In this document: positions 1 through 46,327 of the stretch, in pieces
Position numbering within the stretch: the first letter of the stretch is position 1
How the letters are laid out: each line of letters starts with the position of its first letter
DNA from: an uncultured delta proteobacterium
Lineage (GTDB): Bacteria > Myxococcota_A > Polyangia > Haliangiales > Haliangiaceae
Length of the DNA: 46,327 bases
NCBI GenBank assembly: GCA_900696455.1
Contig: CAADGB010000361.1
Span: 1 to 46,327, forward strand
Direction: 5' to 3'
Translations under genes and position numbers: made by a program
Notes under the pieces: generated by a model
Databases searched by the model: none
What the model saw: the letters and a program-made list of their open reading frames with translations, nothing else
What the model was told of the DNA's origin: nothing

Positions 1-125
1 CGGTCGGAGATGGCGGGAAACGAACGGCGAGCTGCATCTCTCCGGTCGGCCTGAGCTCTTCACCGACCGCGGTCGGAGATGGCGGGAAACGAACGGCGAG
101 CTGCATCTCTCCGGTCGGCCTGAGC
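1..125. repeat. 56-bp direct repeat, two copies, period 69
   Basis: The unit at 1-56 recurs without change at 70-125, separated by 13 bp. The left copy starts at the window edge, so the array may continue outside. Each unit holds the 10-mer ACGAACGGCG (20-29 and 89-98), whose reverse complement appears in the next repeat family. I see no credible gene in this stretch. Confidence 0.9.
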
Positions 126-140
126 CGCCCGAGCGTCAGC

Positions 141-352
141 GAGGGCGTGTCGAAGGCCGACAAGCCGCGGCCCTCGCGCGAGTGTTGTCGGGCGCTTGCC
201 GGCGCCGTTCGTTAGGAGCCGGCCGAGCGAGCGCGAGGGCGTGTCGAAGGCCGACAAGCCGCGGCCGTCGCGCGAGCGATGTCGGGCGCTTGCCGGCGCC
301 GTTCGTTAGGAGCCGCCCGAGCGAGCGCGAGGGCGTGTCGAAGGCCGACAGC
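141..352. repeat. 94-bp tandem repeat, about 2.3 copies
   Basis: Units begin at 141, 235 and 329 with GAGGGCGTGTCGAAGGCCGA. The first two units are about 94 bp with a few substitutions; the third is cut short near 352, just before the stop of the membrane protein gene at 369. Each full unit contains CGCCGTTCGT (203-212 and 297-306), the inverse of the 10-mer in the 56-bp repeat. The first 368 bp thus hold only repeats and no supported gene. Confidence 0.85.
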
Positions 353-368
353 CGACAGCCGACGCGCC

Positions 369-968
<600 letters not shown>

Positions 969-1031
969 CGGCGGAGCGTAGCGCAAGCGGCGGCGGCGCG
1001 TGGCGCGCCACCGCCGACGCCGAGGCGGGGC

Positions 1032-1062
1032 CGAAAACGACGACGCCGGGCGGGAGCCCGGC
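1032..1062 (-). terminator. Probable intrinsic terminator after ftsZ
   Basis: Perfect 7-bp stem GCCGGGC/GCCCGGC at 1045-1062 with a 4-nt loop, 43 bp past the ftsZ stop. Read in the ftsZ direction a TTTT run follows about 7 nt later. The U-run is short, so termination strength is uncertain. Confidence 0.5.
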
Positions 1063-1105
1063 GCGCGGCGGTAAGCGAGGCGAGGTGGAGGCGGTCCGCC
1101 CGGGC

Positions 1106-2515
<1,410 letters not shown>

Positions 2516-2537
2516 TGGGTTTCCTCCCCTTTGATCC

Positions 2538-2572
2538 GTCATGCAGCCGGGGATCTGCGCGGGCAAGTTTTT
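2538..2572 (-). promoter_or_regulatory. Putative ftsZ promoter with A-tract/TTG motif
   Basis: On the minus strand an AAAAAC run is followed by TTGCCC (2561-2566). A 17-nt spacer leads to the weak -10 CATGAC (2538-2543). The same A-tract plus TTG arrangement lies before ftsQ, ftsW and rsmH. Here, unlike the others, a short leader with a good Shine-Dalgarno follows. Confidence 0.5.
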
Positions 2573-2617
2573 GATCGACATGCGCGCGCCGACGCAGCTC
2601 GCGTCGACGCCGCGCGG

Positions 2618-3853
<1,236 letters not shown>

Positions 3854-3863
3854 GGTGGGGGCT

Positions 3864-4790
3864 TCAGTTGGTGCGGAACGACACCGTCAAAAGATCGGTG
3901 CGGATGTCGTTGTCGACGTGGATGGCGCGGGCGCGGGCGCGCTCGTCGGGAGAGAGCGCCGACCAGGTGGCGTCGAAGCGCGCCAGGCGGTCGGTGAGCT
4001 GGGCGCCGTCGGTCGCGCCGAGGCGGACGGCGACCGCGCTGTCGTAGGTGAAGACGGTGGCGCCGCGGCGGTCGACGGCGACCTCGCCGACCGCGGGCCG
4101 GCCATCGGCGGCGCCGTCGGTCCACGCCGCCAGCACCTCGAGGCCGCGCCGGACCTGGGCCGCGGCCTCGTCGGGGGCGCTGGCGTAGAGCTCGCGGGGG
4201 ACGCCGCTCACCACCGGCAGGCCGGCGCCCTCGCCGCGGGCGAGGTCGGCGCGCTTGAAGGGGCGGCCGCTGGCGTCGACCAGGTAGAGCTCGCCGGCGG
4301 CGACCACCGCGGCTGGGGTCCGCTCGCGCAGCTCGACGACGACGCGCTGGGGCAGCTCGCGGCGGACGTCGACCGCGGCGATCCACGGCAGGGCGGCCAG
4401 GGTCGACTCGGCGAGGCCGATCGGGGCGCGGAAGATGTTGTCGCCGCGCGAGAACGGCAGGAGCGCGCGGACCTCGTCGGCGGTGCGCACGGTCGAGCCC
4501 CGGACCTCGACGTCGGCCACCGCGAAGCGGCGCGAGGTGGTCAGGAAGTCGTGACCGAGGGTCAGGCCGGCGCCGACCGCCGCCAGGATCGCGGTGGTGG
4601 CCAGGGCCGGGGCGGCGCGACGGACCGCGCGGCCGCAGGCGTCGAGCGCCTCGCGCGGCCGGGGCAGCCGCGCCACCAGCGGGCTGGTCCGACGCCGGTT
4701 CGGGCGCAGCACCAGCCGCGAGACGCGCGGGATGCGGTCCGGCAGCGCGGCACGGGGCGGCGTTCCCCTCGACGACCGGGATCGGTCCAT
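3864..4790 (-). CDS. ftsQ: Cell division protein FtsQ/DivIB
   Basis: Bitopic divisome protein linking FtsL/FtsB to the septal synthase. The 308-aa product has a long basic cytoplasmic N-terminus, one transmembrane segment (around ALATTAILAAVGAGLTLG), a POTRA domain beginning at FAVADVEVRGSTVRTADEV, and the FtsQ beta domain. ATG 4790 was chosen because a -10-like TATTTC ends 7 nt upstream; GTG 4808 would add six residues. No Shine-Dalgarno is obvious, consistent with a leaderless or very short leader. Gene position before ftsA and ftsZ supports the call. Confidence 0.92.
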   Translation of the reverse strand: MDRSRSSRGTPPRAALPDRIPRVSRLVLRPNRRRTSPLVARLPRPREALDACGRAVRRAAPALATTAILAAVGAGLTLGHDFLTTSRRFAVADVEVRGSTVRTADEVRALLPFSRGDNIFRAPIGLAESTLAALPWIAAVDVRRELPQRVVVELRERTPAAVVAAGELYLVDASGRPFKRADLARGEGAGLPVVSGVPRELYASAPDEAAAQVRRGLEVLAAWTDGAADGRPAVGEVAVDRRGATVFTYDSAVAVRLGATDGAQLTDRLARFDATWSALSPDERARARAIHVDNDIRTDLLTVSFRTN

Positions 4791-4797
4791 GGTCAGC

Positions 4798-4833
4798 GAA
4801 ATAGGCACGCCCGGATCACGCGGGCAATTTTTC
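4798..4833 (-). promoter_or_regulatory. Putative ftsQ promoter with A-tract/TTG motif
   Basis: Minus-strand order: A-tract, TTGCCC (4822-4827), 18-nt spacer, TATTTC (4798-4803), 7 nt, ATG. It matches the elements before ftsZ, ftsW and rsmH and implies a start of transcription at or next to the start codon. Confidence 0.5.
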
Positions 4834-4966
4834 GACCGTCGTCACCACGACTTTGCGCGCGATCCGGATCTCTCGTGCACGGACGTTCAGTGCCCGTGGC
4901 GCGCACGCGCGGGCGCGCGCGGCGGCGGTGGGCGCCAACCGGCATCGCGTCCCGACCAGACCCGGT

Positions 4967-5254
4967 TCAGTCGACGTCGATGATGCTGATCACCGGCGCG
5001 TCGTCGTACTCGGGCGTGCTGGCGCCGGTGACCCGCGGGCTGTCGTCGACGCGCTTGCGGGCCGGCGTGGCCCGCGCCTTCGGCTTGCGCTTGCTGGGCG
5101 GGCTGGCCTTGCGCGCGGTGGGCGCGCTCTTGGCCTTGACCGTGGCCGCCGGCTTCTTCTTGGTCGGCTTCCAGAGCTGGGCGTGGGCGGGCGCGGTCAG
5201 ACCAAGCCCGATCGCCAGCGCGAGGGGGAGCCGGAGCCAGCGCGAGACCGCCAC
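4967..5254 (-). CDS. Small exported Lys/Ala/Pro-rich basic protein
   Basis: A 95-aa ORF from GTG. It opens with a classical signal peptide (RWLRLPLALAIGLGLTAPAHA, likely cleaved after AHA). The mature part is low in complexity and strongly basic (many Lys, Ala, Pro, Ser), ending in a short acidic tail with ISIIDVD. No domain is recognisable. It lies 176 bp upstream of ftsQ on the same strand and divergent from the kinase at 5351. A basic exported peptide next to wall genes could bind peptidoglycan or anionic envelope polymers, but that is speculation. Confidence 0.6.
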   Translation of the reverse strand: MAVSRWLRLPLALAIGLGLTAPAHAQLWKPTKKKPAATVKAKSAPTARKASPPSKRKPKARATPARKRVDDSPRVTGASTPEYDDAPVISIIDVD

Positions 5255-5338
5255 GTCCGGAGCCTGCCACAGCCGGCCGGCCGGCGCAGCAGGTTCCGAC
5301 CGCGTCCGGTCGCGCGGGTCGCGACCGCCGGCGTGCGG

Positions 5339-5344
5339 TAGATT
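5339..5344 (+). promoter_or_regulatory. -10-like TAGATT 6 nt before the kinase start
   Basis: TAGATT ends exactly 6 nt before the GTG at 5351, which would place the transcription start on the start codon. No convincing -35 is present at the right distance and there is no Shine-Dalgarno. Confidence 0.35.
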
Positions 5345-5350
5345 CGGCCC

Positions 5351-6958
5351 GTGGGAGCCTCGAGCGAGACCGCCCTGCCGCCCGGCGGACCCGCGTCCGC
5401 GGCCGGGCCGGCGTCCGAGCTCGAGGCGGTCATCGACGGCCGCTACCGCCTGGTCGAGCAGATCGGGGTGGGCGGCATGGGCACCGTCTACCGCGCCGAG
5501 CACGTCGGCATGGGCCGCGTGGTCGCGGTCAAGCTCCTGCGGCCGGAGCTGGGCGGCAAGGCCGACGCCGTCGAGCGCTTCACCCGCGAGGCCCAGGCCT
5601 CGGCCCGGGTCAGCCACAAGAACATCGTCGCCGTCAGCGACTTCGGCGTGCGCGATGACGGCACGCTCTACCTGGTGATGGAGTACCTGCGCGGCGAGTC
5701 GCTGCGCGAGCGGCTCGATCGCCGCGGGCGCCTGCCGTGGATGCAGGCGGTCGGCATCGCCCGCCACGTCGCCCGCGGCCTCGCCCACGCCCACGCCCAG
5801 GGCGTGGTCCACCGCGACATCAAGCCCGAGAACATCTTCCTGGTCGAGGACGACGACGACCCGGAGTTCGCCAAGATCCTCGACTTCGGCATCGCCCGCT
5901 CGCTCGAGGACGACGACGCGCGCGTCACCCAGGCCGGCTTCGTCGTCGGTACCCCGGCCTACCTGTCGCCGGAGCAGGCGCTGGGCGGCGCCGTCGATCA
6001 CCGCTGCGACGTCTACTCGCTGTGCATCGTGCTCTACGAGATGCTGTGCGGGCGCACGCCGTTCGGCGACCGGCCGCCGGTGGCGATGCTGACCGCCCAC
6101 GCCGTGGTCGAGGTCCCGGCGATGGCCGAGGTCGCGCCCGACGCCGACGTGCCGCCCGAGGTCGAGGCCCTGGTGCGGCGCGGGCTGGCCAAGGAGCGCG
6201 ACCAGCGTCAGCCCGACGCCGACACCCTGACCGCCGAGCTCGACCTCGTCCGCGGCCACACCGATCCCGGCCTCGCGCTCGGGCGCTCGTCGCCAGGGCA
6301 CGTCGTGCCGCGGGTCTCGACCGGCCTGCCGGTGGCGTACGCGGCGACCCCGCCGCCGGGCGGGCTCGTGACCCCGCCGCCGGGCGGGCCGGGCGCGCTG
6401 GCGACCCCGCCGCCGGGCGGGCTGGCGGCCGTGGCCAGCCCCGGGGCGGCGCCGGCGCCGAGCGGTTTCGGCGGCTGGCTGGTCGAGAGCTTCCCCCGCC
6501 TGCGCGAGCGCGCGTTCGTCCTGCGCTGGCTGAAGCTCGGCGTCGGCGGCCTGGTGCTGGTCGGCGTCCTGGTCGCGATCATCACCTCGACCAACCCCGA
6601 CGGCGCGAGCCCGCGCGCGCCGGGCGCGGCCCCGGGATCGGGCGTCGGGTCCGCGGTCACGCCGGCCCTGCCCCCGCGCATGCCCGACCTGGTGCCCAAC
6701 CCGGCGATCAGCGCGGCCAGCCGCGACGAGCGCCTCAAGGCCGCGCTCCACGATCTCGACAAGGGCAAGACCTGCGAGGAGCGCAAGGCCGCGGTCGCCC
6801 GCCTGCGCGACCTCGGCGACGCGCGCGCGGTCCCGGCGCTCAAGCGGGCGCGCTACCGCATGCGCGGCGGCGTGCTCGGCGTCGGCGACAGCAACACCAA
6901 CCGCTGCCTCAAGGCCGACGCCGAGGCGGCGCTGGCCGAGCTCGGCGCGCCGCCCTGA
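5351..6958 (+). CDS. Membrane-anchored Hanks-type Ser/Thr protein kinase
   Basis: 535 aa. The N-terminal kinase domain (about residues 31-300) has the glycine loop IGVGGMGTVY, the ATP-binding Lys61 (VAVK), the catalytic loop HRDIKPEN (154-161), DFG at 178-180 and the GTPAYLSPEQ activation segment, so it should be active. A Pro/Gly linker follows with three TPPPGG repeats, then one transmembrane helix (about 397-414) and a roughly 110-residue outer domain with two short helical repeats (DKGKTCEERKAAVARLRDLG) that resemble HEAT units. It lies between ftsQ and ddl on the opposite strand. A link to wall-synthesis control is inferred from position. The stop TGA is supplied by a dispersed repeat. 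Confidence 0.93.
   Translation: MGASSETALPPGGPASAAGPASELEAVIDGRYRLVEQIGVGGMGTVYRAEHVGMGRVVAVKLLRPELGGKADAVERFTREAQASARVSHKNIVAVSDFGVRDDGTLYLVMEYLRGESLRERLDRRGRLPWMQAVGIARHVARGLAHAHAQGVVHRDIKPENIFLVEDDDDPEFAKILDFGIARSLEDDDARVTQAGFVVGTPAYLSPEQALGGAVDHRCDVYSLCIVLYEMLCGRTPFGDRPPVAMLTAHAVVEVPAMAEVAPDADVPPEVEALVRRGLAKERDQRQPDADTLTAELDLVRGHTDPGLALGRSSPGHVVPRVSTGLPVAYAATPPPGGLVTPPPGGPGALATPPPGGLAAVASPGAAPAPSGFGGWLVESFPRLRERAFVLRWLKLGVGGLVLVGVLVAIITSTNPDGASPRAPGAAPGSGVGSAVTPALPPRMPDLVPNPAISAASRDERLKAALHDLDKGKTCEERKAAVARLRDLGDARAVPALKRARYRMRGGVLGVGDSNTNRCLKADAEAALAELGAPP
6346..6424 (+). repeat. In-frame TPPPGG minisatellite in kinase linker
   Basis: Three copies of a GC-rich unit, each encoding TPPPGG, within the linker of the kinase at 5351. 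Copy-number change would keep the frame and alter only linker length. Confidence 0.7.
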
Positions 6959-7169
6959 GCCGAGCGCAGCGAGGCGGCTCTGGTCCGGATGAGATCGGAC
7001 GAGCCCGTCAGCGGGCGAGGTCGATCGATCGAAGGAGAGCCTGGCATCGATTCGATGACAGGCTCTGAGCCGAGGCGCAGCCGAGGCGCTCGGCTCCGAC
7101 TCGGGTCGGCACCGGCGTCCTCGCCGGGACCGACCGATCGACCAGAGCGTGGGGTTCCGTCACACGCTC
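6956..7169 (+). repeat. Dispersed multi-hairpin element, copy A
   Basis: A 214-bp element beginning with the TGA stop of the kinase gene. The reverse complement of 44268-44484 (copy C) is nearly the same: the first 118 bp are identical and the rest differs by a few substitutions and 3 bp. A third, truncated copy is at 22716-22816. It is a chain of inverted repeats: GAGCCG/CGGCTC, GTCCG/CGGAC, GCCCG/CGGGC, GAGCCTG/CAGGCTC, CCGAC/GTCGG, CCGGCG/CGCCGG, and a terminal GAGCGTG-type stem ending in CACACGCTC. It has no open reading frame of its own. Confidence 0.9.
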
Positions 7170-7183
7170 CCGAGCGCGAAAGC

Positions 7184-7201
7184 GGGCCCGAACCCGGGCC
7201 C
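7184..7201. terminator. GC hairpin just after repeat copy A
   Basis: Perfect 7-bp stem GGGCCCG/CGGGCCC with a 4-nt loop, 14 bp past the end of the repeat and 40 bp before the next gene. There is no T-run; it may end transcription from the kinase gene. Confidence 0.3.
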
Positions 7202-7241
7202 CGGCGAGACGGCGGCGACCGCCCGGTAGTACGGTCGGGGG

Positions 7242-8009
7242 ATGGCGAGCTGGGAGCAAGACTTCGACTTCTACATGGCCATGATCGAGGAGCTGCCGGC
7301 CTCGTTCGTGGTCGATCTCCAGGCGGCGCGCCACGCGCCGGTGGCCAGCCACCCCATCCTGCTCAGCGTGCGGGTGCCGATGCAGCTCCGCCGCGACGAC
7401 GGCCTGCGCGACGGCCAGGAGCTCGACGCCCTGGCCGCGGTCGAGGACCAGTTCGTCGACGCCCTCGAGGACAAGGTCGAGGCGATCTACGCCGGCCGCG
7501 TCGTCCACGACGGCAACACCACGCTGTTCTTCTACGTCCCCGAGCACCACCGGGCCGCGCTCGACGACCTGCCCGCGCTCACCGGCGCGCCGCCCGAGCC
7601 CTATCTGCCGAAGTGGGCGGTGGCCGACGACCCCGCCTGGGAGCACTACCTCGGCTTCCTCGCCCCCGACGCCTACGCGCTGCAGACGATCTGGAACCGG
7701 CGCCTGGTGGCGATCTTCGAGGAGAAGGGCGACGTCCTCGCCGCCGCGCGCGAGGTCGACCACATGGTCTACTTCCCGACCCGGGCCCAGGCCGAGGAGG
7801 CGAGCGTGGTCCTGCGCGAGCACGGCTTCGCCACCGACGAGCTCGAGCCGCCCACCGACGAGCGGGAGAGCTGGGGCCTGCAGTTCCACCGCGACGACGT
7901 CCTGAGCGACGGCCGCCCCGACGAGTTCGTCGCCGAGATCTTCGGTGTCATCGGCCCCCTCGACGGCACCTACGACGGCTGGGGCGCGACCCACATCAAG
8001 GCGAGCTGA
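7242..8009 (+). CDS. DUF695/RraB-domain protein
   Basis: A 255-aa cytosolic protein. The N-terminal two thirds (to about residue 160) resemble DUF695 proteins (WEQDFDFYMAMIEELPASF; a long acidic central part with FFYVPEH). The C-terminal ~95 residues resemble the RraB family of RNase E inhibitors (DVLAAAREVDHMVYFPTRAQ through the closing YDGWGATHIK). In enterobacteria RraB binds the RNase E scaffold region; whether this one does is unknown. The start has GGGGG directly before ATG and a TAGTAC 9 nt upstream. It converges on ddl. The domain assignment is from memory of family patterns. Confidence 0.8.
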   Translation: MASWEQDFDFYMAMIEELPASFVVDLQAARHAPVASHPILLSVRVPMQLRRDDGLRDGQELDALAAVEDQFVDALEDKVEAIYAGRVVHDGNTTLFFYVPEHHRAALDDLPALTGAPPEPYLPKWAVADDPAWEHYLGFLAPDAYALQTIWNRRLVAIFEEKGDVLAAAREVDHMVYFPTRAQAEEASVVLREHGFATDELEPPTDERESWGLQFHRDDVLSDGRPDEFVAEIFGVIGPLDGTYDGWGATHIKAS

Positions 8010-8056
8010 CGCGGCCGCGCGCCGACGGCCTCGGCTCGCTCGGGGGCCACGGCTCG

Positions 8057-8079
8057 CTCGGCGCGCTCAGCGCGCCGAG
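8057..8079. terminator. Perfect hairpin whose loop is the ddl stop codon
   Basis: Ten-base arms (8057-8066 and 8070-8079) pair perfectly around the three bases of the ddl stop codon (8067-8069). It lies between the convergent ends of the RraB-like gene (stop at 8009) and ddl, so it may act in both directions. There is no T-run on either side. Confidence 0.5.
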
Positions 8080-9004
8080 GCCAGGATGCGCTCGCACAGC
8101 GCGGCGTACGGCAGGCCGGCGCGGGCGGCGATCTTGGGCAGGAGGCTGGTCGCGGTCATGCCGGGCAGGGTGTTGACCTCGAGCACCCAGGCCTGGCCGT
8201 CGCGATCGATGCGCAGGTCGGGGCGGCTGTGGCCGCGACAGCCGAGCGCGCGGTGGGCGGCCAGGGCGTGGGCCTCGGCGCGGGCCACGACCTCGGGCGG
8301 CAGCTCGGGCGGCAGCAGGTAGCGGGTGTCGGCGCGCAGGTACTTGGCGTCGTAGTCGTAGCAGCGCGTGGCCGGCCGGACCTCGACCGAGCCCAGGATC
8401 GCGTCGTCGAGGATGCCGGTGAAGATCTCGGTGCCGGCGATGTACTCCTCGACCAGCACCGGGCCGTGCAGGGTGCGGGCGAGCGCGACCGCGGGCGCGA
8501 GCTGGGCCGCGTCGTCGACGATCGACACCCCGACCGAGCTGCCCTCGTCGGCGGGCTTGATCACCAGCGGGAACGCCCAGCCGGCGAGGGCGGTCGGCGC
8601 GTCGCCGCCGTCGGCGGGGCCGTCGCCCGCGCCCGGCAGCACCTGCCAGCGCGGGGTCGGGATGCCGTGGCTGTCGAAGAGGCGCTTGGACGCGACCTTG
8701 TCCATGGCCAGGGCGCTGGCCAGGATGCCGGAGCCGGTGCAGGGCAGGCCGAGGCACGCGCACAGGCCCTGGACCGCGCCGTCCTCGCCGAAGGTGCCGT
8801 GCAGCGCGTTCCACACCACCTGGGCCCCGGCCTCCGCCAGCAGCGCCGGCAACGACGTGCCGGCGCGCCAGTCGATCGCGACCGCGTCGTGGCCGCGCTC
8901 CTGCAGCGCGGCCAGCACCCCGGCGCCGGTCTTGAGCGAGACCTCGCGCTCGGCGCTGAGCCCCCCCATCACCACGGCGATGCGCTGTCCGCGGAACCGA
9001 TCGG

Positions 9005-9008
<4 letters not shown>
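8067..9008 (-). CDS. ddl: D-alanine--D-alanine ligase
   Basis: ATP-grasp ligase making the D-Ala-D-Ala dipeptide used by MurF. The 313-aa product shows the N-terminal GGLSAEREVSLKTG, the substrate/ATP loop DEGSSVGVS, the acidic metal-binding segment and the closing EVNTLPGMT. Its ATG overlaps the murB stop by four bases (ATGA), so the pair is translationally coupled. It belongs to the single-domain Ddl family of normal length. The last codons form one arm of a hairpin centred on the stop. Confidence 0.96.
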
Positions 9009-10005
<997 letters not shown>

Positions 10006-10009
<4 letters not shown>

Positions 10010-10875
10010 CGCGGCCTCGCCCACACGCCCGCGACCCGGGTCGGGGCCGGGACCGCGCTCACGGCCTCGAGGTAGGCCAGGTACTCGGGGACGGCGATCG
10101 GGACCGGCGTGCCGTGCTCGACGGCGTTCACCCGGAGCCAGCCCGTCCGCACGTCGGGGAAGGCGACCTGCTCGTAGAGCCAGGCCAGCGTGCGGACGTC
10201 GGCCCCGCGACAGCGGCACGCCGCCAGCGCGTCCGGCAGGGCGCTGCGGAGCGCGGCGTCGTCGCGGTCGCCGGGCGGCCCGGCCGCCGCCAGCCGGCGC
10301 TCGAGCTCGGCCCGGCAGGCCGTGCCCGCGGCGCGCTCGATGGCGCGCGCGAGCTCGACGGACGCGTCGGCGCCGACCGTGGCCGCCGCGATCAGCGCCC
10401 ACGACGGCAGCCGCTCGTACGGCGGCGGGACCCGGGTCGTGACCACGAGCCGGACGTCGCCGTGCGGGGCCAGCTTCGACAGCAGGGTCTGGAGCGGATA
10501 GAGCTTCGCGCGCGGCGGCGCCTCGAGCTCGATCACCCGCGGGCGGCCGGTGGCGAGCACCGCCGCGACCTCGTCGGCGACGGTCGCGTTGATCCGGTCG
10601 CTCGGCCGCGCGGGCGCGGGCTGGCCGTCGACCTCGACGACGAGCGCGTCGGGCTCGTCGCCCGGCACCAGGCGGACGACGACGGCGCCGTCGTGGCGGC
10701 CCTCGCCGTCGACGGCGGCGACCGTCGGCAGCGGGCTCGGCACGAACGGCGGCGCCGCCGCCAGGCGCGCGCGCACGCCCTCGAGCGACGGGCAGCTCCC
10801 GCCGTCGCCGCAGCCGGCGGCGACGCCGAGCGCCAGCGCCAGCGCCAGCGCGCCCGGCAGGGACGACGCGCCCAC
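10006..10875 (-). CDS. Lipoprotein of unknown function between murC and murB
   Basis: 289 aa from GTG, beginning two bases after the murC stop and ending in a GTGA overlap with murB, so it is embedded in the cluster's translation unit. The N-terminus has a lipoprotein signal (LALALALGVAAGC). The mature part carries four further Cys, a segment VVVRLVPGDEPDALVVEVDG and helical repeats, but I recognise no family. The spacing suggests a long-standing place in the operon, perhaps a wall- or envelope-associated factor. FtsQ, which might be expected here in other genomes, is encoded elsewhere at 3864-4790. Confidence 0.75.
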
Positions 10876-10877
10876 GA

Positions 10878-12296
<1,419 letters not shown>

Positions 12297-12436
12297 GCGC
12301 GCGTTCTTAGCAGATCCGCGCGGCCCCGGGCGGGTCGCCCGAGGCGTTGTTTCGGCAAGCATCTCGGCGAGGTACGTCACCTCGATCGAACGCCGCCGGC
12401 CGCCGGCCTATTTCCGCGCCGCGGCGGCCGGGCAGG

Positions 12437-13837
12437 TCATGGTACGGGCGGCCAGGGTGGGAGCTCGAGGGCGATGACGAAGCCGTCGTCGCCGCCGCTC
12501 GGCTCGGGGAGGTGGAGGGACTCGAGGTCGAGCTCGAACAGGCGGCGGCCGCCGAGGGCGACGACGTCGCCGTGGATCGCGACCGAGTGGACCGCGACGC
12601 CGGCGCCCAGCTCGTGCTGCCAGCGGATGCGCTCGCGCGCCGTGTCGATCACGGTGAGCGTGGTGCGCTTGTCCTCGCCCACGGCGGCGACGATCACCTG
12701 ATCGCCGCCATCGCCGGCGATCCACACCAGCCGGCGGTCGGTGAGCGGCAGGAGGACCGTGCTCGGCCCGCCGTTACGGGGGACGAACCGGACCGCGCGC
12801 TCCTCGGCTAGCACCACGCCCCCGCGGACGGCCGCGAATCCCGAGCACGGCTCCTCAGAGCTGGCGCGGCCACGGAGCAGCAGCGACTGCATGACTCGGC
12901 CGGTCTCGGCGGAGACCCAGAGGACGACACCCCCGAACCGCTTCTCGTAGCCCACGAGCGGGATGGGCGGCGCTCGCCCTACCCTGAGCGACCTTCCCAT
13001 CGCCGACAGGCAGGCGACGACCTCGTCGCCCACGACGGCCGCACCATGGAAGCCGGCCTCTTCCGTGGCGGTCGCGGTGGACCGCGGAGGCGCGACGTCG
13101 AGCGTCCAGCGCGGACCTCCATCCATCCAGGCCGCGATCCTGTCGAACCCGCGGGAGTACGTACCGAGCAAGAGGAACACCGTCTCGTGGACGTGCCCGA
13201 CGGGGAGCCCGATCAGCCCCCGCCATCCAGGTCTGTCGACCGCGAGGCTCTCGTCCTGCGAGGACTCCGCGCCCACGACCAGCGCGAAGGGGATGGGACC
13301 AGATGGCGGCGGCCAGAGTGAGCCATCAGGCCACCGGAGGCTGGCGCGCGTCGAATTCCACGGTATTCCAATGGGCCCAAGGACGCCCATCCAGAGTCGA
13401 TCGCCAGCGATCGTGAGGCCGGCGCCGCTCGGCATTCCATCTGAGGCGCGTGCCCAGCCGGCCCCGTCCTTGTCTCGTAGCGCGAGCAGTCCAACGTCGC
13501 TTACCTGCGGGCCGCGCGTGACAGGCAAGTCGTGGCCCATGAAGGTGCCTCCGTGCTCAGCGTGAAGCGCGCCACTGGCGACGATCGCGACGCTGCCGTG
13601 CGTGTCGACAGCGACGGAAACGAAACCGCGCCGGGGGGTCGGAAGCCTCTCGGCCCAGAGGACTCGTGGTCTCGTGTGTCCAGAACCGTCCACGTCGGAG
13701 GGGACCGATGAGCGTAGGTGGGAGCCAACGGTTGGACTGCTCGTTGGTGTACGGGAGCATCCCATAGTGACCGCGGCAAGCACCCACAGGGAAAGGAAGC
13801 CGTCGGAAGTGCATCTGGTGGTCACAACGGTCTTCAC
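12437..13837 (-). CDS. Predicted lipoprotein with beta-propeller-like repeats
   Basis: 466 aa from a GTG that overlaps the stop of the gene at 13834 (GTGA). A signal sequence leads to a lipobox-like VTMGC (cysteine near residue 27). The rest is rich in short beta-strand repeats of the type FVSVAVDTHGSVAIVASGAL, AIAGDRLWMG and VAIHGDVVALGGRRLF, as in PQQ/WD-like propellers. No family is certain. Most of the gene uses more A/T at third positions than the dcw genes, which suggests recent acquisition together with the end of the preceding gene. Confidence 0.7.
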   Translation of the reverse strand: MKTVVTTRCTSDGFLSLWVLAAVTMGCSRTPTSSPTVGSHLRSSVPSDVDGSGHTRPRVLWAERLPTPRRGFVSVAVDTHGSVAIVASGALHAEHGGTFMGHDLPVTRGPQVSDVGLLALRDKDGAGWARASDGMPSGAGLTIAGDRLWMGVLGPIGIPWNSTRASLRWPDGSLWPPPSGPIPFALVVGAESSQDESLAVDRPGWRGLIGLPVGHVHETVFLLLGTYSRGFDRIAAWMDGGPRWTLDVAPPRSTATATEEAGFHGAAVVGDEVVACLSAMGRSLRVGRAPPIPLVGYEKRFGGVVLWVSAETGRVMQSLLLRGRASSEEPCSGFAAVRGGVVLAEERAVRFVPRNGGPSTVLLPLTDRRLVWIAGDGGDQVIVAAVGEDKRTTLTVIDTARERIRWQHELGAGVAVHSVAIHGDVVALGGRRLFELDLESLHLPEPSGGDDGFVIALELPPWPPVP

Positions 13838-15021
13838 AGCGCCTCGAACTCCGTGCGCAGCGTGCTCGCGAGCATGTCATCTAGCTGGACATCGAGCCCG
13901 AGAATTTCGAGAAGCGACGCTAGCCGGAAGTCGTTGCCGTATGCGCGGTCCTCCAGCGTCTCGTAGGCCCACATGACCTGCTGGATGCCAGCCTGCAGCC
14001 AAGCGTAGAGCACGAACGTGACGGCATCCATCGGCCAGGCTGGATCCTCACCCTCTGACTCCGAGAAGCCTGTCACGGCCGGTGGGGCGTGTGCTGCTGC
14101 ATGGGCGGTGATGGCCCGAAGCCGACCGGCGAGACCCGGATCTGCCGCCATTCGCCGCATGGAGCGAGACATCGATGTGTTGTGGTCTCGGGCTTCGTTT
14201 GCTACTTCGCGGTACGCAGAGTCGCTCCTGTCGGTCCACTCGAACGCGTCTTGCGCCGCGAGGTTGCTGGCGGCAGGGGCGACGGGCTGTGCGGGAAGTC
14301 TGTTGCGCAAGCGGTCGATCGGATGACGAGCAAACTCCCAGAGAGCGCGTCCCGTGCCGCCAGCGAGCACTCCGCGCGCAGCACGCACCACTCGCCCGTC
14401 AGGCCCCTTGACCCTCCGCCACTTCGCGGGCATCACCGCCCGCTCGAGGAAGATCGTCCCGATCAGCTCGCCGACCGCGGTGCCGAGCACGCGCGCCTCG
14501 TGGGGCAGGAAGTCCGGATGGCGGGCGAGCCAGGCGTCGACGCCCAGCGCGAGGAGCTCGACGAGGCCAAGGCGCGTCAGCTCGTCCCAGTTCTTGATGC
14601 CCAGCTCGGCCAGGAACTCCCGCAGCGTCTCGGCGACCACGGGGGCCTCGCGCGGCGCCCGGGCGATGGCGTCCGCCATCCGCGACGCGATCCGCTCGTT
14701 GCGCTGGCGGAGCACCGCGGGGTCGGACGGTCGGCCCTTGGCCTCCTCGTGGAGCACCTCGGCGTAGGCCGCGATGTCGGCGCCGGTCTCCTTGATCATG
14801 TACTGCAGCAGCTCGCTCTGCTTGCGGGCCCACAGGTCGCGCTTCTCGCGGTCGGTGTCCGTACGGGAGACCTCGTCGACGTACACGGCCACCACCAGGA
14901 CCAGCAGGAACGCCAGCCCGGCGCGTTGCCCGAGGAGGCCGAAGGCCTGCGCGAGGGCGCGCGCTCGATCGTCGGTCCAGACCCGATCCAGCGCCTGGAC
15001 GGCCGCCACGCAGCCTGGCAT
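13834..15021 (-). CDS. Unknown membrane-anchored protein with a composition break
   Basis: 395 aa. One hydrophobic segment (AGLAFLLVLVVAVYVDEV, about residues 33-50) anchors a mostly helical protein with many Arg, Glu and Ala. A second weakly hydrophobic stretch lies near ELIGTIFLERAV. The DNA for the first ~205 residues (15021 to about 14400) is GC-rich like the neighbours; the DNA for the last ~190 residues is visibly poorer in G+C. The gene is coupled to the lipoprotein gene at 12437. I do not recognise the family, and neither toxin nor immunity motifs are visible. Confidence 0.65.
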   Translation of the reverse strand: MPGCVAAVQALDRVWTDDRARALAQAFGLLGQRAGLAFLLVLVVAVYVDEVSRTDTDREKRDLWARKQSELLQYMIKETGADIAAYAEVLHEEAKGRPSDPAVLRQRNERIASRMADAIARAPREAPVVAETLREFLAELGIKNWDELTRLGLVELLALGVDAWLARHPDFLPHEARVLGTAVGELIGTIFLERAVMPAKWRRVKGPDGRVVRAARGVLAGGTGRALWEFARHPIDRLRNRLPAQPVAPAASNLAAQDAFEWTDRSDSAYREVANEARDHNTSMSRSMRRMAADPGLAGRLRAITAHAAAHAPPAVTGFSESEGEDPAWPMDAVTFVLYAWLQAGIQQVMWAYETLEDRAYGNDFRLASLLEILGLDVQLDDMLASTLRTEFEAL

Positions 15022-15117
15022 GCGGGCCCGGATCCGCGCGCGCGGCGAGCCCGGCCCTGGCGAGGGCGCCGGCCTCCGGCGGAGCGAGGCGGACGCCTGG
15101 CCCGGCCGGGCTGTGGG

Positions 15118-16209
<1,092 letters not shown>

Positions 16210-16216
16210 GGCGGCA

Positions 16217-16222
16217 GCTATA
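16217..16222 (-). promoter_or_regulatory. -10-like TATAGC before murG
   Basis: TATAGC lies 7 nt upstream of the murG ATG in an otherwise GC-rich stretch. No good -35 was found. Confidence 0.35.
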
Positions 16223-16298
16223 GCAACGCCGCGGCGAGGGGGCGAGTTCTGGGGGCGGGCGGGCGGTCGTGGTGTAGCGCCCGCCGCCGCTGGCCGGC

Positions 16299-17132
16299 TC
16301 AGCTCGCCACGGCCATCGGCTGGGCCCAGACCTCGTCGAGGAAGGTGGCGAGCTCGGCGTCGAGTCGGGCGGGGCTGAAGCGCCACTCGTACATGGAGCT
16401 GGCGCGGACGAGGCGGGCGGCGGGGAGCTCGCGGGCGGTGCGGTCGGCGTCGGAGAAGGGGTGGATGGGATCGGAGGGGTGGCCGACCACCAGGGTCGGC
16501 TGGCGGATGCGGCGGCGCTCGGCGGCGGGGGGCGCGGTGCGGCCGAAGGTCAGGCCGTCGAGGATGGCGAGCGACGACCCGGGGTCGCGGCGCGAGAAGT
16601 CGATGGCGACGTCGAGGAGCCAGTTGGTGCGCGGGATCTTGCGGGTGAGCCAGGAGACCAGGCGCATGCCGCGCATGCTGACGCGGATGGCGAGGGCCAG
16701 GGGCACGAACAGCGCGCCGGCGGCGGCGAGGCCGTTCTCGAGGACGGGCATCTCCAGGACCAGGGCGCGGACGCGGTCGGGCGCGGCCACCACCGCCTCG
16801 AGGGCGACGTTGGCGCCGAGCGAGGTGCCGCCGACGACGGCCTGGGCCACGCCCAGGTGATCGAGGAGCGCGATCACGTCGGCGCCGTACTGGGGCATGG
16901 AGTAGGCCTCCATGTCGTGGGGCTGGTCGGAGTCGCCGTGGCCGTACATGTCGACGGTGATCACGCGGTGGCCGCGGGCGGCCAGCGCCGGCGCCAGCTT
17001 GGTGTACATGCGGCTGTCCATGAGCAGGCCGTGGGTGAGGACCACCACCCGCTCGCCGCTGCCGTAGCTGCGGTAGGCGATGCGGCGGCCGGCGTGGACG
17101 AAGCTGGTGGACGCGGGGACGGTGGTCGACAT
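16299..17132 (-). CDS. Alpha/beta-hydrolase
   Basis: 277 aa with the alpha/beta-hydrolase core: oxyanion-hole segment VVVLTHGLLMDSRMY, strand-turn VDMYGHGDSDQP, and the nucleophile elbow GGTSLGAN (GxSxG with Ser). A late Asp (HPSDPIHPF) is likely the acid, but the usual catalytic His is not obvious near the C-terminus; the His of HPF may not be equivalent. Substrate is unknown. No signal peptide. The start ATG 17132 has a strong Shine-Dalgarno (GAGGAG) that can pair with an upstream ACTCCT. Divergent from the enoyl-CoA hydratase gene. Confidence 0.9.
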   Translation of the reverse strand: MSTTVPASTSFVHAGRRIAYRSYGSGERVVVLTHGLLMDSRMYTKLAPALAARGHRVITVDMYGHGDSDQPHDMEAYSMPQYGADVIALLDHLGVAQAVVGGTSLGANVALEAVVAAPDRVRALVLEMPVLENGLAAAGALFVPLALAIRVSMRGMRLVSWLTRKIPRTNWLLDVAIDFSRRDPGSSLAILDGLTFGRTAPPAAERRRIRQPTLVVGHPSDPIHPFSDADRTARELPAARLVRASSMYEWRFSPARLDAELATFLDEVWAQPMAVAS

Positions 17133-17135
17133 GGG

Positions 17136-17152
17136 TACTCCTCTGTCAGGAG
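17136..17152 (-). promoter_or_regulatory. Hairpin able to mask the hydrolase Shine-Dalgarno
   Basis: Inverted repeat ACTCCT/AGGAGT with a 5-nt loop. In the mRNA of the 16299-17132 gene the AGGAGT arm is the Shine-Dalgarno region, so folding would hide it. It may also be a DNA operator between the two divergent genes. Confidence 0.45.
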
Positions 17153-17212
17153 TGTGGCCCGGTCGCGGCGCGGAGTGAAATCCTGAGCACGGCTCGGCGG
17201 CGTGGGGCGGTG

Positions 17213-17218
17213 TAGGTT
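17213..17218 (+). promoter_or_regulatory. -10-like TAGGTT 6 nt before the hydratase start
   Basis: TAGGTT ends exactly 6 nt before the ATG at 17225. This is consistent with a leaderless transcript; no -35 is evident. Confidence 0.35.
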
Positions 17219-17224
17219 CGGGGC

Positions 17225-18148
17225 ATGGCGGAGCTCGAGACCCTGACGACGATGACCTACGAGGTGACCGGGCGGATCGCGCGCATCACGCTGAACCGGC
17301 CGGCGCGCGGCAACGGCATCACCCTCGACCTGCCGCGCGAGCTGGCGGCGTGCGTCGAGCGCGCCAACCTCGATCCGCGGGTCCACGTCATCGCCCTGGC
17401 CGGCAACGGCAAGGGCTTCTGCGGCGGCTACGACCTGGCAGCGTCGGCGGAGGGCGCCATGCAGGGCCTGGCCGCCGGCGAGGCGCCGGCCGGCAGCCCG
17501 CTCGACCCGGCGGTGATCGCGCGCAACCACGACCCGGGCGCGACCTGGGATCCGACGGTCGACTTCGCGATGATGTCGCGCAACGTCCGCGGCTTCATGA
17601 GCCTGTTCCACGGCGACAAGCCGGTGGTGTGCAAGGTCCACGGCTTCTGCGTCGCCGGCGGCACCGACCTGGCGCTGTGCTCCGATCTGCTGGTGATCGA
17701 GGACGACGCCAAGATCGGCTACCCGCCGGCGCGGGTGTGGGGCGTGCCGACGACCGCCCTATGGGTGCACCGCATCGGCCTGGAGAAGGCCAAGCGCCTC
17801 CTGTTCACCGGCGACTGCCTGTCGGGGCGCGAGGCGGTGGCGTGGGGCCTGGCCATCGAGAGCTGGCCGCGGGCCGAGCTCGACGCGCGCGTCGAGGCCC
17901 TGCTCGAGCGCATCGCCCGGCTGCCCGTCAACCAGCTCGTCCTGCACAAGCTGCTGCTCAACCAGAGCGTGGCCAGCCAGGGGCTGTACGCGACCCAGGC
18001 CCTGGCCACGTACTTCGACGGCATCGCCCGCCACACGCCCGAGGGCTACGGCTTCCAGCAGCGGGCCATGGCCGCCGGCTTCCGCGCCGCCGTGCGCGAG
18101 CGCGACGAGCCGTTCGGCGACGCCGGGCCGTCGACGTTCAAGGGCTGA
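17225..18148 (+). CDS. Enoyl-CoA hydratase/isomerase (crotonase) family protein
   Basis: 307 aa. N-terminal crotonase motif RIARITLNRPARGNGIT, the first oxyanion segment KGFCGGYDLAAS, and the second, HGFCVAGGTDLALCSDLLV. The usual catalytic Glu positions are not clear: the segment after the second oxyanion hole reads IGYPPARVWGVPTTALW, so the chemistry could be hydratase, isomerase or another crotonase reaction. An insert (residues ~75-120) makes it longer than the typical 260 aa. It overlaps the convergent transporter gene by 11 bp at the 3' ends. The divergent hydrolase may share a catabolic role, but this is inference. Confidence 0.88.
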   Translation: MAELETLTTMTYEVTGRIARITLNRPARGNGITLDLPRELAACVERANLDPRVHVIALAGNGKGFCGGYDLAASAEGAMQGLAAGEAPAGSPLDPAVIARNHDPGATWDPTVDFAMMSRNVRGFMSLFHGDKPVVCKVHGFCVAGGTDLALCSDLLVIEDDAKIGYPPARVWGVPTTALWVHRIGLEKAKRLLFTGDCLSGREAVAWGLAIESWPRAELDARVEALLERIARLPVNQLVLHKLLLNQSVASQGLYATQALATYFDGIARHTPEGYGFQQRAMAAGFRAAVRERDEPFGDAGPSTFKG

Positions 18149-18578
18149 CCGGCGACCGGCGGGCGGCGCGCTCGAGCAACATGCCGACGGTGGCCGCGCC
18201 GACGAAGACCAGGGCGTCGGTGCCGCCGCTGCCCAGGGACGTCAGCGCCGGCCCCGGGCAGTAGCCGGCCAGGCCCCAGCCGACGCCGAAGATCGCGGCG
18301 CCGGCGAGCAGGCGGAGGTCGAGATCGGTGCGGGTCGGGCGGGCGAACGCGTCGGCGAACAGCGGCGCGCCGCGGCCGGCGACCAGGCGCAGGCCGGCCA
18401 GGTGGGCGAGGACCGCGCCGCCCATCACGAACGCCAGCGTCGGATCCCAGGCCCCGCCGACGTCGAGGAAGGCGAGGACCTTGGTCGGCTGGGTCATGCC
18501 GGCCAGCACCAGGCCGATCGCGAACACGGCGCCGGCGACGAAGGCGGCGGCGGTCGCCGAGGCGTGGGCGCGGCTCAC
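18138..18578 (-). CDS. YeeE/YedE-family sulfur transporter, second half
   Basis: 146 aa, hydrophobic with about four helices. Carries [20 protein letters not shown] and [15 protein letters not shown], both typical of the second component of split YeeE/YedE (thiosulfate/sulfur-compound) transporters, including the conserved Cys in GYCPGP. The GTG start overlaps the stop of the preceding half (GTGA). Known relatives carry thiosulfate or related sulfur species; the exact substrate here is not shown. Confidence 0.88.
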
Positions 18579-18997
18579 GACCAGCCTCCGGCCAGGCGGA
18601 CGACGGCGACGGTCACGCCGCCGGTGAGCATGAAGGTCATGACCGCCGCCAGCGAGCGCACCGACAGCCGCGACAGCCCGCACACGCCGTGGCCGCTGGT
18701 GCAGCCGCTGCCGAGGCGGGTGCCGAAGCCGACCAGCAGGCCGGCGACCGCGACCCCGGCCAGGGGCGGGGGCGAGGCGGTGAGCGCCGCCGGCGCGATC
18801 ATCGCCGCCGCCACGCCGGCGACCAGCATCCCGGCGACGAAGGCCAGGCGCCACGTGCGGCCGGCGGCGTCGCCGACGAGCAGCTCGCCCCAGATGCTGG
18901 AGATGCCGGCCACGCGGCCGAGGCCGAGCCAGAGCGCGGTGGCGGCCAGGCCGATGAGCGCGCCGCCGCCGAGCGCGATGAGGTACGTCGAGAGCAT
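18575..18997 (-). CDS. YeeE/YedE-family sulfur transporter, first half
   Basis: 140 aa with about four helices. The signature [17 protein letters not shown] holds the two conserved cysteines of the family. Together with the gene at 18138 it would form a two-part transporter as in the PmpA/PmpB type. The ATG is 23 bp after the ftsW stop, so it may be transcribed with ftsW although the function is unrelated. No rhodanese or ArsR regulator, the usual partners, is found beside it. Confidence 0.88.
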
Positions 18998-19020
18998 GGC
19001 CAGGGATAGCCCGCCTTGGC

Positions 19021-20286
19021 TCAGGCGACCACGACCTGGACCCGGCTCCGCTTGCGCAGCGGGCGGACCTGGTTGGCCAGCACGCGGTGGCGGGGCAGCA
19101 TCGGGGCGCGGCGGCCGATGTTGAGGAGCAGGCCGACCAGGAACATCGTCACCACCAGCGAGGTGCCGCCGTAGCTGACCAGGGGCAGGGTGATGCCCTT
19201 GTTGGGGACCACGCCCATGACCACGCCGACGTTGAGCAGGGCCTGGAGCGCGAACATCATCGTGATGCCGAGCGCGACGTAGCCGCCGAAGGTGTCGCGG
19301 GCGCCGAGGGCGGCGCGCACGCCGCGCCACACCAGCACGCCGAACAGGGCCAGCACCACCGCCACGCCGAGGAAGCCGAGCTCCTCGCCGATCGGGGCGA
19401 GGATGAAGTCGTTGTGGCCCTCGGGCATGTAGCCCAGCGACTGGCGCGAGTTGCCGAGCCCGACGCCGGTGAGGCCGCCCGAGCCCAGCGACACGTGGGC
19501 CTGTACCATCTGGTAGGCCTCGCGGTCGCCGAAGGCCTCGGGGTTGAAGTAGGCCATGAACCGCCGCAGGCGCCACGGCGTGCCGACGATGAGCTGGTAG
19601 GCCAGGGGCGCCGCCGCCAGCACCGCGAGGACGATGTACGAGACGCGCGCGCCGGCGACGAACAGCATGACGAGGGTGGTGGCGCCGAGGATGAGCGAGC
19701 TGCCGAGGTCGGGCTGGAGCAGGAGCAGGCCCATCATCACCGCGCACACCACCAGGTGCGGCACGAAGCCGATCGTGAAGGTCTTGACCTTCTCGGCCTT
19801 GCGCGACAGCGACGCCGCCAGGTAGGTGACCAGCGCGAGCTTGGCCAGCTCGACCGGCTGGAACGAGATCGGGCCGAGCAGGAGCCAGCGCCGGGCGCCG
19901 TTGAGCGGCGGCATGGTCAGGGCGAGGGCCAGGAGGACGATCGACACCGCCAGCAGCGGGTACGTCCGCCGGCGCAGCACCCGGTAGTCGAGGGTGGCCG
20001 CCACCCACATCGCGAACCCGCCCAGGACCAGGAACACGCACTGGCGCTCGAGGAAGAACGCGCCGTCGCCGAGCCGGGTCGCCGCCCGCACCGCGGTCGC
20101 GGCGTAGATCTCGACGGTGCCGATGGCGAGGAGCGCGAGCACCGCGCCGATCAGGATCAGGTCGTACGGCCGCTCCGCGACCTCGGCGACCGGCGTCTGC
20201 CGGCTCAGCGCGGGCGGCGCGGCGGCGGCGGTCGCGGCGGCGGCGGCGGCGGCGGGCGCGAGCGACGGATCACGGGGTGGCAGCAC
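19021..20286 (-). CDS. ftsW: Septal lipid II polymerase FtsW (SEDS family)
   Basis: Glycosyltransferase that polymerises lipid II together with FtsI. 421 aa from a GTG, with an Ala/Pro-rich N-terminal extension of about 40 residues and then about ten helices. SEDS motifs are present: [23 protein letters not shown] (read as the family's NGARRW...QPSE region), [28 protein letters not shown] and [13 protein letters not shown]. The basic C-terminal tail is cytoplasmic. GTG 20286 is the only start close to the conserved part; the reading frame stays open further upstream through a hexanucleotide repeat, so an alternative start cannot be excluded. Confidence 0.94.
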
Positions 20287-20294
20287 CGGGGCCC

Positions 20295-20330
20295 AGGATG
20301 CCGAGCCCCCCGGGATCGGACAACTTTTTC
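20295..20330 (-). promoter_or_regulatory. Putative ftsW promoter with A-tract/TTG motif
   Basis: Minus-strand order: GAAAAAG, TTGTCC (20318-20323), 17-nt spacer, CATCCT (20295-20300), 8 nt, GTG. It matches the elements before ftsQ, ftsZ and rsmH; the -10 is weak. Confidence 0.45.
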
Positions 20331-20343
20331 GGTCGTCGCGCCC

Positions 20344-20398
<55 letters not shown>

Positions 20399-20451
20399 CG
20401 GGGGCAGCAGCTCTGCCGGGCATTGCCGGCCGGCGGCGCCGCGAAGCCGCC

Positions 20452-20457
20452 TAGCCT
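20452..20457 (+). promoter_or_regulatory. -10-like TAGCCT 6 nt before the lipoprotein start
   Basis: TAGCCT ends exactly 6 nt before ATG 20464. There is no Shine-Dalgarno in between and no well-placed -35. Confidence 0.3.
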
Positions 20458-20463
20458 GGTCAC

Positions 20464-21063
20464 ATGCGCTCCCTCACGTTCCTGCTCGGAGCCCTCGTTG
20501 CCTGTGGTGGCGCCAGCGACGCGCCGCCCGATCCCCCCCTCGACGCGGCCCTCGACGCACCGATCGATGCGGCGCCCATGTGCAACGTCTCGAGTACCGC
20601 CTTCGGCTCGCTGGGCGCGCGGCCCGGGGTCGCGACCTGGCAGCAGGGAAGCCAGCCGAACGCCGGGCTCGGCGGGCTGTTCATCCCCCTCGAGGAGAGC
20701 GCCGAGCCCGACCAGCTCTACATCAGCCTGTGGGGCATCACGCAGCAGGATCCGGAACCGCTGGTGGCCGGGACGTACCCGCTGGTTGGCCCGCAGCTCC
20801 AGCTCACCACGTGCAAGGTGTGCGTCACGATCGGCGCCAACTGGGCACCGGGTGGGCCGGCGCCGCTCGACGACGTGTACGCGGCGACCGGCGGGACCGT
20901 CGTGATCACGACGATCGAGACCCAGGCGGGTGGTGCGCTCGAGATCAGCTTCGAGGGGCTGACGTTCGAGCACGCCGTGCTCACGCCGTCCGGGAACGTG
21001 CCGGCCGGTGACGGCTGCGTCACGGCGATCGACGACGTCTCCTTCAGCGGCACCTTCCAGTAG
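20464..21063 (+). CDS. Small predicted lipoprotein
   Basis: 199 aa. Signal peptide and lipobox LVAC (Cys14) are followed by an Asp/Ala/Pro spacer (DAALDAPIDAAP), a common myxobacterial lipoprotein layout, then a beta-rich domain with Cys pairs (TTCKVCVTIG; a late Cys near DGCVTAID). No family recognised. It stands alone on the plus strand between ftsW and the minus-strand lipoprotein gene at 21128. Confidence 0.8.
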   Translation: MRSLTFLLGALVACGGASDAPPDPPLDAALDAPIDAAPMCNVSSTAFGSLGARPGVATWQQGSQPNAGLGGLFIPLEESAEPDQLYISLWGITQQDPEPLVAGTYPLVGPQLQLTTCKVCVTIGANWAPGGPAPLDDVYAATGGTVVITTIETQAGGALEISFEGLTFEHAVLTPSGNVPAGDGCVTAIDDVSFSGTFQ

Positions 21064-21127
21064 CTCCGGAGCGGCAGCGGGACCGACGACACGTGGTCCG
21101 CCGTCAGCGCGGGCACCTCACGCCGGC

Positions 21128-22633
21128 TCAAGTCCCGGCGATGATCGCGCCCCCGGCGAGGCCGGTGTACGTGTCGCGGGGCAGGAGCCCGAGCCAGGCG
21201 TCCTCGGCCGGGGTGTGGAAGACGTTGGCGTAGATCCAGGCGTTGAGGTCGGTGAAGCTGACGTCGCCCTGTGCGTACGCGTGCACGAGGCGGCCGCGGA
21301 TCTGCGGGCGCAGCCGCACCTCGTTGAGGGCGGTGTCGGCGACCAGGGTCTGCTCGAGGCGGGCGATGACCGCGGCCCGGGCCGCGTCGGCGAGCGGCGT
21401 CGCGCCGGGCGCGGCGAGCAGGCTGTCGACCAGGCGGCGGGCCTCGGCGGAGAGGATGGGGCGGGGCGCCGCGCGGCGCTTCGGGCTCGCGGCGGGCGGC
21501 TGGACCGGGCCGGCCTTCCCCGGGGCGGGCTGCGCCCGGCCGACCGGGGCCACCTGCCACGGGTCGGTCGCGGCGGCGGCGGCCAGCGCCGGATCGGGCG
21601 CGGCGCCCACGCCGAGCAGGGCCTGGCCGATCTCCGCCCACAGCTCGAGGTCGTCGGGGAGCTCGCCGGGGTCGAGGCCGAGATCGACGGTGCGCAGCAT
21701 CGGCACCTCGACGTACGCCTTCATCATGGTGGCGCGCTGCGCGGCCTCGGCGGTCTGCCGGATCACGTCGTCGGTGAGCAGCGCGCGGCCGCCGGCGAGG
21801 ACGGCGATCTTCGGCAGCGCGGCCCAGCGGGCCTGGGTGGCGCGCCGCGCCGCCTCGTGATGCTCGACGAGCCGGCGGGCGCGGGCGCGGGCGGGCTCGC
21901 CGGCGAGCGCGGCGTGGAGCGCCAGCGACGTGGTCAGCTCGCGCCGGAACACCTCGGGCGCGTACATGCCGGGCAGGACGTCGAGCGGGCGGCCGTCGGC
22001 GTCGAGCACGTAGTGGGCGCTGTTGCCGGTGACCGTGGACACGAGCGCGCGGCCGTCGCCGAAGTCGACGGTGATCCGCGGCACCTGGCGCTCGCTCGAC
22101 CAGTGCAGCACGAAGCGCTCGCCGAGGAGCTCGCGCACCGCGGGGTCGGGGTAGAGGATGGTGCGGAAGAAGCGGCTGTTGGCGCACGACAGGTCCTCGT
22201 CGAGGCGGCCCAGCATGCGCAGGGACAGGATCGGCTTGCCGCTGGCGCGGGCGACGGCGCGCGCCTGGTCGAGGTCTTCGTACCAGTAGAGGCGCGACAG
22301 GGTCGCGTAGCGCTGGCCGGCGACCTTGTCGATCGTGGCGGCGAGGCGGGCGCGGGCCTCGGGGTCGCGGGTGGCGTCGTGGGCGGCGAGCAGGCGGGCG
22401 AGGGCGGCCGGGCCCTCGGCGCGGAGAGCGGCCAGCGCCGCGGCGTCGCGATCGGGCGCGGCGGCGCCGCCGAGGTCGCCGGCGCTGGTGGCGCCGTGGG
22501 GCGGGGCGACGAGCGCCGGGGCGGGCGCGGCCTGCGGGTCGCGGCGCGTGTCGCCGGCCGGCGCGGTGGCCGACACGGTCGAGCAGGCGAGGAGCGCGGT
22601 GAGCGGGACGGGGGCGAGGGCGCGGAGGGTCAT
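21128..22633 (-). CDS. Lipoprotein with thioredoxin-like fold
   Basis: 501 aa. Lipobox LLAC at Cys17. After a low-complexity region, residues ~110-260 resemble thioredoxin-like proteins of the YyaL/thioredoxin-7 kind: a helix, then SGKPILSLRMLGRLDEDLSC, then FFRTILYPDPAVRELLGERFVLHW, and a late NSAHYVLDADGRPLDVLPG strand. Only one Cys lies at the expected active-site helix, so disulfide exchange is doubtful. The C-terminal half is Ala/Pro-rich and helical. Role unknown; it sits between ftsW and murD with another lipoprotein. Confidence 0.75.
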   Translation of the reverse strand: MTLRALAPVPLTALLACSTVSATAPAGDTRRDPQAAPAPALVAPPHGATSAGDLGGAAAPDRDAAALAALRAEGPAALARLLAAHDATRDPEARARLAATIDKVAGQRYATLSRLYWYEDLDQARAVARASGKPILSLRMLGRLDEDLSCANSRFFRTILYPDPAVRELLGERFVLHWSSERQVPRITVDFGDGRALVSTVTGNSAHYVLDADGRPLDVLPGMYAPEVFRRELTTSLALHAALAGEPARARARRLVEHHEAARRATQARWAALPKIAVLAGGRALLTDDVIRQTAEAAQRATMMKAYVEVPMLRTVDLGLDPGELPDDLELWAEIGQALLGVGAAPDPALAAAAATDPWQVAPVGRAQPAPGKAGPVQPPAASPKRRAAPRPILSAEARRLVDSLLAAPGATPLADAARAAVIARLEQTLVADTALNEVRLRPQIRGRLVHAYAQGDVSFTDLNAWIYANVFHTPAEDAWLGLLPRDTYTGLAGGAIIAGT

Positions 22634-22681
22634 GCCCCGTTGTACGCGCCGTCGCCGCGCCGCCCGGTCAGGCCTGGGTAA

Positions 22682-22832
22682 GCGTTCGCGGGCCCCGCGC
22701 GTTCGCGGGCCCCGCGCCGAGGTGCAGCCGAGGCGATCTGCTCCGACTCAGATCGGCACCGGCGTCCTCGCCGGGACCGACCGATCGATCAGCGCGTGTG
22801 ATTCCTTCACACGCTCCGCGCGTTCGCGGGCC
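22682..22832. repeat. 17-bp direct repeats flanking the truncated element
   Basis: GCGTTCGCGGGCCCCGC occurs in tandem at 22682-22698 and 22699-22715. Its first 13 bp occur again at 22820-22832, on the other side of element copy B. The element therefore looks inserted into a small repeat array. Confidence 0.85.
22716..22816 (+). repeat. Dispersed multi-hairpin element, truncated copy B
   Basis: About 101 bp matching the right half of copies A (6956-7169) and C (44268-44484): CCGA/TCGG hairpin, CCGGCG/CGCCGG hairpin and the terminal GCGTGTGA/TCACACGC hairpin. The left ~112 bp with the first hairpins are absent. It lies in the 214-bp gap between the two lipoprotein genes; apart from the repeats nothing else is seen in that gap. 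Confidence 0.88.
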
Positions 22833-22847
22833 GCCGTCGCCGCGCCG

Positions 22848-25052
22848 CTACTTCGCCGGCGGGCCCACCAGCTCGAAGCCGTCGAGGGCGTCGTCGAGCT
22901 CGACCCGCAGGTCGAGCTTCTTGGCCTCGAGGTCGGCGAGCTGGGCGCCGAGCTTGTTGCCCTCGCTGGCGAACTCGTCGAGCTGCTTGGTCCACTTGTC
23001 GCGCTGGGCGCCGGCCCGCGGGTTCTTGGCGATCGCCGCCAGGTTCTGCCGCAGCTCGCTGGCGCGCTGGTCGAGCTTGTTGCGGCGCTCGGCGAGGCCG
23101 CGGAGCTGCTCGTCGAGCCTGGCCACCGCCCGCCGCTTCTCGAGGATGGGGCGCAGCCGCGCCCGGGCGTCGGCGCCGAGCTCGGCGTGGACGACCAGCT
23201 TCTCGAGCAGGTCGAGGGCCGGCTGGTTCCAGATGCTGATCGTCGTGCGGGTCGGGGTCTGCTCGACCACCGCGAGCGTGCCCTCGCGGCTGCCGGGCGC
23301 GACCGCGAGGCGCAGGAGGTAGGCGTCGGGCAGCTCCCCCAGGCCCTCGTGCTTGCTGGCCAGCACGTAGCTGCCGCCGGCCCGGGCGTGGCGCACCAGC
23401 ACGGTGAAGCCGGCGTCGAGGGTCTGGGCCTTGGCGGTGTACGTGGTGGTGCGGCGCGAGAACTGCTCGACCTCGAGCACGCCGCGCGACATCTTGATCA
23501 GGCGGTGCTCGTCGCGGTCGGTGGCGGTGGTCGAGGTCACGGTGAGGCCGGTCTCGACCGCGAACGGGATCGTGGCGCTGGTCCCGGCGCCCACGGTCTC
23601 GCTCAGGCCCTCGCCGACGAAGCTGCCGCCGGCGTAGATGCCGATGGGGCCGGGCTCGAGCACGAACGGCGTCGAGTTCTTGAAGCGCACGACCCGGTAC
23701 GGGTTGGCCTCGTAGCCGCGGCCAGCGCCGCCGGGGCGGAACAGGAACGCCTCCTCGCCCTCGACGTCGGCGTTGACGATCGCGACCATGGTCGAGGTGC
23801 CGTCGGGCACCGTCACCCGGTCGCCGAGCTCGAAGCGGGTCTGGCCGGCGACGGTCTGGGCCCGGGCCTGGGCCTGGGTGGAGCGGCGCAGGCTGTCGGC
23901 GTCGAGCGCGGGCGCCGGCTCGTCGTGGTCGTCCCAGCCGTCGCCGGCCGCCAGCTCCTCGTCGGCGGCCCACCCGGCGGCGCCGCGGCCGCCGCCGCCG
24001 CCGGGGCCCGCGGCCGGCCTCGACTTGGCGTCGGCGCGGGTGGCGCGCGAGCGCGCGGGCTCGGCCGGCGGCCGCGGCGGGGTCACCGCCACCGGCGGCG
24101 GCGGCGGCGCCGGCGTGTACGTGGTCTCGCCGACCATGGCCTCGGCCTGGCGGTGGACGCCGACCTGGGTGAGATCCGGCCGCGGGATGTCGCGCGGCGT
24201 GTGCAGATCGTAGCGGAAGGCGATGGGCGCGCCCGAGGTCAGGGCGAGGCGGACGTCCCGCCACTCCTCGCCGCTGGTGTTGTCGACCACGGCCCACGCC
24301 TGGAGCAGGGCCCGGCCCTGGCCCTCGGCGGGCAGGACCACGCGGTAGGTCGGCTTCCACATCGGCGCCGCCACCACGTAGCTGACCAGCAGGTCGTGGG
24401 AGCGGGCGCCCGCCAGCCGGACGCTGACCGCGACCTGCTGGAACATGCCCTCGCCGGCGCTGGCGTCGAGGGTGCGGTTGAACTGCATCGCCAGGTCGCC
24501 GTCCTCGAGCACGACCCCGCGCACGTCCGACAGCTTGACCACGCGCAGCGCGTCGCCGTCGAGCAGGCTGACGCGGTGATCGATCCGCACGCTCTCGCCG
24601 TCGCCGACCGGCTCGCTGAGCTGCTCGACCATCGCCACCCGGCCGCGCACCGCGCCGCCGCCGCCGGTGCGCAGGCTGACGTGGCTGCCGCGCAGCGAGT
24701 CGAGGACCTGGGCCAGGCTGCCCTGGCCGGGGCGGAGGGTGGCGAGCGCGGCGTTGGCCCAGGTCTGCGGGTCGAGCGGCATCGACACGCTGACCGCGCG
24801 CCCGCTCTTGCGCTCGACGATCGTGAGGCTCTTGAGCAGGTCGTTGACCTGATCCTTGCGCACCTTGAGGGTGAGCACGTCGCCCTTCACCTTGCCGGTG
24901 CGCTCGAAGTAGCCGACGCCGTTGCGGTAGAGCACGACCCGCGACAGGTCGAGGCCGGGATCGGTGGCGGCGTAGCGGGGCCGCGCGGTGCCGCCGCAGG
25001 CGAGGGCGGCGCTCGACACCAGCGCCAGCGCGAGGAGCTTGGTCCGGATCAT
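22848..25052 (-). CDS. DUF4139-family lipoprotein with C-terminal coiled coil
   Basis: 734 aa. Signal peptide with lipobox ALAC (Cys19). The N-terminal part begins SRVVLYRNGVGYFER; the central region has WKPTYRVVLPAEG, VDNTSGEEWRDVRLALTSG and later FKNSTPFVLEPGPIGIYAGG, typical of DUF4139 (mucoidy-inhibitor-A-like) proteins. A Pro/Gly-rich insert lies at about 325-385. The last ~130 residues form a long charged coiled coil. Function is unknown; family members are envelope proteins. It is in the dcw cluster directly after murD (152-bp gap). Confidence 0.85.
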   Translation of the reverse strand: MIRTKLLALALVSSAALACGGTARPRYAATDPGLDLSRVVLYRNGVGYFERTGKVKGDVLTLKVRKDQVNDLLKSLTIVERKSGRAVSVSMPLDPQTWANAALATLRPGQGSLAQVLDSLRGSHVSLRTGGGGAVRGRVAMVEQLSEPVGDGESVRIDHRVSLLDGDALRVVKLSDVRGVVLEDGDLAMQFNRTLDASAGEGMFQQVAVSVRLAGARSHDLLVSYVVAAPMWKPTYRVVLPAEGQGRALLQAWAVVDNTSGEEWRDVRLALTSGAPIAFRYDLHTPRDIPRPDLTQVGVHRQAEAMVGETTYTPAPPPPPVAVTPPRPPAEPARSRATRADAKSRPAAGPGGGGGRGAAGWAADEELAAGDGWDDHDEPAPALDADSLRRSTQAQARAQTVAGQTRFELGDRVTVPDGTSTMVAIVNADVEGEEAFLFRPGGAGRGYEANPYRVVRFKNSTPFVLEPGPIGIYAGGSFVGEGLSETVGAGTSATIPFAVETGLTVTSTTATDRDEHRLIKMSRGVLEVEQFSRRTTTYTAKAQTLDAGFTVLVRHARAGGSYVLASKHEGLGELPDAYLLRLAVAPGSREGTLAVVEQTPTRTTISIWNQPALDLLEKLVVHAELGADARARLRPILEKRRAVARLDEQLRGLAERRNKLDQRASELRQNLAAIAKNPRAGAQRDKWTKQLDEFASEGNKLGAQLADLEAKKLDLRVELDDALDGFELVGPPAK

Positions 25053-25204
25053 GCCCCGAGGTTCCCCCCGGCGCGGTCGCGCGTCCAGCGCCGGCCACCG
25101 CGCATTTGCGCGACACCGGGGGCGGCGTCGGCCTTGGGCGCGGTCGGCGCGACGCGCGACGGCGGCCTCGGGCGCGATCGGCGCGGCGCCGACCTGTCGG
25201 CCGG

Positions 25205-26632
<1,428 letters not shown>

Positions 26633-26643
26633 GCTCGCCGGGC

Positions 26644-27780
26644 TCAGCGCAGCTTGAGCGTGCCGAGGGCGGCCAGGGCCAGCACGCCCGACACCAGCCA
26701 GAAGCGCACGATGATCTTCGGCTCCTCCCAGCCCTTGAGCTCGAAGTGGTGGTGGATGGGCGCCATCTTGAAGACCCGCTTGCCGCGGGTCTTGAACGAG
26801 CCGACCTGGATGATCACCGACAGCGCCTCGATCAGGAACAGGCCGCCGACCCGGGCCAGCACCAGCTCGTTCTTGGTCAGGACCGCCAGCATGCCGATGC
26901 CGCCGCCCAGCGACAGCGAGCCGACGTCGCCCATGAACACGCTCGCCGGGTACGTGTTGTACCAGAGGAAGCCGACCCCGGCGCCGAACAGGGCGGCGCA
27001 GAACACCGCCAGCTCGACCGTGCCCGGGATGTGGGCGACGTGCAGGTATTGCGCGATCGTCTCCTTGCCGCCCTCGGTGATGATCGTGGTCTCGACGCCG
27101 GCGATGTAGGCGAAGACCATGAACGTGCCGGCGTTGATGATCGACGGGCCGATCGCGAGGCCGTCGAGGCCGTCGGTGAGGTTGACCGCGTTGGCGGTGC
27201 CGACCACGATGAACGAGCCGAAGACCACGTACAGCCACGCCGACAGCGTCGGCGACACCTCGTAGAAGTTGGTGAACGGGAGCTGCAGCTCGGTGCGCAG
27301 CGCCGGCGACATCATGTCCGAGGTGAACAGGTAGGTCATGGCGCCGGCGGCGACCGCGAACTCGAGGGCGAGGCGGAGCTTGCCCGACACGCCCTTGGTG
27401 TTGCGCCTGGTGACCTTGGCGTAGTCGTCGGCGAAGCCGATCGCGCCGAAACACACCGACACGAACAGGGCGAGGAGGACGAAGCGGTTGGTGAGGTCGC
27501 ACCACAGGAGCGTCGACACCACCCAGCAGAACAGGATGAGGGCGCCGCCCATGGTCGGCGTGCCCGCCTTCTTCTTGTGGCCCTCGGGGCCGTCGTCGCG
27601 GATCTGCTGCCCGATCTGGCCCGAGCGCAGGCGGTCGATGAACCAGGGGCCGATCAGGAACGACAGCAGGAGCGCCGTGATCGCCGCCGCCAGGATGCGC
27701 ATCGACGGGTAGCGGAAGACCCGCAGCCACGACAGCGCGTCGTACTGGGAGAGGATGTCGTGGAAGAGGTGGAACAGCAT
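26644..27780 (-). CDS. mraY: Phospho-MurNAc-pentapeptide translocase MraY
   Basis: Integral membrane enzyme that makes lipid I by moving phospho-MurNAc-pentapeptide to undecaprenyl phosphate. 378 aa, about ten helices. Motifs: GHKKKAGTPTMGG, FGAIGFADDYAKV (the Asp pair that binds Mg), NLTDGLDGLAIG, FMGDVGSLSLGG and PIHHHFELKGW. The ATG at 27780 is fixed by homology, but no Shine-Dalgarno precedes it: the expected place is filled by ten consecutive C residues on the coding strand. Confidence 0.97.
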   Translation of the reverse strand: MLFHLFHDILSQYDALSWLRVFRYPSMRILAAAITALLLSFLIGPWFIDRLRSGQIGQQIRDDGPEGHKKKAGTPTMGGALILFCWVVSTLLWCDLTNRFVLLALFVSVCFGAIGFADDYAKVTRRNTKGVSGKLRLALEFAVAAGAMTYLFTSDMMSPALRTELQLPFTNFYEVSPTLSAWLYVVFGSFIVVGTANAVNLTDGLDGLAIGPSIINAGTFMVFAYIAGVETTIITEGGKETIAQYLHVAHIPGTVELAVFCAALFGAGVGFLWYNTYPASVFMGDVGSLSLGGGIGMLAVLTKNELVLARVGGLFLIEALSVIIQVGSFKTRGKRVFKMAPIHHHFELKGWEEPKIIVRFWLVSGVLALAALGTLKLR

Positions 27781-27786
27781 GATCGT

Positions 27787-27796
27787 GGGGGGGGGG
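27787..27796. repeat. Ten-base homopolymer (G10 on plus) before mraY
   Basis: Uninterrupted G10 on the plus strand, C10 on the coding strand, ending 6 nt before the mraY start codon in the 64-bp gap after murE-murF. Confidence 0.95.
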
Positions 27797-27844
27797 CGTG
27801 CCCGTCCGGCCGGCGGAGCCCGGCGCGGCCGCGGGCGGTCGGGG

Positions 27845-30712
27845 CTAGGCGGCGGTCTCCGCCAGCGCCGCGATGACGCGCTCGAGCCGCATGCCGCGCG
27901 AGCCCTTGACCAGGACCCAGTCGCCGGGCTCGGTGATGGCCAGCACCTGGCGGGCGGCCGCCGCCGGGTCGTCGGTGGTCCAGGCCAGCGCCGGGGCGCC
28001 GGTGGCCTCGGCGACGGTGCGCTTGTGCTCGCCGAGCGCGATCACCGGCACCCCCAGCTCGCCGAGGCGCTCGCCGAGCGCGGCGTGGGCGTCGCGGGCG
28101 TGGTCGCCGAGCTCGAGCATGTCGCCCACCACCGCCACCGCGCGCGCCGAGCCGCGCAGCTCCATCAGGGTGTCGATCGCGGCCGCCATCGACGCCGGGT
28201 TGGCGTTGTAGCAGTCGACGATCACGTGACGGCCGCCGATGTCCTGGACCTCGCTGCGCATCGCCGCCGGCCGCGCCCGCTCGAGGCCGGCCACCGCCAC
28301 GTCGAGGTCGACGCCGGCGGCGAGCGCCGCCGCCAGCGCGCAGGTGGCGTCGACCGCGTTGTGGCGGCCGATCATGGGCAGGCGGAAGCGGCGGCGGGCG
28401 CCGGCGACGTCGACGTGGAGATCGGCGCCGCCGGGGCCGAACGGGTGGTAGCCGACCAGGCGGACGTCAGCCGACGCCGCCTCGCCGAAGGTGAGCAGGC
28501 GCGCGCCGTGGCCGCGGGCGCGCGCGGTCAGGCGGTCGTCGTCGGCGGGCGCCACCGCCACGCCGGTCGCGGGCAGGCCCAGGTAGATCTCGGCCTTGGC
28601 GGCGGCGATGGCGTCGGTCGAGCCCAGGAGCTCGATGTGGGCGGTGCCGGCGTTGACCACCACCGCGACGTCGGGGCGGGTGAAGCGGGTCAGGTACTCG
28701 ATCTGGCCGCGCCCGCGCATGCCCATCTCGATCACGCCGTAGTGGTGCTGGGCGCGCAGGCCGAGCAGCGTCAGCGGCACGCCGGTCTCGTTGTTGAGCG
28801 AGCCGAGCGCGGCCAGGGTGGCGCCGGCGCCGGCGAGCGCCGCCCGCGTCAGCTCCTTGGTCGTGGTCTTGCCGGCCGAGCCGGTGATGGCGATCACCCG
28901 GCGGGTGGCGTCGGCCGCGCCCCAGCGCGCGCGGTGGGCGCCGGCGATCGCCGCCAGCGCCTCCTGCGGCTCGGCGACCTCGATCGCGGGCGCGTCGGCG
29001 GGCGCCCGCCCCGGCTCGACCAGCACCGCGGCGGCGCCGGCGGCGCGGGCCTGGGCGACGAAGTCGTGGCCGTCGAAGCGCTGGCCGCGCACGGCCACGT
29101 AGAGGTCGCCGGGGGCGGCGGCGCGGCCGTCGATCACGATCCGGCTCACCGCGGTCTCGCCGTCGCCGCGGACCGCGCCCCCGCACTCGGCGGCGAGCTG
29201 GGCCACGGTCCAGCGCGGCCGCAGCGCGGCGGCGGCCGCCGCCTCCTCGCGATCGTCGAAGTGGATCTTGGTGGTGCCGAGGATCTGGTAGTCCTCGTGG
29301 CCCTTGCCGGCGATCAGGACGACGTCGCCGGGCGTGGCCTCGGCGACCGCGGCGCGGATCGCGGTGCGGCGGTCGACGTCGACGTAGAACGGCCGCGGCA
29401 CCGCCGGCAGGATCATCTCGATGATCGCGCGCGGGTCCTCGGTGCGCGGGTTGTCGCTGGTGACCACGGCGAGGTCGGCGTGCGCCGCCACCACCGCGCC
29501 CATCTTCGGCCGCTTGGTCGGGTCGCGGTCGCCGCCGCAGCCGAAGACGCAGAGCAGGCGGCGCCGGGTGACCGGGCGCAGCGTGCGCAGGACGTTGTCG
29601 AGGGCGTCCGGGGTGTGGGCGTAGTCGACGATGAGATCGAGCCCGGCCGGGTTGGCGACCCGCTCGAGCCGGCCGGGCACGCCGGGCAGCGTGGCGAGGG
29701 CGCGGGCGATGGCGTCGGGCGCCAGGCCGAGCGCCAGGGCGATGCCGACCACCAGCGCCAGGTTGGCGACGTTGTAGCGGCCGAGCAGCGGGCGCGCGGT
29801 GAGCTCGAGCTCGCCGGCGGGGGTGGCCAGCCGCGCCCACACGCCGTCGACCGACGAGGTGTAGGCGAGGACGCGGATCTCTGCCTCGCGCTGCTCGGGG
29901 CGGAGCTCGGCGGCGTCGTCGGCGGCGTCGACCGACACCCGCAGGACGCGGCGGCGCGCGCCGCCGGCGCGGGTGGCGGCGACCATCGCGGCGCCGGCCG
30001 GGTCGTCGACGTCGATGACCGCGATGCCGTCGTCGGCCAGGTAGTCGCGGAACAGGAGCTCCTTGGCGGCGCGGTACGCCTCCATCGTGCCGTGGACGTC
30101 GAGGTGATCCTGGGTCAGGTTGGTGAAGCCGGCGACGGCGAAGCGGAGGCCGGCGACCCGGTGCATGGCCAGGGCCGCCGACGTCACCTCCATCACCGCG
30201 TGGCTGGTGCCGGCGGCGACCATCTCGGCCAGCGTGCCGTGGAGGACCTCGGGGGTGGGCGTGGAGTAGGGGGCGTCGACGGTGCGGCCGGCCCACCGGT
30301 AGTTGACCGTGCCGATCACGCCCGGGCGGTGGCCGGCGGCGGCCAGCACGTGCTCGGGCACGAAGGTCGAGGTGGTCTTGCCGTTGGTGCCGGTGACGCC
30401 GACGGCGGTGAGCTGCGCCGCGGGCGCGCCGGCGGCGGCGCCGACCAGGTGGCCGAGCGCGCGCTGGCCGTCGGGGACCACCACCTGCGGCACGCGCAGG
30501 CCGGGGACCTCGCGCTCGACCGCCACCGCCGCCGCGCCGCGCTCGACCGCGGCCGGGACGAAGCCGTGGCCGTCGGCGCGCCGGCCGCGCACCGCGACGA
30601 ACAGATCGCCGGCGGCCACCGCGCGCGAGTCGGAGGTGACGGCGCGGATGTCGGCGTCGGCGCCGACGAGGCGAGCGCCCGGGACACTGGCGGCGAGGCG
30701 CGAGAGCTTCAT
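27845..30712 (-). CDS. murE-murF: MurE-MurF fusion: DAP-adding and D-Ala-D-Ala-adding ligase
   Basis: 955 aa carrying two full Mur ligases in one frame. MurE half (about 1-495): P-loop GTNGKTT 108-114, NLTQDHLDVHG, GRYNVAN, VDYAHTPDAL, and DNPR at 420-423, the signature for meso-diaminopimelate. MurF half (about 500-955): a second N-terminal domain (DSR-like segment in IVIDGRAAAPGDLYVAVRG), P-loop GSAGKTT 611-617, NNETGVPLTLL, GMRGRGQIEYL and DCYNANPASM. No linker of note joins them. It would make UDP-MurNAc-tripeptide and then the pentapeptide with Ddl's product. The codon for the junction shows no frameshift. Confidence 0.96.
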   Translation of the reverse strand: MKLSRLAASVPGARLVGADADIRAVTSDSRAVAAGDLFVAVRGRRADGHGFVPAAVERGAAAVAVEREVPGLRVPQVVVPDGQRALGHLVGAAAGAPAAQLTAVGVTGTNGKTTSTFVPEHVLAAAGHRPGVIGTVNYRWAGRTVDAPYSTPTPEVLHGTLAEMVAAGTSHAVMEVTSAALAMHRVAGLRFAVAGFTNLTQDHLDVHGTMEAYRAAKELLFRDYLADDGIAVIDVDDPAGAAMVAATRAGGARRRVLRVSVDAADDAAELRPEQREAEIRVLAYTSSVDGVWARLATPAGELELTARPLLGRYNVANLALVVGIALALGLAPDAIARALATLPGVPGRLERVANPAGLDLIVDYAHTPDALDNVLRTLRPVTRRRLLCVFGCGGDRDPTKRPKMGAVVAAHADLAVVTSDNPRTEDPRAIIEMILPAVPRPFYVDVDRRTAIRAAVAEATPGDVVLIAGKGHEDYQILGTTKIHFDDREEAAAAAALRPRWTVAQLAAECGGAVRGDGETAVSRIVIDGRAAAPGDLYVAVRGQRFDGHDFVAQARAAGAAAVLVEPGRAPADAPAIEVAEPQEALAAIAGAHRARWGAADATRRVIAITGSAGKTTTKELTRAALAGAGATLAALGSLNNETGVPLTLLGLRAQHHYGVIEMGMRGRGQIEYLTRFTRPDVAVVVNAGTAHIELLGSTDAIAAAKAEIYLGLPATGVAVAPADDDRLTARARGHGARLLTFGEAASADVRLVGYHPFGPGGADLHVDVAGARRRFRLPMIGRHNAVDATCALAAALAAGVDLDVAVAGLERARPAAMRSEVQDIGGRHVIVDCYNANPASMAAAIDTLMELRGSARAVAVVGDMLELGDHARDAHAALGERLGELGVPVIALGEHKRTVAEATGAPALAWTTDDPAAAARQVLAITEPGDWVLVKGSRGMRLERVIAALAETAA

Positions 30713-30715
30713 GGA

Positions 30716-30729
30716 CAGGTGGTCACCTG
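30716..30729. promoter_or_regulatory. CAGGTG/CACCTG inverted repeat before murE-murF
   Basis: Six-base arms around 2 nt, beginning 3 nt upstream of the murE-murF ATG, where a Shine-Dalgarno should lie. It could be an operator or a small hairpin; six-base palindromes of this kind also arise by chance. Confidence 0.35.
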
Positions 30730-30788
30730 ATCAACGCGGAGCCTCCCCGATTTCCTCCGCGCTGGCAAGGCCGGCTCCGGGCGGCGCC

Positions 30789-32929
<2,141 letters not shown>

Positions 32930-32933
<4 letters not shown>

Positions 32934-33271
32934 GGCGCGGCGGCGACCCCCGGCGCGGGGCGGACGACGCGGATGGCGTCGGCCGGGGCCGGCACCATGC
33001 CCATGGCGGCGGCCAGGGTGTGGATGCGGGCCGGGCTGGTGAGGGTGGCGCGCTCGACCTCGAGCCGCCGCGACGCCTCGCGCAGCGCGCGCACCTCCTG
33101 GTTGGCGCGCGACAGCTCGTAGCCGAGGCTCACGACCTCGTGGCGCGCCCGCACGCGGCTGATCGCGAGCGCGCTGATCATCGCCGCGATCAGGGTCATG
33201 ATCGCGATCGTGCGGCGCGAGCGCGGCGCGGCGCTGACGGTACGGAACAGGCGGTAGACGCGGGGCTTCAT
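32930..33271 (-). CDS. ftsL: Cell division protein FtsL
   Basis: 113 aa: short basic cytoplasmic tail, one transmembrane helix (AIMTLIAAMISALAISRV), then a leucine/charged coiled coil (LSRANQEVRALREASRRLEVE) and a Pro/Ala tail. This layout, with ATGA overlaps to rsmH upstream and ftsI downstream, identifies FtsL despite weak sequence conservation. Forms the FtsQLB complex that activates FtsWI. Confidence 0.9.
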
Positions 33272-34275
33272 CGGCGGGCGGGCAGGTCGGGGGCGTCGGT
33301 GCGGACGCAGGCGCGCAGGCGCGCCGAGCGGGCCCGCGGGTTGTCGTCGGTCTCGTCGTCGGCGGCGAACACCGCCTTGCGGGTCACCGGCGTGCACACC
33401 GCCCGCACGCGTTCGCCGGCCTGGGCGGCCAGCGCCGGCGGCAGGGACGACGTCCACGCCAGGTCGCGGAAGCGGCGCTTGACCAGGCGGTCCTCGAGCG
33501 AGTGGAACGAGATCACGACGCAGCGGCCGCCGGCGACCAGCAGGTCGGGGAACGTGTCGAGGAACGCGGCCAGCTCGTCGAGCTCGCGGTTGACGGCGAT
33601 GCGCAGGGCCTGGAACGTGCGGGTGGCGGGGTGGATGTGCAGGCGGCGCAGGTCGCCGGGCGTGAAGGCCGCGGCGACGACCCGGGCCAGGTCGAGGGTG
33701 GTGACCAGCTCGCCGGCGCGCTCGGCCTCCTTGAGGCGCCGCGCGATCTTGTGGTGCAGACGCTCCTCGCCGAGGTCGCGCAGCACCTCGGCCAGCTCCT
33801 GCGCGGTCAGGTCGCGGATGAGCTCGAGCGCGGTCGGGCCGCGGCTCGGATCCATGCGCATGTCGATGGGGCCGGCGCGGGTGAACGAGAAGCCGCGGGC
33901 GGCCTCGTCGAGCTGCGGCGACGACACGCCCAGGTCGAGGAGGATGCCGTCGACCCGCGGCACGCCGAGCTCGCCGAGCACCGCCGGGAGCTCGCCGAAG
34001 CGGGCGTGAACCAAGGTGAGCCGGCCGGCGCTGGCGGCGACCAGCGGGGCGCCGGCCAAGACCGCCTCCGGATCGCGATCGGTCGCGATCACGCGGCCGG
34101 TCTGACCGATCCGCTCCAGCAGGGCGCGGGTGTGGCCGCCGCGGCCGAACGTGCCGTCGACGTAGGTACCCCCCTCGCGCGGGGCGAGGTGGTCCAGCAC
34201 CTCGTCCAGGAGGACGGGGATGTGCGGCGGCGGGGTCTCCACGGTGGCGGCGAGCGCGCGCTGGGCGAGCGCCAT
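33268..34275 (-). CDS. rsmH: 16S rRNA m4C1402 methyltransferase RsmH (MraW)
   Basis: 335 aa. SAM-binding motif YVDGTFGRGGHTRALL, ATDRDPEAV, the DGILLDLGVSSPQLDE segment, RGFSF, LRIAVNRELDEL and ISFHSLEDRLVKRRF near the C-terminus. Methylates N4 of C1402 in 16S rRNA. ATG 34275 was chosen: TCTAAT ends exactly 6 nt upstream, with GGGGGA between. A GTG nine codons earlier would start inside the putative promoter. It is the first gene of the cluster; mraZ, its normal partner, is not upstream. Confidence 0.96.
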   Translation of the reverse strand: MALAQRALAATVETPPPHIPVLLDEVLDHLAPREGGTYVDGTFGRGGHTRALLERIGQTGRVIATDRDPEAVLAGAPLVAASAGRLTLVHARFGELPAVLGELGVPRVDGILLDLGVSSPQLDEAARGFSFTRAGPIDMRMDPSRGPTALELIRDLTAQELAEVLRDLGEERLHHKIARRLKEAERAGELVTTLDLARVVAAAFTPGDLRRLHIHPATRTFQALRIAVNRELDELAAFLDTFPDLLVAGGRCVVISFHSLEDRLVKRRFRDLAWTSSLPPALAAQAGERVRAVCTPVTRKAVFAADDETDDNPRARSARLRACVRTDAPDLPARR

Positions 34276-34281
34276 TCCCCC

Positions 34282-34316
34282 ATTAGAGAAGGTGGAGGGC
34301 ACGGCGCAACTTTTGA
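34282..34316 (-). promoter_or_regulatory. Putative promoter of the dcw cluster before rsmH
   Basis: Minus-strand order: CAAAAG, TTGCGC (34304-34309), 16-nt spacer, TCTAAT (34282-34287), 6 nt, ATG. This is the best -10 of the four A-tract/TTG elements and should drive the rsmH-ftsL-ftsI operon. Confidence 0.55.
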
Positions 34317-34370
34317 GAATTCCGGAGTTCTGGCCAGGGGCCGGCCGCTGGTCGGTCCGGTCGGGATGCT

Positions 34371-34399
34371 GGACAGACGTTCATGTACGGGACAGACGT
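34371..34399. repeat. GGACAGACGT direct repeat, 19-bp period
   Basis: Two exact 10-mers at 34371-34380 and 34390-34399, just upstream of the Fic-like gene's promoter. They could be operator half-sites on one face of the helix or the residue of a small mobile repeat. Confidence 0.75.
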
Positions 34400-34404
34400 A
34401 TTCC

Positions 34405-34433
34405 TTGACGCTCAGGGGGCCGATCCGTAGACT
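34405..34433 (+). promoter_or_regulatory. Sigma70-type promoter for the Fic-like gene
   Basis: TTGACG (34405-34410), 17-nt spacer, TAGACT (34428-34433). The transcript would begin near 34440, about 23 nt before the GTG start. Confidence 0.6.
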
Positions 34434-34462
34434 TCCCCGCTCCTCGGACCGGGGTCTATTTC

Positions 34463-35257
34463 GTGCTTCGTTACAAAGAAACCGAAGACATCGACGCGCG
34501 CTTCTCGGAGGTCGACCGCATCAGCCAGGCCTGGCGGGCGCGCATCGCCGCGATCAACCCGGCCATGCGCAAGGAGTTCCTCCAGCGGCTCCGGATCTCG
34601 CTCATCCACCACGACGCCGCGCTTGAGGGCGACGTGCTCTCGTACAGCGAGATCAAGGCGGCGATCGATCCGACCATCATCAGCGACCCATCGCTGATCC
34701 CGGCCTACGACGAGATCAAGCGCTTCAACGAGGCCTGCGATGTGGCCCAGGAGCTGGCCACGAACAAGAAGAAGCCCTTCAAGTTCGACACCATCCGCGA
34801 CCTCTACGGGATCCTCGCGCCCGACGAGAAGGCCAAGGGCCTGCCGTACCGCAAGGAGAACCCCCTTCACCGGCTCTACTATCACGACATCGCGGCGCCG
34901 GAGAAGATCGCCCCCTCGCTCAAGAAGCTCGCCGACTGGATCGACGAGCCGGCGACGCGGCAGATGCACCCCATCGAGCGGGTGGCGGTGCTCCACACCC
35001 GCTTCATGGCCATCCTCCCGTGGGCCAAGGAGAGCGGGCGCACGATCCGCATCTGCTCGAACCTGCTCCTGCAGGAGGCGGGCTACCCGGTGGCCGTGAT
35101 CCACTCGATCGATCGCCAGCGCTACTACGAGGCGCTGCGCGGCGAGGGGCCGGGCCTGCTCTCGCTCTACCTCGAGGCCGTGCAGACCACCGCCGAGACC
35201 GAGCTCCGCCTCTACGAGGAAGCGGAGAAGGCGCCCAAGAAGCGCAAGCGCGCCTGA
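34463..35257 (+). CDS. Fic-fold protein with degenerate active site
   Basis: 264 aa from GTG. The fold is suggested by the N-terminal LIHHDAALEGDVLSYSEIKA, which resembles the Fic N-terminal helix (S-x-x-x-E-G), and by LHTRFMAILPWAKESGRTIR, which aligns with the Fic core HxxFxxIHPFxxGNGRxxR. The catalytic His is Leu and the G-N-G of the phosphate loop is E-S-G, so AMP transfer is unlikely. A Lys/Arg-rich tail (KAPKKRKRA) ends the protein. It is divergent from rsmH, in the place where mraZ would be expected. Family assignment is by motif only; the role is unknown. Confidence 0.75.
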   Translation: MLRYKETEDIDARFSEVDRISQAWRARIAAINPAMRKEFLQRLRISLIHHDAALEGDVLSYSEIKAAIDPTIISDPSLIPAYDEIKRFNEACDVAQELATNKKKPFKFDTIRDLYGILAPDEKAKGLPYRKENPLHRLYYHDIAAPEKIAPSLKKLADWIDEPATRQMHPIERVAVLHTRFMAILPWAKESGRTIRICSNLLLQEAGYPVAVIHSIDRQRYYEALRGEGPGLLSLYLEAVQTTAETELRLYEEAEKAPKKRKRA

Positions 35258-35269
35258 CGCCTCGCGCGC

Positions 35270-35311
35270 GCGGCGCTGCGCGCCAAGGTCGCGGCGCTGC
35301 GCGCCAAGGTC
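35270..35311. repeat. 21-bp tandem repeat, two copies
   Basis: Two exact adjacent units (35270-35290, 35291-35311) between the Fic-like gene and arfB. Further on, a ~26-bp stretch at 35333-35358 closely copies the 3' end of arfB (35366-35394). Confidence 0.9.
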
Positions 35312-35362
35312 GCGGCATCGCCATCTGCGTCCGTGCAGCGTCTCGCCGCTGCGCCGCCGGCG

Positions 35363-35794
35363 TCAGTGCAGCGTCTCGCCGCCGCTGCGCCGCCCCGACT
35401 TGATCGCGCCGCGGCGCTTCTTCGCGGCGATCCGCCGCTCCTTCGAGCCCTTGCTCGGCCGGGTCGCGCGGCGCGGCTTGGGCCGCTCCAGCGCCGTGCG
35501 CACGATCGCCGCCAGCTTCTCCGCGGCGTCGGCGCGGTTGCGCGGCTGATCGCGGTAGCGGTCCGACGTCACGATCAGCTCGCCGTCGAGCGTCAGCCGC
35601 CCGCCCAGCCGCTGCAGCACCCACGTCCGCTCGTCGAACGTCAGCGCCAGTGACGTGGCCGGCGTCCACCGCAGCTCCACCTTGCTCGCCACCTTGTTGA
35701 CGTTCTGCCCACCCGGCCCGCCCGAGCGCACGAACGCCTCTCGCAGTTCGTCGGCCGGAATCGTCACCCGCGCGTTGACCACCAGATCGCTCAA
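35363..35794 (-). CDS. arfB: Ribosome-rescue peptidyl-tRNA hydrolase ArfB
   Basis: 143 aa, class I release-factor-like. The GGQ motif is in FVRSGGPGGQNVNKVASKVEL (Gln near residue 30) and the C-terminus is the long basic tail (SKGSKERRIAAKKRRGAIKSG) that enters the mRNA channel of stalled ribosomes. Start is a TTG at 35794; a GTG four codons on is an alternative. It hydrolyses peptidyl-tRNA on non-stop ribosomes. Convergent with the Fic-like gene. The TTG lies at the edge of an inverted-repeat island. Confidence 0.93.
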   Translation of the reverse strand: MSDLVVNARVTIPADELREAFVRSGGPGGQNVNKVASKVELRWTPATSLALTFDERTWVLQRLGGRLTLDGELIVTSDRYRDQPRNRADAAEKLAAIVRTALERPKPRRATRPSKGSKERRIAAKKRRGAIKSGRRSGGETLH

Positions 35795-36019
35795 GGGGAC
35801 AGGATCCTATCCTCTATCCCGACGATTTCCATTGGCTTTATGAGGGTACTGCGTTCCGACGGAGCTCTCGTCGAGGAGTGGCACTGGCGCCGACGCTGAT
35901 CTGCGTGATCCGATCGATAATGGCAACGAAATCAACTATTTAATGGTCCGGGAACCGAAACGCAGTGAGGTCGAATTCGTCTGCAATTTCAGATTGTTGA
36001 GTGGGTAGATCCTGTCCCC
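35795..36019. mobile_element. Possible small mobile-element remnant with 12-bp inverted ends
   Basis: GGGGACAGGATC at 35795-35806 is exactly inverted at 36008-36019. The ~200 bp between them is clearly richer in A/T than the surroundings and holds no supported gene. The right end also makes TCCCC/GGGGA. GGGGACAG-type ends resemble repeats associated with IS200/REP-type transposases, but no transposase is present. The island fills most of the gap between arfB and sahR and could contain the sahR promoter. Confidence 0.5.
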
Positions 36020-36073
36020 TCGGGGGATGTGCTTGATGTTGTTTGTGTTGCTTTCTTTCGAATGTTGGAATAT

Positions 36074-37042
36074 ATGAATGGGGTGAATCTGGCGGTGAGC
36101 CCTCGTGCGGACCTGTTCCGGCTGCTCGGTGACGAGAGCCGGCTGCGGCTGCTCGCGCTGTGCGCGGAGGAGGAGCTGACGGTGGGGGAGCTGGGGGCGC
36201 TGCTGGGGGAGAGCCAGCCGCAGGTGACCAAGAAGTCGCAGCCGCTGCGGGAGGCGGGGCTGGTGAGCGCGCGGCGCGACGGGACGCGGACGCTCCTGCG
36301 CGCGGCGGGCGGCGAGGTCGGGCGCGACCCGGTGATCGCGGCCGCGCTGGCCGAGGGGCGCGCGCTGTGCACTCGCGACGGCAGCCTGGCGCGGATCGCC
36401 GCGGTGGTGGCGCAGCGCGAGGAGGCGTCGCGCCGCTACTTCGACGCCCGCGCCGTCGACGACGCCGCGCCGGCGCCCGTCGATCAGCTCCTGCCGTGGC
36501 TGTCGATCCTGGCGCCGCTCCTGCCCGGTCGCGCCCTGGCCATCGACGCCGGCACCGGCGACGGCGCGCTGCTGCCGCTGCTGTCGCCGCTCTACGATCG
36601 CGTCGTCGCGGTCGACCGCAGCCCGGCGCGCCTCGCCCGCTGCGCGGCGCGGGTCGCGGCCTGGGGGCTGCCCAACGTCCGCCTGCGCGAGGGCGACGTC
36701 GACGATCCGGCCATCGCCGAGGAGGTCGGTCAGCGCGGCGGCGCCGACCTGGTGCTCCTGGCCCGCGTCCTCTGCCACGCCGCGCGCCCGGCCGATGTCG
36801 TCGTCGCCGCCGCCCGCCTGGTGCGGCCCGGCGGCCACCTGGTCCTCGTCGACCACGTGCCCCACGACGACGAGACGCTGCGCGACGCCGGCGTGGTCTG
36901 GCTCGGCTTCGAGCCGGCCAAGCTCGCCACCTGGCTCGCCGCCGCGCACCTCGAGCCCGCGGCGCTGGCGCCGCTGCCCATCCCCGCGCGCCCGGCGCTC
37001 CAGCTCGCGGCCGCCCGCCGCCCGCCGCGCGCGCTCCACTAG
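36074..37042 (+). CDS. sahR: SahR-like ArsR regulator with methyltransferase domain
   Basis: 322 aa. N-terminal ArsR winged helix (about 8-85: [39 protein letters not shown]), then a SAM/SAH-binding methyltransferase fold ([45 protein letters not shown]). This domain pair next to ahcY is the layout of SahR, known in proteobacteria to sense S-adenosylhomocysteine and repress the methionine cycle genes. ATG 36074 gives the usual short lead; GTG 36029 and ATG 36062 are alternatives. The 5' end lies in the AT-rich region next to the inverted-repeat island. Confidence 0.85.
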
Positions 37043-37073
37043 CCTCCTCCGGTCGGCACCGACGCCACGTCGA

Positions 37074-37176
37074 GACCCGACCCGAGCCGACCCGAGCCGA
37101 CCCGAACCCCGATCCGATCCGACCCGAACCCGACCCGACCCGAGCCGACCCGAACCGACCCGAACCGACCCGAACC
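37074..37176. repeat. Degenerate GACCCGA/GACCCGAACC minisatellite before ahcY
   Basis: About 100 bp of 5- and 10-bp units (CCGAGCCGAC, CCGAACCGAC, with variants) fills most of the 145-bp sahR-ahcY gap, stopping just before the ahcY Shine-Dalgarno. No other element is visible in the gap. Confidence 0.95.
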
Positions 37177-37187
37177 TGGAGACCCTC

Positions 37188-38645
37188 ATGGACACGCGCA
37201 CCGAGTTCCCCGCCTTCAAGATCAAGGACATCAACCTGGCCGAGCTCGGCCGCAAGAAGATCCGCATGGCCGAGAAGGAGATGCCGGGTCTCATGGCGCT
37301 GCGCGAGGAGTGGAAGGGCCAGGCCCCGCTCGCCGGCGCCCGCATCGCCGGCTGCCTCCACATGACCATCGAGACCGCGGTGCTGATCGAGACCCTGGTC
37401 GCGCTCGGCGCCGAGGTCACCTGGACCTCGTGCAACATCTACTCGACCCAGGACGAGGCCGCCGCCGCCATCGCCCGCGCCGGCGTGCCGGTCTTCGCCT
37501 GGAAGGGCGAGACCCTCGAGGAGTACTGGCAGAACATCGGCCTCCAGCTCGACGCCTTCAAGGGCGGCAAGGGCCCCAACCTCATCCTCGACGACGGCGG
37601 CGACCTGACCCTGCTCGTCCACAAGGGCGTCGAGGCCGAGAAGAAGGGCGCCGCGCCCAGCCCGGCCACCGCCACCAACGACGAGATGCGCGTCATCTTC
37701 AGCGTGCTCACCGAGAGCCTGGCCCGCGACGCGCAGCGCTTCACCCGCCTCGCCGCCGAGGTCAAGGGGGTGTCGGAGGAGACCACCACCGGCGTCCACC
37801 GCCTCTACGAGATGGCCAAGCAGGGCGCGCTGCTCTTCCCCTGCATCAACGTCAACGACTCGGTCACCAAGTCGAAGTTCGACAACCTCTACGGCTGCCG
37901 CGAGGCGCTGTTCGACGGCATCAAGCGCGCCACCGACGTCATGGTCGCCGGCAAGGTGGTCGTGGTCGCCGGCTACGGCGACGTCGGCAAGGGCTGCGCC
38001 CACGCCGCCCGCGGCCTCGGCGCCCGGGTGCTCATCACCGAGATCGACCCCATCTGCGCGCTGCAGGCGGCGATGGAGGGCTACGAGGTCGTGACCATGG
38101 AGGAGGCGGCGCCGGTCGCCGACATCTTCGTCACCGCCACCGGCTGCATGGACGTGATCCGCGGCGAGCACATGATGGTCATGAAGGACGAGGCCATCCT
38201 CGCCAACATCGGCCACTTCGACAGCGAGATCCAGGTCGCCTGGCTCGAGGGCAACAAGGAGATCAAGGAGGAGAACATCAAGCCGCAGGTGGATCAGTTC
38301 ATCTTCCCGTCGGGCAAGCGCATCACGCTGCTGGCCCGCGGTCGCCTGGTCAACCTCGGCTGCGCCACCGGCCACCCGTCGTTCGTGATGTCCAACTCGT
38401 TCACCAACCAGACCATCGCCCAGATGGCGCTGTGGGCGAGCGCGACCCGCGGCAAGGACGAGGTGACCGGGCTCAGCTTCGCCCCCGGCCAGGTCTACGT
38501 CCTGCCCAAGAAGCTCGACGAGAAGGTGGCGCGGCTGCACCTCGGCAAGGTCGGCGTCCGCCTGACCCGGCTGACCCAGGAGCAGGCCGACTACCTCGGC
38601 ATCCCGGTCGACGGCCCGTTCAAGCCGGATCACTACCGGTACTGA
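37188..38645 (+). CDS. ahcY: S-adenosylhomocysteine hydrolase
   Basis: 485 aa, NAD-dependent enzyme splitting SAH into homocysteine and adenosine. Visible: the N-terminal substrate part ([33 protein letters not shown]), the NAD loop [11 protein letters not shown] (around 262-269), the GHFDSEIQ and [13 protein letters not shown] segments and the C-terminal KPDHYRY that completes the neighbouring subunit's NAD site. It has the ~40-residue insertion seen in many bacterial AhcY ([14 protein letters not shown]). ATG follows GGAG by 8 nt. Control by the upstream SahR-like protein is inferred. Confidence 0.98.
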
Positions 38646-38646
38646 A

Positions 38647-38728
38647 CCCCGATCCGGTCGGGGCGGCGCCCGTCGCCGGGCTGGCAGCTCCAGGCAACTC
38701 GCGAAACCCTGCGAGGTCGCGCAGTTGC
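38647..38728 (+). terminator. Hairpins after ahcY
   Basis: CCCCGA/TCGGGG (38647-38663) starts one base after the stop codon. A second stem (38694-38704 with 38717-38728, 11 pairs and one bulge) follows. Neither has a T-run. They separate ahcY from the kinase promoter. Confidence 0.45.
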
Positions 38729-38753
38729 TGCGGCGCGCCGGACGGGCCCGTCG

Positions 38754-38782
38754 TTGACTTGTCCCCACCTGGCCCGTAGCAT
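38754..38782 (+). promoter_or_regulatory. Sigma70-type promoter for the PEGA kinase
   Basis: TTGACT (38754-38759), 17-nt spacer, TAGCAT (38777-38782). Transcription would begin only about 5 nt before the ATG at 38795. Confidence 0.6.
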
Positions 38783-38794
38783 TTCGGTCGACAC

Positions 38795-40524
<1,730 letters not shown>

Positions 40525-40528
<4 letters not shown>

Positions 40529-42171
40529 CGACCGTGCGCGCCGTGCTCGTCGTCGTGGCTGCCGCGGCGGCGGCGGCCGAGGCGCAACCTGCGTCGATCG
40601 ACTCGGGCTTCATCGGCCGGGCCCCGCTCGCCCTCGAGATCGACGACTGTCCGCGCCCGCCCGACGTGCCGGCGGCGCGGCTCGAGGCGATGGCGGCCGA
40701 GCGCTATGACCGCGGCAGCGTCCTCCACGTCCAGGGCGACTACCAGGGCGCCGTCGACGAGCTGGTGCAGGCCTACTGCCTGGTGCCGGCGCTGGCCGCC
40801 GGCCTGCTCAAGGACATCGCCCAGAGCTACGAGCGCATGGTCCAGTACGAGAAGGCGGTGGCCTACTTCGAGCGCTACCTCCTGGTCGCCGACCAGCGCG
40901 ATCCCGACGAGCGCCGCGCGATCTCCACCCGCGTCCAGGTGCTGCGCCAGCTCCGCTCGTCGGTCACGGTCGCCACCGAGCCCAGCGGCGCCACGATCAC
41001 GCTCGCCAGCGACGCCGGCCCGGTCGCCACCGAGCGCGACGGCGAGCGGCTGTCGGTGGTGGCCGGCGACTACACGCTCATCGTCGAGAAGCCGGGCCAC
41101 GAGACGATCCGGCGCCCGCTGCGGGTCGGCATCGGCCAGCCCTACAGCTTCTCGTTCCGGCTCGCCCCTCGCCGCGGCACGCTGCGGGTGCAGACCGTGC
41201 CCGGCGACGCCCGGATCTACGTCGACGACAAGTTCGAGGCCCTGGGCATCTACCGCGGCGAGGTCGAGATCGGCACCCGCCAGGTCACGGTCGAGGCCAA
41301 GGGCTACACCTCGGTCACCGAGCAGGTGGAGATCCTCGCCGGCGAGACCCGGCAGGTCAGCATCTCGCTGCCGCAGCCGCCGCAGTCGGGCAAGACCCAG
41401 CTCGTGGTCGCGGCGTCGATCACCGGCACCATCGTCGGCGGGCTGGCGGTGGGCGGCTCCACCGACGACGGGCTGTTCGGCACGCCCGGGGCCCTGGCCG
41501 GCCTCGCCATCGGCGGCGCCGGCTCCCACTTCCTCTACGACGACATCGAGCTCGGCTCGAGCTCGTACATCATCACCAGCACGATCCTCGGCGCCGTCGA
41601 GGGCGTCGGCGTCGGCCTCCTGGTCTCGCGCGACAGCGACGCCGGCTGGATCGGCGGCCTGGTCGGCGCCGGCGTCGCGACCGGCTTCGCGGTCGCCACC
41701 GCGCCCCGTTTCCGCTTCTCCGCCGGCGACGCCGCGCTCCTCAACTCCGGCGCGCTGTGGGGGCTGGTGTCGGGGCTGTGGTTCACCCAGGTCTTCCACG
41801 CCGACGATCGGGTCGGCGCGGCGCTGGTCCTGGGCGGCACCAACCTGGGCGTGGTCGGCGGCGTGCTGCTGGGCGGCACGCTCGAGTACAGCCGCAAGCA
41901 CGTCGCCCTGATCGACCTCGCCGGCCTCGCCGGCATCGCCACCGGCCTCGCCGTGCACAGCGCCGTCGTCGGCAACGACGAGGATCAGCCGGTGGAGCGC
42001 GGCGAGCAGCAGGCGCACTTCGCGCTGGCCGGCATGGCGATCGGGCTGGGCGCCGGCGCCTTCCTCACCCGCAACCTCGACGCCCCACGGCTGCCGCGGC
42101 TGCAGCCCCAGCTCACCCCGACCGCCGGCGGCGGCCAGGGCTGGATGCTGTCGGTCGGCGGCCGGATGTAG
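40525..42171 (+). CDS. Exported TPR/PEGA protein with hydrophobic C-terminal half
   Basis: 548 aa from a GTG overlapping the kinase stop. Signal peptide ([15 protein letters not shown]), then TPR-like helices (AERYDRGSVLHVQGDYQGAV, AYFERYLLVADQRDPDE), two PEGA-like domains (SVTVATEPSGATITLAS and TLRVQTVPGDARIYVDDKFEALG) and a ~250-residue Gly/Ala-rich region with many hydrophobic stretches (LVVAASITGTIVGGLAVGG). The last part could be several helices or glycine-zipper hairpins. Partner of the PEGA kinase by operon structure; substrate or ligand of the kinase is a guess. Confidence 0.85.
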
Positions 42172-42184
42172 GCCGCCCGTGCGC

Positions 42185-42190
42185 TATAAG
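42185..42190 (+). promoter_or_regulatory. -10-like TATAAG 6 nt before the oxidoreductase start
   Basis: TATAAG, close to the consensus, ends exactly 6 nt before ATG 42197. A leaderless transcript is likely and supports that start over GTG 42179. Confidence 0.45.
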
Positions 42191-42196
42191 CAGGCG

Positions 42197-44200
42197 ATGG
42201 CCACGTTCGAGTCCGCCTGCCCGCTGGACTGTCCCGACCTGTGCAGCCTGGTGGTCGAGGTCGAGGACGGCCGGGTCAAGCGCGTCGACGGCGGCACCCG
42301 CACCCCGATCACCGACGGCTTCATCTGCGGCAAGGTCCGCAACATCGCCGAGCACCTCTACGGCGACGACCGCGTCCGTCACCCGATGATCCGGGTCGGC
42401 CCCAAGGACGGCGCCGCCGTGCCGCGCTTCCGGAAGGCCACCTGGGACGAGGCCCTCGACCTCGTCGTCGCCCGCCTCGCCGAGGTCCGCGAGCGCGCCG
42501 GCGGCGAGGCCATCCTGCCCTTCCACTACGGCGGCTCCAACGGCTGGCTCACCGAGGGCGCGCTGGCGACGCGGCTGTTCCGCCGCCTCGGCGCCAGCCG
42601 CTGCCTGCGCACGCTGTGCGCCACGCCGTCGGGCGCCGCCGCCCGCGGCCTCTACGGCCCGGTGCCGGGGGTGGCGCTCGAGGACTACGTCCACAGCAAG
42701 CTGATCGTGCTGTGGGGCCAGAACCCGTCAGCGACCGGCATCCACCTCGTCCCCATCATCGAGCGCGCCCTCGCCGCCGGCGCCCGCCTGGTCGTCGTGG
42801 ATCCGCGGCGGACGCCGCTGGCTCGCCGCGCTCACCTCCACCTCGCGGTGCGCCCCGGCACCGATCTGCCGGTGGCGCTGGCGGTGATCCGCGAGCTGTT
42901 CGCCAGCGGTCGCGCCGACGAGGCGTTCCTCGCCGACCATGCCCGCGGCGCCGACGAGCTGCGCCGCCGCGCCGAGCCGTGGACGATCGGCCGCGCCGCC
43001 GGCGAGGCCGGCATCAGCGACCTCGAGCTCGGCCGGTTCGTCGACCTCTACGCCGAGAGCCGACCGGCGGTGATCCGCGCCGGCTGGGGCCTCGAGCGCA
43101 ACCGCAACGGCGGCTCGGCGGTGGCGGCGGTGCTGGCGCTGCCCGCCGTCGCCGGCAAGTTCGGCGAGCGCGGCGGCGGCTTCACCATGTCCAACGGCGA
43201 GGCCGGCTGGGGCGTGGGGCCGGAGGCGGCGATCGCCACCCCCGAGCCGCCCACCCGCCCCGTCAACATGGTCGAGCTGGGGGCCGCCCTCACCGAGGCC
43301 ACGCCCCGGGTCGAGGTCCTGTTCGTCTACAACTGCAACCCGGCGCAGACCGTGCCCGACCAGAACCGCGTGCTGCGCGGCCTGGCCCGCGACGACCTCT
43401 TCACCGTCGTCCACGAGCAGGTCTTCACCGACACCTGTCGCTGGGCCGACGTCGTCCTGCCGGCGACCGCGTTCCTCGAGCACCGCGAGATCCGGCGCGG
43501 CTACGGGGCGATGCGCCTGTACGACGCGCCGGCGGTGGCGACCCCGCCGGGCGAGGCTCGCAGCAACAACCAGCTCTTCGGCGCCCTGCTCGAGCGCCTC
43601 GGCCTGTGGCGCGACGGCGACCCCATGACCGACGACGAGCTGGCGGCCGCGATCTTCGCCGGGCCGGCGGGCGCGGCGCTGCGCGAGCAGCTCGATCGGC
43701 GCGGCGTGGCGCAGCCGCCGGTGGAGCGGCCGCGCCTGTTCGTCGACCTGGCGCCGGCCACCGCCGACGGCAAGGTCGACCTGGTGCCGGCGGCGCTCGA
43801 CGCCGAGGTCGCGGGCGGCCTCTACCACTACGCGCCCGATCCCGGCAGCGAGCGCTTCCCGCTGGCGCTGATCTCGCCGGCGATCGCCCAGCAGATCAGC
43901 TCGACCTTCGGGCAGCTCCGCAAGGGCGAGGCCGCGGCCGAGCTCCACCCCGACGACGCGGCGGCGCGCGGCATCGCCGCCGGCGACCCGATCCGCATCT
44001 GGAACCAGCTCGGCGAGGTGGTGTGCCGGGCGGCGCTGTCGACGCACGTCCGCCCCGGCGTGGTGGTGCTGGCCAAGGGGCTGTGGCGCTTCCACACCCG
44101 CAACGGCCAGGCCGCCACCGCCCTCATCCCGGCCACGCTCACCGACCTCGCCGGCGGCGCCTGCTACAACGACGCCCGGGTCGAGGTCGCGCGCGCCTGA
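42197..44200 (+). CDS. Molybdopterin-dependent oxidoreductase
   Basis: 667 aa of the DMSO-reductase superfamily. An N-terminal 4Fe-4S site has C8-x3-C12-x3-C16-x27-C44 (CPLDCPDLC and FICGK). Next come the MGD-binding domains (ILPFHYGGSNGWLTEGALAT, VLWGQNPSATGIHL, VVVDPRRTPLARRAHLHL, YNCNPAQTVPDQNRV, EQVFTDTCRWADVVLPATAF) and the C-terminal dinucleotide-binding domain (HPDDAAARGIAAGDPIRIWN). There is no Tat signal, so it is probably cytoplasmic. No FeS or membrane subunit lies beside it; the electron partner and substrate are unknown. It resembles the stand-alone NasC/BisC-like branch. Confidence 0.93.
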   Translation: MATFESACPLDCPDLCSLVVEVEDGRVKRVDGGTRTPITDGFICGKVRNIAEHLYGDDRVRHPMIRVGPKDGAAVPRFRKATWDEALDLVVARLAEVRERAGGEAILPFHYGGSNGWLTEGALATRLFRRLGASRCLRTLCATPSGAAARGLYGPVPGVALEDYVHSKLIVLWGQNPSATGIHLVPIIERALAAGARLVVVDPRRTPLARRAHLHLAVRPGTDLPVALAVIRELFASGRADEAFLADHARGADELRRRAEPWTIGRAAGEAGISDLELGRFVDLYAESRPAVIRAGWGLERNRNGGSAVAAVLALPAVAGKFGERGGGFTMSNGEAGWGVGPEAAIATPEPPTRPVNMVELGAALTEATPRVEVLFVYNCNPAQTVPDQNRVLRGLARDDLFTVVHEQVFTDTCRWADVVLPATAFLEHREIRRGYGAMRLYDAPAVATPPGEARSNNQLFGALLERLGLWRDGDPMTDDELAAAIFAGPAGAALREQLDRRGVAQPPVERPRLFVDLAPATADGKVDLVPAALDAEVAGGLYHYAPDPGSERFPLALISPAIAQQISSTFGQLRKGEAAAELHPDDAAARGIAAGDPIRIWNQLGEVVCRAALSTHVRPGVVVLAKGLWRFHTRNGQAATALIPATLTDLAGGACYNDARVEVARA

Positions 44201-44240
44201 CATCGCCCGGCGTCGCCCGGCGTCGCGTCGCGTCGCGTCG
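44201..44240. repeat. CATCGCCCGG/CGTCG short tandem repeats
   Basis: Two 10-bp units and then four perfect CGTCG units directly after the oxidoreductase stop, before element copy C. Confidence 0.85.
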
Positions 44241-44267
44241 CCGCGCGTCGGGTGCGCGTGACGGGTC

Positions 44268-44484
44268 GAGCGTGTGAGGGAATCACACGCTCTGGTCGAT
44301 CGGTCGGTCCCGGCGAGGACGCCGGTGCCGACCTGAGTCGGACCAGATCGCCTCGGCGGCTGCGCTTCGGCTCAGAGCCTGTCATCGAATCGATGCCAGG
44401 CTCTCCTTCGATCGATCGACCTCGCCCGCTGACGGGCTCGTCCGATCTCATCCGGACCAGAGCCGCCTCGCTGCGCTCGGCTCA
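44268..44484 (-). repeat. Dispersed multi-hairpin element, copy C
   Basis: A 217-bp copy in inverse orientation to copies A and B. Read on the minus strand it begins with the TGA stop codon of the gene at 44482-44901, exactly as copy A begins with the kinase stop. The first 118 bp are identical to copy A. The closing hairpin GAGCGTGTGA/TCACACGCTC has a perfect 10-bp stem here. It lies between two convergent genes. Confidence 0.9.
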
Positions 44485-44901
44485 GGCCTGGGCCGGCGCC
44501 CGCAGCGCCCACGGCTCGCCGGCGGCGGGGTCGAGGCGGCCCTGGCGCGCGAGCTGCTCGCGGAGCTGGGCGGTGAACTCGTCGAAGCGATCGAGGCTGA
44601 TCCGGTGGCGGGTGCCATCGCTCATGGTCACGTCGAGGATGTTCTTGTTGAAGCCGTGCTTGCCGCGCGCCACCGCCGCGATGCGGACGAGCTCGAGGTC
44701 GAGGGCGCGCGTGCCCGCCGCGTAGCGCGACAGCAGCATGCCGAGCGCGCCGAACAGCAGGAACAGCGTGCTCTTCTGGTAGTAGACGACGCGCTGCGGG
44801 GTCAGCTCGAAGCGGCCGAGCTGCATGCGCAGCTTGCTCTTGAACAGGCCGCCGTGGGTGGTGGCGAGGACGGGCTCGGTGGCGGTGAGGGCGTGGGACA
44901 T
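44482..44901 (-). CDS. Small membrane-associated PH/GRAM-like protein
   Basis: 139 aa. ATG 44901 has a good Shine-Dalgarno (AGGAGAACC). The pattern KSKLRMQLGRFELTPQRVVYYQKS, one hydrophobic segment (LFLLFGALGMLLSRY), then LELVRIAAVARGKHGFNKNILDVTMSDG resembles bacterial PH/GRAM-like domains interrupted by a membrane hairpin. No proven function. Its stop codon belongs to the dispersed repeat, so the original C-terminus may have been changed by the insertion. Confidence 0.7.
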   Translation of the reverse strand: MSHALTATEPVLATTHGGLFKSKLRMQLGRFELTPQRVVYYQKSTLFLLFGALGMLLSRYAAGTRALDLELVRIAAVARGKHGFNKNILDVTMSDGTRHRISLDRFDEFTAQLREQLARQGRLDPAAGEPWALRAPAQA

Positions 44902-44918
44902 GGTGGTTCTCCTGGGTC

Positions 44919-44938
44919 GTGGCGTGGCGTGGCGTGGC
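44919..44938. repeat. GTGGC pentanucleotide repeat, four copies
   Basis: Four exact units 17 bp upstream of the 44901 start codon, in the probable leader or promoter of that gene. Confidence 0.9.
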
Positions 44939-44998
44939 GCGGCCACGGCCGGCGCATGCCGGGCGCGGGACCGCCGGGGGGCGGGTGAGCGTGCGTGA

Positions 44999-45021
44999 CG
45001 CGGGCCCGCCGCGGGCCCGCG
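44999..45021. terminator. Perfect 10-bp GC hairpin after the propeller gene
   Basis: CGCGGGCCCG pairs with CGGGCCCGCG around a 3-nt loop, 10 bp past the stop at 45032. No T-run is present. Confidence 0.45.
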
Positions 45022-45031
45022 CCGGGGTGGA

Positions 45032-46327
45032 TCAGGGGACGACGATGACGCCGACGTCGACGCCGCCGCGCGCCTCGAGCTGCTCGCAACAGTCGAGCTG
45101 CAGGGGGATGTGCCAGCGGCTGGCGGCGGGGCGCGCCGCGACGCCGAAGCTGCCGACCGGGACGTCGTCGACGCGGAAGCCGCCGTCGCCGCGGGTGGTG
45201 GCGGTGCGGACGAAGGTGGCGATCTCGCACGGCGAGTGCTCGTAGACCAGCATCGGGCTGGCGCACAGCTCGATCGCGGCGCCGGCCGCCGGCTTGCCGG
45301 CCTTGAGCACGCGGCCGGTGACGGCGCCGGTGACCGCCGGCCGTGGCGAGGGCAGGGCCGGGCCGTCGTCGACCACGGCGACCGCGGCGACCTCGCCGGT
45401 GACGCCGGCGATGGTGCCCGGCTCCCAGTGCTGGACCAGGTCGCCGCGGGCGTCGAGGACGACCAGCCCGTGGTCGGTGGTCAGCCACAGCCGGCCGGCG
45501 CCGTCGACGGCGCGGACCGCGGCGCGGCGGGCGCGCGCCCCGCTGTCGGCGAGCTCGCCGCGCCACAGCACCTCGCCGGGCGCGGCCACCGCCAGCGAGC
45601 CGACGCCGCCGCTGCCGGCGAGGTGACCGGCCGGTCCGGCGACCAGCTCGTCGAGGCGGCGGGCGCTGTCCATCGGGCTGGGCGTCCAGCGCCCGTCGCG
45701 GTGGACGAACGTGCCGTGCAGGCCGGACACGAGCACGCCGCCATCGCGGGCGACGGTGATCGCGCTGAAGAACGGCTCGTGACCACCGGTGAACGAGGCG
45801 TCGAGCCGGGACCAGCGGTCGCCGTCGAGCCGCCACAGGGCGTGGAGCGTGATCACCCAGACCCGGCCGAGGGGATCGACGGCGAGGCCGCCGATGAGGC
45901 CGCGGTCGAAGGTCTCCGCCGGCTCGTGGCTCCACGCGCCGTCCCAGCGGTAGACCGCGCGCCGGTCGGTCGACCACAGGACGCCGTCGGGCCCGAGGGC
46001 GAGGTGGACGTGCGGCATCCCGTCGAGGTCGATCCGGTTCTTGCGGCCGCCCTCGAGGCGCCACATCCCGCCGATGGCCGAGGCGTAGACCACGCCGCCG
46101 TCATCGACGACGATGTCGTGGAAGGGGAAGCGGTGCTCGAGCACCCGGGTCAGCGTGCCGTCGACCTCGAGGCGGAGCAGGCCGACCCCGCGGACGCCCA
46201 GGTAGGCCGGGCCCGGGCGGGGCGTGTAGGCCGGATGCTCGACGAGCGCGGTGGTCGGCGCGGCCGGTCCGGGCGACGCGGTCGGCGGGCTCGCGGCGGA
46301 ACCGGCCGCGGGCGCGGCGCCGCCGCC
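45032..46327 (-). CDS. Propeller protein with carboxypeptidase-regulatory-like domain (5' end missing)
   Basis: The frame is open to the right edge of the window, so at least 431 residues are present and the start lies outside. The visible N-terminal part is an Ala/Pro/Gly linker, followed by propeller repeats of the two-component-regulator or Vgb type (FHDIVVDDGGVVYASAIGGMWRLEGG, HLALGPDGVLWSTDRRAVYRW, LAVDPLGRVWVITLHALWRL, ITVARDGGVLVSGLHGTF). The last ~85 residues form a carboxypeptidase-regulatory-like beta-sandwich (VTGRVLKAGKPAAGAAIELC, GDGGFRVDDVPVG) with four Cys. A GTG at 46144 is not the real start, because propeller-like sequence continues upstream. Probably exported. Confidence 0.8.
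   Translation of the reverse strand, partial: GGGAAPAAGSAASPPTASPGPAAPTTALVEHPAYTPRPGPAYLGVRGVGLLRLEVDGTLTRVLEHRFPFHDIVVDDGGVVYASAIGGMWRLEGGRKNRIDLDGMPHVHLALGPDGVLWSTDRRAVYRWDGAWSHEPAETFDRGLIGGLAVDPLGRVWVITLHALWRLDGDRWSRLDASFTGGHEPFFSAITVARDGGVLVSGLHGTFVHRDGRWTPSPMDSARRLDELVAGPAGHLAGSGGVGSLAVAAPGEVLWRGELADSGARARRAAVRAVDGAGRLWLTTDHGLVVLDARGDLVQHWEPGTIAGVTGEVAAVAVVDDGPALPSPRPAVTGAVTGRVLKAGKPAAGAAIELCASPMLVYEHSPCEIATFVRTATTRGDGGFRVDDVPVGSFGVAARPAASRWHIPLQLDCCEQLEARGGVDVGVIVVP

Follow-up and report, generated by a model that had tools for sequence, protein, structure and literature searches.

The window, the whole 46,327-nt stretch of DNA analysed here, makes up contig C361 of a myxobacterium-like draft genome (7.98 Mb in 554 contigs), and it carries copies A, B and C of a dispersed repeat. 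On the plus strand, a gene for a Ser/Thr protein kinase of 535 aa (5351..6958; Pkinase, E=1e-50) forms a coding-like open frame up to its in-frame TGA (6956-6958). This TGA serves copy A (6959-7169, plus strand) as its left target triplet, and the copy begins directly after it. Copy A is made up of an alpha body (6959..7065), with 5', central and 3' hairpins of which the last ends in CAGGCTC, a junction TGA (7066..7068) and a beta body (7069..7169). A TGA at this junction is what we would expect if alpha had entered a stop codon that already carried beta. The triplet to the right of copy A is CCG (7170-7172), and a duplicated TGA is not visible there. Relatives of the kinase end at nearly the same place and lack the element.

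On the minus strand, a small membrane-protein-like gene of 139 aa (44482..44901), for which we obtained no Pfam match, likewise ends in a TGA (44484-44482), which copy C has as its left target triplet. The copy, whose coordinates in the preliminary description were exact, follows this stop directly (44268-44481) and comprises an alpha body (44375..44481), a junction TGA (44372..44374) and a beta body (44268..44371), with the minus-strand triplet GAC past the outer end of beta (44265-44267). Orthologues of the 139-aa gene stop at the same place, with the ends ...APASA or ...APAQA. Copies A and C both read C, TGA and then GCCGAGCGCAGCGAGGC, so that the element's 5' end sits at the stop in both. 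This confirms the initial observation that the in-frame stops of two unrelated genes adjoin the repeat in the same orientation.

Copy B is the exception to the stop rule. It is a solo beta (22716..22816, plus strand) lying between 17-bp tandem repeats (GCGTTCGCGGGCCCCGC), and its left target triplet is CGC (22713..22715, plus strand), no stop codon. The filled site reads ...GGGCCCCGC, the element and then CGCGCGTTCGCGG, and the adjacent repeat junction reads ...GGGCCCCGCGCGTTCGCGG. Around the point of insertion, the empty site at the neighbouring unit junction is ...CCCCGC followed by GCGTTC..., and the filled site is ...CCCCGC, the element and CGCGCGTTC.... In this one readable empty site, the comparison of filled and empty sequence shows that CGC was duplicated, the right-hand CGC (22817..22819, plus strand) completing a 3-bp target-site duplication.

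Modules, hairpins and flanking triplets of the repeat family

Querying the window's genome with the full repeat and with each half of it identified about 70 loci, which were retrieved with flanks of up to 5 kb. Two modules belong to one family, alpha of ~110 nt (a 107-nt body after the triplet) and beta of ~105 nt (a ~101-nt body), with module bodies spanning 98-107 bp and containing no ORF; a beta variant has GGCGAGCGAAGCGAGCC as its 5' end. The modules are arranged as solo alpha, solo beta, alpha-beta or tandem alpha-alpha-alpha, with TGA, or sometimes CGA, TGC or AGA, as the junction triplet. Alpha lies 5' of beta in at least 16 composites, and the reverse order did not occur. Several contigs break off within alpha, which is therefore under-counted in the assembly, and one copy is seen on two contig ends (L012 and L042). 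A single fixed alpha-beta composite was considered and rejected, since the beta units behind alpha are interspersed with solo betas in the tree. A comparison of the window with Rfam 15 gave no match at gathering score.

While sequence varies among alpha, beta, the beta variant and the copies of other genera, the hairpins persist. A shared 5' hairpin, GCC-GA-(G)GC-GNA-GC(C)-GA-GGC, stands directly behind the triplet and shows the two-sided changes GGC/GCC, CC/GG, AC/GT and GA/TC, with GGC/GCC in beta. The first hairpin as originally proposed, GAGCCG/CGGCTC, is present in alpha, but the one shared by modules and genera differs from it and starts right after the TGA. A central hairpin with a TCNN loop is formed by CCGGCG/CGCCGG, CCGTCG/CGACGG, TGCGCG/CGCGCG or GCCCG/CGGGC, the word CGATCGA is conserved, and a 3' hairpin closes at the right boundary (GAG..CTC, GCG..CGC). 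Paired changes are found in the 5', central and 3' hairpins, as read with hand-written patterns and no formal covariation test. Most modules fold strongly as RNA and also as single-strand DNA, the latter with z between -3.5 and -5.3. In the copies read, no T run indicative of an intrinsic terminator was seen, the 3' hairpin being followed by TGA/CGA-type triplets and GC-rich DNA.

The left triplet is target DNA and behaves as a 3-bp target-site duplication. Copies away from stops carry equal triplets on the left and right (GGA/GGA, TGC/TGC, CGA/CGA, CGC/CGC), some other non-TGA copies carry unequal ones (CGA/CGG, GGA/CGA), and unequal pairs also occur in another genus (ATC/TGC, CTC/TGC, CCA/TGA). 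About half of the copies at stops have TGA as their right triplet, and the others have mainly CGA, TGC or CGC; these are the GC-ward derivatives of TGA to be expected from a duplication decaying in a GC-rich genome, with only its left copy under selection. Neither TAG nor TAA was found as the right triplet among the copies read.

Given copy B's empty site and these matching triplets, a target-site duplication of the MITE type is present, although it is not readable in every copy. Bacterial MITEs such as Correia/NEMIS, RUP and YPAL/RU-2 are the nearest known elements in size and in duplication, being <200 bp, non-coding and hairpin-forming, and bacterial YPAL elements adjoin genes and may affect upstream transcripts (PMC2229807). 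In contrast to MITEs, the element is GC-rich, is base-exact on stops and is without TA ends or long terminal inverted repeats, its ends sharing at most GAGCC/GGCTC with target bases included. We found no parent transposon for it, short of a systematic IS search.

The nearest hairpin design is that of the REP/BIME sequences mobilized with RAYTs, dispersed extragenic palindromes with a hairpin behind a short fixed head and with composite arrays (PMC2817692). The element has composite arrays too, and behind its short head lies a GCGNAGC core that is also found in enterobacterial REPs (PMC2817692). An HUH (Y1) enzyme might read the 5' hairpin and cut beside the TGA head, in which case the right-hand TGA would be the element's own cleavage site and no duplication would take place. 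The position of the hairpin right behind the triplet, the strong folding of single-strand DNA and the abundance of Y1 genes in two relatives are consistent with such a route, yet we consider it unlikely. REPs carry the head GT(A/G)G, whereas the head here is the TGA of the target, and the units are ~105 nt long with three hairpins and one orientation. A conserved tetranucleotide head such as GTAG was not found, target-derived C-TGA or other triplets preceding the element instead. A search for RAYT/Y1 genes (PF01797) returned none flanked by the element or its hairpin among ten Y1 loci inspected here and in related genomes, which are a part of the relatives' Y1 copies, and the single Y1 hit in this genome has repeats of its own. 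Y1 enzymes make no target duplication, and the matching non-TGA triplets together with the empty site of copy B imply that one was made.

The sole Y1 hit of this genome lies at 1359-2180 of L196 (G000:C389) and is framed by inverted GGGGACAGGATCCGGG repeats (GGGGACAGGATCC flanks) that are unrelated to the element. Relatives have up to 31 Y1 hits.

Siting at in-frame TGA codons

We scored coding frames around the copies, in flanks of up to 5 kb, by a codon-usage measure whose training set was the long ORFs of this DNA. Among the scorable copies with a left TGA, 53 of 57 end a coding frame exactly at that TGA, always in the same orientation. An automatic gene caller supplied 50 of these stops and the frame score the other three (L023, L032 and L054); L036 was not scorable and is outside the 57. 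Four left-TGA copies do not end a coding frame (L028, L031, L050 and L057), of which L031 and L057 lie 9 and 2 nt beyond a gene stop according to the gene calls. Eight further copies have left triplets other than TGA; no gene was seen to be broken by any of these, several of which sit 12-40 nt beyond a stop. The host genes, judged by eye from their sequences, are unrelated and include those for TyrRS, SOD, MiaB, RlmN, phosphofructokinase, a MurJ-like flippase and nicotinamidase. At L045, each gene of a convergent pair has its own element.

As a null, we used the same 560 kb with the elements masked, in which C-TGA occurs at 178 stops, at 171 other sites outside genes and at 1305 sites inside genes. 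Stops therefore make up 51% of the C-TGA sites outside genes and 10.8% of all C-TGA sites. Counted conservatively, 50 of 59 copies at stops exceed both the outside-gene null (p=7e-8) and the null of all C-TGA sites (2e-39). The preliminary description had named copies at random distances from stop codons as evidence against its idea; this was checked across the genome, and such a scatter did not occur. The base before the TGA is also biased, being C at 47/50 element stops vs 178/324 other TGA stops (p=1e-8).

Closer nulls take in only the C-TGA sites that lie in sense orientation downstream of a gene. The stop itself accounts for 75% of these sites (excess p=7e-4) and for 84% of those within 100 nt of the gene (excess p=0.07). 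The genome is 90% coding, and its stops are 84% TGA and 16% TAG, so most harmless C-TGA sites are stops; a C-TGA target word, combined with the elimination of harmful insertions, accounts for most of the siting. Less well predicted by sequence targeting and purging is the finding that alpha is never at the right-hand C-TGA of beta. The alpha-beta order suggests an extra preference for stops, with the qualification that the right TGA of beta is often decayed and that the left end of beta may itself attract alpha.

Such a preference could arise if the machinery were guided to translation termination, for example through the mRNA or through a terminating ribosome or RF2 at UGA, and not to the C-TGA word. 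The 53/57 copies at stops against 51% in the outside-gene null would fit, as would the constant place of alpha on the stop side of beta although the right end of beta offers another C-TGA. Several off-target copies lie 2-40 nt from a stop, no site is a TAG although TAG makes up 16% of stops, and one copy in another genus is at TAA (L144). The null of 84% within 100 nt of genes, with its p=0.07, weighs against termination guidance, and the strong preference for C and the non-stop insertions indicate that DNA sequence is read. We know of no mechanism or protein that would sense stops in this manner, and we regard it as improbable. Insertion guided to stop codons as such, at UGA-specific termination sites and not to a DNA word, is to our knowledge established for no bacterial transposable element, and we consider it distinctly improbable here.

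Alternatively, copies might have spread at random and been retained at stops, where a block of hairpins after the stop could help the gene by protecting the mRNA 3' end, by aiding termination or by insulating convergent genes. The element's invariable sense orientation at stops, the location of about half of the copies between convergent genes and the strong, stable hairpins would be in keeping with a benefit. Base-exact placement at TGA, however, is not attainable by benefit alone, a T-tract is absent behind the last hairpin and the host genes are unrelated, which makes this explanation a doubtful one.

A second, unrelated dispersed repeat, located at window positions 1-392 and also at L206-L225, consists of 69-bp tandem units (GAGCTCTTCACCGACCGCGGTCGGAGAT..GCGGGAAACGAACGGCGAGC..ATCTCTCCGGTCGGCCT) and has 98 matches in the genome, many of them at contig ends. 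Its arrays often start after C-TGA but seldom at a real stop. It served as a control for siting, with 1-2 of nine TGA-flanked array starts falling at a coding-frame stop, a control that is only partial since the TGA there is probably element sequence. Some 69-bp arrays have their start within a beta module or at its end (L018 around 5190; L224), which suggests that one of the two families inserted into the other.

Element-free orthologues and relatives in other genera

Orthologues of ten element-bearing genes were located and read in six genomes of the same genus, and the element was absent from every orthologue stop read. SOD ends ...NKNLG or ...SKNLG and TGA in three relatives, and here it reads ...TKNLG, TGA, beta and TGA, with the next gene on the far side conserved as a syntenic right flank. 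MiaB (...LFGEPA and TGA) and phosphofructokinase (...LSPRR and TGA) have identical ends in a relative. In the relatives, PheA, PncA, RlmN, the small membrane protein and the kinase terminate at the corresponding position or close to it, their stops being TGA, TAG or TAA.

Compared with four relatives, each of which uses a TAG stop, TyrRS (L022, 9064) has one extra residue. TGA followed by alpha and the beta variant occupies the place where these relatives have TAG.

Because element-free orthologues end at or close to the same residue with ordinary stops, the protein ends have not been replaced. The preliminary description had entertained a portable stop plus 3'-end module, in which the TGA would come with the element and the old protein end would be lost. 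In its favour, TGA does nearly always precede the element at genes, and TyrRS and RlmN have TAG in relatives at the point where TGA and the element stand here. The idea can nevertheless scarcely hold. Element-free orthologues (SOD, MiaB, phosphofructokinase, PheA and others) stop at an identical or almost identical residue by a codon of their own, in many cases TGA; copies away from stops have other triplets, equal left and right; and the displaced TAG or TAA that the idea predicts to the right of the element was not found.

Other genera of the family contain diverged forms of the element, giving it a spread over three genera; the pattern used to search the genome collection began after the triplet and did not include TGA. 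In the Myxococcales PRO3 MAG, from a second genus, a coding frame ends at the left TGA of 11/11 copies, one of these frames being weakly coding-like. The LakeFargette MAG 72_12, from a third genus, has about nine copies at an in-frame TGA and one at an apparent in-frame TAA, and its remaining copies have other triplets, a non-coding TGA or a position within arrays. Together with the 53/57 of the present genome, these counts support the earlier suggestion that the element targets stop codons. At the TAA copy (L144, pattern match 4162-4234, plus strand), either the insertion took place at TAA or a TGA later changed to TAA.

Cousins of the element in three genomes of the same genus (L100-L105 and L115) mostly follow a left triplet other than TGA, CCA for example, and none was found at a stop in these three genomes. 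Target choice thus seems to differ between close species and to be able to change within a genus. One cousin, at 2001-2071 of L100 (G004; the same place as L140), appears to lie inside an rlmN-like coding sequence, a reading made by eye from the downstream translation GVVFQGMGEPMANLDRVLEA, and contrasts with the copies at stop codons.

Proposed mode of insertion and known repeat families

In our preferred reading, to which we give a probability of about 0.7, we are dealing with a mobile element that is non-autonomous and conserved in structure. Its target is three bases long, with a strong preference for TGA preceded by C, and duplication of these bases on insertion regenerates the stop. An enzyme acting in trans, presumably a transposase, would insert the element at C-TGA in one orientation by 3-bp staggered joining. 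The left copy of the duplicated TGA would stay in frame and leave the protein unchanged, and the element would come to stand at the head of the 3' untranslated region. Insertions inside genes or promoter spacers would mostly be lost, such that selection, more than sensing of stops, probably makes up most of the bias. Later insertions may enter the same stop and stack before older modules, and serial insertion of this kind could produce the alpha-beta and alpha-alpha-alpha arrays. We did not find the mobilising enzyme, and no transposase could be linked to the element.

In siting, the nearest known elements are the MIRUs (mycobacterial interspersed repetitive units), ~100-bp repeats that occur solo or in tandem, are apparently mobile and lie at gene junctions with minimal effect on host genes (PMC12548453). 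The present element touches the stop codon in the orientation of the gene in 53/57 copies. Overlap of MIRUs with stop codons was reportedly noted by Supply et al. in 1997. MIRUs are, however, described as start-codon inserters whose internal ORF is coupled to the following gene, whereas the element is without an ORF. From its right end to the next co-directional start there are 51-1737 nt, and 25/45 next genes are convergent, so the internal ORF overlapping the start of the neighbour that marks a MIRU is not found here. This likeness is one of description. Each of the MIRU, REP and MITE classes has a defining feature that the repeat fails to show, and we rate it as a new family. A search of the open-access literature returned no report of the family, nor of stop-codon-targeted elements beyond MIRUs.

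The base-exact siting on stop codons across genera gives the family above-average interest. It offers an example of a 'safe harbour', in which duplication of the TGA at a stop lets an element enter a gene-dense genome with the protein unchanged, and its copies sit beside important genes such as those for TyrRS, MiaB and SOD. The family makes it testable how far the C-TGA word, as against recognition of real stops, guides insertion, and its base-exact, structure-conserved copies in several genera provide material for a hunt for the enzyme.
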